From NCBI GenBank assembly GCA_029011315.1, contig JAQXLA010000017.1:1-64000 (forward strand): a stretch of 64,000 nt of DNA. The letters are read 5' to 3'. Below the pieces are notes generated by a model. It saw only the letters and a program-made list of their open reading frames with translations, searched no databases and was not told the DNA's origin. The DNA is from Desulfovibrionaceae bacterium. Its GTDB lineage: Bacteria > Desulfobacterota > Desulfovibrionia > Desulfovibrionales > Desulfovibrionaceae. Shown here one piece after another: positions 1-64,000 of the stretch (position 1 is the stretch's first letter; each line of letters begins with the position of its first letter). Made by a program: the position numbers and the translations under genes.

Positions 1-2
1 TC

Positions 3-908
3 GTGCTGAACTTCAACCGTTTGGGGTTGAAAAAGCTGATCGCCACCTGCTATGCAGGCTCCTGCATTGCCAATCGGCAGCTTTCCTTCTTTGATATCGC
101 AGGAACCGTGAAGGAAGGAAGGAAGGAAGGAAGGAAGGAAGAGTCCCGGAACATTCCGTATAAAGCCGTCGTCACGACTGTCTACGACACGACCGGAGAC
201 GGCAGCGTGGATATGCTCGACGTGGCCGAACTCTTCCGCTCCGGAGAAAATTCCCTCACGGAGCTGAGGGAAAACGGAGATTTCCGTTCCGATGAGTGCT
301 TAGCATTGTTGGATGAAGCCGATATCGTCGTTACCAATCCCCCCTTTTCCCTCTTTCGGGAATACGTCGCAACGCTGATTGAACATGAAAAGAAATTCAT
401 CATTATCGGCAATCAGAATGCTGTTACATACAAGGAAATATTCCCGTTGTTGAGAGATAATAAAATGTGGCTGGGTTCAACAATGCCAAAAGAATTTCTT
501 ACCCCTGACCTTCCGGAAGACAGAAAAAATGTCTCTGTTCGGGAAGATGGAAGCCATATTGCCAAATTTGGCAATATCTGCTGGTTCACCAATCTCGATT
601 TCAAAAAGCGTCATGAAGAAATGATTCTGTTCAAGCGGTACAGTCCTGAGAATTATCCGAAATACGACAACTACGACGCGATCAATGTCGACAACACAGC
701 CGATATCCCCTGCGATTACGACGGCGTGATGGGCGTGCCCATTACCTTTCTGAACAAGTACAGTCCCGATCAGTTTGAAATTGTAGGATGCTCTGAAAGC
801 GAAGGAAAAGGGTTTTCCGGAGATCTGTGGGACAAATCGAGTGGCGTAGCTCAACCTGTGGTCAAAGAACGACGAAAATACAAGCGTTTATTTATTAAAA
901 TAGTATAA
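3..908 (+). CDS. EcoRI-type adenine-specific DNA methyltransferase, 5' truncated, phase-variable candidate
   Basis: This is the C-terminal ~300 residues of a DNA adenine (N6) methyltransferase of the EcoRI-methylase family. The frame is open at the window edge: position 3 is a GTG inside a conserved family segment (LGLKKLIATCY at residues 7-17), so the true start lies upstream. The catalytic motif NPPF is at residues 112-115. The family blocks GNICWFTNLD and KYDNYDAINVD follow. A run of eight GAAG units (110-141) encodes a KEGR-rich loop between the conserved blocks, so a change of one unit shifts the frame. The S-adenosylmethionine motif would be upstream. No cognate endonuclease is seen on the right side. 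Family assignment is firm. The target sequence cannot be told from this. Confidence 0.9.
   Translation: MLNFNRLGLKKLIATCYAGSCIANRQLSFFDIAGTVKEGRKEGRKEESRNIPYKAVVTTVYDTTGDGSVDMLDVAELFRSGENSLTELRENGDFRSDECLALLDEADIVVTNPPFSLFREYVATLIEHEKKFIIIGNQNAVTYKEIFPLLRDNKMWLGSTMPKEFLTPDLPEDRKNVSVREDGSHIAKFGNICWFTNLDFKKRHEEMILFKRYSPENYPKYDNYDAINVDNTADIPCDYDGVMGVPITFLNKYSPDQFEIVGCSESEGKGFSGDLWDKSSGVAQPVVKERRKYKRLFIKIV
110..141 (+). repeat. Tetranucleotide microsatellite, 8 x GAAG, inside a methyltransferase gene
   Basis: Eight perfect tandem GAAG units lie in the open frame of the methyltransferase. The present count joins the conserved upstream and downstream blocks in one frame (ON). Gain of one unit would give TAA at 161-163. 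Loss of one unit would give TGA at 265-267. Both stops precede the catalytic NPPF codons (336-347). Repeats of this kind in methyltransferase genes drive phase variation in several host-adapted bacteria; here it is inferred. Confidence 0.95.
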
Positions 909-1064
909 TTAGGTATTGAAATACGCCCGGATTCTGATCATGCGCAAGCATAATCCGACGTAATGCCGGCATGCGTGGTTGGGGGGGCGTATTCTTTTGC
1001 ATCCCGGCCGGTTTTGCTGTAACAACACTGACATGTCAGCATGATCCATGCAAAGGGAGAATTT

Positions 1065-1544
1065 ATGAACTTCATCGAATCGGTCAGAACATGTCTGTTC
1101 AGCAGCAAATATCTCACCTTCAAAGGACGGGCATCCCGCTCCGAATACTGGTGGTTTCAGCTGTTTACCTTCGCAGTCGGCATTATTTTCGGATTTCTGC
1201 CTGACGATTTTGAGCTTCTCGACAACATCGTAAGCCTTCTGATGTTCATCCCGACTCTGGCCGTTGCTTCCCGGCGTCTGCACGACTGGAACCGCTCTGC
1301 CTGGTGGATGCTGCTTCCGGGGCTGAATTTTGCTGCGGGCATGATTCTCATCGGCATATCCGAAGTGATACACGAAGTTGAAAGCGAAGCGTTGCCGCTG
1401 CTGAGCATATTCGGCTGCCTTTTCTGCATCTTCGGATTCATTTCCTCTATTGTCCTGTATGCGCACAGGCCTACACCCGGAACAAATCGCTTCGGAAACA
1501 ACCCGCTCGATCCGCCTGCCATCTGCACAGTCAAAAATGTCTGA
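1065..1544 (+). CDS. DUF805 family inner-membrane protein
   Basis: A 159-residue membrane protein of the DUF805 (YhaH-like) family, whose function is not established. Family marks are RASRSEYWWFQLF near the N-terminus, SRRLHDWNRSAWW in the middle and the C-terminal NRFGNNPL signature. About four hydrophobic segments are visible. I chose the ATG at 1065 because AAAGGGAGA precedes it by 4-5 bases and the usual short N-terminal helix follows. An in-frame ATG at 1041 is less likely. The 156 bases upstream, after the methyltransferase, contain a run of seven G (981-987) and no clear promoter. It converges on trkH, leaving 15 bases between the stop codons. Confidence 0.85.
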   Translation: MNFIESVRTCLFSSKYLTFKGRASRSEYWWFQLFTFAVGIIFGFLPDDFELLDNIVSLLMFIPTLAVASRRLHDWNRSAWWMLLPGLNFAAGMILIGISEVIHEVESEALPLLSIFGCLFCIFGFISSIVLYAHRPTPGTNRFGNNPLDPPAICTVKNV

Positions 1545-1559
1545 GATCGACCGTCCTGT

Positions 1560-3029
1560 CTAGAGTCCGATGCGCCGCTTCTGCTCAGCCCGGAAACGAA
1601 ACCGGCTTATGCACAGGCAAAATCCCATAGGAACGATAAAGATTTCAAGCCGTCCGAGAATCATGCCGATTATTTCCACAATCAGCGTTGCATCGTTCGT
1701 TTCAGGACCGGTCAGGCCGATGGAAACGCCGACTGTACCCAAGGTGGAAGCGAATTCAAAAACCGCTTCCGTCAGCGTACAGTCCGCCGTCAGCGTGAGC
1801 AAAAGCGAGCCAGCTACGAACAGCAGCAGATAGCTCCCAACAAAGCCGAGCGTATCGGACCGCAGATCTTCATCGATTTCCGTTCTTCCCTGTGCCTTGA
1901 AGAAGGCAGGGCTTTTCACCTGGCGCACCGAAACAAACCTTTTCTGCACATCCTGCCAAATGATTCGCAGCATCAGATAAGCTCGAATGAGCTTTAATCC
2001 TCCGGAGGTTGATCCCATGCCTCCGCCAATCAGCATCAGCAAAATCAGCAACCCCAGAGCAAACGGCGGCCATTCCGCATAGGAAACCGTGGAATATCCG
2101 GTTGTAGTCAGCACTGAAACGACATTGAACAGTGCATCGCGAAAGGCTTGGATCAGCCCGCTCTTCCCTGCCCAGAAAAGAGAAAGGGCTGCTAAAGGCA
2201 CGAAGACAATCAGCAGCGCAGCCATGAAACGCACTTCGCTGACCCGAATGGTCTGATTCCATTTCCAGCGCGCCGCAAGCAGAATAACGGCGAAATTCGT
2301 CGCGCCAAGAAGCATCAGCAGCACCGTGACCAGTTCAACGGAAAGGCTGTTGTACCATCCAAGGCTTTCCGTCCTGACGGAAAAGCCGCCTGTGGCAAAG
2401 CTGCACATTGCATGGCACAGGCTTTCAAAGAGAGGCATGCCGCAGAGCCTGTAGGCGGCACTGCCAATCAGAAGAACGATCATATAAATCGCGACGATGA
2501 CTCGCGCTGTTTTCTTCAAATTCGGCAAAAGCTTGTCTGGATGACCTTCAGCTGAAAAAAGAGCCATGGACTGCCGGTCAGAGATCAGAAAAAGCATCAT
2601 CACGATAAACCCGATGCCGCCGCAATACTGCATGAAGCTTCTGTAAAATAGAAAAATCGGTGCTGCAGACGAAGGATCCATGACGGAAAGACCGGCTGTT
2701 GTCCAGCCGCTGACCGATTCAAAAAGCGCCTGCACAAAACGCAACTGCCCGGACAGAAAAAAAGGCAGCGCGCCGATCACCATGCTCCAGATCCAGATAA
2801 ACAGTACTGTTCCGATGCCGCTCTGAGAAGCATCAAAAAGCGTAAGATTTTTGCGCCGGAAGCAGCACATCACGCCTGCGGCAAGAGAAAAAAGCGATGG
2901 CAGAAGAAAACAGAAGAGGAATACCGAATTTTCCGGGTAAAAAGGAATGACAAGGAGAGGGACCGCCTCAAGAAGCCCGAAAATCATCATCAGCCTGCTG
3001 AGAACGCTCCTTTGCGTCACTTCCGCCAT
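1560..3029 (-). CDS. trkH: TrkH-family potassium channel subunit
   Basis: Membrane pore subunit of a Trk/Ktr potassium uptake system, 489 residues. The four pore-loop selectivity segments are visible in order: SGWTTAG, SFATGGFS, TTTGYST and TLGTVGVS. Each carries the filter glycine, and hydrophobic helices surround them. Length is normal for TrkH. The start overlaps the end of the preceding RCK gene by 13 bases, so the two are probably translationally coupled. It is the last gene of a three-gene minus-strand operon (RCK, RCK, TrkH). Gating by the two RCK proteins through NAD(H) or ATP binding is known for the family and inferred here. Confidence 0.93.
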   Translation of the reverse strand: MAEVTQRSVLSRLMMIFGLLEAVPLLVIPFYPENSVFLFCFLLPSLFSLAAGVMCCFRRKNLTLFDASQSGIGTVLFIWIWSMVIGALPFFLSGQLRFVQALFESVSGWTTAGLSVMDPSSAAPIFLFYRSFMQYCGGIGFIVMMLFLISDRQSMALFSAEGHPDKLLPNLKKTARVIVAIYMIVLLIGSAAYRLCGMPLFESLCHAMCSFATGGFSVRTESLGWYNSLSVELVTVLLMLLGATNFAVILLAARWKWNQTIRVSEVRFMAALLIVFVPLAALSLFWAGKSGLIQAFRDALFNVVSVLTTTGYSTVSYAEWPPFALGLLILLMLIGGGMGSTSGGLKLIRAYLMLRIIWQDVQKRFVSVRQVKSPAFFKAQGRTEIDEDLRSDTLGFVGSYLLLFVAGSLLLTLTADCTLTEAVFEFASTLGTVGVSIGLTGPETNDATLIVEIIGMILGRLEIFIVPMGFCLCISRFRFRAEQKRRIGL

Positions 3030-3697
3030 GATAGCTCTCCCTTCAGCTTCCGTATGGCCACTTCATCCTGATCACTGCTGGAAATCAGCACCAGAATATC
3101 GCCTTCAAAGATTTCCGTATCGCCCTTGGGAATAAGCGTCTGGCTCTGACGCAGGATGCAGCCGATAATGACTTCTTTTGGCAAATCGAGATCCCGAACC
3201 AGCTTCCGCACGGCTCGATCTCCTTCTGCCACGGGAAGCTCACAAATTCTCACGCGCCCCTCGCCGATGGGCACAGAACTGATCAGCTCATCCATAAAAG
3301 CCTGCTGCTCAATAATGCCGGCAACGACGGAAATCGCGCAGATCACGCGATCGACTCCCATTTTGTAGAAAAAAGCCGTTTTCTTCGGATCGGAAAGCAG
3401 GGAAATCGTTTTAGGAATCTGAAATTTTTTCTTGCACAGCTCGCAGATAACCAGATTGTCTTCATCTGCAGGTGTCAGGGCTATGGCGATGTCAGCTTCT
3501 CCAGCTCCGGCATCTTCCAAAACGCACGGTCTGGAACCATCTCCCGCAATCACCTTCAGCCGTTCATTCTGCGCCAGTTTCTCGCAGTCGGCATAGCTGC
3601 TGTTGATCACCGTAACCTGATACCCTCTTTCAAGGAGAGACTGCGCTAAAATTCTGGCCTTGCTCCTTCCGCCTATCAGCAAAACTCTGGTTTTCAT
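3017..3697 (-). CDS. trkA: TrkA-like RCK protein with TrkA-N and TrkA-C domains
   Basis: Cytoplasmic potassium-channel regulator of 226 residues. An N-terminal Rossmann (TrkA-N) domain starts with VLLIGG at about residues 5-10. A TrkA-C domain fills roughly residues 140-220 and ends with the family feature of an F-x-GD loop (FEGDILVLIS). It is about half the length of E. coli TrkA, and the other half is the separate gene upstream. The start codon shares one base with that gene's stop (TAATG), and a good GGAGG lies seven bases ahead, so this is a real gene boundary, not a frameshift. It probably forms the gating ring on TrkH together with its neighbour. Confidence 0.88.
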   Translation of the reverse strand: MKTRVLLIGGRSKARILAQSLLERGYQVTVINSSYADCEKLAQNERLKVIAGDGSRPCVLEDAGAGEADIAIALTPADEDNLVICELCKKKFQIPKTISLLSDPKKTAFFYKMGVDRVICAISVVAGIIEQQAFMDELISSVPIGEGRVRICELPVAEGDRAVRKLVRDLDLPKEVIIGCILRQSQTLIPKGDTEIFEGDILVLISSSDQDEVAIRKLKGELSWRK

Positions 3698-4134
3698 TAT
3701 TTTGCCTCCATATTGAGCAGACGGCTGATCTCTCTTGCGGAAAGAAGTACAGGGCAGACGGTATCAATACCGAATTCCTGATAGACGCATTCCCTCTTGG
3801 GATCAAACAGGCGCGAAATGACCCGCCTGACATGAAAATATTCCCTGGCAAGCTGGGCGATCATGATATTGACATTGTCGCTGTTTGTGACAGCGACAAC
3901 CGTATCGGCCCTCTCAATTCCAGCTTCCCTCAGAATATCCGGACTGGTGCCGTCACCCTCCACGGTGAGTCCGCCGAAAGAAGGAGACAGCCGCCGAAAC
4001 GCCGCTTTATTCCTGTCAAGAATCACAACGTCTCCTCCAGCTTCAGACAAAGCGTCGGCCAGTGTGGCACCGAGACGCCCGCAGCCGACAATGATGGCAT
4101 ATGCGGGATGATCAGCTTTGACAAACAGATTCAT
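3697..4134 (-). CDS. TrkA-N domain-only RCK protein
   Basis: A 145-residue single-domain nucleotide-binding regulator. IIVGCGRLGATLA (about residues 14-26) is the Rossmann glycine loop, and the acidic residue of VVILD ends strand two, as in NAD(H)-binding TrkA-N domains. No TrkA-C domain follows. It is the first gene of the trk operon, overlaps the next RCK gene by one base and corresponds to the N-terminal half of long TrkA proteins. AGGAGA lies close upstream of the ATG. The only intrinsic terminator-like hairpin nearby (4167-4192) belongs to mgtE upstream, so the trk genes need a promoter after it or read-through; I found no convincing promoter. Confidence 0.85.
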   Translation of the reverse strand: MNLFVKADHPAYAIIVGCGRLGATLADALSEAGGDVVILDRNKAAFRRLSPSFGGLTVEGDGTSPDILREAGIERADTVVAVTNSDNVNIMIAQLAREYFHVRRVISRLFDPKRECVYQEFGIDTVCPVLLSAREISRLLNMEAK

Positions 4135-4166
4135 GGACTCTCCTGCTTTTCAGAACGGTGGTGAAG

Positions 4167-4192
4167 AAAAAGCCCCGCATTCAGGGGCTTTT
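4167..4192 (-). terminator. Rho-independent terminator of mgtE
   Basis: A perfect 9-bp stem (AAAAGCCCC / GGGGCTTTT) with a 7-base loop. On the minus strand it is followed directly by a T run. It lies 23 bases past the mgtE stop and ahead of the trk operon. Confidence 0.85.
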
Positions 4193-4215
4193 CTGTTCAA
4201 ATTTCGTCAAAAAGA

Positions 4216-5574
4216 CTAGAGAAGAAACGCGCTGGCCAAACCGAGAAAGATGAAAAATCCGCCGCTGTCAGTCAATGCCGTCAGGAAAATGCTGGACGCT
4301 TGAGCCGGATCCCGGCCAATAGCCCGAAAAATCAGCGGTATCGCACTGCCCGCAAGAGCTCCGAGCAGCATATCGCCCAACAGAGCCGCAGACATCACCA
4401 GCCCGAGAGAAAAGCTGGACGAGAATACGCACACGCCGACGCAGGCAATCATCGCCATAATAAACCCGGCAAACAGGCCGATTTTTCCTTCTCGCAGCAC
4501 AGCGCACCAGGCCTTGCGCGTTTCAAAACGCTCGGTGGCCAGCTGCCGAATCATCACGGCCAATGCCTGCTGTCCGGTATTGCCGGCCTGATTGGCTACC
4601 ATGGGCATCAGGACGGCAAGAAGTGCCATGTCAGCGATAGCTCCCTCAAAAAGATAGACGACAAAGGCCGAGAGAGCCGAAGTCGCCATATTCACCACCA
4701 GCCAGGGAAGGCGCATCCGCACCGAATCCCGCCACGGCGTATCAACAGTTTCATCCTGACCTGCGCCCACCATGCCCAGCATATCTTCGCTGGCTTCATC
4801 CTGAATAATATCCATGATGTCGTCATAAGTCGCCACGCCCAGAAGCCGGCCTTCGTAATCCACTACCGGAAGAGCCATAAAATTGTAGCGGCTCATAACC
4901 CGAGCCACTTCCTCCCTGTCCGTATCGTAGCGCACAGTGATCACATCCTGATCAACAATTGCATCTCGCAGCATCGTTCCGGGTCTGGAAAGCATCAGAT
5001 CGCGTAGCGAAAGCACGCCGGTCAGGATATCCTTCCGATCCACCACATAGGCATAGTAGGCGACCTCACGGTCTTCCTCCATGCCGTGGCGTATTTCCAG
5101 AATGGCTTCATCCGCAGTCAGGGTTTCCCGCAAACGAATGATTTCGGTATTCATGATGCCGCCAGCCGTATCGGCGTCAAACGACATCAGGCGGCGCAGC
5201 TCTTCCGCGTCTTCCTCGTCCATGCGGCTCAACAGGACATTGCGGTGCTCCTGCTGCACTTCATCGAGAACATCCGCCGCGTCATCAGGCGACATTTCCG
5301 AAAGAATTTCCGTCGCCCGTTCCGGCTTCAGCCTTTCCAGCACATCACCGGCAAGATCCTCATCAAGTTCCGCAAGAGCTTCAGCCGCATCTTCAGCCGG
5401 CATATTCTCCAAAACACTGAGCTGCTCCTGAGGACTGAGATTTTCCAGATGATCCGCCATGTCGGCAGGATGAAAAAAATCCGTTTCTCCCTGAACGGCA
5501 TTCTGCAGGGACGTATCCGATGCCGCAGAATCCACGATGCTTTTCTCTCTTTCCTTTTCTTCCTGCATTGCCAT
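4216..5574 (-). CDS. mgtE: MgtE-family magnesium transporter
   Basis: Magnesium-selective inner-membrane channel, 452 residues from the chosen start. Order of domains: an acidic MgtE_N superhelical domain (about 20-130), two CBS domains (about 135-260, with VVDRKDILTGVLSLRDL and ALPVVDYEGRLLGVATYDD), a connecting helix, and five transmembrane segments with PMVANQAGNTGQQAL. The open frame runs further upstream, but the extra 86 residues do not look like MgtE. The ATG at 5574 has GGGGGGAAG about eight bases ahead. In the family the cytosolic domains close the pore when magnesium is high. I saw no magnesium riboswitch in the leader. Confidence 0.92.
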   Translation of the reverse strand: MAMQEEKEREKSIVDSAASDTSLQNAVQGETDFFHPADMADHLENLSPQEQLSVLENMPAEDAAEALAELDEDLAGDVLERLKPERATEILSEMSPDDAADVLDEVQQEHRNVLLSRMDEEDAEELRRLMSFDADTAGGIMNTEIIRLRETLTADEAILEIRHGMEEDREVAYYAYVVDRKDILTGVLSLRDLMLSRPGTMLRDAIVDQDVITVRYDTDREEVARVMSRYNFMALPVVDYEGRLLGVATYDDIMDIIQDEASEDMLGMVGAGQDETVDTPWRDSVRMRLPWLVVNMATSALSAFVVYLFEGAIADMALLAVLMPMVANQAGNTGQQALAVMIRQLATERFETRKAWCAVLREGKIGLFAGFIMAMIACVGVCVFSSSFSLGLVMSAALLGDMLLGALAGSAIPLIFRAIGRDPAQASSIFLTALTDSGGFFIFLGLASAFLL

Positions 5575-5652
5575 GATGTATCTTCCCCCCTTCTTTCCAA
5601 AAGGCACACAGAATGCGTAAAGAAGCCAATAAGAACACATACGCATGGCATC

Positions 5653-5681
5653 TTGACGAAAAGCCGCGATCTCACTAGTCT
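5653..5681 (+). promoter_or_regulatory. Predicted sigma-70 promoter of the nadCAB operon
   Basis: TTGACG at 5653-5658, a 17-base spacer, and TAGTCT at 5676-5681. It points toward nadC and would give a leader of about 90 bases that contains the hairpin at 5699-5743. Confidence 0.5.
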
Positions 5682-5698
5682 GAACATCTATGTCAACA

Positions 5699-5755
5699 GG
5701 GCAAATCTCCTCTGGATACTGCTGTATCCAGCACAGGCTGCCCTTCACTTTTTTT
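5699..5755 (+). promoter_or_regulatory. Attenuator-like hairpin with T run in the nadCAB leader
   Basis: A perfect 8-bp stem CTGGATAC / GTATCCAG with a TGCT loop (5712-5731) is enclosed by CCT/AGG and an outer GGGCA / TGCCC pair (5699-5703, 5739-5743). Seven T residues follow at 5749-5755. The element lies between the predicted promoter and the nadC start at 5782. It has the form of an intrinsic terminator inside a leader. The inner dyad could instead be a repressor operator. Confidence 0.5.
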
Positions 5756-5781
5756 ATCACTGCACAAGGTACGGGACAAGG

Positions 5782-6699
5782 ATGAAACTTCCAGAATTTT
5801 CGGAATATTTTAGCGGCGAAGCGCGCAAACACCTTTTGAAACTGCTTGAAGTTGCCGTGGAGGAAGATGGTCCCGATCTCACATCGGATGGCATCTTTAG
5901 CCCTTCTGATACCGTGACGGCGGAAATCATTGCCAAGGAAGCTACGATCGTGGCCGGACTGCCAGTTATTCCCATTATCATGGATCTCTGCGCCGTCATG
6001 CCTGACGATCTTGGATATACCTGGCAGGCTCTGGCGTCCGAAGGCGAAAGGGTTGCCGCCGGAACACTTGCAGCCCGGATTTCCGGATCCGCACGGCGCG
6101 TACTGAAAGCCGAACGCATCATCCTGAATTTCATCAGCCGCGTTTCCGGTATCGCCCGGCTGACATCAGAATATGTTCACGCTCTGGAAGGAACCGGAAC
6201 CCGTCTTCTTGATACCCGCAAGACGGCTCCTGGCCTGCGCTATCCCGATAAATACGGCGTGTTGTGCGGCGGAGGCACCAATCATCGCCGCAATCTGGTC
6301 GAAATGCTGATGATTAAAGACAACCACATTGACGCAGCCGGATCTATTTCTGCCGCCGTTGCCAAACTGCGATCCGTTTATGAAAAATGCCCTCCCATTG
6401 AGGTCGAATGCCGCAATGCTGATGAAGTCAGGGAAGCCGTTGCCTGTGCTGTCGATCGCATCATGCTCGACAACATGCATCCAGAAGATCTCCAGACTAT
6501 GTTGGCTCTCATTCCCGCCAAGATTGAAACAGAAGTTAGCGGGGGCGTAACGCTGGAAACCATTCGCACATTCGCTTCTTCAGCTGCGACTCGCCGTCTT
6601 GACTTCATTTCCGTCGGGCGCATTACCAATTCAGCTGCTGTGTCGGATTTCAGCATGCGCATTTCCCAGGACTTTTCAAACCGGAGAAATCCCCAATGA
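5782..6699 (+). CDS. nadC: Quinolinate phosphoribosyltransferase (carboxylating)
   Basis: Cytosolic enzyme joining quinolinate to PRPP to give nicotinate mononucleotide, carbon dioxide and pyrophosphate, the third step of NAD synthesis from aspartate. 305 residues. The hallmark LDTRKTAPGLR (about 150-160) supplies the catalytic Lys and Arg residues; GGGTNHRRNL and MIKDNHI follow, and SGGVTLETI is near the C-terminus. The open frame extends far upstream, antisense to mgtE. ATG 5782 is the start that fits the family N-terminus. The stop overlaps the nadA start as ATGA. First gene of nadC-nadA-nadB. Confidence 0.96.
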   Translation: MKLPEFSEYFSGEARKHLLKLLEVAVEEDGPDLTSDGIFSPSDTVTAEIIAKEATIVAGLPVIPIIMDLCAVMPDDLGYTWQALASEGERVAAGTLAARISGSARRVLKAERIILNFISRVSGIARLTSEYVHALEGTGTRLLDTRKTAPGLRYPDKYGVLCGGGTNHRRNLVEMLMIKDNHIDAAGSISAAVAKLRSVYEKCPPIEVECRNADEVREAVACAVDRIMLDNMHPEDLQTMLALIPAKIETEVSGGVTLETIRTFASSAATRRLDFISVGRITNSAAVSDFSMRISQDFSNRRNPQ

Positions 6700-7739
6700 C
6701 CACGCTTTCCGAAACCGCCGCGCAGATCGAACAGCTTCGCCGTGACCTCGGCTCTACTCTGACGATCCTCGGACATCACTATCAAAACGACAACATCGTC
6801 GGACACTGTGACTTTCTCGGCGATTCGCTGGAACTGGCTCGCCGCATCGAACACATTCAGTCCAAACATATCGTATTCTGCGGCGTGCATTTTATGGCGG
6901 AATCGGCCGCTCTGCTTGCCGGATCCGGACAGCGGGTCTACATCCCCGATCCAGAAGCTGACTGTCTGATGGCCAGAATGTCTCCGGCTGGGGCGCTGGA
7001 TCGCACCCTGGCCTTTCTGACGGCCGGCGGCCAACGCCTGATGCCTCTCGCCTATGTCAACACCACGCTTGCTGTCAAAGCCGTTGTCGGCCGGTACGGC
7101 GGCACGGTATGCACTTCAGCCAACGCAAAAAAAATGCTCGCCTGGGCTTTGGAACAAAGCGGAAGAGTGCTGTTTCTCCCTGACAAAAACCTCGGCCGGA
7201 ATACGGCGCACGATCTTGGCATTGATGACAGCGAAATTTTTCAGCTGACGCTCCGCAACGGGGAAATTGTCAATGCCGATCAGGCAGGCAGCGCCAGAAT
7301 CCTGCTCTGGCCCGGATTCTGTCCCATCCACGATATTTTCATGGAAAAAGATCTGCAGTCTGCCAGAGCAAAGGATCCAGCCTGCAGAATTATCGTGCAC
7401 CCCGAAAGCTCTCCGGAAGTGACTGCTATGGCTGACGCTGCGGGATCGACCTCTTTTCTTATCCGCTGCGCCGCCGAAGCCAAAGCCGGAGATCATCTCG
7501 TCATCGGCACAGAAAGCAATCTGGTCTGCAGACTGAGAGATCTTCACGCATCCCGAGGCGTCATCATTGATGAACTGGATGCTTCTTACTGCAAAAACAT
7601 GGCGAAGATTACGCCTGAAAAACTGCTCCAAACCCTGCAGGACATCGCCAACGGATCTGCAGAGGCTGTTGTGCTGCGCGGAGAGGAAATTGAACCGGCA
7701 AAAGCCGCGCTGGAACGGATGCTCCAGGTTTGCGCCTGA
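6696..7739 (+). CDS. nadA: Quinolinate synthase
   Basis: Iron-sulfur enzyme condensing iminoaspartate (from NadB) with dihydroxyacetone phosphate to quinolinate. 347 residues, the same as E. coli NadA. The three ligands of its [4Fe-4S] cluster are visible as Cys90 (PEADCLMA), Cys209 (GFCPIH) and Cys299 (YCKNM), matching the family spacing. GHHYQ near residue 26 and HPESSPEV are substrate-side motifs. The cluster is oxygen sensitive, which fits an anaerobic host. It overlaps nadC by four bases, and a 75-base gap leads to nadB. Confidence 0.97.
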   Translation: MTTLSETAAQIEQLRRDLGSTLTILGHHYQNDNIVGHCDFLGDSLELARRIEHIQSKHIVFCGVHFMAESAALLAGSGQRVYIPDPEADCLMARMSPAGALDRTLAFLTAGGQRLMPLAYVNTTLAVKAVVGRYGGTVCTSANAKKMLAWALEQSGRVLFLPDKNLGRNTAHDLGIDDSEIFQLTLRNGEIVNADQAGSARILLWPGFCPIHDIFMEKDLQSARAKDPACRIIVHPESSPEVTAMADAAGSTSFLIRCAAEAKAGDHLVIGTESNLVCRLRDLHASRGVIIDELDASYCKNMAKITPEKLLQTLQDIANGSAEAVVLRGEEIEPAKAALERMLQVCA

Positions 7740-7814
7740 TTCGTTCAGCACAGTTCAAATAAATGCGAAAGGGCCATCCGGAAGCATCTTCCGTCCCTGA
7801 AAGGAAAAAGGGCT

Positions 7815-9401
7815 ATGAGCGATATCAGACAGCATTCACAGGTTTTGATCATCGGAGCCGGCTTGGCCGGCAGCACAGCAGCCTTGACGCTGGCCGATGC
7901 CGGCTATGAAGTCACGCTGCTCGTCCCTGACGAAGAGCCCGACGGAGGCAATTCCGCCCTGGCTCAGGGCGGCATCGTGCACCGCCCGGCTCAGGACGAT
8001 ATTCCCCTACTGGAAAAAGACATTCTTGTCGCCGGACATCATCACAACTATCTCAAGGCTGTCCGGCATCTGTGCAAATTCGGCCCCGATGCCGTCAATG
8101 ACATTCTGATCAACCGCGTCCATGTGCCGTTCGATCGGGAACCTGATGATCAGTCCAGGCTGAACTATACCCGAGAAGGCGGACACTGCCGCCCTCGCAT
8201 TCTACATTGCGCCGACCACTCCGGCGGAACTATTATGGAATACGTGCTGGCCGAAGTGAAAAAGACGCCAAACATCCGTATTCTAACCAAGCGTACAGCC
8301 ATTGATCTGATCACGACGCACCATCATTCCGGCCAGAAGGAAGTACGTTATCAGCTTGAAAATCAGGTCGTTGGATCATACGTCTATAACGATCATTCCA
8401 AGCAGGTGGAAACGCATCTTGCTGACTGGACGATTCTGGCGACAGGCGGCGTCGGGCAGATTTATCTGCATACCACCAACTCGGCAGCCTGCACAGGATC
8501 CGGCATTGCCATGGCTCAGCGCGCTGGCGCACGTTTGGAAAATATGGAGTATGTGCAGTTCCATCCCACGGCTCTCTATACCCGCCAGCCGGGGCGTTTT
8601 CTGATTACCGAAGCGATGCGGGGCGAAGGCGCCCATCTCGTCAATGACGACGGCATTCCCTTCATGAAACGCTATGACAGCCGCGGAGATCTCGCTCCCC
8701 GCGACATCGTCGCCCGATCCATCATGGATCAGATGCTCCAGACCGGAAACGAATGCGTATATCTGGATCTGTCCGATGTACACCACGATCTGCCGACGCG
8801 ATTCCCCACCATTTTTGAGCACTGTATGGAAATAGGCATCGACATCCGCGAAAAACGCATTCCCGTCGTTCCAATGGCGCACTTCTTCTGCGGCGGCATT
8901 TTGGTTGATCAGCGCGCCCGAACCAGCCTCTCCCGCCTTTACAGTGTTGGCGAATGCAGCTGCACGGGCTTGCATGGTGCCAACCGTCTGGCCAGCACTT
9001 CGCTTCTTGAAGCGCTGCTCTGGGGATACAGTGCCGCCAGAGACATCATTTCCAGAAACCGGCCGGGGCTCTGCCTCGCAGCCCGTCTTGCGCAGTCCAT
9101 TCCCGACTGGCAGATGACCGGAAGTGAACAGAATGACGATCCCGCCCTTATCGCGCAGGACTGGAGCACGCTCCGCAACACCATGTGGAATTATGTCGGC
9201 ATCAGCCGCACGGCCAGCCGTTTGTACCGCGCCCGCGAAGAGCTGAACGACCTTTCCCGTCACCTTCATGACTTCTACAGAAGCACGCCGATTTCCAAGC
9301 CGATCGTGGATCTGTTCCACGGATGCCAGACGGCCTGCCTCATTACCGATGCGGCCATGAGAAATCCCAACAGCCTCGGCTGTCATTATCGCATCAATTA
9401 G
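7815..9401 (+). CDS. nadB: L-aspartate oxidase
   Basis: FAD enzyme oxidising L-aspartate to iminoaspartate, the first step of the bacterial NAD pathway. Under anaerobic conditions the family uses fumarate as acceptor. 528 residues. The dinucleotide loop VLIIGAGLAGSTAA is at about 10-23. GGNSALAQGG binds FAD, HCRPRILHC and the His/Arg set of the succinate-dehydrogenase-like core follow, and HGANRLASTSLLEALLWG is the C-terminal FAD motif. AAAGG lies about 10 bases before the ATG. It is the third gene of the nad operon and is followed by a hairpin at 9418-9447. Confidence 0.96.
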   Translation: MSDIRQHSQVLIIGAGLAGSTAALTLADAGYEVTLLVPDEEPDGGNSALAQGGIVHRPAQDDIPLLEKDILVAGHHHNYLKAVRHLCKFGPDAVNDILINRVHVPFDREPDDQSRLNYTREGGHCRPRILHCADHSGGTIMEYVLAEVKKTPNIRILTKRTAIDLITTHHHSGQKEVRYQLENQVVGSYVYNDHSKQVETHLADWTILATGGVGQIYLHTTNSAACTGSGIAMAQRAGARLENMEYVQFHPTALYTRQPGRFLITEAMRGEGAHLVNDDGIPFMKRYDSRGDLAPRDIVARSIMDQMLQTGNECVYLDLSDVHHDLPTRFPTIFEHCMEIGIDIREKRIPVVPMAHFFCGGILVDQRARTSLSRLYSVGECSCTGLHGANRLASTSLLEALLWGYSAARDIISRNRPGLCLAARLAQSIPDWQMTGSEQNDDPALIAQDWSTLRNTMWNYVGISRTASRLYRAREELNDLSRHLHDFYRSTPISKPIVDLFHGCQTACLITDAAMRNPNSLGCHYRIN

Positions 9402-9417
9402 CCAGCGGCTTTTCCGT

Positions 9418-9447
9418 AACGCCGCCGATCTCCTCTTCGGCGGCGTT
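9418..9447 (+). terminator. Hairpin after nadB, probable terminator
   Basis: A perfect 11-bp GC-rich stem (AACGCCGCCGA / TCGGCGGCGTT) with an 8-base loop lies 17 bases after the nadB stop. Only a few pyrimidines follow, so termination may be partial. The next gene starts 41 bases later. Confidence 0.55.
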
Positions 9448-9487
9448 CTTCCATGCCCGACACCTCAACAAGGAGCCTGCGGAAACC

Positions 9488-9970
9488 ATGGGCCTGAAAA
9501 AGACTAACGCAGCCAGAATCCTGGAAACCATGGGGATCGCCTACGAAATTTTTGAAGTACAGGTCGATGAATCCGATCTTTCAGCCGTACATGTGGCGGA
9601 ATTGCTTCACACCGATCCCGACACGGTTTTTAAAACGCTCGTCGTACGCGGCGATCGCTCTGGCATTTTTATGGTCTGCATTCCCGCAGCCGCTGAACTG
9701 GACCTCAAAAAACTGGCTGCGGCCTCTGGTAACAAGCACGCAGAGATGGTTCCTCTGAAAGAGGTTTTTCCGCTGACCGGATATGTACGCGGAGGATGCT
9801 CTCCGCTCGGCGCAAAGAAAAAATACCCCGTTCTTCTCGACGAACATGCCATCCTCGAAGAACATATCTATGTCAGTGCCGGACACAGGGGGGTTCAGCT
9901 CCGGCTGAAGCCTGATGATCTGCTGAAAGCTGCCGAAGCTTCCTACGCGGCGGTCATTCGAGAGTCCTGA
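9488..9970 (+). CDS. ybaK: YbaK-type Cys-tRNA(Pro) deacylase
   Basis: A 160-residue YbaK/EbsC protein that hydrolyses cysteine mischarged on tRNA(Pro), a translational proofreading role. Family marks: [14 protein letters not shown] (the KT containing the catalytic lysine), [28 protein letters not shown] and ISAGHRG-like [10 protein letters not shown] near the C-terminus. The ATG at 9488 fits the family start, with AAGGAG 12 bases ahead; the frame is open further upstream across nadB. It lies between nadB and tyrS and may be transcribed with tyrS. Confidence 0.9.
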
Positions 9971-10028
9971 ACGGCTTGACAGCCCGACTGTTCTTTGCAA
10001 CACAACAAGAAAAAATGAGGTAAGAGCG

Positions 10029-11231
10029 ATGGAATCTGTCGAAAATCAGTTGAAAATTTTAAAGCGCGGCTGCGTCGATCTCGTTAATGAAGAAGAGCTG
10101 CGCAAAAAACTCTCGCGGGGAACGCCTCTGACCATCAAGGCCGGCTTTGATCCCACAGCTCCGGATCTGCATCTCGGCCATACCGTTCTCATTCATAAAA
10201 TGCGGCATTTTCAGGAACTCGGACATCGAGTTGTCTTTCTGATCGGCGACTTTACCGGGATGATCGGAGATCCGTCCGGAAAATCAGCTACCCGTCCTCC
10301 GCTGACCAGAGAACAGGTGCTGGCCAATGCCGAAACATATAAGGAACAGGTTTTCAAAATTCTCGATCCGGAAAAAACCGTCGTCGAATTCAATTCCCAT
10401 TGGTGCGACAGGCTTTCTCCCGCAGATTTCATCCGTCTGGCTTCTCACTATACGCTGGCCAGAATTCTGGAACGCGATGATTTTGCCAAACGCTACAGGG
10501 AAAATTCCCCCATCGCCATGCACGAACTGCTCTATCCGCTGATGCAGGGATTCGACTCCGTCAATCTCCGCTGCGATGTGGAACTGGGAGGCAAGGATCA
10601 GCTTTTCAATTTGCTGGTTGGACGAAATCTCATGTCCCAGTACGGCATGGAACCGCAGTGCGTGCTGACTATGCCTCTGCTCGAAGGACTCGACGGCGTC
10701 CGCAAGATGTCAAAATCCTACAAGAATTATATCGGCATTGACGAACCGGCTCAGGATCAGTTCGGCAAGGTCATGTCCATCTCTGACGATCTGATGTGGC
10801 GCTACTATGAGCTGATTTCTGTCAAAACGCTTGACGAAATTGAAACGATGAAAAAAGACGTTGCCGAGGGACGCCTGCACCCGAAACTCGCCAAGGAAAA
10901 TCTGGCTATGGAAATAGTCACCCGCTATAACGGCGAGGACAAAGCTCAGGAAGCCAGACAGGGCTTTAACGCCGTTTTTGCAGGCAACAGCAATGCGATT
11001 CCAGAAGATACGCCGGAATTTTCCTGTGTTTCCGGAGAAGAAAGCAGGCCTGCACATTTTCTGACAGCCTCCGGACTGACCGCTTCCCGCGGAGAAGCCA
11101 AACGTCTGATCCGGCAGGGATCCCTCTCTATCGACGGCGAACGCTGTGAGGATGCCGATGCGGCTCTGCCCGCAGGACAATACGTCATTCGCCTGGGCAA
11201 AAAGCGCTTTTTGCGCCTGACGGTCTGCTGA
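10029..11231 (+). CDS. tyrS: Tyrosyl-tRNA synthetase
   Basis: Class I synthetase charging tRNA(Tyr) with tyrosine. 400 residues. The HIGH-equivalent HLGH is at residues 48-51 and KMSKS is at 226-230. The C-terminal ~65 residues form an S4 RNA-binding domain ([20 protein letters not shown]). This pattern is the TyrZ-like bacterial subtype. ATGAGGTAAGAGCG upstream supplies a purine-rich binding site. Its TGA stop shares one base with the ATG of the M50 protease gene (TGATG), so the two are probably co-translated. Confidence 0.97.
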
Positions 11232-11908
11232 TGTTCGCTTCTCTTGATGTGGCGGCAGCGGTACAGCGGGCAGCCGTTGCTTTTGTGCCCATGCTGCTCG
11301 GCATTATTCTGCATGAAGTTGCCCACGGATGGGCGGCCTGCAAGCTTGGAGATCCAACGGCTAAGCAGCTCGGCAGACTGACATGGAATCCACTGCCTCA
11401 TATCGATCCTCTCGGATTGATCTGCTTTTTCCTGACAAGTCTCACCGGATCTTTTATCTTCGGCTGGGCCAAACCCGTTCCCATCAATCCCCTGCGCTTT
11501 CGCAATACGGCACGGGACATGATGCTGACTTCGTTTGCCGGACCAGCAACAAACTTCCTTCTCGCCATACTGTTCGCTCTGATACTCAGGGTAATGCTGG
11601 CCGTTTTTCCTTTCGCCTCCTATGGTGGATCCTCTGCATGGAATTTCGGCCTGAACATGCTGCTTGCGGGCATTTCCGTGAATTTTACATTGGCCTGGTT
11701 CAATCTTCTGCCCATTCCGCCTCTGGACGGCAGCCGGATTCTTTGGGGGATTCTGCCTCCGAAACTGGCCTTTCCCTACATGCGATTTGAACGCTACGGC
11801 TTCATTGTTTTACTGCTTTTGCTGGCATCCGGAATCCTGAATTTTATTCTTTTTCCACTGGTACGCTTTTCCTTTGACATGGCTGTTACGCTCCTTGTAC
11901 AGCCTTAA
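11231..11908 (+). CDS. Site-2 protease family (M50) membrane metalloprotease
   Basis: A 225-residue integral membrane zinc protease of the compact M50 group. HEVAHGW (about residues 26-32) is the HExxH zinc site. FAGPATNFLLA and the third ligand motif NLLPIPPLDGSRIL (about 155-168) follow. There are at least five hydrophobic segments and no PDZ or CBS domain, so this is the minimal core found beside tRNA synthetase genes in many delta-proteobacteria. Its substrate is unknown. It is coupled by one base to tyrS and stands 11 bases ahead of trpS, within one gene string. Confidence 0.92.
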   Translation: MFASLDVAAAVQRAAVAFVPMLLGIILHEVAHGWAACKLGDPTAKQLGRLTWNPLPHIDPLGLICFFLTSLTGSFIFGWAKPVPINPLRFRNTARDMMLTSFAGPATNFLLAILFALILRVMLAVFPFASYGGSSAWNFGLNMLLAGISVNFTLAWFNLLPIPPLDGSRILWGILPPKLAFPYMRFERYGFIVLLLLLASGILNFILFPLVRFSFDMAVTLLVQP

Positions 11909-11919
11909 CGGAGCTTTTT

Positions 11920-12912
11920 ATGAATCACGACCCCAATTCCCGTACGCTGTCCGGCATGCGCCCCACAGGACCGCTGCATATCGGCCATTATTTTGGTGCA
12001 TTGAAAAACTGGATTCCCATGCAGCATACAACAGCGTCCTTTTTCTTCGTCGCTGACTGGCATGCTCTGACCAGCGACTATGCTGACACCTCGCATATCA
12101 GGGAATATGTCAACGGTCTGGTTATCGACTGGCTGGCTGCAGGACTGGATCCGGAGAAAAGTGTTATTTTTCGCCAATCAAAAATTCTGGAGCATGCCGA
12201 ACTGAATCTGCTTTTAGGGATGCTGACCCCTGTCAGCTGGCTTGAACGCAATCCAACCTATAAAGAACAGCAGCAGGAAATCACCACAAAGGATCTGAGC
12301 AACTTCGGTTTTCTGGGCTATCCTGTTCTCATGGCTTCAGATATCCTCATGTATCGCCCAAAATGGGTTCCGGTCGGACAGGATCAGCTGCCGCATCTGG
12401 AACTGACCCGAGAAATTGCCAGACGTTTCAACAGCTTTTACGGAAATGTCTTTCCGGAACCTGAAGCCCGACTGACTCCTGCTGCAAAATGTCCGGGTCT
12501 GGACGGCAGAAAGATGTCGAAAAGCTACGGCAACGGCATTTTCCTGAAGGATACGCCCAAGGAGATTGAGCCAAAAATACGAGGCATGTTCACCGACCCC
12601 GCTCGGCTGCGCCGTTCCGATCCCGGCAATCCCGATGTCTGCAATCTGTATCCTTATCACAAGCTCCTTACAGATGAAGCAACGCAGAAGGAAATCTGCG
12701 AAGGCTGCCGCAACGCCACGCTGGGATGTGTGGACTGCAAAAAAATCTTCATGAAATCCCTCGAGGCTTTTCTGGAGCCTCTGCATGAACGCAGAGCCTA
12801 TTACGAAGCGCATCCGGAAATCGTCAGCGATATTCTGGAAAGCGGCAATAAGGCCGCACGTGCTGAGGCCGCAGCGACAATGGCCATCGTTCGCGACGCC
12901 ATGCACCTGTAG
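11920..12912 (+). CDS. trpS: Tryptophanyl-tRNA synthetase
   Basis: Class I synthetase charging tRNA(Trp). 330 residues, normal for bacteria. HIGH is at residues 20-23 (GPLHIGHYFGAL) and KMSKS at 198-202 (GRKMSKSYGNGIFL). The C-terminal part contains a cluster of cysteines (EICEGCRNATLGCVDCKK) that looks like a zinc-binding knuckle. Such a cluster is seen in some bacterial TrpRS proteins. The gene lies 11 bases after the M50 protease and 23 bases ahead of rfaE2, suggesting one transcript from tyrS onward. Confidence 0.97.
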   Translation: MNHDPNSRTLSGMRPTGPLHIGHYFGALKNWIPMQHTTASFFFVADWHALTSDYADTSHIREYVNGLVIDWLAAGLDPEKSVIFRQSKILEHAELNLLLGMLTPVSWLERNPTYKEQQQEITTKDLSNFGFLGYPVLMASDILMYRPKWVPVGQDQLPHLELTREIARRFNSFYGNVFPEPEARLTPAAKCPGLDGRKMSKSYGNGIFLKDTPKEIEPKIRGMFTDPARLRRSDPGNPDVCNLYPYHKLLTDEATQKEICEGCRNATLGCVDCKKIFMKSLEAFLEPLHERRAYYEAHPEIVSDILESGNKAARAEAAATMAIVRDAMHL

Positions 12913-12935
12913 GACAGAACAAGAGGAAACCAGGG

Positions 12936-13439
12936 ATGACTTCCGCTTCCAATCGCTTTCTGGCGCATCCCAAAATCCAGGATCTGCCAACGCTGCGCAG
13001 TTCGCTTGCCAAATGCCGCGACCATGGCAAACGGATTGTCTTTACCAACGGTTGCTTTGATATTCTGCATTCTGGGCATGTGGATCTGCTGGCTCGAGCC
13101 AAAGAACTGGGTGATATTCTGGTTCTCGGGCTGAACAGCGATTCTTCCGTCCGTCGTCAGGGCAAGGGATCCGATCGCCCCATCAACAGCTTTGAAGATC
13201 GCGCTTTCGTGCTCGCGCATTTGGAAAGCGTCGATTACGTTATCGGCTTTGATGAGGCTACTCCAGCCATCCTGATTGACGCTATTCTGCCGGATGTCCT
13301 TGTAAAGGGGGGTGACTGGCCAATCGACCGCATTGTCGGCGGTGATACTGTCCGCTGCCATGGGGGCACTGTCGTCAGTCTGCCTCTCCTCCAAGGCTAT
13401 TCCACAACCGGCATCATTCAGAAAATCCGAGGCAAGTAA
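12936..13439 (+). CDS. rfaE2: D-glycero-beta-D-manno-heptose 1-phosphate adenylyltransferase
   Basis: Nucleotidyltransferase activating heptose-1-phosphate with ATP to ADP-heptose for the lipopolysaccharide inner core. 167 residues: only the cytidylyltransferase-like domain of E. coli HldE, so the kinase must be a separate gene elsewhere. FTNGCFDILHSGHVDLL (about 29-45) holds the HxGH site, then VLGLNSDSSVRRQGKG and LVKGGDW. The C-terminal YSTTGIIQKI is the ISTT-like nucleotide-site motif. Convergent with fusA, with a terminator between. Confidence 0.93.
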   Translation: MTSASNRFLAHPKIQDLPTLRSSLAKCRDHGKRIVFTNGCFDILHSGHVDLLARAKELGDILVLGLNSDSSVRRQGKGSDRPINSFEDRAFVLAHLESVDYVIGFDEATPAILIDAILPDVLVKGGDWPIDRIVGGDTVRCHGGTVVSLPLLQGYSTTGIIQKIRGK

Positions 13440-13492
13440 ATCGTCTCCGGCTCAGCATTGTTTCGCTGAAATCATCTGCAAGAAATTCCGAA

Positions 13493-13527
13493 TAAAAAAA
13501 AGCGGCCTCCGGAAACGGAGGCCGCTT
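13493..13527 (-). terminator. Rho-independent terminator of fusA
   Basis: A perfect 12-bp stem AAGCGGCCTCCG / CGGAGGCCGCTT with a GAAA tetraloop (13500-13527). On the minus strand the stem is followed by a run of T (13493-13499). It ends the rpsL-rpsG-fusA transcript and could also stop read-through from rfaE2. Confidence 0.92.
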
Positions 13528-13556
13528 GCAATATCAGTCAGAAGAATAATGCCTGA

Positions 13557-15632
13557 TTAGGCACGGCTCTTGCAGACTTCTTCCGCAATAGCGTTCGGCA
13601 CTTTTTCATAATGATCGAACTGCATGGTAAAGGTCGCACGGCCCTGAGTACGAGAACGGAGGTCTGTCGCATAGCCGAACATTTCAGCCAAAGGCACCTG
13701 AGCGCGAATAACCTGTGCGCCGGCGCGGGCTTCCATGGACTGCACGCGACCACGCCGTCCATTCAAATCGCCCATGACATCGCCCAGATATTCTTCAGGC
13801 GTCACATCTTCAACATCCATGATCGGTTCGAGTAGCGCAGGAGCGGCCTTCCGCATGGCGTCCTTAATAGCCATGGAACCGGCCACATAAAACGCCTGTT
13901 CGGAAGAGTCGACTTCATGGTACGAACCGAATACCAGATTGACCTTCACATCAACGACAGGGAATCCGGCAAGGACACCGGACTTCAGGGCATCCTGAAT
14001 ACCCTTATCAATGGAAGGAATATATTCCTTGGGAATAACGCCGCCGGTAATCGAGTTGATGAACTCGTATCCCTTTCCGGGATTCGGTTCGATTTCAATC
14101 ACGCAGTGACCGTACTGACCGCGGCCACCGGACTGCTTGGCGTACTTGGTATCGGACTTGGAAGGCTTGGTGATAGTTTCTCTGTACGCAACCTGCGGCT
14201 TGCCGACGTTTGCGTTCACATTGAATTCACGCACCAGACGATCCACGATAATTTCCAGATGCAATTCGCCCATGCCGGCGATCAACGTCTGTCCGGTTTC
14301 TTCGTTGCCCTTGACGCGGAATGACGGGTCTTCCTTGGCCAGCTTATTCAATGCGGCAGAAAGCGCGTCACGGTCGCCTTTTGTCTTGGGCTCAATGGCC
14401 ACTTCAATAACCGGTTCAGGAATATCGAGGGATTCAAGCACCACAGGACGCTTTTCATCGCAAAGGGTGTCACCCGTAGAGGCCTGCTTCAGACCGACCA
14501 GAGCAACGATATCGCCAGCTCCGGCCCATTTGATGTCTTCGCGCTTGTTGGCGTGCATACGGAGGATACGGCCGAGACGTTCACGCTTGCCATTGTTGGC
14601 ATTTAAAACCGTCACGCCGGCTTCGAGTACGCCGGAATAAATGCGGAAGAAGGAAAGATGGCCGACGAAGGGATCGGAAGCCAGCTTGAACACAAGACCG
14701 GCAAGAGGTTCCTTGTCGGAGCAGGTACAGGTGATTTTCTTTTCCTCATCATCGGGATCCGTTCCGACCATATGATCAATATCCGCAGGAGAAGGCAGAT
14801 AATTGACAACTGCGTCAAGCAGAGGCTGCACGCCCATATTGCGGAAAGCCGTTCCGCAAAGGACAGGCACAACGCGCTGATCAATGGTCGCCTTGCGGAT
14901 GCAGGCCTGAATTTCTTCGACGGTCAGTTCCTGCCCTTCGAGATAGCGATTCATCAGATCTTCATCTTCTTCGGCTACGGCTTCCATCAGCTCCGTACGC
15001 TTTTCCTCGTACAGATCCTGCATGTCTTCCGGAACCGGTCCATAGATGATCTTCAGCCCCTTGCTTTCCTTGTCGAAGCGGACGGAACGGCCGCTTACAA
15101 GATCAACTACGCCATCAAACTTGTCTTCCTGCCCTATAGGCAGCTGAAGAACCAGAGGCTTCGCCTTCAGACGCTCGCGAATCATATCTACAGCACGGAA
15201 GAAATTGGCTCCGATGCGATCCATCTTGTTAATAAAGCAGATTCTCGGAACGCCGTAACGGTTTGCCTGCCGCCATACCGTTTCCGACTGAGGTTCAACG
15301 CCGGCGACGGCATCGAACACAGCCACAGCACCGTCAAGTACCCGCAGGGCGCGTTCCACTTCGATGGTGAAGTCCACATGACCGGGGGTATCGATGATGT
15401 TGATCTGATGATCAAGCCAGAAGCAGGTCGTCGCAGCGGAAGTAATCGTAATGCCGCGCTCCTGTTCCTGCTCCATCCAGTCCATGGTGGCGCCGCCTTC
15501 GTGCGTTTCACCAATCTTGTGATTTACTCCCGTATAGTAAAGAATACGTTCGGTTGTGGTGGTTTTGCCGGCATCAATATGCGCCATAATGCCGATATTG
15601 CGCATCATGGAAATAGGTATCGTGCGTGACAT
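13557..15632 (-). CDS. fusA: Translation elongation factor G
   Basis: Ribosomal translocase GTPase, 691 residues, full length. GTPase motifs are [15 protein letters not shown] (G1, about 16-30), [16 protein letters not shown] (G3) and [11 protein letters not shown] (G4), followed by domains II to V. It is the third gene of rpsL-rpsG-fusA, 15 bases after rpsG, and GGGAG lies seven bases before the ATG. Its place in the str operon marks it as the principal EF-G. The second copy at 21305 is a diverged paralogue. Unlike many bacteria the operon does not continue into tuf or rpsJ; a strong terminator follows. Confidence 0.97.
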
Positions 15633-15647
15633 TGCAGTGCTCCCGAA

Positions 15648-16118
15648 TTACCAGCGGAAATGAGCAAAAGCCTTGTTGGCTTCAGCCATGCGGTGCGTAT
15701 CTTCCTTCTTTTTCACCGCGCCACCGCGATTATTGAAGGCATCCAAAAGTTCGGCCGCAAGCTTGGTAGACATGCCCTTTTCACCGCGAGAACGGGCGTA
15801 ATTAATCAGCCAGCGAATGGAAAGAGAGATCTGCCGATCAGGCTGAACTTCAATCGGCACCTGATAGGTGGCACCACCGACGCGGCGGGATTTGACTTCA
15901 AGATGAGGCTTGACGTTTTCCAGCGCCTTTTCAAAGGCGCGGATCGCTTCTTCACCGGTTTTTTCAGCAAGGCTGTCGAGAGCGCTGTAGAAAATCTTTT
16001 CAGCAGCACCCTTCTTGCCGTCGTACATCAGACGGTTGACGAAACGGGCGACAAGAGTGCTATTATATATCGGATCAGGCAGAACCTTGCGTTTCACCGC
16101 ACGACTTTTGCGTGGCAT
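15648..16118 (-). CDS. rpsG: 30S ribosomal protein S7
   Basis: Small-subunit head protein that nucleates 16S 3'-domain assembly and contacts the E-site tRNA. 156 residues from the ATG at 16118 ([16 protein letters not shown]), the standard bacterial length. The open frame includes a spurious four-residue extension, and GGAG is correctly placed for 16118. Conserved segments [25 protein letters not shown] and [20 protein letters not shown] are present. In E. coli S7 represses its own operon by binding the rpsL-rpsG spacer; the 171-base spacer here is structured. Confidence 0.97.
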
Positions 16119-16289
16119 AAAAAACTCCAAAATTTGGCGGGATCAAACCGCGATGGGGTTGCAGTGTCTGTTTTATCCGCTTGAAAAAGCGGACGCCAAG
16201 CATATCCCCACTGCACCGGTGTTCCAACCGGTATGGGATTATGCTCAAGGCACACTGAAAAATTTTTGTTCTCCAAACGAATCGGGAAC
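16119..16289 (-). promoter_or_regulatory. Structured rpsL-rpsG intercistronic spacer, possible S7 autoregulatory site
   Basis: The spacer is unusually long for a str operon. It holds a hairpin with stem TCCGCTT / AAGCGGA (16176-16193) and a second nested one built from two ACCGGT palindromes (16215-16220, 16227-16232) enclosed by ATCCC / GGGAT (16204-16239). S7 binding to this spacer is known in E. coli. Applying that here is inference. Confidence 0.35.
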
Positions 16290-16661
16290 CTATTTGGGAC
16301 GCTTGGCACCGTATTTCGAACGGCTCTGACGGCGATCCTGCACGCCGGACGTATCCAAGGTGCCGCGCACGATGTGGTAGCGGACACCGGGAAGGTCTTT
16401 GACACGGCCGCCGCGAATCATCACGACGGAGTGTTCCTGCAGGTTATGGCCTTCACCAGGAATATAGGCCGTAACTTCAAGTCCGTTGGTCAGGCGCACA
16501 CGGGCGACCTTACGCATAGCGGAGTTAGGCTTTTTGGGGGTTGTCGTATACACACGGGTGCAAACGCCGCGACGCTGAGGACAGGCCTGCAGAGCGGGAG
16601 TCTTCTTGCGTTTGACAACCTTTTTCCGCACATTGCGGATCAATTGATTAATGGTAGGCAT
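16290..16661 (-). CDS. rpsL: 30S ribosomal protein S12
   Basis: Decoding-centre protein of 123 residues, standard length. [14 protein letters not shown] at the N-terminus, [21 protein letters not shown] with the lysine equivalent to the streptomycin-resistance site (Lys43 region), [13 protein letters not shown] with the second site, and the usual basic C-terminus. GGAGGA lies eight bases before the ATG. First gene of the str operon, read from the promoter at 16698-16726. Confidence 0.98.
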
Positions 16662-16697
16662 ACCGGATCCTCCGATATAATGTTAATGAAAGAAATT

Positions 16698-16726
16698 TTC
16701 TTATGCTGTTTCAAAACTGCTGTCAA
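16698..16726 (-). promoter_or_regulatory. Predicted promoter of the rpsL operon
   Basis: On the minus strand TTGACA (16721-16726), a spacer of exactly 17 bases and TAAGAA (16698-16703), 36 bases ahead of the rpsL start. The -35 element is perfect, as expected of a strong ribosomal promoter. Confidence 0.65.
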
Positions 16727-16860
16727 CATCAAAGCCTCAAAGTAAGGCTCCAGCACGCTTTTTTTCATTGCCAACGGTCGTTGAAAAGCATATTCTTATT
16801 CTTCGCTATTCGCTATTTCAGGCACTCACTTTTTCACTGACAAAATCATAGAGAACAGGC

Positions 16861-18642
16861 ATGAACAGTACCGGAAAATCCGATATCCGCCATTCCGGCG
16901 AACCCGGCAGAAAAAATACCGGCAGAGATTCTGGCAAACGGCCCTTCCGTAACAACAGAGACAAATCAAGCAGACAGGAACGGGGCTCTTCTGCATCCCG
17001 CACCCCTATTGCAGAATTGAAAAATATCGATCGCGATATTCTGCGGCTCATCGTGCGCCGAGTCCGTCTGGCAGAAAACGTCGGCAATGTCTCAGCTCCT
17101 GAAATCGAGCGGGAACTGCGGGCATCCTGGGAAAAGCATGTCGCATCCATCAGCCGCGATCCACGTCTGGTTCACCGTTTCTTCGCACTTCTCCAGGAAC
17201 TGGAAATCAGCAGCGATGCAGACAGCTCTTTCGCCTTCAATCTGGCTCCGTCCGGAAAAATTGTTAAAATTTCCGCACCTCTTCCCGCAAACGATCGTCT
17301 CGCGCGGCTGAATCTCGCTCTTGCGGCTTCAACTGACAGATCGGCATTCGTTCCTGACGTTCCTCTCAGCGATGCGGTCATGCAGTGCCTGAAGGGCTTT
17401 GCCCAGGCAGGCATTCCCATGCACAGGGATGATGACGGCACTGTCACCGTCCGCAGCATGAACAGAAGATCCGGCGATGTCTTCGATCGCGTTGTGTATG
17501 TCGGATCGGATCCGCTGAATCTCTATCTGCAAATTTTCATTCTGGCAGGCCGTCTTTCCCGTGTAAAGATTATGGGCGAAAAAGATCTTCGCTTCCTGGA
17601 TCTGTCAGCACTGGAACAGTTTCTTCCATCTCTCGGATCCCGCCTGATGCCTGTCATTCCCGGACAAAAAGGCGTGCCCGTGCGTCTCGAAGCCTCAGCC
17701 ATGCTTCCGGATCAAATCATTCTTCCGGAAAATCTTTCTGAAGACATGATCCTTGCGCTGTGCGCCGCGCTTCCTTCATGGCATAAGACCTGCACGATCG
17801 ACATGTCCCGTCATCCGGACTGCTCAAAGCTCCTGCGTGAAGCAGAACAGCTTCTGAAAAATGCCGGGCAAAACGCATTTGCTGAAAATTCCGTACTGCG
17901 TTTCGCACCGGGAGCGGAACTGGTCTTTACAAACTGCGATTGCTGCGCCAATCCGGCCGCCTGCGCAACATTGCTTGCCATTCCCGCTTTCACCGGAGGG
18001 AAAACCGTGCTTTCTGGCGTCCGTTCAGAACACAATCTTGAAGAAATCGCTTCCCTTCTAAGGCAATGCGGCATTGTTCTGACTTTGCAGAATAATCAGT
18101 ATATTGCAGACTGCGACAGTCCCAGCCCTCAGAAAGCCCCTCTCGATCTGCACGATCTTTCCAGCAATCTTCTTCCTATTGGACTTGTTCTGGCTCTGCG
18201 CAGGCTACTGACCGATCCGGTGCCGATTCGCCTGCCTGAAAACGCCGATCGTGCGCTCATCAACGATTTTCTGACTCGTTTCGGCCTGGAGCTGAACGGA
18301 GATACACCAACTTCTGCTGAGACAAACTCCACACCATGGACAGCACCGTCTCCGGAATGGGCGCTTGCTCTTTCTCTTGGCGCGTTTCTGAAGCCGAATT
18401 TGAAATTGACCAATCCTGGCATCGTACAGGCTGTACTGCCCTGGTATTGGACACTGTACAATACGCTGCCCAATCCCAAACCTCTTCGGCCTGACATATC
18501 TTCCGACAGCACACAGCAGGAAAAGCCAAAACGGCGCCGAATTCTTGCGAAATACACTCCGGAATCTGAAATGCCGGATGAAATTGTCTATCCTGAAGAT
18601 GAAAAATTCCGCATTTCATTCCATAACCATAACCATCAATGA
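16861..18642 (+). CDS. Chorismate-mutase-like / EPSP-synthase-like fusion protein of unknown activity
   Basis: 593 residues. The first ~45 are basic and low complexity. Residues about 48-125 have the three-helix pattern of an AroQ chorismate mutase (IAELKNIDRDILRLIVRRVRL, then FFALLQELEIS). The remainder resembles the EPSP synthase fold: repeated segments, and a C-terminal TNPGIVQAVLPWYWTLYNTL that matches the closing EPSPS helix. The usual EPSPS signatures (GDKSxSHR, LGNAGT, SSQF) are absent or eroded, so catalysis is doubtful. It ends in a His/Asn tail. It is divergent from rpsL and not in an aromatic cluster. Read from the ATG at 16861; the ribosome site is weak. Confidence 0.5.
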   Translation: MNSTGKSDIRHSGEPGRKNTGRDSGKRPFRNNRDKSSRQERGSSASRTPIAELKNIDRDILRLIVRRVRLAENVGNVSAPEIERELRASWEKHVASISRDPRLVHRFFALLQELEISSDADSSFAFNLAPSGKIVKISAPLPANDRLARLNLALAASTDRSAFVPDVPLSDAVMQCLKGFAQAGIPMHRDDDGTVTVRSMNRRSGDVFDRVVYVGSDPLNLYLQIFILAGRLSRVKIMGEKDLRFLDLSALEQFLPSLGSRLMPVIPGQKGVPVRLEASAMLPDQIILPENLSEDMILALCAALPSWHKTCTIDMSRHPDCSKLLREAEQLLKNAGQNAFAENSVLRFAPGAELVFTNCDCCANPAACATLLAIPAFTGGKTVLSGVRSEHNLEEIASLLRQCGIVLTLQNNQYIADCDSPSPQKAPLDLHDLSSNLLPIGLVLALRRLLTDPVPIRLPENADRALINDFLTRFGLELNGDTPTSAETNSTPWTAPSPEWALALSLGAFLKPNLKLTNPGIVQAVLPWYWTLYNTLPNPKPLRPDISSDSTQQEKPKRRRILAKYTPESEMPDEIVYPEDEKFRISFHNHNHQ

Positions 18643-18682
18643 AAAAACAGCCTGCCCGGCGCACAGCACACTGCTGCAAGAC

Positions 18683-18745
18683 AGAGCCGAACCTGTTCCC
18701 TCTGGCATGAAAGTCATCATGCTGATTGAGCATTGGTTCGGCTCT
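18683..18745. repeat. Inverted repeat between convergent genes, possible bidirectional terminator
   Basis: AGAGCCGAACC at 18683-18693 and its exact complement GGTTCGGCTCT at 18735-18745 enclose a 41-base loop that holds a smaller CATGA / TCATG dyad. No T run follows on either side. Confidence 0.4.
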
Positions 18746-18753
18746 TCCGTGCA

Positions 18754-20223
18754 TTAATTGGAATCCGTTCTTCCGTAATCATCCGAAAAACGCTCAATAT
18801 CGTCTTCCCCCAGATAATCGCCGGACTGCACTTCAATAATAATCAGAGGATTCGGCCCGGGATTTCTCAGGCGGTGTCGGGTTTCCGGCGGAATATAGGT
18901 CGACTGATTGGCATGAAAGAAGCCCGATTCACTGCCGTTTATCACTTCCGCAGTTCCTTCAACAACGATCCAGTGTTCTGAACGATGATGATGCAGCTGC
19001 AGAGAAATCTGACGTCCCGGAGCTACAGTGATGCGCTTTACCTGAAAACGGTCTCCGACGGCCAATCTTTCATAGCTGCCCCAGGGACGAAAAACCTGAG
19101 AACTGATGACGGCCTCATCCCTGTTTGCGGACTTCAATGCCGCAACAATTTCCCGAACTCTCTGGGACGCATCTCTTCTGGAGACGAGAACGGCATCTCT
19201 GGTTTCCACTATCGCCAGATTGGAGACATCCAACGCGGCAACCAGACGATCCGAGCTACGCACATAGCATCCGGACGTGCCGATGCACAGCGCATCGCCT
19301 TCTCTGACATTGCCATCAGCATCTTTTTGTGCAAGACGGTAAAAAGCCTCCCATGTGCCAAGATCGCTCCATGAAGCCGACATAGAGCAGACAGCTGCGC
19401 GTTTCGTATGCTCCATCACGGCATAGTCTATGGAAAGACTGGGAGAAGACAAAAAAGCCTCCCGATCCGGAAAGACAAAACCGTACCGGGTATTTCTTCC
19501 GCCCCAGGCATTGTAAGCTGCATGAAAAATGTCGGGAGCAAAGGTTTTCAGCTCCTCAAGGTATACATCAGCCCGAACCAGAAAGATTCCGCTGTTCCAG
19601 AAGCAGCTTCCGGCCTGCAGCATGGCAACCGCCGCTTTTTCATCAGGTTTTTCTACAAATCGATCCACTTCATACGCCGAATCTCCAAGATGCCGGCCGC
19701 GGACAATGTATCCATATCCTGTTTCAGGGCTTGACGGATCAATACCAAACGTAACAATCCGACCGGAAAACGCAATGGAGAGCGCACTGCGGACGGAAGA
19801 TGCAAAGGCACATATGGCATCGATGCCATGATCGGACGGCATTATCAGAAGCACGGGATTTTGAGAACGATGCCGATCTGCTGCAGCCAGAGCAGCCAAA
19901 GCCGCAGCCATGGCCGTATTTTTTGCCACCGGCTCAAGGATAACATCTGCATTCGCACCGGACGCACACAGCGCATCGGCAGCATAAAAACGCTGTGTTT
20001 CGTTACAGACAATAACAGGATCCGCTGCACCTTCCACTGCTGCCGCACGGGCAAGCGTATCCGCAAAAAGCGTTCTGCCCGCTCCGAGATCCATAAACTG
20101 CTTCGGATATAGCTCCCGGGAAAGCGGCCAAAGCCTCGTGCCACTTCCTCCGCACAGGATGACAGGAACAGGAATAAACGATGAGGTTGACATAGATGCC
20201 TCACTCGAAGAAGCAACCGGCAT
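18754..20223 (-). CDS. manC: Mannose-1-phosphate guanylyltransferase / mannose-6-phosphate isomerase
   Basis: Bifunctional type II enzyme making GDP-mannose for surface polysaccharide or lipopolysaccharide. The N-terminal nucleotidyltransferase has VILCGGSGTRLWPLSRELYP and the FVEKPD motif. The C-terminal cupin isomerase has GRQISLQLHHHRSEHW and GTAEV. I chose the ATG at 20223 (489 residues) because GAAGGGA stands five bases ahead. ATGs at 20283 and 20193 are alternatives. The gene stands alone on the minus strand, convergent with the fusion protein gene and divergent from the orphan gene at 20472. Confidence 0.92.
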   Translation of the reverse strand: MPVASSSEASMSTSSFIPVPVILCGGSGTRLWPLSRELYPKQFMDLGAGRTLFADTLARAAAVEGAADPVIVCNETQRFYAADALCASGANADVILEPVAKNTAMAAALAALAAADRHRSQNPVLLIMPSDHGIDAICAFASSVRSALSIAFSGRIVTFGIDPSSPETGYGYIVRGRHLGDSAYEVDRFVEKPDEKAAVAMLQAGSCFWNSGIFLVRADVYLEELKTFAPDIFHAAYNAWGGRNTRYGFVFPDREAFLSSPSLSIDYAVMEHTKRAAVCSMSASWSDLGTWEAFYRLAQKDADGNVREGDALCIGTSGCYVRSSDRLVAALDVSNLAIVETRDAVLVSRRDASQRVREIVAALKSANRDEAVISSQVFRPWGSYERLAVGDRFQVKRITVAPGRQISLQLHHHRSEHWIVVEGTAEVINGSESGFFHANQSTYIPPETRHRLRNPGPNPLIIIEVQSGDYLGEDDIERFSDDYGRTDSN

Positions 20224-20471
20224 ACAGTTCCCTTCTTCCCAGAGAAGAATATTTTTTGCGTACTTTTCAATATTGTTTGACACTGCTGAAAAAAAAACGC
20301 TACAAACTGCACTACTAGCACGCTTTGCAGCTATGCAGAATATTGTGTATGTGTAGACTTTTTCCCCTTACCTGGTCAAGACACACCTGAAAGAGCATTT
20401 TCCAACGTCTGCCGGCATCAGGGAAATCTGCGAAAGGCATAAGAATTTTTTAATCAAAGGATTCCTGTTTT

Positions 20472-21269
20472 ATGGAGATTCCGGCTTTTTTTGAACCGTA
20501 TCGCATTCCAGATTCATTCGTTGCCGAAGCCTATGAGTCCTCGCTGCCGCAGGATAGAGCCTTTATCAAAACGACCTTTTCTCTCGTTGACGCCATATAC
20601 GGACGCCGCCCGTTCATGCGTGAAGAACGCATTCTGAACCCTTCCTCAGGCATTGACTATACAATACGCCGAAAAGCAGTTGACTGGGTTCTGATTCTGG
20701 CAGCATCGCCCTTCAACGCGCCTGTCCGTCTTGCATCAGCTGCCATGAACGCCTGTGTCGCCGGCATCGATTCCATTTTTGCCGTATGGGAAGGAGAGCT
20801 TCAGGACATTCCGTCCGATGTCCTTACGACGTTTGATCTCCTTGGTCTTGAAAACCTGTACGCTGCAAATGCAGACATGTGCCGCAAGCTTCTGAGAAAA
20901 ATGCAGGCTTCCAAGACATCAGGACGCATTCTTTTCTTCGGGAAACCTCAATGCGCCGACCAGATGATTGGCAATCGCTCGCCTTTGATCAGAACATGGA
21001 AAGATGTCAATGCCCCGTATTTCCTTTCATCCGGGGAAAAGCCTGCTGCTTCGATGTGCGAAGCTGTTCTGCAAAGTCACCCCGATGCGCGGTTTGAGTC
21101 TGTTGAGGGCGAGCCTGATGCGGCTCTGGGGTTGCCTCAGGACGCAGAATTCCATGATGTGCCACTGTATCTTGGCGACGGGCTGGAACGGGTCTGGTTT
21201 CCTCCGGATCTGACGCCTGACTTTTTCTTCAACGTATCCATGATCGTCAGTCAGCATCAGCCCCAATAG
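20472..21269 (+). CDS. Uncharacterised 265-residue protein
   Basis: Not recognised. A soluble, mixed alpha/beta protein without signal peptide or membrane segment. The middle (about 75-140: LAASPFNAPVRLASAAMNAC then VAGIDSIFAVWEGE) has a faint resemblance to the substrate region of histidinol dehydrogenases, but the sequence is far too short for one and lacks its zinc ligands. It begins 248 bases after the manC start on the opposite strand. TTGACA at 20277-20282 with TACAAA 18 bases on could be its promoter. It precedes the second EF-G by 35 bases and probably shares its transcript. Confidence 0.7.
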   Translation: MEIPAFFEPYRIPDSFVAEAYESSLPQDRAFIKTTFSLVDAIYGRRPFMREERILNPSSGIDYTIRRKAVDWVLILAASPFNAPVRLASAAMNACVAGIDSIFAVWEGELQDIPSDVLTTFDLLGLENLYAANADMCRKLLRKMQASKTSGRILFFGKPQCADQMIGNRSPLIRTWKDVNAPYFLSSGEKPAASMCEAVLQSHPDARFESVEGEPDAALGLPQDAEFHDVPLYLGDGLERVWFPPDLTPDFFFNVSMIVSQHQPQ

Positions 21270-21304
21270 CACAGCGGGTTCCTGTTTCTGAGGGAGAAAG
21301 CCCT

Positions 21305-23314
21305 ATGCAATCACGGCGAAATATCGGTATTATCGCGCATATTGATGCCGGAAAGACTACACTTTCCGAACGCATTCTTTTTTATACAAAGAAAATTCAC
21401 CGCATGGGAGAAGTTCACGACGGAACTGCAACCATGGACTTTCTTCCGGAAGAACAGGAACGCGGCATCACCATTGCCTCGGCCTGTACATCCTGTACAT
21501 GGAACGACTCTCTGTTCAATCTCATTGACACCCCCGGCCATGTCGACTTCACCATTGAAGTTGAACGATCTCTGCGTATCCTGGATGGCGCAGTAGGCGT
21601 GTTCTGCGCAGTAGGCGGCGTCGAACCGCAAACGGAAACCGTCTGGAGACAATCCGAAAAATTTCATGTGCCGAAGCTGGCGTTTGTCAATAAGGAAGAC
21701 CGGATCGGCGCAAATTTTGCCGAAGTTTTTCAAAATATCGAAACAAGACTTAACGCTCTGCCCGTTCCTGTAACAATTCCTCTCGGAGAAGGTGACGACT
21801 TCCGTGGCATCCTCGATGTCCTTCGGATAAAGACGCTTATCTTCAATCCAGAAGACGAGGGGAGAACCTGGACTGAACAAGAACCTTCCCCCACAGAAGC
21901 TGAGCAGATTTACCCCTGGAGAGAACGCCTGCTGGAACGTCTTGCCGAACAGGACGAAATCTTTATTGATCAATATCTCAGCGGAAATTTCATAGAAGAA
22001 GATATTCGTACAGCCTTAAGAAGAGCAACCTGCTCACGCCGACTGACTCCTGTTTTCTGCGGATCGGCTCTGAAAAATATTGGAATACAGCCTCTTCTCA
22101 ATGGAATAGAAGACTTTCTTCCTTCTCCCGAAGATTGCTCTGAAGTTGAAGCACATGCCAAAAATGAAACCCCAGTGCGTATTTTCTGCAGAAGCGACGA
22201 TCCGGCCATGGGGCTCATTTTCAAAATTCTCATAGAAGACGGGCAAAAGCTGGCTTTTATGCGGCTTTATGCCGGATCTTTAAGCGAGGGACAGCTTTGC
22301 TGGAATGCTTCTGAACACTGCAGCGAGCGCATTACTCGGCTTTTCCGCATGCATGCCGATCGCCGTGAACCCCTGAAAACGGCTTCGGCCGGCGATATCG
22401 TCGCCGTCATCGGCTTTAAAAAGGCTAAAACAGGAGATACTATCGCAGATCAGGAAACGGACTGTCTTTTGGAAACAATTTCCGGAGACGCTCCGGTCAT
22501 TTCACTGGCACTGGAGCCGAGAAATGCCGATGAGGGAAAAATTCTGGATGAGGCACTCAAGCGCTTTGCCGATGAAGACCCGACTTTTACGATTTCCGAG
22601 GATGAAGGATCCGGCCATCGCATTATTTCCGGCATGGGTGAACTGCATCTCGATGTCATTCTGGAGCGTATCCGCAGAGAGTACCACATCAGCCCTCGAT
22701 GCGGACTGCCGCAGGTCATCCGCCGTGAAACTCCGTGCATATCGGTCTCTGAACATACAGTTTTTGAAAAGGAATTGGGGAAGGAACAGCATATCGGCGA
22801 AATCGTTCTGACTGTCAGCCCTGCGCAGCGAGGAAGCGGCAATGCCGTTTCCTTCAGTCCGGATCTTCACAATCTGCCCTCCGCCCTTCAGGAAGCTGTT
22901 TTGCAGGGAATAGAGAACGCCCTGCAATGCGGTCCGGTGACAGGCTATCCTCTTCAGGATACGCAGGTCATCGTTACCGATCTGCCTCTTCGATCTGGAG
23001 GCACACCCGTCGGCTACCATATGGCTGCCGGCACTGCAGTACGATCCGCCCTGCAGAAGGCCGGAACCCGCACGCTTGAACCGATCATGCTTGTAGAAAT
23101 CAATGTTCCGGAAAATGCTATGGGAGCTGCCATCAGTCTGTTTGGAAGCCGGGGCGGAAAAGTGGAAAATATTGTTGATCGATCCGGGCTGAAAGCTGTC
23201 GTGGGGCTGGCACCGCTCAGCACTCTTTTCGGATTTTCCACGGATCTTCGATCGGCCACGCAGGGACGCGCCGGACTGAGCCTTCGTTTTCAGCGATTCG
23301 ATGCTTTAGAATAG
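21305..23314 (+). CDS. fusA2: Second elongation factor G (EF-G paralogue)
   Basis: 669 residues, all five EF-G domains. G1 is [16 protein letters not shown]3 [16 protein letters not shown], and G4 is NKEDRIGANF instead of the usual NKMDR. Conserved blocks GSALKNIGIQPLLNGI, GMGELHLDVILERI and GRAGLSLRFQRFD show an intact protein. Identity with the str-operon EF-G is clearly partial, with many changes and deletions in domains II and IV, so it is an old paralogue and not a recent copy. In other bacteria a second EF-G may act mainly in ribosome recycling or stress. Which applies here is unknown. Its last 25 bases overlap tilS on the other strand. Confidence 0.93.
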   Translation: MQSRRNIGIIAHIDAGKTTLSERILFYTKKIHRMGEVHDGTATMDFLPEEQERGITIASACTSCTWNDSLFNLIDTPGHVDFTIEVERSLRILDGAVGVFCAVGGVEPQTETVWRQSEKFHVPKLAFVNKEDRIGANFAEVFQNIETRLNALPVPVTIPLGEGDDFRGILDVLRIKTLIFNPEDEGRTWTEQEPSPTEAEQIYPWRERLLERLAEQDEIFIDQYLSGNFIEEDIRTALRRATCSRRLTPVFCGSALKNIGIQPLLNGIEDFLPSPEDCSEVEAHAKNETPVRIFCRSDDPAMGLIFKILIEDGQKLAFMRLYAGSLSEGQLCWNASEHCSERITRLFRMHADRREPLKTASAGDIVAVIGFKKAKTGDTIADQETDCLLETISGDAPVISLALEPRNADEGKILDEALKRFADEDPTFTISEDEGSGHRIISGMGELHLDVILERIRREYHISPRCGLPQVIRRETPCISVSEHTVFEKELGKEQHIGEIVLTVSPAQRGSGNAVSFSPDLHNLPSALQEAVLQGIENALQCGPVTGYPLQDTQVIVTDLPLRSGGTPVGYHMAAGTAVRSALQKAGTRTLEPIMLVEINVPENAMGAAISLFGSRGGKVENIVDRSGLKAVVGLAPLSTLFGFSTDLRSATQGRAGLSLRFQRFDALE

Positions 23315-24372
23315 CCGCGTTTTCGTGGTTTATTCCTCAATCCTGTCACTTCGATGACATCCTGTTCTGCACCGACCCTCAGTCCATCACGACGTGCAAT
23401 CAGCGCAATGCCTCCGGGGAAACGTCGTATGACTGTTTTTCCGGAACAGCAAGCCAAATCCATGGAAAAAAGCGTATCGGCATTGATGCTGCACCCAAAA
23501 CGGCTCAGCAGACTATGATAAAGCCGCAGCCGAACCGCCTTCGGCAGATGAATCCAATGCTCCCGGCTCAAAAACAGCATACTCTGATCCGAACAAATTT
23601 TTGCTTCAGCATCGCGCAGCAGATGCTGCCAGTAGGATCTGTCCTCTTCAGCAAGGCGATGCAATTTGCGGATACCTGAAGCAAAGGACGGATTTTCTTT
23701 GGCAATCAAGGGAATCAATCCGTGCCGAATACGATTGCGTAGACAGAATGGCTCACTGTTGCTTGCATCTTCAATCCAGGAAAATCCAAGAAGCCGGAGA
23801 AAACGGCGCAGCTCATCCTTGCGGAGCGCAAGAAGAGGACGGATAATCCGGCGTTCCCAGTCCAGAGACGCCATTCCTCCCAGTGCCGGCCAGCCAGATC
23901 CCCGAATCAGACGCATCAGAACGTCTTCGCACAAATCATCCAAATGATGTCCGAACGCAATCCATGCGCAGCTGTATTGACGACGTACTTTTTCCAGAAA
24001 TGCATAGCGGACATCTCTGCCGGCTTCTTCCAGACCGATTTTCCGATCAGCGGCAATCAGACGGACATCGGCCTGATCTGATGCGAAAAAGGCACCGATA
24101 TCTGCCGCAAATGCCTTCGCTTCCAGAGCTTCCGATCCGCTCTCTGGGCGAAGCTGATGATCAAGATAAGCCAAAACAACCGGCACGCCGATCTCGTGCA
24201 GAATGACAGCGAGAGCCTTGGAATCCGATCCTCCGGAATAGGCGACGACTACGGAATCCCCGTTAAAGAATTCCGGTCCGGGATACTTCAGAAGCTTTTT
24301 CCGGATCCGAAGGCAGACAGCCGCACAAAAAGGCGGCAAACGCCGCGTCAATTCGTAATGCCGTGACGCCAC
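23290..24372 (-). CDS. tilS: tRNA(Ile)-lysidine synthetase
   Basis: N-type ATP pyrophosphatase that converts the wobble cytidine of tRNA(Ile2) to lysidine so that AUA is read as Ile. 360 residues. The PP-loop SGGSDSKALAV is at about 46-56. AFGHHLDDLCEDVLMRLIRGSG holds the family's conserved substrate segment, and RNRIRHGLIPLI is the tRNA-side motif. The C-terminal domain is short. The start overlaps coaX by 25 bases and the end overlaps fusA2 by 25 bases, an unusually tight fit. Confidence 0.93.
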   Translation of the reverse strand: MASRHYELTRRLPPFCAAVCLRIRKKLLKYPGPEFFNGDSVVVAYSGGSDSKALAVILHEIGVPVVLAYLDHQLRPESGSEALEAKAFAADIGAFFASDQADVRLIAADRKIGLEEAGRDVRYAFLEKVRRQYSCAWIAFGHHLDDLCEDVLMRLIRGSGWPALGGMASLDWERRIIRPLLALRKDELRRFLRLLGFSWIEDASNSEPFCLRNRIRHGLIPLIAKENPSFASGIRKLHRLAEEDRSYWQHLLRDAEAKICSDQSMLFLSREHWIHLPKAVRLRLYHSLLSRFGCSINADTLFSMDLACCSGKTVIRRFPGGIALIARRDGLRVGAEQDVIEVTGLRNKPRKRGYSKASNR

Positions 24373-25130
24373 AGGAGGTGCAGTCCTTCAAGAATCAAAT
24401 CGGCATGCACTGCATCAACGCAGTGCAGAACTCCAGAGAGTTCCTGGGCAAAGCCTCCCGTAATTACCGTAGCGACATCTCCTTCAAGAGAGTCCTTCAA
24501 TCTGGCAAGAAGCCCCTCTGTCATGGATGCAAAGCCAAACAGGAAACCATGATTCAAACTCGTTACCGTATCGCGACCAACTATCGGCGTATGATTGTTG
24601 GGAATCAGCGCAATTTTCGGAAGCTGCGCCGTCCTGACGGAAAGAGCTGAAAGCGAGGACATAATGCCCGGACAAATCAATCCGCCCAGATATCTATCAT
24701 CTGTTACGCAGTCAAACGTCGTCGCCGTCCCGTAATCCACGGAAATCACAGAACGGGAATCAGGAAAAAGATGCCGCGCGGCGTATGCCGCAACCAGACG
24801 ATCCGCCCCGACCTCGGCAGGATGCGCATAACCGTTTATCAGTGGCACCGATAAATCAAGATGGGCGAAGCGGGCTTCCACCTGAAAATAACGCCGACAG
24901 GCTTGCTTCACGATGGGATTCATGGCCGGAACTACAGAACTGACAAGAACCGCTCTGACTTTTTTCTCTGCCAATTCCGCATGTTGCAGAAACGACGTCA
25001 TCTGCAAACCGAGGCAATCGCTTCCCTGCCGGATATCCGTCGGCATGACATATGAAGTCAAGATAGTCTGCTGATCGGCAATGCCGATTTTAACAGACGT
25101 ATTACCAATATCGAGAAGCAGAATAATCAT
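24348..25130 (-). CDS. coaX: Type III pantothenate kinase
   Basis: ASKHA-fold kinase that phosphorylates pantothenate, the first committed step to coenzyme A. It is not feedback-inhibited by CoA and needs a monovalent cation. 260 residues. DIGNTSVKIG (7-16) is the phosphate-1 loop, GADR (108-111) the pantothenate site and DYGTATTFD (about 131-139) the phosphate-2 segment; ITGGFAQEL binds adenosine. It is upstream of and overlaps tilS. It links with the pantothenate genes at 56113-58360. Confidence 0.95.
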   Translation of the reverse strand: MIILLLDIGNTSVKIGIADQQTILTSYVMPTDIRQGSDCLGLQMTSFLQHAELAEKKVRAVLVSSVVPAMNPIVKQACRRYFQVEARFAHLDLSVPLINGYAHPAEVGADRLVAAYAARHLFPDSRSVISVDYGTATTFDCVTDDRYLGGLICPGIMSSLSALSVRTAQLPKIALIPNNHTPIVGRDTVTSLNHGFLFGFASMTEGLLARLKDSLEGDVATVITGGFAQELSGVLHCVDAVHADLILEGLHLLWRHGITN

Positions 25131-25267
25131 GTCCGTCTCCGCAGGGATACAAAATCGTTCAGCACACTGACAGGTTGAAGAGGCGCAGTCGAAACCCGAT
25201 CTAAAAAATTCCTTGTGCGTCGTAATGGGTTAGAGTAAAAAGTTTTTTTTAAAACATCAAGGAGAGT

Positions 25268-25750
25268 ATGTCTTTGCCATCCACTGTGGAAATTCACATC
25301 CGTTATCTGCGCGATGCAAAGCAACGCTATGGCTCTCGGGGGCTGCATTATGCAACCCCGCATTCCGCCGGTCTGGACATCCGCTTCTGCCCGCTTCCCG
25401 AAGAAGAGGACAGTGTGACGATTTTTCCTGGATCCCGCGCAGCACTTCATTCAGGAATCGCCGTTGCCCCATGCTCCGACGATACGGCAGGATTTCTCTT
25501 TTCCCGCAGCGGACTGGGGGCGATCAAAGGCCTGACCGTAGCCCAGGGAGTCGGTGTCATCGACCCGGACTACAGGGGAGAAATTATCGTCATGCTGCTG
25601 AATACCTCCGCAGAACCGGTTCAGATTAGAGCCGGAGAACGCATTGCCCAGATCGTTTTTCAGCCCGTACAACGAATTATTCCGGTAGAAACGACTGAAC
25701 TCGATGATACGGAGCGCGGCATGGGAGGGTTCGGACATACTGGAAAATAA
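25268..25750 (+). CDS. dut: dUTP diphosphatase
   Basis: Trimeric dUTPase that removes dUTP and supplies dUMP for thymidylate synthesis. 160 residues. The five motifs are visible: AGLDIR, FSRSGLG, GVIDPDYRGEI, GERIAQIVFQP and the C-terminal RGMGGFGHTGK. In the last, His stands where Ser is commonest. AAGGAGAG lies directly before the ATG. It is the first gene of a plus-strand series that continues with argD and STT3, and is divergent from coaX. Confidence 0.95.
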   Translation: MSLPSTVEIHIRYLRDAKQRYGSRGLHYATPHSAGLDIRFCPLPEEEDSVTIFPGSRAALHSGIAVAPCSDDTAGFLFSRSGLGAIKGLTVAQGVGVIDPDYRGEIIVMLLNTSAEPVQIRAGERIAQIVFQPVQRIIPVETTELDDTERGMGGFGHTGK

Positions 25751-25857
25751 CCGCCGCCCTGCGCTGTTTTTACAAAGCCATCAGGAGATATTCGTGGATC
25801 GTATGAAAACTCGAGGATTGGAAAACTGACATGGCGGTTTTCGGAGGATCAACTATC

Positions 25858-27054
25858 ATGACAGAGTCTTTTCAAAAAATTCAGGAACGTGACGCACAGC
25901 TGATCTGCAGGACCTACGGCCGCTATCCGATTGCCATAGAACGCGGGAGCGGATCCCGGCTTTATGATTATGACGGAAAAGAGTATATTGACCTGCTCAC
26001 CGGCATTGCCGTGACCTCTTTAGGACACTGCAATGAAGAAATCGCTGAAGTTATCTCAGCTCAAGCCCGCAAACTCATTCATATCAGCAACCTGCTCTAT
26101 CATCGTGAACAGCAGGATCTGGCAGAATCGTTGCTTGCCCTGGCTCATTTCAACAAGGTTTTCTTCTGCAACTCCGGAGCAGAAGCCAATGAAGCCATGA
26201 TTAAGCTTGCCAGGCGGTATATGCAGAATATACGTAAAAACAACGCCTGCGAGATCATCACGCTTGAAAGCTGCTTTCATGGCAGGACTCTTGGGACGCT
26301 GGCTGCAACAGGCCGGCCTGCGCTTTCAGACGGATTTGCGCCAATGCCTGCCGGATTCAAAAGCGTGCCATGGGGCAATCTGGAGGCTCTTGAAAATGCG
26401 ATCGGTCCCAAAACAGCCGGCGTACTGGTCGAAATCGTGCAGGGTGAAGGCGGCGTCAGACCGATGAACAGGGAATACGCTGAAGGCATTGAAGCCATTT
26501 GCCGCCGCAACAAAGTGCTGTTTCTGGTTGATGAGGTTCAGACGGGTCTGTGCCGTACAGGCAAGCCGTGGGCTTTCCAGCATTTTGATCTGCATCCTGA
26601 CATTATTTCCAGTGCCAAGGCTCTGGCAAATGGTCTGCCAATGGGCTGCATCATGGCGATCGATGAAGTGGCTCAGGCTTTTGACGGAGGAAGCCATGGT
26701 TCGACATTCGGCGGCGGCGTTCTGGTTTCTGCAGCTGCGTGCAAAGTTCTGGAAATCATGCGCAGGGATCATCTTGATGCCCGAGCTGCGGAACTTGGAG
26801 AACGCCTCATGCAGCGTCTTCAGGCCATTGCGGAAAAACACCCCGATAAAATTCGCGAAGTCCGCGGCATGGGTCTGCTTATCGGCGTCGAATTGTCCAT
26901 CCCGGGCAAAGCCGTTTGGGAAGAACTTCTCCGCCGGGGATTCATTCTGAATCTGTCGCATGAAGTCATTCTGAGGCTCCTTCCCGCCCTGACCATCGAT
27001 GAGGATGATTTGACAGCTTTTGCCAATGCCCTGGATGACATTCTCTCCGCATAA
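25858..27054 (+). CDS. argD: Acetylornithine aminotransferase
   Basis: Pyridoxal-phosphate class III aminotransferase of arginine synthesis, which may also serve lysine synthesis. 398 residues. Motifs: FFCNSGAEANEAMIKLARR, SCFHGRTLGTLAATG, VEIVQGEGGVRP, LVDEVQTGLCRTG and the PLP lysine in SSAKALANGLPMG. I prefer the ATG at 25858, with GGAGGA nine bases ahead, to the in-frame ATG at 25831. It lies 65 bases before STT3. Other class III enzymes such as ornithine aminotransferases are related, but the motif set and length favour ArgD. Confidence 0.9.
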   Translation: MTESFQKIQERDAQLICRTYGRYPIAIERGSGSRLYDYDGKEYIDLLTGIAVTSLGHCNEEIAEVISAQARKLIHISNLLYHREQQDLAESLLALAHFNKVFFCNSGAEANEAMIKLARRYMQNIRKNNACEIITLESCFHGRTLGTLAATGRPALSDGFAPMPAGFKSVPWGNLEALENAIGPKTAGVLVEIVQGEGGVRPMNREYAEGIEAICRRNKVLFLVDEVQTGLCRTGKPWAFQHFDLHPDIISSAKALANGLPMGCIMAIDEVAQAFDGGSHGSTFGGGVLVSAAACKVLEIMRRDHLDARAAELGERLMQRLQAIAEKHPDKIREVRGMGLLIGVELSIPGKAVWEELLRRGFILNLSHEVILRLLPALTIDEDDLTAFANALDDILSA

Positions 27055-27119
27055 CGGCTTTTTGAAAAATCTTTTATTTGTGTCCGGACGGTCGTACATG
27101 CCGGAAAAGAGAGGCTTAC

Positions 27120-29567
27120 ATGTTTCGGCATATCTGCGGAATCGAAACTTTGAAAAGTTCCATTCCTCCGTGGACGATCGGCGTTGCCTTGGCCATACTG
27201 ACTTATACGGCAGCCTTTGCACTCCGAATGACAGAATGGCCGTCCTGGCAAAATCCTGAATTTTCTCTGAATGGAGAAATGCTCCTCAGCACACACGACG
27301 CTTATCACTGGGTAGCAGGAGCGGACGGCTTTGGGCGCAGCATCGGTCATCCCATGTCAGAACTGCTCAGAACGCTCGCATTCTACCTGTGTACCGATCC
27401 TGTTACCGTTGCATTCTGGCTTCCCCCGATTATGGCCAGTATGGTAGCTGTGCTGGTATTTTTCTGGGCATCGAGCATGGGCAGTATGGAAGCTGGTGTC
27501 GGTGCCGGTCTGCTTGCGACATTGACGCCGGGATTTTTGGGCAGAACGCTTCTCGGATATGCCGATACGGATCTCATCACGGTCTTCCTGCCTCTGGCAT
27601 TCAGCCTCGGACCTGCATGCTGGATAAGCTGCTTTCTCAGACATCCGCTTGCCATTCTGTATGTTCGCCGCTGCGGATGCTCGCCTGGAAAGAACATGCC
27701 ATCGTTTTTCGAGGCGGCTTCTCACGCTCCTGCCTCCCTTCTGGCACCTCACTGGATATTTTTTCTGGGGTTCTGCGGCATTTTAAGCTGGTATTCTCAG
27801 GCTTGGCATTCTCTTTTCCCGTATCTCATCAGATTCAACGCCGCTCTTTTCGGAATAATGGCATTGCTTTTTGCCAAACCCGGAGAACGACGTTCCGCTC
27901 TGATCTGTGCTGTCTCATACGCACTTCCCGCTTTAGCGGGCCTGCCTGGCTTGATCCCTGCGCTGATGTTATTCGTATCCGGACTTCTGAGAAGCCGAAC
28001 TCCGTCCCGCCTGCTGCACAATCCCCTTATTTTGACGGGGCTGTGGCTTTGCGCGGCACTCTACATCTTCAATGCTGAAATTTTTGCAACGCTGTTTCAT
28101 CATGTGGACGGATATCTTAAGAGAAGCGGAGATGCCGTTTCTTCCACTCTAGCCGATCCGCTGGTGTTTCCATCCGTTGCGCAATCAATTTTGGAAATCC
28201 AAGATCTTTCCCTTCGGGATATTCCAGCCTATTTCCATCCAACTTCCGCTATCGCCTGGACAGGCTTTATCGGTTTTTTGATTGTTCTCTGCCTGCGTCC
28301 AGGTGCGTTTTTTCTGCTGCCGATGGCGGTACTGACAGTGCTGAGCATGAAAATGGGCGGACGCATGGTGATGTTCGGAGCACCAGTTTTTGCGATGGGT
28401 CTGATGCTTCCGGCAGATTGGCTGGTCTGTCTTCTGGGAGACTCCCGATATGCTCTTCTCAGAAGAATCTTTCTTCTGCTTGTCCTGTCAGCAGCGGCAA
28501 TGCTGCTTTTTCCTCCGCTCAGAACCAGCCTTGCCGCTGTCTGGCATGTTCCGCTTCCTTACGGCATCACTGCCGCCGTCTGCCTTGCATCCATCTGTCT
28601 TGTCACTGCAGGACGATGCCAACGATGGCCTTTCATCCTTCATCTGGATGCCATCGGCCCGCATTTGCTCTACCGTTCTCTCGCCGTCATTATGTTGGGA
28701 TCCATCACGATTCCCGTGCTGACGGAACTGATTCCGGGATTAACGCAAGGTCCGATTTTAAATCGCCGCCATGCCGAAGCCCTGCAGTCACTGAGCATCA
28801 GCACTCCAAAAGATGCTGTGATTTGGCACTGGTGGGATTGGGGATATGCAACACACCATTTTTCACGCAGGCCGACAATTGCCGACGGTGCGGATCACGG
28901 AGGCGCCTCTCTTTTTCTCCCCGCGGCGGTCTATGCGGCAGAAGATCCCCGATTTGCCCGTCAAATTATCAAGTATACAGCTCTAAAGGGGAATATCTCA
29001 GGCAATGTGTTCTCAGGCATGACTTCGTCTCAGGCCGGTCATCTCATGGCATCTCTGGCTAATGCTCAAGAACCGCTGATTCAGGCTCCAGGGCATCAGT
29101 ATCTTGTGGTAAGCTATGATATGATCAATCTCGGATTCTGGATTACGACTTTTGGAAACTGGGACTTCACTTCCAAAACAGGCATTGGCAATGCTATCAG
29201 CATCATTCCCTATGCATTATCCTATTCTTTGGAAAAAGGGGAAATTCGCCTGAAACGAAGCGGCGTGACTGTGCCTGCAGCCAGCATCGATGTGTTTTCG
29301 GACGGTCGTCTTGAACATCAGGATTACACAGCCGTGCCTGAAAATCTGTCACAGCCTCTGAAACTCTGGCAGAAACAGGCTCAAAAAAGAAGAAATGTCC
29401 ATTTTCTGCTCAATCAAATTACCGGAGAAAAAATCGTGGCGGACGATCGCCTGTACCGCAGTCTGCTGATTCAGCTTCTGATCTGCCCTCCGCGAGATCC
29501 CCGATTTTCTCCGTATTTCCGTTTGATTTATGATAACGTGCTCTGCCGCATTTATGAGGTCATCTAG
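27120..29567 (+). CDS. stt3: STT3/PglB-family oligosaccharyltransferase
   Basis: Large inner-membrane glycosyltransferase (815 residues) predicted to transfer a lipid-linked glycan to asparagine in periplasmic proteins. About the first 520 residues contain many hydrophobic segments. The first-loop acidic residue Asp60 (THDAYHW) and the metal-binding pair Asp149-Thr-Asp151 (GYADTDL) align with the catalytic acids of PglB. The sequon-binding signature WWDWG is at 571-575, followed by ~240 periplasmic residues. The ATG at 27120 has GAGAGG close ahead. No glycan-assembly genes are beside it; a methyltransferase follows after 11 bases. Confidence 0.9.
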   Translation: MFRHICGIETLKSSIPPWTIGVALAILTYTAAFALRMTEWPSWQNPEFSLNGEMLLSTHDAYHWVAGADGFGRSIGHPMSELLRTLAFYLCTDPVTVAFWLPPIMASMVAVLVFFWASSMGSMEAGVGAGLLATLTPGFLGRTLLGYADTDLITVFLPLAFSLGPACWISCFLRHPLAILYVRRCGCSPGKNMPSFFEAASHAPASLLAPHWIFFLGFCGILSWYSQAWHSLFPYLIRFNAALFGIMALLFAKPGERRSALICAVSYALPALAGLPGLIPALMLFVSGLLRSRTPSRLLHNPLILTGLWLCAALYIFNAEIFATLFHHVDGYLKRSGDAVSSTLADPLVFPSVAQSILEIQDLSLRDIPAYFHPTSAIAWTGFIGFLIVLCLRPGAFFLLPMAVLTVLSMKMGGRMVMFGAPVFAMGLMLPADWLVCLLGDSRYALLRRIFLLLVLSAAAMLLFPPLRTSLAAVWHVPLPYGITAAVCLASICLVTAGRCQRWPFILHLDAIGPHLLYRSLAVIMLGSITIPVLTELIPGLTQGPILNRRHAEALQSLSISTPKDAVIWHWWDWGYATHHFSRRPTIADGADHGGASLFLPAAVYAAEDPRFARQIIKYTALKGNISGNVFSGMTSSQAGHLMASLANAQEPLIQAPGHQYLVVSYDMINLGFWITTFGNWDFTSKTGIGNAISIIPYALSYSLEKGEIRLKRSGVTVPAASIDVFSDGRLEHQDYTAVPENLSQPLKLWQKQAQKRRNVHFLLNQITGEKIVADDRLYRSLLIQLLICPPRDPRFSPYFRLIYDNVLCRIYEVI

Positions 29568-29578
29568 AGGTATGGACA

Positions 29579-30253
29579 ATGCAGGAAAACAGCGCGCAGT
29601 CTCCCTTCATTCATGTCCGGATTTGCGATAAGGATTGGATCCTGGAGCGTCCTGACAATCTTGAAAACATGTGGAACGCCATGACATCCGCCTCTTTTAC
29701 GGATGACGAACGCATTCCCTACTGGACGGAACTCTGGCCTTCCAGCCTCGTTCTGTCAGAATGGCTCTGGATGAAACGCAAAACGCTTCAGAATCAGATC
29801 TGTCTGGATATCGGCTGCGGACTCGGGCTGACAGCGCTGGTTGCAGAACATTTCGGAGCTTGCGTGATAGGGATGGACTATGAGCCTGAAGCGCTCCGCT
29901 TCGCTTCGCGAAACGCGGTATGCAATCAGGTTCGCAGCCCTCTATGGACAGCTATGGACTGGCGCTATCCAGCTCTGCTTCCCGGGAAAATTCATTTTGC
30001 CTGGGGGGGCGACATTATGTATGAAAAACGCTTTGTCACCCCGATACTGGATTTTATCGATTATGTGCTGGATGATGATGGCGTGATGTGGATTGCAGAG
30101 CCTTCCCGATCCGTTTATGAATTCTTTCGAAGTGCGCTGTTCGGACGAGGCTGGGAAGGAAGATGCGTTCATGAGCAAAATGTCCGCGCGCTGTATCCTC
30201 AAAAAATGCCAGTTCCCGTACGCCTGTGGGAAATCAGCAGGCGCAAGATGTAA
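29579..30253 (+). CDS. Class I SAM-dependent methyltransferase, lysine-methyltransferase-like (PF10294 type)
   Basis: 224 residues. The S-adenosylmethionine loop is LDIGCGLGLTALVA (about 77-90), the acidic residue after strand two is in GMDYEPEAL, and the upstream block IPYWTELWPSSLVLSEWL is typical of the Methyltransf_16 group, which includes protein-lysine methyltransferases. GGDIMYEKRF sits where that group has its post-strand-four motif. The target is unknown. It is packed between STT3 and the HcnA-like gene (11 and 4 bases). A run of seven G at 30003-30009 lies in frame. Confidence 0.82.
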   Translation: MQENSAQSPFIHVRICDKDWILERPDNLENMWNAMTSASFTDDERIPYWTELWPSSLVLSEWLWMKRKTLQNQICLDIGCGLGLTALVAEHFGACVIGMDYEPEALRFASRNAVCNQVRSPLWTAMDWRYPALLPGKIHFAWGGDIMYEKRFVTPILDFIDYVLDDDGVMWIAEPSRSVYEFFRSALFGRGWEGRCVHEQNVRALYPQKMPVPVRLWEISRRKM

Positions 30254-30257
30254 GGCC

Positions 30258-30515
30258 ATGCCCAACTTCGTGCGTATTATTCTGGACGGGACGGAAATGT
30301 CCGTTCCCGCCGGCATCAGTGTGGCCGCTGCCGTATTTCGCTGTCGTCAAAGAACCGGAATGCATCCGGACGGCTCTCCAATGAGTCCTTACTGTTTCTC
30401 TGGATCATGCTTCGGCTGTCTGATGGAAATCAATGGAGAACCGAATATCCGATCCTGCCGCGTTACCGTACAAAACGGCATGATCGTCAAAACTTATTCC
30501 GTAACGCCGCAATGA
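30258..30515 (+). CDS. HcnA-like [2Fe-2S] ferredoxin subunit
   Basis: A small 85-residue (2Fe-2S)-binding protein. CFSGSCFGC followed by a fourth Cys in IRSC gives the C-x4-C-x2-C...C ligand pattern of plant-type ferredoxin domains, as in HcnA and the alpha-type small subunits of opine, proline and hydroxyproline dehydrogenases. It starts four bases after the methyltransferase stop and overlaps the flavoprotein gene as ATGA. The frame is open upstream, but ATG 30258 matches the family start. It presumably passes electrons from the flavoprotein. Confidence 0.85.
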   Translation: MPNFVRIILDGTEMSVPAGISVAAAVFRCRQRTGMHPDGSPMSPYCFSGSCFGCLMEINGEPNIRSCRVTVQNGMIVKTYSVTPQ

Positions 30516-31888
30516 AAACGAATCTTTTTATTATCGGTGCCGGACCAGCTGGAATCGGTGCGGCACTTGCGGCAGCAGAATGCGGGCTTTCTGCCCTGAC
30601 AGCAGATGAGCGCAGCTGCCCAGGTGGACGAGGCTGGAACAAAACGCATCTGCGGCGCATGCCGGGTTTCATGCGACTGACAGCAGAAAACGCACTCCAG
30701 AGATTTCAAAGTCAGCCTGACATGTTTCTGCCGGAAACATCCGTCTGGGATATCGCTCCAAATCAGGTTCGTCTTTCTCAGAAGGGAAAAGGATATCTGT
30801 GCCATGCCAATCTCTGTCTGATTGCCACAGGCGCAATGGAACGATCCATGCCGTTTCCAGGATGGACAATTCCCGGAGTCGTCAGTGCCGGAGGAGCACT
30901 GGAACTGCTTGATTCCGACGCAGAACTTCCATCTTCGCTGCAGCCGATAATTTTCGGAAATGGTCCGCTCGTTCCCCTGCTTCTTTCCGTGTTGCACCAG
31001 AAAAAACTGTCTGCCCTTTGGGCGGATACCGGAGACAGGCTTCACTATTTGAAGGCCTTGCCTTTTTTGGCTTCCATACGCCATGATTGGCCGACTTTTC
31101 GGCACAATATACGGCATATTTTGCACTGCGGACTTCCAATTCAGATTCGAGAAATCCGTTCGGAAGGCACGGATTGGCTGAGTCACGTCGTGTTGACACT
31201 GAAAAACGGAAAAATGCGCACCATAAACACAGCGCTGCTGATTCAGCATCACGGACTTATTCCGGAAACCCGCGCACTGCGCCTTGCCGGATCATCCATG
31301 TACTGGGATGCGAAAAGCCAAGCCTTTCTGCCGAATCTTTCAGAATATGGCGAAACATCCGTACCCGGAATTTTTGCGGCAGGAGACTGTACGGATGTTC
31401 TGGGAGCCGAGGCTGCCTGGATTCGAGGACAAATTGCCGGATACTCTGCCTCACTCCGGCTAGGTGCTTTATTAAAAGAAAAATTTCTTGAAAAGATTTT
31501 TCCTCTGCAAAAACGCCTGAAGGAACTTGGATCTTTTCAACGCTTCATGCGTCGGCTTTTTGTTCAGGAAGAAACGCTCTGCCATATCCCTGACGAAACA
31601 TTTCTCTGCCGATGCGGACATATCTCTGCAGGAGAGATCCGCCGCTGCATCAATGAAGGTCATACAGACCTCAATGATTTAAAACGCTTTACAGGATGCG
31701 GCATGGGAGAATGCCAGGGACGTATGTGCGAAGAGGCTCTGGCATCTGTTGCGGCAGAAGCCCTGCATCGTCCGAGAGAACATTTCGGCCAACTCCGCAT
31801 CAGACAGCCTCTTGTGCCCATCCCGCTGCAAAGCTGGTGTGAAGCCTCTGAAGAGCCAAGCTCCGCAGAACATGTTACCGATCGATGA
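30512..31888 (+). CDS. HcnB-like FAD-dependent oxidoreductase with C-terminal [2Fe-2S] domain
   Basis: 458 residues. FIIGAGPAGIGAALAAAE (about 5-22) binds FAD, and the second nucleotide site and GIFAAGDCTDVLGAEAA close the flavoprotein core. From about 365 a BFD-like iron-sulfur domain follows with CRCGHISAGEI and GCGMGECQGRMC. This is the architecture of HcnB and of the alpha subunit of opine and D-hydroxyproline dehydrogenases. The usual third subunit (HcnC or an amine-oxidising DAO flavoprotein) is not present on either side. The substrate is therefore unknown. It is the last gene of its string. Confidence 0.85.
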   Translation: MKTNLFIIGAGPAGIGAALAAAECGLSALTADERSCPGGRGWNKTHLRRMPGFMRLTAENALQRFQSQPDMFLPETSVWDIAPNQVRLSQKGKGYLCHANLCLIATGAMERSMPFPGWTIPGVVSAGGALELLDSDAELPSSLQPIIFGNGPLVPLLLSVLHQKKLSALWADTGDRLHYLKALPFLASIRHDWPTFRHNIRHILHCGLPIQIREIRSEGTDWLSHVVLTLKNGKMRTINTALLIQHHGLIPETRALRLAGSSMYWDAKSQAFLPNLSEYGETSVPGIFAAGDCTDVLGAEAAWIRGQIAGYSASLRLGALLKEKFLEKIFPLQKRLKELGSFQRFMRRLFVQEETLCHIPDETFLCRCGHISAGEIRRCINEGHTDLNDLKRFTGCGMGECQGRMCEEALASVAAEALHRPREHFGQLRIRQPLVPIPLQSWCEASEEPSSAEHVTDR

Positions 31889-31936
31889 TATTGACTCCTT
31901 ACCATTATAGAAAACTGAATTTTTTGCCGCTTGGAA

Positions 31937-32863
31937 TTACAGGAGATCAGGATCCGCAGGACGGCGATCCCAGTAAACCTTTCCGGATCCCTTGCGGAAT
32001 TTCCGAATCATAACATACACAGCACCGGATCCGCCATCGGAGGGCTTGGCGGTGCAGAACGCCAGCACAATTCGACGGAACGGCTCCTGCGTCAGCCATT
32101 CAGAAAGCTTGTTTTTTAAAACAGGCGTTCCCTGCGGAGAATTCAGCCCGCGCCCTGGCACAACCAGCAGCGTTCGATGCCCGTTATAGTACGCTGCACG
32201 AAAAAAACCGACCAGCATTTCATACGCCTGAACGGTATTGAGTCCATGCAAATCGAGATGGGATTCCGGACTGAACTGGCCTGCCTGCAGCTTGCCTACC
32301 GTAATCAGATCCAGTCCCAGGACATGCCCTTCAAGATATTCATCAGTATATGCCAGGGAAAACTGGATGTTGCTGTTTAGCAGATCCTGAAGAGGATTGT
32401 CGTTTTCTGCGGGAGGCTGTTTTTTCGGAATCTGCCTGGGAATGACTTCTCTCCCCTTTCCAGGAAGAGGCGCAACCTGTTTCATTGCAGCAAAAAACAT
32501 GTCCTCTTCATTTTCTTCCGCAGATCTTTTGGACAATGCTGCAACGGCATCCTGACGTTTTGTCGCATTCGAAGGCTTGCCTTTATGGGAAAATGCCGAA
32601 ACTGTCGTCTTCTTCGGCACGGGAAGAGGTTCCTTCTCCCGGGTGAAGCACTCATGCCAAGCTGCTTTTTTCCCGTCATCATCTTCCAGGGGCTGCACTC
32701 CGGTCATCATGTCCAGAAACATTGCCTGCTCAATGCTTCCTTGATGTTTTTTGTCAAAAATCTGGGTAGATTTCTCTTTTTTCTTCGTTCGATCCGTCTT
32801 ATATACCGCTTTTTTCAGCTGCAAAAAAGGATTGACATCGTCAAAAGGATTCGATTCCGACAT
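31937..32863 (-). CDS. Smr-domain protein
   Basis: 308 residues. The C-terminal ~90 form an Smr domain: LDLHGLNTVQAYEML with the conserved DLHG, VVPGRGLNS and the glycine-rich end GGSGAVYVMIRKF. The first ~200 residues are polar, Lys/Pro-rich and probably disordered. Smr domains have nicking endonuclease activity and act on DNA or on mRNA in collided ribosomes in different families; E. coli SmrA/SmrB are of similar plan. The start overlaps the preceding DUF4911 gene by 23 bases. Convergent with the HcnB-like gene. Confidence 0.9.
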   Translation of the reverse strand: MSESNPFDDVNPFLQLKKAVYKTDRTKKKEKSTQIFDKKHQGSIEQAMFLDMMTGVQPLEDDDGKKAAWHECFTREKEPLPVPKKTTVSAFSHKGKPSNATKRQDAVAALSKRSAEENEEDMFFAAMKQVAPLPGKGREVIPRQIPKKQPPAENDNPLQDLLNSNIQFSLAYTDEYLEGHVLGLDLITVGKLQAGQFSPESHLDLHGLNTVQAYEMLVGFFRAAYYNGHRTLLVVPGRGLNSPQGTPVLKNKLSEWLTQEPFRRIVLAFCTAKPSDGGSGAVYVMIRKFRKGSGKVYWDRRPADPDLL

Positions 32864-33143
32864 CGTATTTCTCTCCGGTACGCATGGCAGGCCATGGCAG
32901 TATCTCCAAAGCTATTTCTTCAGAAATTTCCTCCAAGGCATTCAGCATGGCTTTTCTCTGATGCGGTGAAAACGTCAGCAGCATCAGTGCGCTGTTCCGA
33001 TTCAACGGACAGAACCAGCCAAGACCGTCGCGAGCCTCCAAAAAGAAGCGAAACAGTCCCGCATCCTGAGGATTGATTCGGACAAGAAGATGATCCGAAC
33101 ATACTGGTTTAGGCAACGCCTTCGGTCTTCGTGCTTTTCCCAT
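32841..33143 (-). CDS. DUF4911-like small protein
   Basis: 100 residues. LLVRINPQDAGLFRFFLEARDGLGWFCPLNRNSALMLLTF resembles the DUF4911 family of delta-proteobacteria, an alpha/beta domain of unknown role. It ends with a variable tail. It is translated just ahead of the Smr protein and overlaps it by 23 bases, so the pair is probably coupled. Family assignment is from memory of pattern only. Confidence 0.6.
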   Translation of the reverse strand: MGKARRPKALPKPVCSDHLLVRINPQDAGLFRFFLEARDGLGWFCPLNRNSALMLLTFSPHQRKAMLNALEEISEEIALEILPWPAMRTGEKYDVGIESF

Positions 33144-33275
33144 TCCGTGCTCTCCGCAAAATTTTTCTATGTGTGTATTATGTTTTCCGAAAAATCAAGT
33201 CTGATCGTGCGGGTAAACTGGAACGAAGCCACATAAAAAAACAGGCTTTTTTTTCATTAGAGTCTTGTATCTTTA

Positions 33276-33300
33276 TTGATAACGGCTTATCAAATAAGCC
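33276..33300 (+). promoter_or_regulatory. Dyad operator candidate upstream of the Fur-family gene
   Basis: TTGATAACGGCTTATCAA (33276-33293) is a 7-bp dyad with a 4-base centre. It overlaps GGCTTAT-CAA-ATAAGCC (33284-33300). It lies 63 bases before the proposed GTG start, where a Fur or PerR autoregulatory site would be expected. Confidence 0.4.
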
Positions 33301-33362
33301 AATGCACTATCTGCAGACCAGCGCGCGCAATGAAGCGTACGCACAGATTTCAGGAGCATATC

Positions 33363-33845
33363 GTGTGCTGCAAAATCACAGATATAGAGGAGTATACGCA
33401 GTTTTTTCAGCAGTTTCTCCAAAAGAGGGGCCTGCGGCAAACAACGCAGCGTAAACATATTGCTGAAATTTTTTTTAAAGAATCCGGTCACTTAAGCGTC
33501 GAAGATCTGTATATCATCGTTCGCGAAAGTGATCCCAGCGTCGGACAGGCAACCGTATACCGGACGATCAAGCTTCTTTGCGAGGCTGGATTGGCTTGGG
33601 AAGTCCGTTTCTATGATGGCATTGCCAGATATGAGCACGTCGGGAACTCGCATCACGATCATCTTATCTGTGAAATCTGCGGCCAAAATATCGAAGTCGT
33701 CGATCCTGCCATAGAAGTTCTTCAGGAGGCACTCATGGCCCGGCATGGCTTTACGCCAACGCGCCATCGTCTGTATTTGTACGGCATCTGTCCGAAATGT
33801 CAGGCTGAAAAAAGAATCTCTCCCGTCATTCCGGAAAAAGTCTGA
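33363..33845 (+). CDS. fur: Fur-family transcriptional regulator
   Basis: A metal-dependent DNA-binding repressor of about 160 residues. The winged helix (GLRQTTQRKHIAEIFF, then VGQATVYRTIKLLCEAG) is followed by HHDHLICEICG and a second CPKC pair, the structural zinc cysteines. I place the start at GTG 33363, because AGGAG is seven bases ahead and the residues upstream do not resemble the family; ATGs at 33276 and 33330 are alternatives. The motif set cannot separate Fur from PerR with certainty. The acyl-CoA synthetase gene starts 57 bases later. Confidence 0.88.
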   Translation: MCCKITDIEEYTQFFQQFLQKRGLRQTTQRKHIAEIFFKESGHLSVEDLYIIVRESDPSVGQATVYRTIKLLCEAGLAWEVRFYDGIARYEHVGNSHHDHLICEICGQNIEVVDPAIEVLQEALMARHGFTPTRHRLYLYGICPKCQAEKRISPVIPEKV

Positions 33846-33902
33846 TGCGGAAAAGATCTGCCTCATAAGCAATAACCCCTTACTTACACAGGCGTGTTCC
33901 TC

Positions 33903-35645
33903 ATGGCTAACCATTCTCAAAAAGAATATCCCTGGTTTCGTTCTTACGACAGATGCGTCGCACATACCATCCAGATTCCCCATACCGGTCTGTCCGCTAT
34001 TCTGGATCAGGTTGCGCATGATTTCGGCAGCCGTTGTGCGATTGAATTTCAAAATACCAAGATTTCCTATCAGCAGCTGAAGGATCTCTCAGAGCGTTTT
34101 GCGGCCTCGCTCAGATCACACGGGGTCAATCCGGGGGATCGCATTTCCATCATGCTCCCCAATCTTCCCCAAACGTACATCGCTTTTTGGGGAGCCTTAA
34201 AGGCCGGTGCCATCGTCGTCATGACCAATCCACTCTATATGGAATCGGAACTGGTACATCAGATTCATGATGCGGGAATCCGCTACATGATTACGATTGA
34301 TCTTTTGTGGGAAAAAATACAGAAGCTTCAGGACAAGCTGAATCTTGAATTCTGCTGCATCACGCGCATTCGAGACGCTCTCAGCTTTCCGCTTAGCTGG
34401 CTTCAGCCTTTCTCCGCAAAACGACAGGGAAGCTGGGTCAATGTTCCCTTTGACGGAAAGCATGTCATTGCCTGGAAAGATATGCTCAAAACCAGGGAAC
34501 ATTATGCTTATGAAGAAAAAGATCCGTCTCATACCCCGGCCCTGCTTCAGTATACGGGAGGAACGACGGGCATTGCCAAGGGAGCCATCCTTACGCACTC
34601 CAATCTTATCGCCAATCTGACGCAGATTTACGAAATTGCACACCAGCCTCCGGAATTTTCCCATACCTTTCTTGCGCTTCTTCCTCTTTTTCATGTGCTC
34701 GGTCTTACCATTTCTCTGCTTCTTCCGGCCCGTATGGGAGCCAAAGTCGTTCCGATGCCTCGCTATGTCCCCGGCGATATGCTGGAATCGTTTAAAAAAT
34801 ACAAATATACTGCTTTCCCCGGCGCTCCTTCCGTTTATATTTCTCTGCTTCAGCAGAAAAAACTGGCAGAATATGATCTGAAAAGCCTGAAATTCTGCAT
34901 CTCCGGCTCTGCGCCCATGCCTGTCGAGTGGATGAAACGTTTTGAAGAAGTAACTGGCACTTCAATTATTGAGGGATACGGTCTAACCGAAGCATCTCCG
35001 GTTACGCATGTCAATCCTGTAGACGGCATCAAGAAGCCCGGATCCATCGGTCTGCCCGTTCCTTCGACTGAAGCCAGGATTGTCGATACGGAAACAGGTA
35101 CAAAAGTTCTGCCGCCCAATGAAATCGGAGAATTGATTGTCAGAGGGCCGCAGGTCATGCTTGGTTACTGGAACAGACCGGAAGAAACAGCCGCTACAAT
35201 CCGCAATGGCTGGCTGTATACCGGAGATATTGCCTATATGGATGAAGACGGATACTTTTACATAGTCGATCGCAAAAAGGATCTCATCATCGTCGGCGGC
35301 TATAACGTATACCCGAGAGAAGTGGATGAAGTGCTGCTGACGCATCCCAAAATACGCGAGGCGGTTACCGTAGGCGTCAATCACCGAACCAGAGGCGAAA
35401 CGATCAAAGCGTATATCGTGCCAAAAGAAGGCGAGACTCTGACAACGGCCGACGTCGTCAAATTCTGCAAAGAAAAACTCGCTTCATTCAAGATTCCCAA
35501 ACTGATTGAATTTCGTGAAGAGCTTCCCAAAAGCATCATTGGCAAGGTTCTCCGCAGGGTGCTGCGTGATGAGGAACTGCAGCACCAGAAAACCGATGAG
35601 CCTTCGCATGAAAACCAGCCTCTCGATACGGAGCGGAAGGAATAA
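33903..35645 (+). CDS. fadD: Long-chain fatty-acid-CoA ligase
   Basis: AMP-forming synthetase activating fatty acids to acyl-CoA. About 580 residues. The P-loop-like motif YTGGTTGIAKGAILTHSN is at about 220, YGLTEASP at about 360, and GWLYTGDIAYMDEDGYF with RKKDLIIVGGYNVYPREVDE near 440-475. The C-terminal catalytic lysine is in PKSIIGKVLRR. The start is ATG 33903; a GTG nine bases upstream is also in frame, and no strong binding site is seen. The stop overlaps dtd by one base (TAATG). Exact chain length of the substrate is inferred from the family. Confidence 0.88.
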   Translation: MANHSQKEYPWFRSYDRCVAHTIQIPHTGLSAILDQVAHDFGSRCAIEFQNTKISYQQLKDLSERFAASLRSHGVNPGDRISIMLPNLPQTYIAFWGALKAGAIVVMTNPLYMESELVHQIHDAGIRYMITIDLLWEKIQKLQDKLNLEFCCITRIRDALSFPLSWLQPFSAKRQGSWVNVPFDGKHVIAWKDMLKTREHYAYEEKDPSHTPALLQYTGGTTGIAKGAILTHSNLIANLTQIYEIAHQPPEFSHTFLALLPLFHVLGLTISLLLPARMGAKVVPMPRYVPGDMLESFKKYKYTAFPGAPSVYISLLQQKKLAEYDLKSLKFCISGSAPMPVEWMKRFEEVTGTSIIEGYGLTEASPVTHVNPVDGIKKPGSIGLPVPSTEARIVDTETGTKVLPPNEIGELIVRGPQVMLGYWNRPEETAATIRNGWLYTGDIAYMDEDGYFYIVDRKKDLIIVGGYNVYPREVDEVLLTHPKIREAVTVGVNHRTRGETIKAYIVPKEGETLTTADVVKFCKEKLASFKIPKLIEFREELPKSIIGKVLRRVLRDEELQHQKTDEPSHENQPLDTERKE

Positions 35646-36121
35646 TGCGACTTGTGATTCAGCGGGTTTCCGAAGCCGGCGTCAGCATCAGCGGACGGGA
35701 AACAGCTTCCATCAAAGAGGGGTTTCTCATTCTTGCCGGCTTCGGCAGCATGGACGGCATGGATCTGCCCCGTACACCGGAATATCAACGGATTTTGGAT
35801 CGCGTGTGCAATCTGAGAGTTTTTTCTGATGAAATAGGAAAAATGAACCGCAGTCTTCTGGATATCGACGGAGAGGTTCTACTCGTTTCGCAGTTTACGC
35901 TTTATGCGGATTGCGCCAAAGGTCGCAGACCTTCATTTCACAATGCTGCAGATCCCGGAACAGCCAAAGAGCTATTTGAACATCTTGCTAAGGATCTCCG
36001 CTTAATGCTGCCCGAAAAAATTCAATGCGGTGTGTTCGGAGCGGATATGGCAGTCCGTATGGTCAACAACGGTCCTGTCACCATTTTGCTTGATACGGAA
36101 CAATCTCCACATTCAAACTGA
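35645..36121 (+). CDS. dtd: D-aminoacyl-tRNA deacylase
   Basis: A homodimeric proofreading enzyme that frees D-amino acids (and glycine from tRNA(Ala)) from tRNA. 158 residues. SQFTLYADCAKGRRPSF (about 80-96) and the cross-subunit NGPVTILLDT near the C-terminus are the active-site motifs. MRLVIQRVSEAGVSI is the normal start. Its start codon shares one base with the acyl-CoA ligase stop. uvrA starts 62 bases later. Confidence 0.95.
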   Translation: MRLVIQRVSEAGVSISGRETASIKEGFLILAGFGSMDGMDLPRTPEYQRILDRVCNLRVFSDEIGKMNRSLLDIDGEVLLVSQFTLYADCAKGRRPSFHNAADPGTAKELFEHLAKDLRLMLPEKIQCGVFGADMAVRMVNNGPVTILLDTEQSPHSN

Positions 36122-36183
36122 TTCAAAAAACTGCGCGCTCCGTTCCTATTGCCGGGTCGCGCAGCAAGACAATATGAGGCGAC

Positions 36184-39033
36184 ATGCACGACTGCATTAC
36201 CATCCAGGGAGCACGGCATCATAATCTGAAAAATATTTCCCTGAAGATTCCCCATGCTCGCTTTACCGTGATCTGCGGTCCTTCAGGATCTGGAAAATCC
36301 ACGCTGGCTTTTGATCTGATCTATGCTGAAGGACAGCGCAGATATGTGGAATCTCTTTCGGCATATGCCCGGCAATTTCTGCCGCAGCTGGATAAGCCGG
36401 ACGCCGACAGCATTGAGGGGCTTTCTCCGGCCATCTCTCTGGAACAGCAGACATCTGGGCGCAATCCGCGTTCAACAGTCGGCACCGTTACCGAAATTTA
36501 CGATTTTCTCCGCGTTTTTTACGCCAGTCTTGGTACGCCGTACTGCCCGCAATGCGGCAAACCCGTGACCGCCCAGTCTCTTGATGAAATCATCGCAGAG
36601 CTGCTGATTCTTCCTGAAAAAACCAGACTGCTGATTCTCGCTCCTCTTGTCAGACTGCAAAAGGGAACTCAGGCCGATCTGCTGAAAAAGCTCAAGGCTG
36701 AGGGCTTTGTACGAATTCGGCTGGACGGACAGATCCTGGCACTTGATGCGATGGATCTTCCAGATAAAAACAAAAAACATACCCTGGATCTTGTTATCGA
36801 TCGCCTTGTTATCAAACAGGGGATCCGCAGCAGACTCGCGGAATCTGCCGAACTTGCCCTAACCAGAGGCAAAGGCAGCATGCTAACCTTGAACCCTGAT
36901 ACAGGAGAAGAGCACATCTATTCGACGGAACGTGTCTGTCCCGTCTGCCATGTCAGCATGCCCAATCTCAGTCCTCAGCTGTTTTCCTTCAATGCACCGC
37001 AAGGTGCCTGCCCAAAATGTTCCGGTCTTGGTACCATCGAATATCTCGATCCTGATCTGATCGCCCCGAACAGGGGATTGTCTCTCGCCAGCAAAGCCAT
37101 CCTGCCATGGAGCAATCCTCAGGTTTTTGCCAAATACGCCCCTGCTCTGTCAGCACTGGGAACACGAGAAAATTTCACTTTGCAAACGCCTCTGAAGGAT
37201 TTCTCAGCTGAAGCTCTGCACAGTCTTTTTCACGGAGAGCAGGCATCTGTGCCGCACCCTGTTCCGAATCCAGTTCGCACACGCTGGGGATTTCGCGACA
37301 TTCCTCCGGGAACGGAATACTGGCCCGGCATCATTCCTCTGCTGGAAAAAGGCATGCAATATGGCGATATGTGGCGGGATATTCTCTCCCGTTATCTCCA
37401 GACAACCGATTGTCCGAAATGCCACGGTTCCAGACTGAGACCTGAAGCACTGTCCGTTCGAATTGGAAACTTGAATATCCACGATTTCTGCTCACTGCCT
37501 ATTGATGAGGCTCTGCGCACGCTTCATCATTTCCAGTTTAGCGGCAGGCAGGAGAGTATAGCCGATCCCATTCTCAGCGAACTGCATCGCAGACTCTGTT
37601 TTTTGTCCGATGTCGGACTGGATTACCTTACACTTCATCGCACCGTTTCAACGCTTTCCGGAGGCGAATCCCAGCGTATTCGCCTGGCTTCACAACTTGG
37701 TTCAGGATTGACGGGGGTGACCTATGTTCTGGATGAGCCTTCAATCGGGCTTCATCCCCGGGACAATCTCAGGCTGATCCAAACGCTTCGCAACCTGCAG
37801 CAAAAAGGCAATACTGTTCTGGTTGTAGAACACGATGAAGCTATGATCCGATCTGCAGATCATATTGTCGAACTTGGACCAGGATCCGGATATCTCGGAG
37901 GTGAAATCGTCTTTCAAGGCAGTTTTCCTGATCTTTTACAGCATCCTACCTCTCTGACGGCACGCTATCTGCGCGGAGAGCTTACAATTCCAATCCCAAA
38001 AATCAGACGCACCCCCTCCGGCATGCTGACAATACGGGGAGCTTCCGCCAACAATCTGAAACATATCGACTGTTCGTTTCCCCTCGGTACTCTGACCTGT
38101 GTGACCGGAGTTTCCGGATCAGGAAAAAGTTCACTGGTTATCGATACGCTCTGCAGACATTTGACGCTGGCGCAGGGACAGAAAGCTGATCATCCAGGTT
38201 CGCTCAACGGCATTGAAGGCACAGAACAAATCTCACGTATCACGACCATTGATCAGACGCCGATTGGCAGAACTCCGCGTTCCAATCCGGCAACATACAC
38301 CAAAATTTTTGATGAAATCCGCAAAATATTCTCCTTGTCTCCAGATGCGATGCAGAAGGGCTACACACCTGGACGCTTCAGCTTCAATGTAGCAGGGGGG
38401 CGATGCGAAACATGCTCCGGAGACGGTCAGATCTGCGTCGCCATGCATTTTCTTCCCGATGTCTATGTCACCTGCGACGTCTGTGGCGGACTTCGCTACA
38501 ATAAGGAAACGCTTGACGTACGCTATCGCGGAAAGAACATCGCCGAAGTTCTGGATATGCCCATATCTGAAGCCCGCGTTTTCTTTGCTAACCATCCATC
38601 TCTTGAACGAAAGCTGGCGATTCTGGAAAAAGTCGGTCTCGGATATTTGCGGATCGGTCAAGCGGCTACGACGCTGTCCGGAGGAGAAGCCCAGCGCATC
38701 AAGCTGTCCCGTGAACTTGGAAAAAAGTCTCTCCCTGGAGCGATGTATGTTCTGGATGAACCGACAACAGGACTCCATGTTCATGAAACAGGGCTGCTTA
38801 TTTCCCTGCTTCACGAGCTGGTCGACAAGGGGGCTACAGTTATTGTCATTGAGCACAATCCGGACGTCATTATGGCCGCGGATCATGTAATCGATCTGGG
38901 ACCTGGAGGAGGATGCAACGGAGGAAGAATTATTGCCTCGGGAACTCCCGAAGAAATTATCCGCAATCCAAATTCAATCACAGGCTCCTGCCTGAAAGAA
39001 TGGCTGGAAAAGTCCAAAAAGAAAATCAGCTAA
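36184..39033 (+). CDS. uvrA: Excinuclease ABC subunit A
   Basis: Damage-sensing ATPase of nucleotide excision repair. 949 residues, full length. First Walker A GPSGSGKST at 32-40, second at GVSGSGKSSLV in the C-terminal half. Two ABC signatures (TLSGGESQRIRLA and TLSGGEAQRIKLS). Zinc-finger cysteines are in VCPVCHVSMPN ... CPKCSG and in CETCSGDG ... CDVCGG. Two VLDEP Walker B motifs are present. It converges on the DUF1992 gene and overlaps it by four bases. No SOS box was found within the 62-base leader. Confidence 0.97.
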   Translation: MHDCITIQGARHHNLKNISLKIPHARFTVICGPSGSGKSTLAFDLIYAEGQRRYVESLSAYARQFLPQLDKPDADSIEGLSPAISLEQQTSGRNPRSTVGTVTEIYDFLRVFYASLGTPYCPQCGKPVTAQSLDEIIAELLILPEKTRLLILAPLVRLQKGTQADLLKKLKAEGFVRIRLDGQILALDAMDLPDKNKKHTLDLVIDRLVIKQGIRSRLAESAELALTRGKGSMLTLNPDTGEEHIYSTERVCPVCHVSMPNLSPQLFSFNAPQGACPKCSGLGTIEYLDPDLIAPNRGLSLASKAILPWSNPQVFAKYAPALSALGTRENFTLQTPLKDFSAEALHSLFHGEQASVPHPVPNPVRTRWGFRDIPPGTEYWPGIIPLLEKGMQYGDMWRDILSRYLQTTDCPKCHGSRLRPEALSVRIGNLNIHDFCSLPIDEALRTLHHFQFSGRQESIADPILSELHRRLCFLSDVGLDYLTLHRTVSTLSGGESQRIRLASQLGSGLTGVTYVLDEPSIGLHPRDNLRLIQTLRNLQQKGNTVLVVEHDEAMIRSADHIVELGPGSGYLGGEIVFQGSFPDLLQHPTSLTARYLRGELTIPIPKIRRTPSGMLTIRGASANNLKHIDCSFPLGTLTCVTGVSGSGKSSLVIDTLCRHLTLAQGQKADHPGSLNGIEGTEQISRITTIDQTPIGRTPRSNPATYTKIFDEIRKIFSLSPDAMQKGYTPGRFSFNVAGGRCETCSGDGQICVAMHFLPDVYVTCDVCGGLRYNKETLDVRYRGKNIAEVLDMPISEARVFFANHPSLERKLAILEKVGLGYLRIGQAATTLSGGEAQRIKLSRELGKKSLPGAMYVLDEPTTGLHVHETGLLISLLHELVDKGATVIVIEHNPDVIMAADHVIDLGPGGGCNGGRIIASGTPEEIIRNPNSITGSCLKEWLEKSKKKIS

Positions 39034-39410
39034 AATTTGTTTTCCAAGCGCGCCATTCGCTGCAGAATTTTTCTGTAATATTCGTCATGCTCTTCAATTG
39101 CTGCCGATCGGCCGCTGCGACGCAGATGAAGCACCAGAGTTTTCAAACGGCGCATGCCGGCTACACATTCCCGTTCATCGCCGCCCTTTTCAAGCATATC
39201 CAGAAGGTTGCCGATTTCCTTCCTGTCAGCGATCTCTGGAGGCACAAACCCTGCATTGCGCAGAACCTTGTACGCCATGCGCAAATCTTCAGGTACGGCA
39301 GAATCATCTTCAAATTCCAGAGGTTTTCCGGCACCCGGCAAATGATCAAATTCTCCCCTTGCCTGAGCTTCTTCGATACGTTGTTCCGCCAGAATGGAAA
39401 AAATAGACAT
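39030..39410 (-). CDS. DUF1992 (DnaJ-C28-domain) protein
   Basis: 126 residues. AEQRIEEAQARGEFDHLPGAGKPL is the hallmark of the DUF1992 family (DnaJ homologue subfamily C member 28 conserved domain), which also includes E. coli YhdN. The role is unknown. The rest is helical with Arg/Glu-rich stretches. It overlaps the uvrA end by four bases on the opposite strand. It lies downstream of ddh but is separated from it by a strong terminator, so it needs its own promoter. Confidence 0.88.
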   Translation of the reverse strand: MSIFSILAEQRIEEAQARGEFDHLPGAGKPLEFEDDSAVPEDLRMAYKVLRNAGFVPPEIADRKEIGNLLDMLEKGGDERECVAGMRRLKTLVLHLRRSGRSAAIEEHDEYYRKILQRMARLENKF

Positions 39411-39425
39411 GCGCGTTCCAAATAA

Positions 39426-39459
39426 AAAACCATGCCGAACACTGGATCGGCATGGTTTT
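39426..39459 (-). terminator. Rho-independent terminator of ddh
   Basis: A perfect 13-bp stem AAAACCATGCCGA / TCGGCATGGTTTT with an 8-base loop. On the minus strand it is followed by T residues. It lies just after the ddh stop and only 15 bases upstream of the DUF1992 start codon. Confidence 0.9.
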
Positions 39460-39471
39460 GCATTGCTATGA

Positions 39472-40401
39472 CTACACCAGCCGTGCGACGTTGCTCATTC
39501 TCTCACCAGGAAGCATCAGCACCGGAGGAATATCAATCATCGTATACGATCCGAAGGCTTCCTTTTCACGCAGACGCACTGCAGCCCGGGCGCAGGAAAC
39601 AAGAATCTGAGCCGTCAATGCCGGATTGTTAATACGCATATCAAAATTCAGATGCTGATTGGATGTCAATCCGGAGGCGCCAACGCGTTCCAGCAGAACT
39701 CCGTGGGAAGCATCCGCGACAAAAGGCAGTTCCGCCGCAGTGACTTCACGAACTTCCAGAGGATCCGAAGCGAAATAGGCATCCGCAGCAATTGCCGCAC
39801 GGATTTTGTCCATGCATGCCCCTTCTTCAGGAACGACATACACAAGACGGGAATGACGTCCACCTCCAAGAGGAATCGTAATGGACGTTGCATCCGCAAC
39901 TCCGGGAATGGCGCGAGCCGCAACAGAATGCCCCATGGATCGTCCTCTGCCGAAGTTGGTAAAGGTCACGCCAGATGGAACCATCGCTTCAAATAGCGCA
40001 CGCAGCACAGAATCCGATCCGGGATCCCATCCGGCGGCCGTAATGGCAACAGCCTTGCCTTCCAACGCGGCAGAGCCAAGACGATCAACAACTTCTGTCA
40101 TGCGTGCATGGATATCAAAGCTGTCAACCGTGCACAATCCGGCACGCAGCAACTCTTCGGCCTGTCCGGGCACTTCGCGCGAAGGAGCGCAGACCAAGAC
40201 GGCATCGGGACGCCCCTGTGCGCTGATAAGATCCTGAATGCTGCCAAAATCTGGCACATTTCTCAGTGATATGGCATTGCGTCCAAGGGACTCAGGACGA
40301 CGTACAACGCCTATACATTCTCCATCGGGCATTTTTTCCAGAGTTTCAACGGCAAAACGGCCGATGTTGCCCAGTCCCATTACCGCAATTTTAAAGCTCA
40401 T
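39472..40401 (-). CDS. ddh: meso-Diaminopimelate D-dehydrogenase
   Basis: NADP-dependent enzyme that aminates tetrahydrodipicolinate directly to meso-diaminopimelate, a one-step route to lysine and peptidoglycan precursor. 309 residues. VMGLGNIGRFAVE is the Rossmann loop. CTVDSFDIHA, ITAAGWDPGSDSVLR and GRGRSMGHSVAARA are substrate-side motifs of the family, and HLNFDMRINNPALTAQILV is near the C-terminus. AAGGAG lies before the ATG. It stands as a single-gene unit with its own terminator. Confidence 0.93.
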   Translation of the reverse strand: MSFKIAVMGLGNIGRFAVETLEKMPDGECIGVVRRPESLGRNAISLRNVPDFGSIQDLISAQGRPDAVLVCAPSREVPGQAEELLRAGLCTVDSFDIHARMTEVVDRLGSAALEGKAVAITAAGWDPGSDSVLRALFEAMVPSGVTFTNFGRGRSMGHSVAARAIPGVADATSITIPLGGGRHSRLVYVVPEEGACMDKIRAAIAADAYFASDPLEVREVTAAELPFVADASHGVLLERVGASGLTSNQHLNFDMRINNPALTAQILVSCARAAVRLREKEAFGSYTMIDIPPVLMLPGERMSNVARLV

Positions 40402-40515
40402 TGAGGACTCCTTGTCGAAACTATATTTTTAACAAAAAAAGAAATTTTTCTTTTTGTGGAAGATACCTCTTTTTTGCGGTTTTCGTCAAATACTTGTATA
40501 GCTTCGCCGTGATCC

Positions 40516-42048
40516 CTATTTCTTCCTTCTCGCTTTCTGTATTTCTCTGATATCCGCAGCATTTGCCAATTGAACAAGCCCATTCTCAAACCGCATAATG
40601 AACATATGCTGCGACGCCTGCCCGAACCGATTCCAGGAAATCGGAGCCATGCTCCAATTCATCTTCTGCGCCTGCATTATCGCTTCCGTAACACTTTCTG
40701 AAGAAGATTCCGCTGAAAGGTGCAGCGCATCGGCAAACCGGACGAAGTCATATCCGAGCGCAGTCCAAAAATCTGCCCCGGATTTCTCCGTATTCATCAA
40801 TTGTTTCAGACGCACTGTTTCAGGCGCATCAGAATCCGAATACCACGGAGAGGGAAAAACTGCCAAATCCATCCCGAAAGCATCTGAATTCTTACGAGAT
40901 GCTAAATTCTGCCCCCAGAGTGCCGGCCCCATGAACAGGAGTCCGCTACCGCCCTGATATTCAAGATACTGCGCGGCCAGAGCGGAATTGGCCCATTTAT
41001 CCGGCAAAAATACCGCTTGAAAAGCTGGACGCCCTTTTTTTACAGATCCATTCTGAAGAAAAGCTCGGGCTGAATCAGCCATTTCTTTCGACATGCGACT
41101 GTCATAGGTTGCATAAGAGGCAATGGAAGAACCAGATGATAAAGCATGTGACTGAAAGGCCTGCATCTGACGCCTGCCGTAACCAGTGTCCGGAGCAAAA
41201 ATACCATAAGCAGAAACACCTGCTTCAGAACCGAATCTCAGAAGAGCCTCATACTGATCCGCACTGCTGTTGAAAAATCTCCAGGCATTTTTGCCTTCCT
41301 CACCGCCATCAATCCTCGGCCTGAAAACAAAAAATTTCCGAGCTGAAGCAACAGATTCCGATGCGGCTTTTCTGTAGTCTCCAGTACCCATCATGCCTCC
41401 AACGGCAACACATTGCCGAGGCATCGCGTGCAATTCCTGAATCCACTCCGCCCGATTGGTGTCTGTGACGCGCACTTCCATGCTGCGACCCATTTCAGAC
41501 ATGCGCCGTGCAGCCGTTTGTGCTCCCAGCACGACACGCTTTCCTACGGACGCATTGCTTCCGGTAATGGGCACAGCCAGAACGACACATGGCATGCCTG
41601 TCCCTTCAGAAGATGGCTCCTGAATTTCGTTTCCCTGTTTTTTCTCATCCAGTCTGCCGCCCGCTTCAACCCATAGCAAACGCCAGGTCTTGCTATCTTC
41701 CACATTTGGAGACATCTCTTTCCAAGATTGCAGCAAAGCCAGAGCGCTGTTACGGCGTTCCATTTTCAACAGTATAACAGCAGACTTTTCGTAAGCCTGT
41801 TCTCTGAAAGAAGAAGACAGGCGAGTATCATAGGCAATATTTTCGTACAGGCGCAACGCCGCATCATTTTTTCCCTGCTGCAAGGCTCTGTCAGCCTGTT
41901 TCAATCCGGATGCGGCTCGAGCGTCATAATTTTCATCAGAAGAGACCTTCTTGCTTCCGGAAAGCCACAAGTCATTCCATGAGGGTGTCGGCACACAGCC
42001 CGAAACAAAAAAGAGAGAAGCCACTGCAAATACGCAAACCCAATTCAT
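40516..42048 (-). CDS. LpoA-like / ABC substrate-binding-fold lipoprotein
   Basis: About 510 residues with a type II signal peptide: a hydrophobic stretch ending in VSGC, acylated at Cys18 of the chosen start. Residues about 30-120 form TPR-like helices (ALRLYENIAYDTRLSSS). From about 135 follows a periplasmic-binding-protein fold (VVLAVPITGSNASVGKRVVLGAQTAA). This is the plan of penicillin-binding-protein activator LpoA, though partner and role are unproved. I chose ATG 42048 (GGAG 9 bases ahead); ATG 42063 is possible. The residue after Cys is Val, so it is probably sorted to the outer membrane. Confidence 0.78.
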   Translation of the reverse strand: MNWVCVFAVASLFFVSGCVPTPSWNDLWLSGSKKVSSDENYDARAASGLKQADRALQQGKNDAALRLYENIAYDTRLSSSFREQAYEKSAVILLKMERRNSALALLQSWKEMSPNVEDSKTWRLLWVEAGGRLDEKKQGNEIQEPSSEGTGMPCVVLAVPITGSNASVGKRVVLGAQTAARRMSEMGRSMEVRVTDTNRAEWIQELHAMPRQCVAVGGMMGTGDYRKAASESVASARKFFVFRPRIDGGEEGKNAWRFFNSSADQYEALLRFGSEAGVSAYGIFAPDTGYGRRQMQAFQSHALSSGSSIASYATYDSRMSKEMADSARAFLQNGSVKKGRPAFQAVFLPDKWANSALAAQYLEYQGGSGLLFMGPALWGQNLASRKNSDAFGMDLAVFPSPWYSDSDAPETVRLKQLMNTEKSGADFWTALGYDFVRFADALHLSAESSSESVTEAIMQAQKMNWSMAPISWNRFGQASQHMFIMRFENGLVQLANAADIREIQKARRKK

Positions 42049-42167
42049 ATGATTGTTCTCCATAACGTCTTGTCTTCTCTGATATCCATATAGAGGAGGG
42101 CTCAGGCTATATCATGTTCCGAAACCTTGCAAGGGAGAGCAAATGTTTGACCACAGCAAAGAAATAT

Positions 42168-42197
42168 GATTATGATAACTGTTATTGTTAGTATAAT
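42168..42197 (+). promoter_or_regulatory. Fur-box-like site overlapping a promoter
   Basis: GATTATGATAACTGTTATT (42168-42186) matches the 19-base E. coli Fur consensus at 14 positions by hand count. A perfect -10 TATAAT follows at 42192-42197, with TTATGA 16 bases before it. It would control the gene at 42263. Confidence 0.4.
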
Positions 42198-42262
42198 TCC
42201 ATATTATGCCTGTACCGGAAAATACCTTCATCACCCTCAACCCTCAAGCAGGAGTTATCCCG

Positions 42263-42706
42263 ATGTCTTATCCTCTTGAAAAGATGCTGCCCAGATTCAA
42301 GGATATCTGTTCCTCTCCGGAAACCATTGAAGATTTTTCTGATTTCATGTTCAAGCGCGGCTGGAAGCTTGCTATTGACGAAGACGGAAACTTCAATGCC
42401 TTCCGCGACGGCATCCCCATCAGGGCAAGTGAACGCCGCGAAGAAATTCGCGTTTTCCTGAATATTCAGTCAGAATACAGCGCGGACATCGTTGAGCAAG
42501 TTGCTTCTTCCATGTACGATGCAATCGGTGTCAAAACCATCGACGATCTCAAGGATGTTACGCCGTTTATGGTTGAAAACTACTGCAATCTGATTATGAC
42601 GAATACGGATATCTATCCGATTCCCATTCCGCGCGTGCCGAATGAAATGGAAATTGAAGCCATTATTGAAAGCATGAAGGAATGGGTAAAGTCTCGCAGA
42701 CGCTAG
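42263..42706 (+). CDS. Uncharacterised 147-residue protein
   Basis: Not recognised. Predicted soluble, acidic, mixed alpha/beta, starting MSYPLEKMLPRFKDIC. No signal peptide, no cysteine motif, and a basic end (KSRRR). I chose ATG 42263 over 42206 because AGGAG is eight bases ahead. A strong -10 TATAAT and a Fur-box-like sequence lie 66-95 bases upstream. A stable hairpin follows the stop. Single-gene unit, convergent with rnc. Possibly lineage-specific. Confidence 0.75.
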   Translation: MSYPLEKMLPRFKDICSSPETIEDFSDFMFKRGWKLAIDEDGNFNAFRDGIPIRASERREEIRVFLNIQSEYSADIVEQVASSMYDAIGVKTIDDLKDVTPFMVENYCNLIMTNTDIYPIPIPRVPNEMEIEAIIESMKEWVKSRRR

Positions 42707-42712
42707 CATCGC

Positions 42713-42746
42713 GGCGTTCCGTCTGCTAAACTGCGGATGGAACGCC
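42713..42746. terminator. Strong hairpin between convergent genes
   Basis: GGCGTTCC / GGAACGCC is a perfect 8-bp stem, extended by GTCTGC / GCGGAT with G-U pairs to about 14 pairs around a 6-base loop. No T run. It probably separates the gene at 42263 from rnc in both directions. Confidence 0.5.
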
Positions 42747-42757
42747 AGCCGGCAAGC

Positions 42758-43498
42758 TTATCCGATTTTTTTGTTCAAAGCCTCAAGAGCCGTACGAGCC
42801 GCTGCCTGCTCCGCACGCTTCAATCCTGAATCAGTGGATTCGAAGCTCTGACCGTCCGGAAGTTCAACCCTGACGGAAAAATTTCGGGCATGTTCCGGCC
42901 CATTGCTGGAGATGAGCGTATAAAGAGGCAAAGCCTTATACAGATGCTGCGTGACTTCCTGAAGGCGCGTTTTGAAATCCTTGCGCCGTTCATCAAAAAG
43001 CTTGGAAGGCCAGAGCGGCGCATAGAGCTGCTCAATCACCTTTTTCGCGCAATCAAAGCCTCCATCAATAAAAATTCCGCCGAAAACGGCTTCCATCGCA
43101 TCCGCAAGAAGACTGTCACGATGTCTTCCACCCTGATGTTCCTCGCCTCGGGACAGACGCAGACTGCGATCCAGACCGATATTCCTCGCCAGTCCGGCCA
43201 AAGTCTGCTCCATCACCAGAGACGATCGGACTCTCGTCAAATCGCCTTCTCTGGCATCAGGAAACAGTGTAAAAAGCCGTGAGGAAATCACTATTTCCAA
43301 AACGGCATCGCCAAGAAATTCCAAGCGTTCATTGTGCGGTTCCCCCTCGTGTTCATTGGCCCATGAACTATGCGTCAGCGCACATCTCAGCAATGATTCA
43401 TCGCGGAACGCGTAATTAAGCTTTTTCTGCAGCAACTGCATATTTTTTCCCGTTTTCAGGGTGCGTTCATTTGATGCTCCGGATGGATTCATTCCCAT
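42758..43498 (-). CDS. rnc: Ribonuclease III
   Basis: Endonuclease cutting double-stranded RNA, needed for rRNA processing. Signature NERLEFLGDAVLEIV is near residue 60, and the second acidic site is in DSLLADAMEAVFGGIFIDGG. The C-terminal ~70 residues form the double-stranded RNA-binding domain ending in KRAEQAAARTALEAL. The start is uncertain: ATG 43498 has GAGAGG six bases ahead (246 residues), while ATG 43441 gives the usual 227 residues but a poor site. Confidence 0.93.
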   Translation of the reverse strand: MGMNPSGASNERTLKTGKNMQLLQKKLNYAFRDESLLRCALTHSSWANEHEGEPHNERLEFLGDAVLEIVISSRLFTLFPDAREGDLTRVRSSLVMEQTLAGLARNIGLDRSLRLSRGEEHQGGRHRDSLLADAMEAVFGGIFIDGGFDCAKKVIEQLYAPLWPSKLFDERRKDFKTRLQEVTQHLYKALPLYTLISSNGPEHARNFSVRVELPDGQSFESTDSGLKRAEQAAARTALEALNKKIG

Positions 43499-43664
43499 TC
43501 GAAACCTCTCAGAACGCACCTTTCTGCTATTGTTCCTTTTTTGTGCTTATCGGATATACATACCATAGAAAATGTCATCCTACAATACAATATCATTGAA
43601 CAGGAAACGAGGGATAGAATATCCGTTACGAACAGGGCAACATCCTGAAAAAACCTCTCTATGC

Positions 43665-43693
43665 TTGACACGATCCCTTCATATCCGTAAGCA
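43665..43693 (+). promoter_or_regulatory. Predicted promoter of the gene at 43743
   Basis: TTGACA at 43665-43670, a 17-base spacer and TAAGCA at 43688-43693, 49 bases before the start codon. It is the same arrangement as the rpsL promoter. Confidence 0.5.
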
Positions 43694-43742
43694 TCTTGAC
43701 CACTACGCTTTTTATTTTTTACGTTTGTTCAAGGAGTACGTC

Positions 43743-44108
43743 ATGGCCAAACCCATCCGCATGTTTAAACTCATCTCCGGAGAAATCGTCATCGGTAAAT
43801 ACGATGAGGAATCCGGCAACCTTGAAGATCTCGGAACGATTGAAATTGCCGGCACGGCGTCTGGTCCTCAGATGATGCTGATACCCTACGGCTATCCCTT
43901 TGAACAGGAATTTTCCGGTTCTGTTCATTCAAGCTTTTTCATGTATGAATTTACGCGTATTCCTGAAGGACTGGATACTCAATATCTTGAAGCCTGCTCC
44001 AAACTGAGCATCGCAAGAAGCAGCGGACTTTACGGAACGGGAGGATCCGGCGGGAATCCTGCCGGAGGCAGCGGATTGATTACCGGAGCCGCAGGTCTGA
44101 AATTTTAG
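43743..44108 (+). CDS. Uncharacterised 121-residue protein with glycine-rich tail
   Basis: Not assigned to a family. The start MAKPIRMFKLISGEIVIGKYDEE resembles small beta-barrel (Sm/SH3-like) proteins that begin with F-x-L-x-SGE-x-VIGK, and MMLIPYGYPFEQE continues as strands. The last ~25 residues are Gly/Ser-rich (YGTGGSGGNPAGGSGLITG). No signal peptide. CAAGGAG stands close to the ATG and a good promoter is upstream, suggesting high expression. The radical-SAM gene starts 83 bases later. Confidence 0.75.
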   Translation: MAKPIRMFKLISGEIVIGKYDEESGNLEDLGTIEIAGTASGPQMMLIPYGYPFEQEFSGSVHSSFFMYEFTRIPEGLDTQYLEACSKLSIARSSGLYGTGGSGGNPAGGSGLITGAAGLKF

Positions 44109-44191
44109 TTCCGATTTTCGATTGCAACCCTTATCTTCCGGCACCGTATTTTGGATCAGATCCACGGTGCCGGACTTTCTTCAGATATCTC

Positions 44192-46792
44192 ATGAAAGAA
44201 CTTCTCCCTCTGCTTCCCCATCCGAGTCATTATACAGGTATTGAAGAAGGATCTGTTCATAAAGATCCCTCTCAGACGGATCTGCATTGCGTTCTGGCGT
44301 TTCCCGATCTTTATGAAGTCGGCATGTCCTATCTCGGCCATAAGATCCTGTATAATATCCTCAATTCACACAGGGAAATCTGCGCGGAACGCGTTTTCGC
44401 TCCGGATCTTGAAGCTGCGAACATTCTGAAGGCGCACCATGTCCCGTTGGCCACGCTAGAAAGCGACACCCCGCTGGGAGATACGCACCTGATAGGCTTT
44501 TCCATTACGCATGAACTCTGCTTTACGAATATTCTGTACATGCTTGATCTGGCAGGGATTCCTCTCCGAACAGCAATGCGCGGAAACAGCCTGACGCACT
44601 GGCCCATCATCGCCGCAGGAGGCGGATGCGCCATTTCGTCAGAACCTATGGCACCTTTTTTCGATCTGATGATGCTGGGAGACGGAGAAGAACTCTTTCC
44701 AGAACTCTGCGCCCTGCTCCGCCAGGGACGACTCGAAGGTTGGAATCGCAGAGAGTTTCTCCTTAAGGCTGCAAATATTCCCGGCATATATGTTCCATCT
44801 CTGTATGAGCATGACGCGCTGGGTCGCATCTCTGTGCCCAAGGGCATTCCAATGCCCGGAAGGCGTATCGTTTCCGATCTCAACAGGGCCGATTATCCGG
44901 AAAGACAGATCGTCCCTTTTGGAGCCGTACATAACCGGCTAAGTCTGGAGATAGCCCGAGGATGCACCAGAGGATGCCGATTCTGCCAGGCCGGCATACT
45001 CTACCGTCCAGCAAGGGAGCGTAAGCCTCAGCAGGCCGAAGAAATTCTCAGCCGCTGCCTGAAAAACACCGGTTTTGACGAAATTTCCTTTCTGTCTCTC
45101 AGTACCGGAGATTATTCCGCTCTTAAAACGCTTTTTCTGAAAACCTCTGACCGCTGCGCCGCAGAGCAGATTGCCATTTCTCTTCCTTCTCTCCGTATCG
45201 GATCAATCGATGACAGCATCATGGAACGCATGGCTGGAATCCGCCGTACAGGCGCGACATTGGCTCCTGAGGCGGGAAGCCAGCGCATGCGGGATATTAT
45301 CAACAAGGGCATTACTGAAGAGGAAATTCTTCTGCATGTTCAAAAATTGTTCGAACACGGCTGGCAGCAGGTGAAGCTGTATTTTATGATCGGACTTCCT
45401 GGAGAAAAACAATCCGATCTTGAAGGCATTGTGGACTTATGCCGCAAAGTACGTGATGCTGCAGGAGGGGGGAAAAGACGCCTTCAGGTAACTGCAGCGA
45501 TCTCGCCTTTTGTGCCGAAGCCTTTTACGCCTTTCCAATGGGAAAGACAGCTTTCTCTTCCTGAGATCACGCAAAGAATCCGCCTGTTACGTCATCTGTT
45601 CGACTCAGAAAAAAACATCAAGATGCGCTGGCATGAGCCGGCATGCAGTCATCTTGAAGGCATTCTGTCACGAGCCGATCGCAGACTGGCAGATGTCGTT
45701 GAAAAGGCATACCGCAAAGGTGCTTTGTTCACCAGCTGGATTGATCATTTTGCTTTGGAGCCATGGCTTGAGGCTCTTGCCGAATGCGGTCTTTCCGCCG
45801 ATCTGTTCACCGGATCCAGAAAACTGGATGCCCCGCTACCATGGGATCACCTCAATCCCGGAGTATCCAGGTCGTTTTTGCTCAGAGAACGAAAAAAGGC
45901 CTTTCAGGAGCTTGTTTCGCCAGACTGCCGCTATCACGGATGCCACGGATGCGGTGCCTGTGACATCGGATCTCAGCCGTCTCTCCTGCCAAAGAAAGAT
46001 CCTGGTGAGCTTTTTTCAAACAGACTTGTTTTCCCTCAGCGAGATCAAGAAAGCCATCGTCCAAAAGTCGATGAAAACGGACGCATCATTCCCGCTGCTC
46101 AAGGCCCTGCGAAAAAGGCTGACGCGCCGTCCATACGGCAGGATCTGGTCATGAAAGCTGTCCGGTATCGTATCTGGCATCGAAAAGAGGGATCCGCAGC
46201 ATTTTTAAGTCCTCTGGAACTTCAATCCGTTCTGGAACGGGCTCTGAGACGTGCCGAAATTCCGCTGAGCTTTTCACAGGGATTCCATCCTCTGCCGCTT
46301 CTTTCTTTTGGCAGAGCCCTGTCCGTAGGCATTGAAAGCTGTTCAGAGTGGTTTTCCGCATGTCTGAGGACCCCTTTACGGGCTGAAGAAGTTATCGACA
46401 GGCTTTCCCAATGCCTCCCTGCGGAATTGCAGCCAATTTATGCCGAATCGATTCCTCTCAAGGATAAATCTGTAGGTGCGTGCAGGGAAACCTATACGAT
46501 CCGCTACAGCGGCATAGAACAGGAACGGTTTCGGCAATTATGGAAATCTTTTGCGGAAAAGGACTCTCATTTCCTTACCCGGGAAACGAAAAAAGGTCCT
46601 CGAACATCAGATATCCGAGGCATTTTTCAGGAAATAAGCTGGGACGAAGACGGAACACTGCGTTTGACAATGAACTGGTCAGAACAATACATTTCCCCTA
46701 TCGTTCTCATTTCGGCAGTCGTCCCGGGCATTTCGCCTGAGTGTCTGCATATCGTCAAGCAGTCGCAGGAACTGCCGCAACAGGAGAAATAG
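44192..46792 (+). CDS. B12-binding-type radical SAM protein fused to DUF2344 (TIGR03960/TIGR03936)
   Basis: 866 residues. An N-terminal region of the cobalamin-binding type (about 1-190), then a radical-SAM core with the cluster motif CTRGCRFCQAG (about 258-268) and SLSTGDYS. A cysteine cluster YHGCHGCGACDIG is near 590. From about 650 a second module, DUF2344 (RIWHRKEGSAAFLSPLELQSVLERALRR), begins; it is a separate gene in other bacteria. Function is unknown, though a role in RNA or ribosome modification is often assumed. It stands just three bases before pth. Confidence 0.88.
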   Translation: MKELLPLLPHPSHYTGIEEGSVHKDPSQTDLHCVLAFPDLYEVGMSYLGHKILYNILNSHREICAERVFAPDLEAANILKAHHVPLATLESDTPLGDTHLIGFSITHELCFTNILYMLDLAGIPLRTAMRGNSLTHWPIIAAGGGCAISSEPMAPFFDLMMLGDGEELFPELCALLRQGRLEGWNRREFLLKAANIPGIYVPSLYEHDALGRISVPKGIPMPGRRIVSDLNRADYPERQIVPFGAVHNRLSLEIARGCTRGCRFCQAGILYRPARERKPQQAEEILSRCLKNTGFDEISFLSLSTGDYSALKTLFLKTSDRCAAEQIAISLPSLRIGSIDDSIMERMAGIRRTGATLAPEAGSQRMRDIINKGITEEEILLHVQKLFEHGWQQVKLYFMIGLPGEKQSDLEGIVDLCRKVRDAAGGGKRRLQVTAAISPFVPKPFTPFQWERQLSLPEITQRIRLLRHLFDSEKNIKMRWHEPACSHLEGILSRADRRLADVVEKAYRKGALFTSWIDHFALEPWLEALAECGLSADLFTGSRKLDAPLPWDHLNPGVSRSFLLRERKKAFQELVSPDCRYHGCHGCGACDIGSQPSLLPKKDPGELFSNRLVFPQRDQESHRPKVDENGRIIPAAQGPAKKADAPSIRQDLVMKAVRYRIWHRKEGSAAFLSPLELQSVLERALRRAEIPLSFSQGFHPLPLLSFGRALSVGIESCSEWFSACLRTPLRAEEVIDRLSQCLPAELQPIYAESIPLKDKSVGACRETYTIRYSGIEQERFRQLWKSFAEKDSHFLTRETKKGPRTSDIRGIFQEISWDEDGTLRLTMNWSEQYISPIVLISAVVPGISPECLHIVKQSQELPQQEK

Positions 46793-46794
46793 CC

Positions 46795-47376
46795 GTGAGC
46801 ATCCAGGGGTTGATTGTGGGACTGGGAAATCCCGGAAAAAAATATGCCGGGACCCGGCATAACACCGGTTTTTTCATTACTGAAGCTCTGATAAGGGAAT
46901 ATGCCGCAGAACCTCTCTCCGGCGATCGTTTTCACTGCCTGCTGTGGCGTATAACATTGCCCCAAGCCGGAGAATGGCTGCTTGCCGAACCGCAGACGTT
47001 CATGAATCTGTCTGGAGACTGCGTTCAGCCTCTGGCCGCCTGGTATCGTATTCCTCCGCATCGCATTCTGGTGATTCACGATGAACTGGATTTGCCGCCC
47101 GGACGCATGAAATGCAAATGCGGCGGCGGCAATGCTGGCCATAATGGCCTGAAATCTATCACGCAGCGTCTCGGGACTCCGGACTTTTTCCGCCTTCGCA
47201 TCGGTATTGGAAAATCTCCCTATCCTGATGACACCATCAATTGGGTGCTTGGCCGACCAGACGCCGACAGCATCCAAAAGCTGAAGACCATGCTGCCGAC
47301 CATTTTCCAGGTCATAGAATTTTTTGCCGCAGGAAATGCGGAAAAGGCCGTAATGGAGGCCAACGGATACAAATGA
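46795..47376 (+). CDS. pth: Peptidyl-tRNA hydrolase
   Basis: Recycles peptidyl-tRNA dropped from ribosomes. 193 residues from a GTG start at 46795, which follows the previous stop by two bases with AGGAGA about eight bases ahead. GLGNPGKKYAGTRHNTGF contains the catalytic His, EPQTFMNLSG the Asn, and VIHDELDLPPGRMK the Asp; GNAGHNGLKSI is the third block. It overlaps lnt as ATGA. Part of a tight run: radical SAM, pth, lnt, prfB. Confidence 0.95.
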   Translation: MSIQGLIVGLGNPGKKYAGTRHNTGFFITEALIREYAAEPLSGDRFHCLLWRITLPQAGEWLLAEPQTFMNLSGDCVQPLAAWYRIPPHRILVIHDELDLPPGRMKCKCGGGNAGHNGLKSITQRLGTPDFFRLRIGIGKSPYPDDTINWVLGRPDADSIQKLKTMLPTIFQVIEFFAAGNAEKAVMEANGYK

Positions 47377-48956
47377 TCAATTCCGGCAACCTGCGCCTTA
47401 CTGTATTCTATTCCATAGCGGTGCTCGGTCAGTGGCTTGGGTTCCCCAATGATCTCATGCAGCTTCCTGGCGCTGTCCTGCTTTGGCCTGCCGGTCTCAT
47501 TCTGATTGGATCAGACTGCAAATCAGGCAAACGGTCCTTTCAATGCGGATGGCTTGCCGGTTTGATCGGCGGCCTGCTGTCATTATACTGGCTCACTGTG
47601 CCTATTCATGAAGTGGGCGGTTTTCCCTGGATTCTGGCCTTTCCCTGCGCTGTACTGATGGCGGGATATATGGGGTTGTACAGCGGTCTTGCCGCCTGGA
47701 TTTCTTTTCTGCTCCGCAATGATTCTCCGCTGATGCGATCGGCTTGTCTCAGTCTGATCTGGTGTCTTGCCGAATGGATTCGCAGCTGGTTCGGATCCGG
47801 TTTTCCCTGGATGACTCTCAGTGCAGCCTTTGTGCCGTGGCCGGTATGGATTCAGGGAACCGCACTGATCGGAGCTTTTGCGCTCAGCGGTCTGTATGTC
47901 GGTCTGACAGCTGCAGCTGTCGAAAGCATCCGAAGACGAACCATTCTCCCGGTATTGCTTGCCGCTGCGACGGCATGCGGCATCATGCTGTTTGGCATCG
48001 TCCGCGTTCACAATGCTCCAACAGAAGAGACGATTCCCATTGCGATGATCCAGGGCAATATCAATCAAAACATCAAATGGTCACCGCATATGCAGCAGAA
48101 AACGGTGGAACGGTATTTGCTGTTAAGCAGAGACTCCCTGATCAGTCATCCAAGTCTTATCATCTGGCCGGAAACAGCTCTGCCTTTCGACTATGCGCGT
48201 CATCCCGTTCTTCCATCCGTGATCCGCACTTTCACCAGGGAAACCGGCGTGCCGCTTGTGACTGGCGTTCCGGGATTTGAGTTGCAGTCTTCAGGCAAGA
48301 TGGCAGTATTCAACAGAGCTATTCTGATTGATTCCGACTCAATCCAGCCGAGTGCAGGGATCTATGAAAAAAAACATCTTGTTCCATTCGGAGAATATCT
48401 TCCTGATTTTCTGAATATTCCCATATTGCGAGGGCTATTCCAGGAAATCGGAGCCTTTACGCCCGGAAAACATACGGCCCCGCTGCATCTGACAATCAAA
48501 CAGGGACAAAAGCTTGTTTTGGGCATGCTCATTTGCTATGAATCAGTTTTTCCGTATCTGGCTCGAGAACAGGTTGAACAGGGAGCTGAAGTATTCGTCA
48601 ATATCAGCAACGACGCCTGGTTCGGCAGAACTCCGGCACCGCTTCAGCATCTTCAGCTGGGAGCACTTCGGGCTGTTGAGCAGAATCGATGGCTTGCAAG
48701 AACGACCAATACCGGATATTCAGCATGTATTGATCCGTATGGCCGAATTTTCAGCCTGAGCCGCCTTTTCTCTGCACAGAGTCTGTCCGGACAGATTGCA
48801 TCACGGACAGAACATACGCTTTTCTTCTATCTGGAACCGTTTTACATACCCGTTTTATGGATTGCCTTCTCTATCCTGCTTGCAATCCGTTTTTTCCGCA
48901 GACAGATGCATTCCCCTAATATGACAAAAGAAGGATGCCACTATGATTCAATTTGA
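47373..48956 (+). CDS. lnt: Apolipoprotein N-acyltransferase
   Basis: Inner-membrane enzyme adding the third acyl chain to lipoproteins. 527 residues. About six N-terminal hydrophobic segments precede a nitrilase-fold periplasmic domain whose catalytic triad is visible: Glu267 (IWPETALP), the Lys pair 333-334 (EKKHLVPFGEY) and Cys388 (MLICYESVFP), nearly the E. coli numbering. WFGRTPAPLQHLQLGALRAVEQ follows. A final membrane segment ends the protein. The end overlaps the prfB start by 14 bases. It fits with the lipoprotein at 40516. Confidence 0.95.
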   Translation: MINSGNLRLTVFYSIAVLGQWLGFPNDLMQLPGAVLLWPAGLILIGSDCKSGKRSFQCGWLAGLIGGLLSLYWLTVPIHEVGGFPWILAFPCAVLMAGYMGLYSGLAAWISFLLRNDSPLMRSACLSLIWCLAEWIRSWFGSGFPWMTLSAAFVPWPVWIQGTALIGAFALSGLYVGLTAAAVESIRRRTILPVLLAAATACGIMLFGIVRVHNAPTEETIPIAMIQGNINQNIKWSPHMQQKTVERYLLLSRDSLISHPSLIIWPETALPFDYARHPVLPSVIRTFTRETGVPLVTGVPGFELQSSGKMAVFNRAILIDSDSIQPSAGIYEKKHLVPFGEYLPDFLNIPILRGLFQEIGAFTPGKHTAPLHLTIKQGQKLVLGMLICYESVFPYLAREQVEQGAEVFVNISNDAWFGRTPAPLQHLQLGALRAVEQNRWLARTTNTGYSACIDPYGRIFSLSRLFSAQSLSGQIASRTEHTLFFYLEPFYIPVLWIAFSILLAIRFFRRQMHSPNMTKEGCHYDSI

Positions 48957-50089
48957 CGATCTTAAATCCCGTGCTGCCACACTTGATACGCAATTTCAAA
49001 CACTTTGGGGGCGTCTTTGACCAGCCTGCAAGAGAAAAACGGCTTCAGGAGCTGGAAGCTGTCATTTCCGCTCCGGGCGCATGGGATAATCCTGAAAAGC
49101 TGACCCCTGTCCTTCGGGAAAAAAGCGCAGTTGAAAATGAACTGGAAAGATTCAACGCGCTACGGGAATGCCGGGAGGAGTTGTTTTCCTGGCTGGAGAT
49201 GGCGCAGGAACTGTCTGCCGAATCGGAAACAACTGAAGAGGATCTCAATGAAGCCCTGAGCTCCGCAGAAAAATCCTGCGTACGACTCGGAGAGCTCCTT
49301 GAGGAAACAGAGACATCGCTTCTGCTGTCGCAGGAAGAAGATCACTTCAATGCCATTCTCGAAATCCACCCTGGAGCAGGAGGGACAGAGGCTCAGGACT
49401 GGGCGGAAATGCTTCAAAGAATGTATCTGCGCTGGGCCGATATCCACCATTTTGCCGTAGAAGAGCTGGACTATCTCGTCGGAGACGAAGCTGGCATCAA
49501 AAGCGTCACGCTGCGCATTTCAGGTCAGAACGTTTTCGGCCTCCTTAAGGGAGAACGGGGCATCCATCGTCTGATTCGCATTTCTCCGTTCGATGCCTCA
49601 GGCCGCCGTCATACATCTTTCGCTTCTGTGGACGTCATTCCCGATACTCCGGACGATATCGTCGTTGACATAAAAGAATCCGATCTGCGCATTGATATTT
49701 TTCGTTCCAGCGGCCCGGGAGGACAAAGTGTGAACACGACCAGTTCCGCAGTGCGCATCACGCACCTTCCTACCGGACTCGTAGCTCAGTGTCAGAATGA
49801 AAAATCCCAGCATCACAACAAGGAATCGGCACTGCGCATTCTGAAAGGACGCATCTATGATCTTGAATTGCGCAAAAAAGAAGAACAGCTGAAAGCGCAG
49901 TATGCTGACAAAAACGCTATCAGTTTCGGCAGTCAAATTCGCACATATACTCTCCAGCCATATCGTCTGGTCAAAGATCACCGCAGCGGATGCGAAATAG
50001 GAGACGTCGATGCCGTCCTGAATGGACGCATTGATCGTTTGCTCAGAGATTATCTGCTTTCACTGCATAGCGGAAGCAAGTCAAATTAA
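48943..50089 (+). CDS. prfB: Peptide chain release factor 2 with programmed +1 frameshift
   Basis: Recognises UAA and UGA stops. The ATG at 48943 (AGAAGG ahead) opens a 25-codon frame ending at an in-frame TGA (49018-49020). The ribosome must skip T49018 and resume at GAC 49019 to make the ~381-residue protein. The tripeptide SPF for stop-codon reading is in RISPFDASG and the catalytic GGQ in SSGPGGQSVN. The shift lets RF2 control its own level: low RF2 favours shifting. It overlaps lnt by 14 bases. Confidence 0.95.
49006..49021 (+). promoter_or_regulatory. prfB: prfB programmed frameshift site
   Basis: GGGGG (49007-49011) acts as an internal Shine-Dalgarno-like element. It is followed by CGT, then the slippery CTT and TGA C, the same layout as the classic RF2 site. 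Confidence 0.93.
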
Positions 50090-50117
50090 TTGAAGAGTCT
50101 CTTTTTCAGGCTATCCC

Positions 50118-50146
50118 TTGTATTAGGAATCATTCTGTGTTAGAGT
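50118..50146 (+). promoter_or_regulatory. Possible promoter of the HU gene
   Basis: TTGTAT at 50118-50123, a 17-base spacer and TAGAGT at 50141-50146, 94 bases before the HU start. Weak match; an AT-rich leader follows. Confidence 0.3.
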
Positions 50147-50239
50147 ATTTATCGATTGTTGCCTATATATTTCAGGATATCTGACTATTTTATATGGGCT
50201 GTACTGTTTTTTCAGCCACTTTCTGTTTTAGGAGAGAGT

Positions 50240-50515
50240 ATGAATAAAAGCGATCTCATCAAAGCCCTGGCTGAACGGGCCACGATTTCGCTTGACGAGG
50301 CGGAACTCGTTATCAATACTTTAGTTGACTGCATGAAAAAGGCACTTCTGAACGGAGACCGCATCGAACTGCGGGGATTTGGAAGCTTTAAGATAAAAGA
50401 ATATGATGGCTATGAAGGCAGAAACCCCCGTACTGGAGAGCAGGTTGCGGTCAAACCGAAGAGAATGCCGTTTTTCAGAGCGGGAAAAGATCTGAAAATG
50501 TTTTTGAACAAATAG
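50240..50515 (+). CDS. hup: HU/IHF-family DNA-binding protein
   Basis: A 91-residue nucleoid protein. MNKSDLIKALAERATISLDEAELVI opens the family fold. IELRGFGSFKIKEYDGYEGRNPRTGE carries the beta-arm with the conserved GFGSF and GRNP, and FRAGKDLKMFL closes it. GGAGAGAG lies before the ATG; upstream residues in frame are spurious. HU and IHF cannot be told apart with certainty. It is a monocistronic unit ending in the hairpin at 50543. Confidence 0.93.
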   Translation: MNKSDLIKALAERATISLDEAELVINTLVDCMKKALLNGDRIELRGFGSFKIKEYDGYEGRNPRTGEQVAVKPKRMPFFRAGKDLKMFLNK

Positions 50516-50542
50516 AACATGTCCGCTTCGCAATCTGTACTG

Positions 50543-50571
50543 AAGCCGACATACGTCGGCTTTCTCTTTTT
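50543..50571 (+). terminator. Rho-independent terminator of the HU gene
   Basis: An 8-bp stem AAGCCGAC / GTCGGCTT with an ATAC loop, followed by TCTCTTTTT. It stands only 16 bases before the comM start codon. Confidence 0.85.
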
Positions 50572-50586
50572 GCAGGAGAGAAATCT

Positions 50587-52116
50587 GTGGTTATCAGCTT
50601 AGCTAGCGGTGCTTTGCACGGAGTCGACGCATTCCGAGTCGACCTTGAAGTCGATCTTCTACGGAAAGGCTTGCCATCCTTCAATATCGTAGGACTTGCA
50701 GAAGGTGCCGTGCGAGAGGCCAGAGATCGGGTGCTTGCGGCTATTCGTGCAAGCGGTTTTGATCTGCCTGCAAGCCGCATTACGGTCAATCTAGCCCCGG
50801 CTGATCGAAAAAAGGCAGGAAGCGGGTATGATCTGCCCATGGCTACAGCTCTGCTGGCTGCTGCGGAAATCATTCCCCCAACCTGTCCGGACGGATGGTT
50901 TCTCTGTGGCGAACTTTCGCTGGGCGGAGAAATCAAACCCGTACCCGGAATTCTTCCTCTGGCAATTTTAGCTCGCCAAACCGGCGCAAAGGGCATTTTG
51001 ACCGCTCCGGAAAACGCCTCTGAAGCTGCTTTGGTGCAGGGGCTCCCGGCTTACGGACCAAAAACACTTTCTGAAGCTGTCGCCTTTTTAAAGAGGGATA
51101 TCGAACTTCACCAAGTTGCACCTGCGCCTTTTGAGTCAGATGATGACGGATCTCTTTATGATTTCTCTGACGTCAAAGGGCAGGAAATTCCCAAACGAGC
51201 CATCGAAATAGCGGCCGCAGGAGCTCACAATATTCTACTTATCGGACCGCCCGGCAGCGGCAAGACAATGCTGGCTCAGAGAATTCCCTCAATTCTCCCG
51301 CCACTGACTTTTGATGAAGCTTTGGAAGTGACGAAGATCTACAGCGTTTCCGGACTGCTGAACCGTAATTCTCTGATCTCCAAAAGACCTTTCCGTTCCC
51401 CTCACCATACAGTATCCGAAGCGGCGCTCGTAGGCGGAGGCTCCATTCCCAAGCCCGGTGAAGTTTCACTCGCGCATCGGGGCGTGCTCTTTCTTGATGA
51501 ACTTCCGGAATACGGCAAAACAACGCTTGAAGTGCTGCGTCAGCCTCTGGAAGACGGAATCGTCACTATTGCCCGCTCTGCTCTTTCCGTAACATTTCCT
51601 GCGGACTGCATGCTCGTTGCGGCCATGAATCCATGTCCCTGTGGCTATGCCACCGATCCGCTGCACACCTGCCGCTGCACCTCACAGCAGATCCAAAAAT
51701 ATCAATCGCGACTTTCCGGACCATTGCTAGATCGCATTGATCTTCATGTGCATGTTCCTGCAGTATCGTTTGATGATCTGCAATCTGCCAGTCCGTCAAT
51801 GTCTTCCGAGCAAATGAAACAACGCATTATGACCGCCAGAGAAATGCAGGCGGCCCGCTATAAGAACTTTCCCCACTGCCGAACGAATGCCAATCTTGCA
51901 GGGAAATTGCTGGAACAGGCCTGCCGTCTGGATTGTACAAGCCAGAATTTCCTTAAAAATGCCATGGAAAAACTCGCACTGTCAGCACGCTCCTATACCC
52001 GTATTCTGCGAATCAGCCGTACCATTGCAGATCTTGAAAATGCTGAGGCACTGACCGTGAACCATATCGCAGAGGCGATCAATTATCGCGTGCTGGATCG
52101 AAAACATATCCACTGA
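50587..52116 (+). CDS. comM: ComM/YifB-family AAA+ ATPase (Mg-chelatase-like)
   Basis: 509 residues, GTG start with AGGAG eight bases ahead. The N-terminal ~170 residues are a Lon-protease-like S5 fold (GLPSFNIVGLAEGAVREARDRV). The Mg-chelatase AAA+ module follows, with Walker A GPPGSGKTM (about 220) and Walker B LFLDELPEYG. A cysteine cluster NPCPCGYATDPLHTCRC is typical. The C-terminal domain ends LENAEALTVNHIAEAINYR. ComM drives branch migration during natural transformation, so the protein hints at recombination of taken-up DNA, but orthologues also occur in bacteria not known to be competent. Confidence 0.93.
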   Translation: MVISLASGALHGVDAFRVDLEVDLLRKGLPSFNIVGLAEGAVREARDRVLAAIRASGFDLPASRITVNLAPADRKKAGSGYDLPMATALLAAAEIIPPTCPDGWFLCGELSLGGEIKPVPGILPLAILARQTGAKGILTAPENASEAALVQGLPAYGPKTLSEAVAFLKRDIELHQVAPAPFESDDDGSLYDFSDVKGQEIPKRAIEIAAAGAHNILLIGPPGSGKTMLAQRIPSILPPLTFDEALEVTKIYSVSGLLNRNSLISKRPFRSPHHTVSEAALVGGGSIPKPGEVSLAHRGVLFLDELPEYGKTTLEVLRQPLEDGIVTIARSALSVTFPADCMLVAAMNPCPCGYATDPLHTCRCTSQQIQKYQSRLSGPLLDRIDLHVHVPAVSFDDLQSASPSMSSEQMKQRIMTAREMQAARYKNFPHCRTNANLAGKLLEQACRLDCTSQNFLKNAMEKLALSARSYTRILRISRTIADLENAEALTVNHIAEAINYRVLDRKHIH

Positions 52117-52128
52117 GACGGCATATTC

Positions 52129-54924
52129 TTATACTTCTATCCGAACGGAACTTCCTTCTCTTCCACATTCCCTGACAATGCAAATCTGCTTTTCTATACG
52201 GGATCTCAGCATTTCCACATGGGAAATGATACCAATCATGCGGTGTTCGCTTAATTTTTCCAGAACAGTTACAGCTCTATTCAGTGATTCCCGATCCAAA
52301 GAGCCAAAACCCTCATCAATAAACAGCGTTTCGATACGCACGCCTCCGGCGCATGTCTGCACTGCTTCCGACAGCCCCAATGCCAGAGATAACGCAGCCT
52401 GAAAGGATTCTCCCCCCGAAAGCGTCTCTGCCTTTCGAGCCGTGCCACTGTGATGATCATAGACATAAAGATCGAGTCCAGTATGCTGTCGCGATCCTCC
52501 AAGACGATTCTGCCGACGAAATTCATATTGCCCCGAAGACATTTCAAGCATCTGTTTGTCAGCGAATTTCAAAATTCTATCAAAAAACATGCCCTGAACA
52601 TAAGCTTCCAAACCGATATGCTCCTGATCCGCGAGATTGCCGTTCAGCGTATCTGCCAATTCGCTTTTCCAACGAATTTCATCTTCAAGAGTCTCTCTTT
52701 CATGCTGGCAGCGTCTGAGGCTTTCCAGCACAGACTGATGCAATGGAATATTATTCCCTACGATCTCCAACTGCTCTTCTGTTTTCGCAATTTTTTCCGT
52801 AAGGATGCTTGAGGAACGCTGCAAAGATTCTTCTGAAGGCAAATCGTGACGAAAAGCTGAAAGCTGCTTTTCCAGCGAATGCTCTTCCCCTCTAAGTCTG
52901 TCGAGTTCTCCCTGCAAGGCCACTTTTCTGCGTTCCGCTTCCTCGCAGATTCTGGTCAAATCTTTTTTTCTCAGAGTAAGCCGTACGATCTCCCGTTCCA
53001 ATTCCTGCAGAGAAGAAAAAAAGACTCCCAGAGATTGAATCTGCTTCTCTTTTTCCTGAATTTTAATATGGGAGCTTTCAATATTTCTTTCTGTTTCAGA
53101 CAACTGATCCTTCCGCCCCTGAATGAGTCCATCAAGACGCTTCAATACGGCACAAGACCGGATCTTCAGTACTGCATTCTGACGAATCTGATGCACCATT
53201 TCTTCCAGATCAGCTTTTTTTCTTTCTGCCTTATGAATTTCCTCTGAAAGAAAAGCCCGTTCATCCATTTTTCCATCAGACTTCCAGACAGGTTCTCTAT
53301 GAAAAAGACTATCAAAATGACGTCTGAGATTTTCCCGGTGTATACCGACTGCTGCCGAAGCCTTCTGTTGCATAGAAGCCTTTGCATTCAAGGCCTCATC
53401 GGCCTTCTCTGCCTCTGATTTTGCACACTGAACCTGAATCTGAGTTGGAGCCTGAGCAGATATTGGTGCCGGATGAGGGTGATCTTCCGATCCGCACAGA
53501 GGGCACGGTTTACCTGGAAGCAGAGACCTGGCGGCGATTCCCATCTGTTCCGCGATAAAATTGTCAAACATCCGCTCATAACGGAATCTTGTCTCTTTCT
53601 GAATTTCTTTCGCCTTTGCATAGGCTTCTGTTGCGTGCCGCAATGTGTCAAGCATACCATCGAAAGCTCTTGAGGAATCGCGCAGCTGCTCCAAGGTACG
53701 GAGGTTCTGAATCCATTTTTCCATGGACAGCCTGCAGTATTCTTCTCCTGGCAAATTCTGTGCTTCCAGGGTTTGCAAAAAATTCTCCGAGATCTCTTTC
53801 TTTTTCAGACTGCGCTGCAGAGAAGCCTCATATTTTCTTTTCTTCTGATATAAAAAATTGATGACTTTGCTTTCAGACGCAAGATCCGCCTTCAGCCTAT
53901 CAAGCAGCTCATATTTTGTCCGCTCACCTTCTAGCTTGTGCAGTTCAAGCGGCAGAGTTACAAGCTCTTTGCCTTTTTCGATAAGAGTTTTATCAGATTG
54001 GATTTGATCCAGCAGATCAGCCCTATCCTTTTTCTGATGGTGAATTTTTTCCAATTCTCTTTTAATTCTTTCGCGCTCCCTGGCCTGAAGAAAATCATGG
54101 TGTAGATTTTCTCTGAGTTTTGACAATTCTCTTTTTTCTTCCTCATACTGGGATTTTTGATGCATATCGCGTTCAATAACATCCTGCAGGATAGCAAAAA
54201 GCTCAGGAAACGGAGGATAATCCAACCCGGTCAGCTTCATTCTGACTTCATTAAGCCTGTTTTCAAGATCCGCATATCGTTCACATCTCGCCATTTCCGC
54301 GATCTGCATGACAGGCTGCATATTCTTAAGCTTTTTATCCAGTTCCCGCTTTTCATCTCCGATTTTTTTCTGCAGCTCACCATACTTTTCCGTACCGAAA
54401 ATTCTGCTGAAAATTTTACGGCGCTCTTCCGTTCCAGCTCTGAGCAGACGAATAAAATCGCCCTGCGCCAACATGGAAGTCTGAAGAAACTGATTTCTAT
54501 CCAGTCCCAGAATATCCACGATCTTTTTCTTCACATCCTCGCTTCTGGTAAGCTCCGTTCCATCCGGACAACGCAGGACGACCTGCGCAGCAACCTTGAT
54601 AGAACCTTCAGATCGCATCTTGGGTCTCATATAGGCAGCACTTCGTTCAATAACATAAACGGATTCGCCATGAGCAAAGGTCAGAACTACCTTGGTGGGG
54701 ATTTTTGCATCCGCGTATGTACAACGAATCGTTTGAGCATCACGTCCGGCTCCGCTAGGCTCCCCGTACAAGGCAAACATCACAGCGTCAAAAAGCGACG
54801 TTTTTCCGGATCCGGTTTCGCCGGATATCAAATACAGACCTGTTGTGCCCAATTCCTGAAGCGGAATATCTTCCACGCCCGCATACGGCCCAAAAGCGGA
54901 AATCCGAAGATGAAGCGGCCTCAT
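52129..54924 (-). CDS. sbcC: Exonuclease subunit SbcC
   Basis: SMC-like ATPase subunit of the SbcCD nuclease that cuts hairpins and protein-blocked DNA ends. 931 residues. Walker A GETGSGKTS at 35-43, two long coiled coils, the zinc hook CPLCG near residue 485, signature TLSGGESFQAALSLALGL and Walker B LFIDEGFGSLD at the end. The ATG at 54924 overlaps the sbcD stop as ATGA; an ATG four codons earlier is also in frame. Convergent with comM, 12 bases apart. Confidence 0.96.
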   Translation of the reverse strand: MRPLHLRISAFGPYAGVEDIPLQELGTTGLYLISGETGSGKTSLFDAVMFALYGEPSGAGRDAQTIRCTYADAKIPTKVVLTFAHGESVYVIERSAAYMRPKMRSEGSIKVAAQVVLRCPDGTELTRSEDVKKKIVDILGLDRNQFLQTSMLAQGDFIRLLRAGTEERRKIFSRIFGTEKYGELQKKIGDEKRELDKKLKNMQPVMQIAEMARCERYADLENRLNEVRMKLTGLDYPPFPELFAILQDVIERDMHQKSQYEEEKRELSKLRENLHHDFLQARERERIKRELEKIHHQKKDRADLLDQIQSDKTLIEKGKELVTLPLELHKLEGERTKYELLDRLKADLASESKVINFLYQKKRKYEASLQRSLKKKEISENFLQTLEAQNLPGEEYCRLSMEKWIQNLRTLEQLRDSSRAFDGMLDTLRHATEAYAKAKEIQKETRFRYERMFDNFIAEQMGIAARSLLPGKPCPLCGSEDHPHPAPISAQAPTQIQVQCAKSEAEKADEALNAKASMQQKASAAVGIHRENLRRHFDSLFHREPVWKSDGKMDERAFLSEEIHKAERKKADLEEMVHQIRQNAVLKIRSCAVLKRLDGLIQGRKDQLSETERNIESSHIKIQEKEKQIQSLGVFFSSLQELEREIVRLTLRKKDLTRICEEAERRKVALQGELDRLRGEEHSLEKQLSAFRHDLPSEESLQRSSSILTEKIAKTEEQLEIVGNNIPLHQSVLESLRRCQHERETLEDEIRWKSELADTLNGNLADQEHIGLEAYVQGMFFDRILKFADKQMLEMSSGQYEFRRQNRLGGSRQHTGLDLYVYDHHSGTARKAETLSGGESFQAALSLALGLSEAVQTCAGGVRIETLFIDEGFGSLDRESLNRAVTVLEKLSEHRMIGIISHVEMLRSRIEKQICIVRECGREGSSVRIEV

Positions 54925-56051
54925 AACGTTCCCCAAACTTCTTCAATGATGCTACGCAGATATGAGAGCTGTTTTTCATCCATATCACGTCGATTCTGTT
55001 TAAAAAACAACTCCTTGATCATGTCCTCAGGATTCATAGATTCAGCATTTTCCAAAACATCGATTCCGGACAAATCAGCAGATCCATTCTGTCTTTCATA
55101 CCTCAGAGACATCAGATTCGGATAGTTCCTCCGCAGTTTCAGAAACGCATCCGGTTCGCTTCTTTCATCTGTTAAAATAATATGAATATAATCCTGGCTT
55201 AACTCCGCTTCCACCGGATTCCATAATTCATCAAAACGTCCCCGAATTTCACGCATATCTCTCCGAGGCGTCACAACGATCTCCCGTACTTCAACGGGAT
55301 TGGATTTTTTTCTCAATTCTACAATAGTCACGTTTTTTTGATGATGCACTTCGGAACAGGAATATTTCAAAGGAGATCCGCAGTATCGAATGTTCGGCAT
55401 GCCAATATGCTGGGGACGATGCAGATGCCCCAGAGCCGTATATTCAAACAATGCAAAAACTCCAGGATCGGCGCCGTCCAAACCACCAATGCGCTCTTCA
55501 GAATCACTGATTGCCCCGCCATGCACAAACTGATGCGCGACAAGAATGTTTCGAACGGAACAATCAACATGGAGAGCTTCCACAGCAGTACGGAGAACAT
55601 CGTCTTCATTGTTCAAAACAGCATCGGGGAAACAGCGCTGCACATCTCGTTTCCGAACAAACGGCAGCAGATGCACATGAACTTCTCCCCATTCATCCCA
55701 GAAAACCACAGGATCGGAATGTCCGCTGTACGGCCGGGCTATATGCACTCCGTGCCGTTTCATAAAATCCGATCCGAAGGCAAGCCGCATATCAGAATCG
55801 TGATTTCCGGGGATCAGACAAACGGGAATACGGAGCTCATCAAAACGCAGCAGAAAATTCTCAAAAAGCCGAAGTGCTTCCTCGGAAGGACTGGAGGTGT
55901 CATAAATATCGCCTGCAATGAGAACAGCATCGATCTCTTCCTTCTGCGCAGCATCAGTAATTTGCTGAAAAATGTATCGCTGATCTTCCAGCATGGAATA
56001 GGCCAGCACACGTTTTCCAATATGCAAATCTGCAAGATGCAGAAATTTCAC
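54921..56051 (-). CDS. sbcD: Exonuclease subunit SbcD
   Basis: Mre11-like manganese nuclease, partner of SbcC. 376 residues. The five phosphoesterase motifs are visible: LADLHIGKRV, AGDIYDTSSPSEEAL, GNHDSDMRLAFG, VAHQFVHGG and LGHLHRPQ. YCGSPLKYSCSE is the standard SbcD block that follows. The C-terminal ~110 residues form the SbcC-binding region. It is the first gene of the pair and overlaps sbcC by four bases. Confidence 0.95.
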   Translation of the reverse strand: MKFLHLADLHIGKRVLAYSMLEDQRYIFQQITDAAQKEEIDAVLIAGDIYDTSSPSEEALRLFENFLLRFDELRIPVCLIPGNHDSDMRLAFGSDFMKRHGVHIARPYSGHSDPVVFWDEWGEVHVHLLPFVRKRDVQRCFPDAVLNNEDDVLRTAVEALHVDCSVRNILVAHQFVHGGAISDSEERIGGLDGADPGVFALFEYTALGHLHRPQHIGMPNIRYCGSPLKYSCSEVHHQKNVTIVELRKKSNPVEVREIVVTPRRDMREIRGRFDELWNPVEAELSQDYIHIILTDERSEPDAFLKLRRNYPNLMSLRYERQNGSADLSGIDVLENAESMNPEDMIKELFFKQNRRDMDEKQLSYLRSIIEEVWGTL

Positions 56052-56112
56052 GGCAAGGCCTCCTCTGTAGTGTCGAGCGAAATAAACCGCAGGATGCCCG
56101 CACTAGCGGCCA

Positions 56113-57057
56113 TTACTGCGCAGATTTCGGCATCATGCGTCTGCGCAAGCCTGCGTAAACCGATCCGAGAATCACCTGCAGTGACGCATTGATGACTCCA
56201 GGAAGCACAGCCAGCGGATATGCTGACAAATGCAGAGCAGCCAGAGCCACGCTCAAACCACTGTTCTGAATACCGACTTCTACGGAAACGGCAGAACTCC
56301 GGGCATAGGACATTCTGCACAATCTGGCTATACCATAGCCAAACAGCAGTCCTAAACAAGTTTGCACAGCAGCAGCCAGAGCGATGATCGCACCGCATTC
56401 CAACAGGCGATCCACATTGGAAGCAAGAATACCTCCAACAATCAGCACAATACCTGTTATGGAAATCAGAGGGCAAAGTTCCGCCATCCCAGCAAAGCCC
56501 GACCCGGCCAAACGACGAATGAAGATGCCTCCGAGGACAGGAAGAAGAACTATTTTCAATGTAGAAAGACACATGGCACCAAACGAAACGCTGACCCAGC
56601 TATCGGCAATACCGTAAAACAGCAGAGGCGTCACAACAGGAGCGGCAAGCGTGGAAAAAACCGTCATGCCCACAGACAGAGCAACGTCTCCTCCAGCCAT
56701 ATAGGTCAGGACATTGCTTGACGTTCCGCCAGGACAGCATCCGATCAGCAAAATCCCCAAAGTAGCCTCAGGAGGAAGGGGCAAAACAGACACAATCAGA
56801 AGAGCCAGAAGCGGCATACCAAGAAATTGCGCAAAGAAACCAATCATCAGCGGTTTCGGATGCCGAAAGACAACGACGAAATCCTCAAGCTTGATGGTTA
56901 ACCCCATCCCAAGCATGATAATGGAAAGAAACAGAGCGGAATGCGCAGAGGCCCAGCGAAAATAGTTGGGAAAACAGCAGGCCAAAATAGAAAAAAATAT
57001 CGTAACCAGCCCGACGTGCCTGGAAAGCACTGCGCTAAGACGCCTCAAAGCGAACAT
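56113..57057 (-). CDS. Bile acid:sodium symporter (BASS) family transporter, PanS candidate
   Basis: 314 residues with about nine or ten membrane segments. MLGMGLTIKLEDF and GCCPGGTSSNVLTYMAGGDVALSV (with the sodium-site glycines) are hallmarks of the family, as is the EVGIQNSGLSVALA block. I chose ATG 57057, with GAGGAG five bases ahead, over the frame's first ATG at 57117. It lies 56 bases after panD in the same direction, behind panC. A BASS member, PanS, is known to take up ketopantoate in Salmonella, so a role in pantoate supply is likely here but inferred from position. Confidence 0.88.
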   Translation of the reverse strand: MFALRRLSAVLSRHVGLVTIFFSILACCFPNYFRWASAHSALFLSIIMLGMGLTIKLEDFVVVFRHPKPLMIGFFAQFLGMPLLALLIVSVLPLPPEATLGILLIGCCPGGTSSNVLTYMAGGDVALSVGMTVFSTLAAPVVTPLLFYGIADSWVSVSFGAMCLSTLKIVLLPVLGGIFIRRLAGSGFAGMAELCPLISITGIVLIVGGILASNVDRLLECGAIIALAAAVQTCLGLLFGYGIARLCRMSYARSSAVSVEVGIQNSGLSVALAALHLSAYPLAVLPGVINASLQVILGSVYAGLRRRMMPKSAQ

Positions 57058-57113
57058 GAGCACTCCTCTGAACTGAACGAAACCATGTTGTTTCAAATCG
57101 ACTGAAACGGATA

Positions 57114-57512
57114 TCAATCAGCTGTCTCGTCCGCGCATATTCCATGTTTTTCATAGCGGACAACGCTCTTTACAGCATTTCGATCATCCACAAAAACAAC
57201 TTTTGGCGGATTGGAATGCAGTTCTTCAGGCGTCATTTGAGCATACGCCATAATAATGGCTTTGTCGCCAGGCTGAACCAGACGGGCTGCGGCACCGTTC
57301 AGGCAAATAACACCGCTGCCTCGCTGCCCGGCGATGACATAGGTTTCCAGCCGATTCCCATTATCAATGTCGACGACCTGCACGCGCTCGTATTCCAGAA
57401 TGCCGGAAGCCTCCAAAAGAGACTCATCTACAGTAATGCTGCCGACATAATTCAACTCAGCCTGCGTTACAGTAACCCTGTGAATCTTGCCCTTCAGCGC
57501 AGTAATCAGCAC
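57114..57512 (-). CDS. panD: Aspartate 1-decarboxylase
   Basis: Pyruvoyl enzyme making beta-alanine, half of pantothenate. 132 residues. The self-cleavage site Gly24-Ser25 is in YVGSITVD, Lys9 and Tyr58-type residues are in place, and [16 protein letters not shown] with [17 protein letters not shown] completes the barrel. It overlaps the panC end by seven bases, so the genes are coupled. BASS transporter gene follows. Confidence 0.96.
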
Positions 57513-58360
57513 AGAGGATCTCCGAAGAAAAAATTGTCAATGAGTCGGGTTGTGCCAATATACACAGCCATAGCACACAATACCGGACCTTCTATACGTT
57601 CCACAGGCGTCATGCTCTGAGCATCCGCCACCGTTACATAGTCAATGCGAGCCAACGGCTCCTGTTCAATGAGACATTTCATCGCAGATTCGACTGCCGC
57701 AGCACTCCGCTCTCCATGTTCCATCATCTCTCTGCCGAGTGCAACCGCCCGGCTCAATACAACGGCAGCGCGCCTCTCCTCCGGATTAAGATACGTATTG
57801 CGGGAACTTTTCGCCAGACCATCTGGTTCACGGATAATAGGACAGCCGACGATCTGAATATCAAACTGAAGATCTCGAACCATTCGGCGGACAATAGCCA
57901 GCTGCTGTGCATCCTTTTGCCCGAAATAGGCACGATCCGGCATGACGATGTGGAACAGTTTGCTCACGACTGTACACATGCCGCGAAAATGCGTAGGTCG
58001 CGTCTTTCCGCATAAAAAACGGCTTAAGTCCGGAACATCAACGAATGTGCAGAATCCGGGGAGATACATTTCCTCAGGAGCAGGATGAAAAAGGGCATGA
58101 GCACCGGCTTTTTCACACAGAATCGTATCCGCTTCAAGATTACGCGGATAGCTGGCAAGATCCTCATTCGGCCCAAACTGAATGGGGTTGACAAAAACGC
58201 TTACGACCACACGATCATTTTCCCGAACAGCACAGTCGATCAGGCTGCGGTGGCCTTCGTGCAAAAAGCCCATCGTCGGCACCAAGCCGACGGAAAGTCC
58301 CTCTCTGCGCCAGCCCTTGACAATCTTTCTTATTTCTTCAACTGTTGAAAAAACCTGCAT
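57506..58360 (-). CDS. panC: Pantothenate synthetase
   Basis: ATP-dependent ligase joining pantoate and beta-alanine. 284 residues. [15 protein letters not shown] holds the HxGH nucleotide motif. [26 protein letters not shown] and [12 protein letters not shown] (KMSKS equivalent) follow. ATG 58360 has GGGGA six bases ahead. First gene of panC-panD-transporter. panB and panE, which make pantoate, are not in this window. It serves the same route as coaX at 24348. Confidence 0.96.
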
Positions 58361-58398
58361 GATATTCCCCGATAGCAATAAAAGCTTTTTTCTTACGG

Positions 58399-58425
58399 AA
58401 AAAGGACAGACGAGGTCTGTCCTTT
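58399..58425 (-). terminator. Rho-independent terminator of dsrC
   Basis: A perfect 10-bp stem AAAGGACAGA / TCTGTCCTTT with a 5-base loop, followed on the minus strand by T residues. It separates dsrC from panC. Confidence 0.88.
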
Positions 58426-58450
58426 ACGCTCACCGACAAAGAAAAACAGC

Positions 58451-58768
58451 CTAGACGCATCCCGTAGGCTTGGGAAGACCAGACATTTTGCAGGCTCCCT
58501 TGCCAGGACCTGAAGGAAAAAGCTCATAAATTTCCTTCAGTTTAAAGCCAGTGCTTTTTGAAAGCGTCCGCACCATGGGAGCCAGATTATTCTTTCGATA
58601 ATAATCCTGCAGGAATTCGATGATTTTCCAATGCTGATCCGTAAGTTCGGTAATGCCCTCAGAATCCTTGACATATTCTACCCAATCGGGGCACCAGTCT
58701 TCAAATTTCAGCAGGAAACCGTCATCATCAACCTCAAAGGATTTGCCTTTAAAGGTGACTTCCGCCAT
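58451..58768 (-). CDS. dsrC: DsrC, sulfur-carrier partner of dissimilatory sulfite reductase
   Basis: 105 residues. The C-terminal arm carries both redox cysteines, Cys93 and the penultimate Cys104, ten residues apart (ACKMSGLPKPTGCV). Their presence separates true DsrC, which forms the trisulfide with sulfite reductase DsrAB, from TusE-type relatives, which keep only the last. Core blocks FEDWCPDWVEYVKDSEGI and GFKLKEIYELFPSGPGKGAC are typical. ATG 58768 with AAGGAG ahead. A stand-alone gene with its own terminator, as in Desulfovibrio, where dsrC is apart from dsrAB. It shows a sulfite-respiring host. Confidence 0.95.
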   Translation of the reverse strand: MAEVTFKGKSFEVDDDGFLLKFEDWCPDWVEYVKDSEGITELTDQHWKIIEFLQDYYRKNNLAPMVRTLSKSTGFKLKEIYELFPSGPGKGACKMSGLPKPTGCV

Positions 58769-58837
58769 TCTGTTTCTCCTTCTGAAAAAATCCTCAATTT
58801 TCTTTTTTTTACCACAGCCTTCAGATATGCGCAAGAT

Positions 58838-59266
58838 TCATCCCCGTTCTCTCTGAACAAAGGCAACGGCATGTTCAAGACATGCTGCACACACCTCATC
58901 CATTTCAGACCCGTGATCATATCCAGCAAGATGCCCAATTCCGTGAGCGAGCAGCCGCAGGCAGTGAAGGGATGGATCCTGACCGTACAGCAGACTTTCA
59001 CGTGAAACCATCTCCACATTCAGAGCCAGAGATCCAAGATAACTGCCATCATCGTTTGGAAACGACAGGATATTTGTCGGTCCAAAACAGGCAAGATAGG
59101 CCAAATTCAACTCGGCAATGCCGGCATCTCCTGTCAGACGAAGATCAAGCTCTGTTTCCGAAGCAAAATTCAGGGTTTCCATCATCACACAGCAGATTTT
59201 CCGAAGCTGACGGGCATCAAAAGGCAGAAATACGCTCAGACAAGGTTCCTCAATTCGTATATTCAT
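58838..59266 (-). CDS. ybeY: rRNA maturation endoribonuclease YbeY
   Basis: Zinc enzyme needed for 16S 3'-end processing and ribosome quality control. About 142 residues. The metal site HGIGHLAGYDHGSEMDE has the H-x3-H-x5-H pattern. ILSFPNDDGSYLGSLALNVEMV is the preceding block, where the usual GDI is altered to GSL. ATG 59266 with GGAG six bases ahead lies inside the end of the HD gene (17-base overlap). Third gene of phoH-HD-ybeY, a widespread order. Confidence 0.9.
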   Translation of the reverse strand: MNIRIEEPCLSVFLPFDARQLRKICCVMMETLNFASETELDLRLTGDAGIAELNLAYLACFGPTNILSFPNDDGSYLGSLALNVEMVSRESLLYGQDPSLHCLRLLAHGIGHLAGYDHGSEMDEVCAACLEHAVAFVQRERG

Positions 59267-61502
59267 GCCGATCTCCATCGTTTTCCGTCTGAGGCAAAGT
59301 CTGCTGCCGATCGGTCTTGACATTGGGATAGGCGATACGCTGATGATGCAGACTGCTCAATGTCCGGACAAACGTTTCTGAAATAATATGCAGATCCCGA
59401 AACGTCAGTCTGGATTCATCCAGCTGACCGTCGGCAAAAAGATTCTTAATCATGATTTCGACATGCGAGCGCAGTCTTTCAGGGGTAGGATCATTCAGCG
59501 TACGGGATGAAGCCTCGACAACATCTGCCAGCATAACAATAGCCGCTTCTCTGGACTGCGGTTTAGGTCCCGGATAGCTGTAATCCTCCTTCCGGGGGTT
59601 TTCTCCTGCATTCTGCGCTTTGCCAAAAAAATACCGCATGAGAGATGTGCCATGATGCTGCGCTATGATTTCCGTAATTTCGTCTCCGAGACGGTATGCT
59701 TTCGCCATTTCAACGCCTTTTTTGACGTGAGAAAGCAAAATCAGCGCACTCATGCTCGGTGCAAGATGATCATGGCGGTTCGGACCGCCAAACTGATTTT
59801 CAATATAATATCCAGGATACGCCAGTTTGCCGATGTCGTGATATAGAGCCGCAACGCGGCACAGAAGGATATTCGCACCAATCGCTCCTGCTCCTGCTTC
59901 CACCATATTCGCAACGACAAGAGAATGCTGATAGGTTCCGGGAATTCTGACCATCATTTCCCTCAGCAGAGGCTGCTCGAAATTCATCAGTTCCATTAAC
60001 CGGAACCGCGTGGTGTACCCGAAAGACATTTCCATAATGGGACTGAGAGCAAAAATCACCGTAACAGACAGCAGGCCGTTTGCAAATACGGTTCCCAGCA
60101 TATAGAGAAACGGCGTGCAGCCACGGAAACCGACCAGCCAGCCGCAGGCAATCCCGACAGCAGCCATGCCAATCACCATAGGGAAGAAGTTGAGCACTAT
60201 ATCCTGTCGGGAACGCGCGGTTAAGGACAGCCTGGTGCTCAGCATGCAGGACATGAAGGAAAACAGAAAAAGGACAATTCCCTCACGGAACATCATGATA
60301 TGGATAAAGGCAAGCATCAGACTGACGGCGCAGTACCGCTTTGCAGAAAGAATCATGGCGCACAAGCCGGCAAAGCCGGCCGTAGGGAAAAGATATCCGA
60401 CATAGAACAGCGCCTGCGGCTCAATGGCTCTGGACAATACAAGATATAAATTCTTCACTCCGAAGCCGCATACGAACAGCACAACTGAAAGAAAAATAAA
60501 ATCCTTATCCTTCAAACGGTTGAACGAAGAAATATTCAGATTTCCCGGAGAAATATACAGCCCGGCACCGATCAGCAGAAGCATCATAAAGCTCCCTGCT
60601 ACGATACGCAGCTGAAGCGGATCTCTGTTTTCTCTGGACAGCATCTTCAATTTCAGATGCTTTTCCCGAGTGACGGTTTCTCCCTGAAAAACAATGACGT
60701 CTCCCTGGCGTATGGAATATTCCACAGGAGCCACGGCACTGGCGGCAAACTGCCGCCTCATTTCCGTTACCTCAGAATTGACAGTCAACGTCGGTTTAAC
60801 CAGCTCGCCAAAAAATGCATAGAGTGCCAGCTTATCCTCTCGAGTAAGCTTCGACTCCATACGCAATGTTCGGAAAAACATGGCTCTGAGAGTATCGATG
60901 TCCTCAAGCGTTTCAAAATTAAAAACCGTCTGTTCCGTATTGTCGTCAAGATTCCGGATAACGATCCCGTTTCTCGCACCAATAGCAGCACGCATGTCTG
61001 TCAGAACACCCCTGCGCAGCTTTGTTTCAAACCATGGCAGAGCAACATCAACAGCATACTGACGCACTGACGCTTTTTCCCAGCTTGCCGATCCGGAATA
61101 AAAAAAACTTCCCGGATGATCCATTGCGGGCATTCCATGCAATCCGCCCTCGGAAAATTCCAACTCATCAAGACGGGTCAGCGTCTCCATGACCTTCTGA
61201 TGCAGATCCGCAACCGGCGCAGAACTCAAATCAAAAACAAGAGGCTGTTGCGCAGCAATGCGCTGACGCCTGGATTCCGTCGCTTCCGGATCGGCAACCC
61301 TTCCAGAACGAAATGCCACGATATCTTCTTCCGCGACATCTCCGACCTGAAGAACGGGCAAAACAACGCGGTAATGCAATCCTGCAAGAAAAGCCAGCAG
61401 CAGAAAAACACCGACCAGCACAGCAGGACCCACACCAAACCGACGGGCATCCGAACACACATGCCATTTTCTGAAAGTGGCTTTGAAAAAGCTGTATTTC
61501 AT
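59250..61502 (-). CDS. 7TM-HD family cyclic-di-AMP-type phosphodiesterase (PgpH-like)
   Basis: 750 residues. One N-terminal membrane segment, an extracytoplasmic 7TMR-HDED domain (about 45-290), seven membrane helices (about 295-485) and a cytosolic HD domain with PGTYQHSLVVANMVEAG, LYHDIGK and IAQHHGTSLMRYF. PgpH in Listeria hydrolyses c-di-AMP; substrate here is inferred. It overlaps phoH upstream (ATGA) and ybeY downstream. The same trio is conserved in many bacteria. Confidence 0.92.
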   Translation of the reverse strand: MKYSFFKATFRKWHVCSDARRFGVGPAVLVGVFLLLAFLAGLHYRVVLPVLQVGDVAEEDIVAFRSGRVADPEATESRRQRIAAQQPLVFDLSSAPVADLHQKVMETLTRLDELEFSEGGLHGMPAMDHPGSFFYSGSASWEKASVRQYAVDVALPWFETKLRRGVLTDMRAAIGARNGIVIRNLDDNTEQTVFNFETLEDIDTLRAMFFRTLRMESKLTREDKLALYAFFGELVKPTLTVNSEVTEMRRQFAASAVAPVEYSIRQGDVIVFQGETVTREKHLKLKMLSRENRDPLQLRIVAGSFMMLLLIGAGLYISPGNLNISSFNRLKDKDFIFLSVVLFVCGFGVKNLYLVLSRAIEPQALFYVGYLFPTAGFAGLCAMILSAKRYCAVSLMLAFIHIMMFREGIVLFLFSFMSCMLSTRLSLTARSRQDIVLNFFPMVIGMAAVGIACGWLVGFRGCTPFLYMLGTVFANGLLSVTVIFALSPIMEMSFGYTTRFRLMELMNFEQPLLREMMVRIPGTYQHSLVVANMVEAGAGAIGANILLCRVAALYHDIGKLAYPGYYIENQFGGPNRHDHLAPSMSALILLSHVKKGVEMAKAYRLGDEITEIIAQHHGTSLMRYFFGKAQNAGENPRKEDYSYPGPKPQSREAAIVMLADVVEASSRTLNDPTPERLRSHVEIMIKNLFADGQLDESRLTFRDLHIISETFVRTLSSLHHQRIAYPNVKTDRQQTLPQTENDGDRHEYTN

Positions 61503-62479
61503 GCCTCATGCCTGTCGTATGCCTGAACAATTCTCCCAACAAGAGGATGTCGCACCACATCAGACGCCGTAAAATGCTGAAAGGCGATGCCTTCAACTCT
61601 GGAGAGCACATCCAGAGCATGAATTAACCCTGAACGGGATTCCGGATCCCCATTTATCGTTCCCGGCAAGTCAATTTGGGTGATATCACCCGTAATGACC
61701 GCTCTGGATCCGAATCCGAGACGGGTCAAAAACATTTTCATCTGCTCTCGGGTTGTATTCTGGGCTTCATCAAGAATCACAAACGCATCATTCAGAGTTC
61801 TGCCCCGCATGAATGCCAGAGGGGCTACTTCAATAGCACCGGTTTCCTGAAGAGAAGACATTTTCTGAGGCCCCAGCATTTCCAGAAGAGCATCATACAA
61901 AGGCCGAAGATACGGATTCACTTTTTCCGCAAGATCCCCGGGCAGGAAACCGAGCCTCTCACCCGCTTCAACAGCCGGACGTGTCAACACAATGCGACGA
62001 ACACGCCTTCCCAACAGCATGGACAGAGCCATAGCGACGGCAAGATATGTCTTGCCAGTGCCAGCCGGACCGACGGCAAACGTAATTTCGTGCGATCGCA
62101 GTGCTTCCAGATACGTTCGCTGCGCAATATTGCGTCCCATGATATTCTTTTTCGGGAGCTGAAGATTCACACCTCCGCGAAATGTCCGACGCAAATCCGC
62201 ATTCGGGTCTTCTTCAAGCATGTCAAAGCCCTGTTCCAAATCGGACTCCCGGAATTCATATCCGTCACGGATCATGCCGTAAAACTGCGTAAAGACATGC
62301 ATCAGACGGCCGCGAATAACTTCGTCTTCATGAGTGATCAGCAATTCTGATCCTCGGGAGTCAATTTCTGCTCCGCATCGCCGACCAAGATGATGCAGAA
62401 AAGCATTCTGCGGTCCAAAAAGCCTGGCCGCAAGATCCGGATCCTGAAAATGCAGTATTTCTGTTTCGGGTATTCGCAT
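61499..62479 (-). CDS. phoH: PhoH-family ATPase
   Basis: 326 residues. An N-terminal KH-like region, then the PhoH ATPase core: AVGPAGTGKTYLAVAMA (Walker A), LTRPAVEAGERLGFLPGDL, FVILDEAQNTTREQMKMFLTR (Walker B) and VITGDITQIDLP. Thought to act on RNA, often beside ybeY. ATG 62479 fits the family start, with AAAAGG ahead; the longer frame upstream reads as a spurious hydrophobic stretch. First of three overlapping genes. Confidence 0.93.
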   Translation of the reverse strand: MRIPETEILHFQDPDLAARLFGPQNAFLHHLGRRCGAEIDSRGSELLITHEDEVIRGRLMHVFTQFYGMIRDGYEFRESDLEQGFDMLEEDPNADLRRTFRGGVNLQLPKKNIMGRNIAQRTYLEALRSHEITFAVGPAGTGKTYLAVAMALSMLLGRRVRRIVLTRPAVEAGERLGFLPGDLAEKVNPYLRPLYDALLEMLGPQKMSSLQETGAIEVAPLAFMRGRTLNDAFVILDEAQNTTREQMKMFLTRLGFGSRAVITGDITQIDLPGTINGDPESRSGLIHALDVLSRVEGIAFQHFTASDVVRHPLVGRIVQAYDRHEA

Positions 62480-62600
62480 GAAGTGCCTTTTACAAAACGA
62501 TCCGTCTGTTCCCAAACAGATCTCTGGATGTTTTCCCAGCCGCTGTAAAAATACGCCTGCTGTAGAAGAAAGCAAAGACAAAAGAAAAGTGATAAAAAGA

Positions 62601-62639
62601 AAAAAACCGGGAACTGGAAAAGTATCCGAATTCCCGGTT
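62601..62639 (-). terminator. Rho-independent terminator of tpx
   Basis: A 9-bp stem AACCGGGAA / TTCCCGGTT with a 17-base loop, followed on the minus strand by a T run. It lies 23 bases past the tpx stop. Confidence 0.8.
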
Positions 62640-62661
62640 GTTTTCAAATACCAGCAGATGG

Positions 62662-63180
62662 CTAGAACAGCGAAGCTACGGCCGCTTTAACCGCATCATA
62701 ATCCAGATGAGTTTTGACTTCCGGAAGAACCTGCGCATAGGCAATCTTCCCGTCCCGATCGATCACAAAAGCCGAACGGGCTATGAGGCGCAATTCCTTA
62801 ATCAGAACGCCAAATCCCTGGGAAAACTGCAGCTCCCGATAGTCGGACAGCGTTTCCACGCCTTCAATACCGGCAGCACCGCACCAGCGTTTCTGAGCAA
62901 AAGGCAGATCGCAGCTGATAGTCAGCACAACCGCCTGATCACCATACATTCCGGCGATATCCTTGTTAAACCAGCGTGTCTGCGTATCGCAAATAGGCGT
63001 ATCCAGCGAAGGCACGCAATTGATAACCACAACTTTTCCGGCATAGTCGGAAAGAGAACGGGAAGTCATATCATTTGCAATTACGGTGAAATCAGGAGCC
63101 TTGTCACCAACCTGAACAGGATTGCCGACGAGAGTCATAGGGGTGCCGGCAAACGTAATGGCCTGAGGCCTTTCTATCAT
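62662..63180 (-). CDS. tpx: Thiol peroxidase (Tpx, atypical 2-Cys peroxiredoxin)
   Basis: Reduces hydrogen and lipid peroxides using thioredoxin. 172 residues. Peroxidatic Cys64 is in PSLDTPICDTQ and resolving Cys100 in DLPFAQKRWC, 36 residues apart as expected for Tpx (34 in E. coli). GNPVQVGDKAPDF and VLPEVKTHLDYDA are family blocks. ATG 63180 has AAGGAG seven bases ahead. A single-gene unit that probably protects the anaerobe from oxygen exposure. An AT-rich dyad lies ~125 bases upstream. Confidence 0.95.
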   Translation of the reverse strand: MIERPQAITFAGTPMTLVGNPVQVGDKAPDFTVIANDMTSRSLSDYAGKVVVINCVPSLDTPICDTQTRWFNKDIAGMYGDQAVVLTISCDLPFAQKRWCGAAGIEGVETLSDYRELQFSQGFGVLIKELRLIARSAFVIDRDGKIAYAQVLPEVKTHLDYDAVKAAVASLF

Positions 63181-63302
63181 AAGAGTCTCCTTGTCAAGGA
63201 TAGCTGCGGATACGGTGCAGAAATGCTGTTTCAACACAACTTCTGCCAACAGCTTTTGGCGTCATTATGCTGAATAATCCCATTTTTTTCAATCATATTT
63301 AA

Positions 63303-63320
63303 GAATAATTTTTATTATTC
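63303..63320. repeat. AT-rich dyad between tpx and the right-edge gene
   Basis: GAATAAT-tttt-ATTATTC is a perfect 7-bp dyad that overlaps the stop codon of the gene at 63315. It could be a weak terminator for that gene or a PerR/Fur-like operator far upstream of tpx. Confidence 0.3.
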
Positions 63321-63992
63321 AGCTATCTGTGGCTCACTTTTCCTCTTCCTTGACGCACGGGGCTTAGCCGGAGAGCCGACCGGTTCCTGCTCTGAGGGAT
63401 CAGCTGATTTTTTCCGTTTTGCGGCAGTTTTCGGAAATTCCGTCTCACTTCCCTGTTCCGCAGACGGCTTTGCGGCCTTTTTTCTCGCTGCCACTCTTTT
63501 CTTCGGGGAAGATTCCCCTTTATTGAGAGCCTCAATTAACGCATTTTTGGCTTCTTCAGGCAAAAAAGGAGAAGACGCAATCAACTGGCAATCGGATTGA
63601 TCGTCGGCATAATTCTCTGTTGATGCCAAGGGCTGAACGCTCTTCAGATCACCTGACGGATCTGACGGATTGTCAGAAGGAACGGCTTCTGCTTTCCGAT
63701 CTTCTTCTCCGGAGTCTCCAGATTGCCCGGCATCCGCCGGGCTGTTTTCATCCATTTTCTCCTCCCCGGGAACGGATTCTGCTTTCTCTGACTTTTCAGC
63801 TTTCTTTCCCTCTTCAGACCGGGCATCAGAAACTTCCAGAATCATATCCGGATTGACAGGCTTCTGCGGTTCAGGATCTGAAGCTCCACCTGGGAGCTGC
63901 CGCAGTTCCGTAGTCAAAGCATATCGGCCATCAAGGATAATCTTGCCTGTACGAATCAGAACTTCTTGACGAAATGCGTATTCTCTTTCCAT
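63315..63992 (-). CDS. Low-complexity protein with acidic middle and Lys/Ala-rich tail, possibly 5' truncated
   Basis: Not recognised. The visible 225 residues begin MEREYAFRQEVLIRTGKIIL eight bases from the edge. The frame has no stop before the edge, so the ATG at 63992 may be internal to a longer protein. After ~35 residues of ordinary sequence comes an acidic Glu/Asp/Ser-rich stretch (about 50-125), then a short helical block LPEEAKNALIEALNKGE, then a basic tail with KKRVAARKKAAKPSAE and RASRKRKSE, like histone-type tails. A nucleic-acid-binding tail is possible. Confidence 0.6.
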   Translation of the reverse strand: MEREYAFRQEVLIRTGKIILDGRYALTTELRQLPGGASDPEPQKPVNPDMILEVSDARSEEGKKAEKSEKAESVPGEEKMDENSPADAGQSGDSGEEDRKAEAVPSDNPSDPSGDLKSVQPLASTENYADDQSDCQLIASSPFLPEEAKNALIEALNKGESSPKKRVAARKKAAKPSAEQGSETEFPKTAAKRKKSADPSEQEPVGSPAKPRASRKRKSEPQIAE

Positions 63993-64000
63993 CTGATGAG

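Follow-up and report, generated by a model that had tools for sequence, protein, structure and literature searches.

A coding GAAG repeat as a predicted ON/OFF switch in one of two solitary EcoRI-type adenine methyltransferases of a Desulfovibrionaceae bacterium

Introduction

Switching of methyltransferases by repeats has been described chiefly in pathogens and for enzymes of Type I, IIG and III. The stretch of DNA analysed here (hereafter the window; 64,000 nucleotides from a Desulfovibrionaceae bacterium) opens within a gene of a different type, an EcoRI-type methyltransferase that contains a run of tandem GAAG units, and raises the question of whether slippage in this run turns the enzyme ON and OFF. 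An initial annotation of the window had proposed such a switch. The proposal is supported at the level of sequence, including by a second copy of the gene in the same genome that carries nine units rather than eight in an otherwise identical stretch of approximately 318 nt. The window gene is thus likely one of two solitary EcoRI-type adenine methyltransferases that are switched ON and OFF through slippage of a coding GAAG repeat.

The GAAG tract and the gene that carries it

The perfect (GAAG)8 tract, its eight units located exactly by the initial annotation at 110–141, is the sole tetranucleotide run of at least four units in the 64-kb window; in sequence simulated under a dinucleotide model (20 runs of 64 kb each), the longest such run was three units. 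The tract is held in an open frame at 3–908, which matches the Pfam family PF13651 (EcoRI_methylase) over profile positions 54–343 with an E-value of 2.6e-106. At 356 bits, against a curated cut-off of 26.4, and with both the NPPF motif and the conserved core present, the gene can be assigned to this family, as had been suggested from its translation. The features that bear on switching are the following, all given in positions of the window:

3–908, plus strand: EcoRI-type adenine methyltransferase, C-terminal 301 of 359 residues (PF13651)
110–141, plus strand: (GAAG)8 repeat, in frame and hence ON, encoding KEGR units; the copy on contig C1 has nine units
161–163, plus strand: TAA stop, giving OFF at 6, 9 or 12 units (computed products)
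265–267, plus strand: TGA stop, giving OFF at 4, 7 or 10 units (computed products)
336–347, plus strand: NPPF catalytic motif, residues 112–115 of the window frame, 3' of both OFF stops (homologue alignment)

Products were computed for the window gene at 4 to 12 GAAG units, and within this range a full-length product is obtained only at 5, 8 and 11 units. These are the ON numbers originally proposed, and the stops reached by adding one unit (TAA) or removing one (TGA) likewise fall exactly where they had been placed, before the NPPF motif, which is invariant across 50 aligned homologues. The tract therefore has the properties of SSR-mediated translational phase variation, in that it is coding, its unit length is not divisible by three and other unit numbers lead to early stops. 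An internal restart in the OFF frame, at a GTG at position 207 of the window (211 in the corresponding C1 sequence, L018), was considered and rejected, as the product would be without the N-terminal region and is unlikely to be active.

The KEGR repeats lie in a loop of approximately 20 residues in the window protein, compared with mostly 9–13 in relatives. An AlphaFold2 model of the protein has a mean pLDDT of 86.9, and its confidence is lowest at residues 21–50, which correspond to the repeat region. Since the repeat sits in a length-tolerant loop, an in-frame change by three units would be least harmful there. A search of PDB structures with the window protein gave no strong match, for which the missing first 58 residues are perhaps partly responsible.

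Two copies in one genome

The window opens contig C17 of a 26-contig genome of 1.485 Mb, for which completeness is estimated at 100% and contamination at 0.08%. A search of this genome with the first 400 bases of the window and with PF13651 located a second 3' part at the start of C1, along with two 5' ends, one at the end of C15 and the other at the start of C2. All four gene pieces sit at contig ends, and an assembly break in sequence common to both copies is why the window begins within the gene. The first 58 residues of the methyltransferase are encoded on one of two contigs:

C15, 105594–105749: 5' end of the gene
C2, 3–158: 5' end of the gene

The last 141 nt of these 5' ends are identical, and the genes that precede them differ, being an unknown gene of 143 aa on C15 and, on C2, a TrmA/RlmD-like RNA methyltransferase named from its sequence rather than by a family search. 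The 3' parts on C17 and C1 are equal over their first 181 nt apart from one repeat unit. The pieces join on a 4-nt overlap, TCGT, to give an unbroken frame reading FFKYF-VLNFNRLGLKK, a junction peptide that is also present in an uninterrupted gene of another genome (G289). An upstream disruption, which the initial annotation had named as one observation that would refute the switch, was not encountered: both 5' ends are intact and in frame, and the joined gene is a continuous frame of 359 aa with eight units. The gene is absent from three congeners, in which gene order is not conserved, and pairing of the 5' with the 3' contigs by synteny failed; an exact search for the flanks in viral contigs gave zero matches, and no strain of the same species came to light. 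Among the other proteins encoded on C1, a siroheme-decarboxylase-like one has PDB 4CZD, Desulfovibrio desulfuricans AhbA/B, as its best match, in keeping with a probable placement in the Desulfovibrionaceae.

With its eight units, the window copy is ON and encodes 359 aa, whereas the C1 copy, with nine, is OFF and meets a TAA approximately 20 nt past the tract. Tract length thus differs between two paralogous copies of one genome, a further property of SSR phase variation, and within the approximately 318 nt of otherwise identical sequence that surround the tract, nothing but the unit number has changed. Eight against nine units in identical flanks is direct sequence evidence that tract length changes over evolution, and we infer that the tract also slips in living cells. 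Beyond position 181, a difference is seen at 28 of 636 core positions and the core dN/dS is 0.20; the two cores are 94.7% identical. No further stop or frameshift was found in the OFF copy, and its intact state and the dN/dS value are easier to reconcile with a gene maintained for use than with a duplicate in decay. PF13651 is present in 6 of 288 genomes of the family to which this genome belongs. The OFF copy is followed, after approximately 4.4 kb, by the gene of a Type ISP restriction-modification enzyme, complete at 1633 aa, on the minus strand of C1 (L018 5347–10248).

Solitary enzymes without a partner nuclease

A DUF262 motif lies at most 2.5 kb downstream of the methyltransferase gene in 70 of the 81 relatives with readable surroundings. 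One such downstream gene was examined and found to combine GmrSD_N and HNH domains and to match the PADLOC model of a Type II restriction enzyme. No DUF262-HNH gene was found beside either copy of the present genome or elsewhere in it, and its sole GmrSD_N gene encodes a different protein of 641 aa on C3. The two copies, neither of which adjoins a nuclease gene, are thus not part of a Type II restriction-modification system of the PF13651 and DUF262-HNH kind. Nor does the window gene have the composition of a Type III mod gene, as PF13651 is its only Pfam family, its motif is NPPF rather than DPPY and the downstream genes encode DUF805 and TrkH proteins. Without a partner nuclease, the OFF state should not expose the cell to a nuclease of its own.

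The variable C-terminal segment

Two further features lie at and behind the 3' end of the window gene:

786–905, plus strand: C-terminal variable segment of the class GCSESEGKGFS..LW, presumed to serve target recognition (family comparison and model strands)
913–963, plus strand: VLKYARILIMRKHNPT, in a frame other than that of the gene, a remnant of a further family tail (sequence comparison)

GVPITF.DKY.P.QFEI and the final Y.RI.IR.K bound a segment whose length and sequence vary strongly across the family, and both of its edges are conserved. These edges are β-strands in the AlphaFold2 model (residues 258–263 and 295–300), so that the fold accommodates the variable segment as an insertion between them. 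The nearest relatives of the segment are L024 for the window copy (66%) and L031 for the C1 copy (77%), and no match was found between the window and C1 segments themselves. From its variability, and by analogy with other methyltransferases, we take the variable segment to be the presumptive main target-recognition part. The two enzymes, which place unrelated C-terminal segments on a shared core, probably methylate different sequences. As the tails that would read the target differ, the repeats may let the cell alter which DNA sites are marked. The remnant VLKYARILIMRKHNPT behind the window gene suggests that the present tail displaced an older one, since such a trace would be expected of that event.

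The proposed mechanism places the GAAG repeat after the N-terminal cofactor region and before the catalytic NPPF motif, where slippage to 5, 8 or 11 units would yield the full enzyme and any other number a stop ahead of NPPF. The assembly would have captured the window copy (8) in the ON state and the C1 copy (9) in the OFF state. Given a shared core and unrelated C-terminal segments, with probably different target sequences, independent switching of both copies would generate up to four methylation states, and may in turn affect gene expression. Eight or nine units is short for a tetranucleotide tract, and the switching rate may therefore be low.

Other repeats in the genome

A repeat census covered approximately 0.7 Mb, about half of the genome, taken as stretches. 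Within it, the only tracts of at least 20 nt with units of 4–5 bases were the two GAAG tracts and three (AAGGA)8 tracts, all three of the latter in hsdS-type genes:

C17, 136,919–136,958: (AAGGA)8 in an hsdS-type gene with Methylase_S domains at C17 136,863–138,231 (L185 12863–14231)
C16, 12,975–13,014: (AAGGA)8 in an hsdS-type gene cut by the contig end
C23, 1,312–1,351: (AAGGA)8 in an hsdS-type gene with Methylase_S domains

These three dispersed genes have their 5' region in common and carry the (AAGGA)8 tract at the 5' end. Read from its first ATG, the gene on C17 is out of frame and hence OFF at its eight units, and would be ON at 6, 9 or 12. A G10 run is situated immediately 5' of this ATG. 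The genome also contains two hsdM-like genes.

Repeat tracts opening the presumed target segment in relatives

Tracts of di- or tetranucleotides are also present at nt 1023–1117, within the variable segment, in five of 121 other distinct genes of the family:

L095 (Anaerococcus degeneri), 2359–2418: AGCA ×15
L069/L178 (Oscillospiraceae RGIG3479), L178 1–24 with the end of L179: GACA/CAGA, split over two contigs
L243, 1661–1692: AG ×16
L244, in a contig of 3.22 Mb, 2057–2118: AG ×31
L227, 1715–1770, minus-strand gene: AG ×28

In all five, each of the three frames past the tract ends in the family motif Y.R...IR/K, and some of these frames hold a whole additional segment that restarts from GVPITF. 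Of 92 points chosen for comparison in genes of this family, 10 codons past QFEI and thus upstream of the tracts, not one showed even two such frames. One-unit changes would therefore yield three different complete proteins at the four loci contained in a single contig each. A late repeat with all frames near full length, as in C-terminal phase variation, is therefore found in these five relatives but not in the window gene, whose two other frames stop before NPPF. The tracts in the relatives look like a means of frame-selected specificity. We lean towards the view that slippage in this family can also pick specificity by frame, as in the five relatives with their three C-termini, and that the present genome holds a dispersed, gated version built from two copies. 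A three-frame specificity switch was not found in the literature, of which mainly freely accessible papers were searched, and a megablast of two of the frame-switch relatives against plasmids gave zero matches. Homologues from a Helicobacter phage, a Campylobacter phage and a Chryseobacterium plasmid also contain frame breaks, which were set aside because they are not located at long repeats.

The AG tract is preceded by a consensus, TTCACA-N5-TTAATGT-(AG)9-31, in L243, L227 and, nearly so, L244. When TTAATGT(AG)9 alone was used as a query, the same consensus was seen in 6 of 6 viral contigs (L249–L254), inside unrelated genes that include DPPY methyltransferase-like and HsdS-like ones and in the same frame (..VNVERER..). 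The element looks like a portable repeat cassette. Separately, a (GGTA)11 tract occurs in genome G086, of the same family as the present genome, upstream of a PF13651 fragment cut by a scaffold problem (L164 928–971). Possible poly-G switches were also noted as a G10 run 67–76 nt upstream of a PF13651 gene of Bifidobacterium (L074) and as a G9 run inside a PF13651 gene, shortly 5' of NPPF (L226 1905–1913).

Alternative explanations

The 9-unit copy might be a broken duplicate, with a repeat that arose as a passive accident and is no longer changing in cells. The tract is short, and loss of one of two redundant copies could be harmless; such decay is nonetheless unlikely, as the OFF copy shows no other lesions and the core retains a dN/dS of 0.20, SSR tracts are found also in the hsdS-type genes of the same genome, and repeats recur in PF13651 relatives. 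It is less likely still that the state changes mainly by recombination between the copies, with the difference in the repeat as a by-product of gene conversion. The arrangement of the copies, whose 5' halves are shared but whose tails and upstream genes are not, would suit such a process, and the contrast between approximately 318 nt of perfect identity surrounding the repeat and 28 differences in the next 636 nt suggests that a recent gene conversion took place, just as the tail remnant at 913–963 suggests an earlier tail replacement. Gene conversion alone, however, would equalise the unit numbers, and eight and nine are seen. No evidence emerged of an inverted arrangement, a recombinase or a difference between the promoters.

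That the two copies are an artefact of assembly, either of a single gene or through wrong unit numbers, is highly improbable. All four pieces do lie at contig ends and are joined only through the 4-nt overlap, but 28 of 636 core positions and the whole C-terminus distinguish the 3' parts from one another, a different gene precedes each 5' end, and the tract and the distinguishing bases fall within less than 90 nt. The estimates of 100% completeness and 0.08% contamination also speak against an artefact. Two solitary methyltransferases under control of a slipping GAAG repeat remain the preferred reading.

Relation to known systems

Repeat-switched Type III mod genes occur as alleles with a common core and different recognition domains, and the window gene resembles them in carrying a coding repeat, of a unit length not divisible by three, 5' of the catalytic motif, by which a frameshift would turn it ON or OFF (PMC6241649, PMC3230613). 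Unlike those genes, it belongs to PF13651, has an NPPF motif and is without a res gene. A further difference is that both alleles, with their different segments, are present at once in one genome, and a regulon under its control, the phasevarion proposed in the initial annotation, is a candidate. One paper, citing REBASE surveys, puts the share with SSRs at 17.4% for Type III mod genes and at about 10% for Type I systems (PMC7394358).

Phase-variable methyltransferases are also described among Type II and IIG enzymes, namely M.HpyAIV of Helicobacter pylori and Cj0031 of Campylobacter jejuni (PMC3230613, PMC4889913). As in these, a non-Type III methyltransferase would be under repeat control here, but M.HpyAIV and Cj0031 belong to other families and have a restriction partner or a fused nuclease, in contrast to the solitary pair of the present genome. 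With the PF13651 and DUF262-HNH pairs, the window gene shares its methyltransferase family and core motifs, although its genome is without a nuclease gene of that type. C-terminal phase variation has been described in Helicobacter canadensis and Neisseria gonorrhoeae (PMC2823697, PMC5320596). The relatives L095, L178, L243, L244 and L227 are similar in that a late repeat would select one of three C-termini; instead of an arbitrary tail, every frame in them encodes a homologous enzyme C-terminus of the family type. The window gene, by comparison, is of the ON/OFF type. The predicted system is thus different from known switched methyltransferases in its enzyme family, its solitary state and its dispersed pair in opposite phase. 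The initial annotation had known of no described EcoRI-type case, and none was found in the literature, searched mainly in freely accessible papers.

Significance

A switched solitary pair of EcoRI-type enzymes with different target segments would add an enzyme family and a lineage to those in which such switching is known. As the near-identical cores come with distinct C-terminal segments and opposite repeat phases, a clean test of the switch is possible. Should the frame-selected C-termini of the relatives indeed alter specificity, a single tract could toggle three methylomes with no OFF state, and would do so by slippage alone, without recombination.
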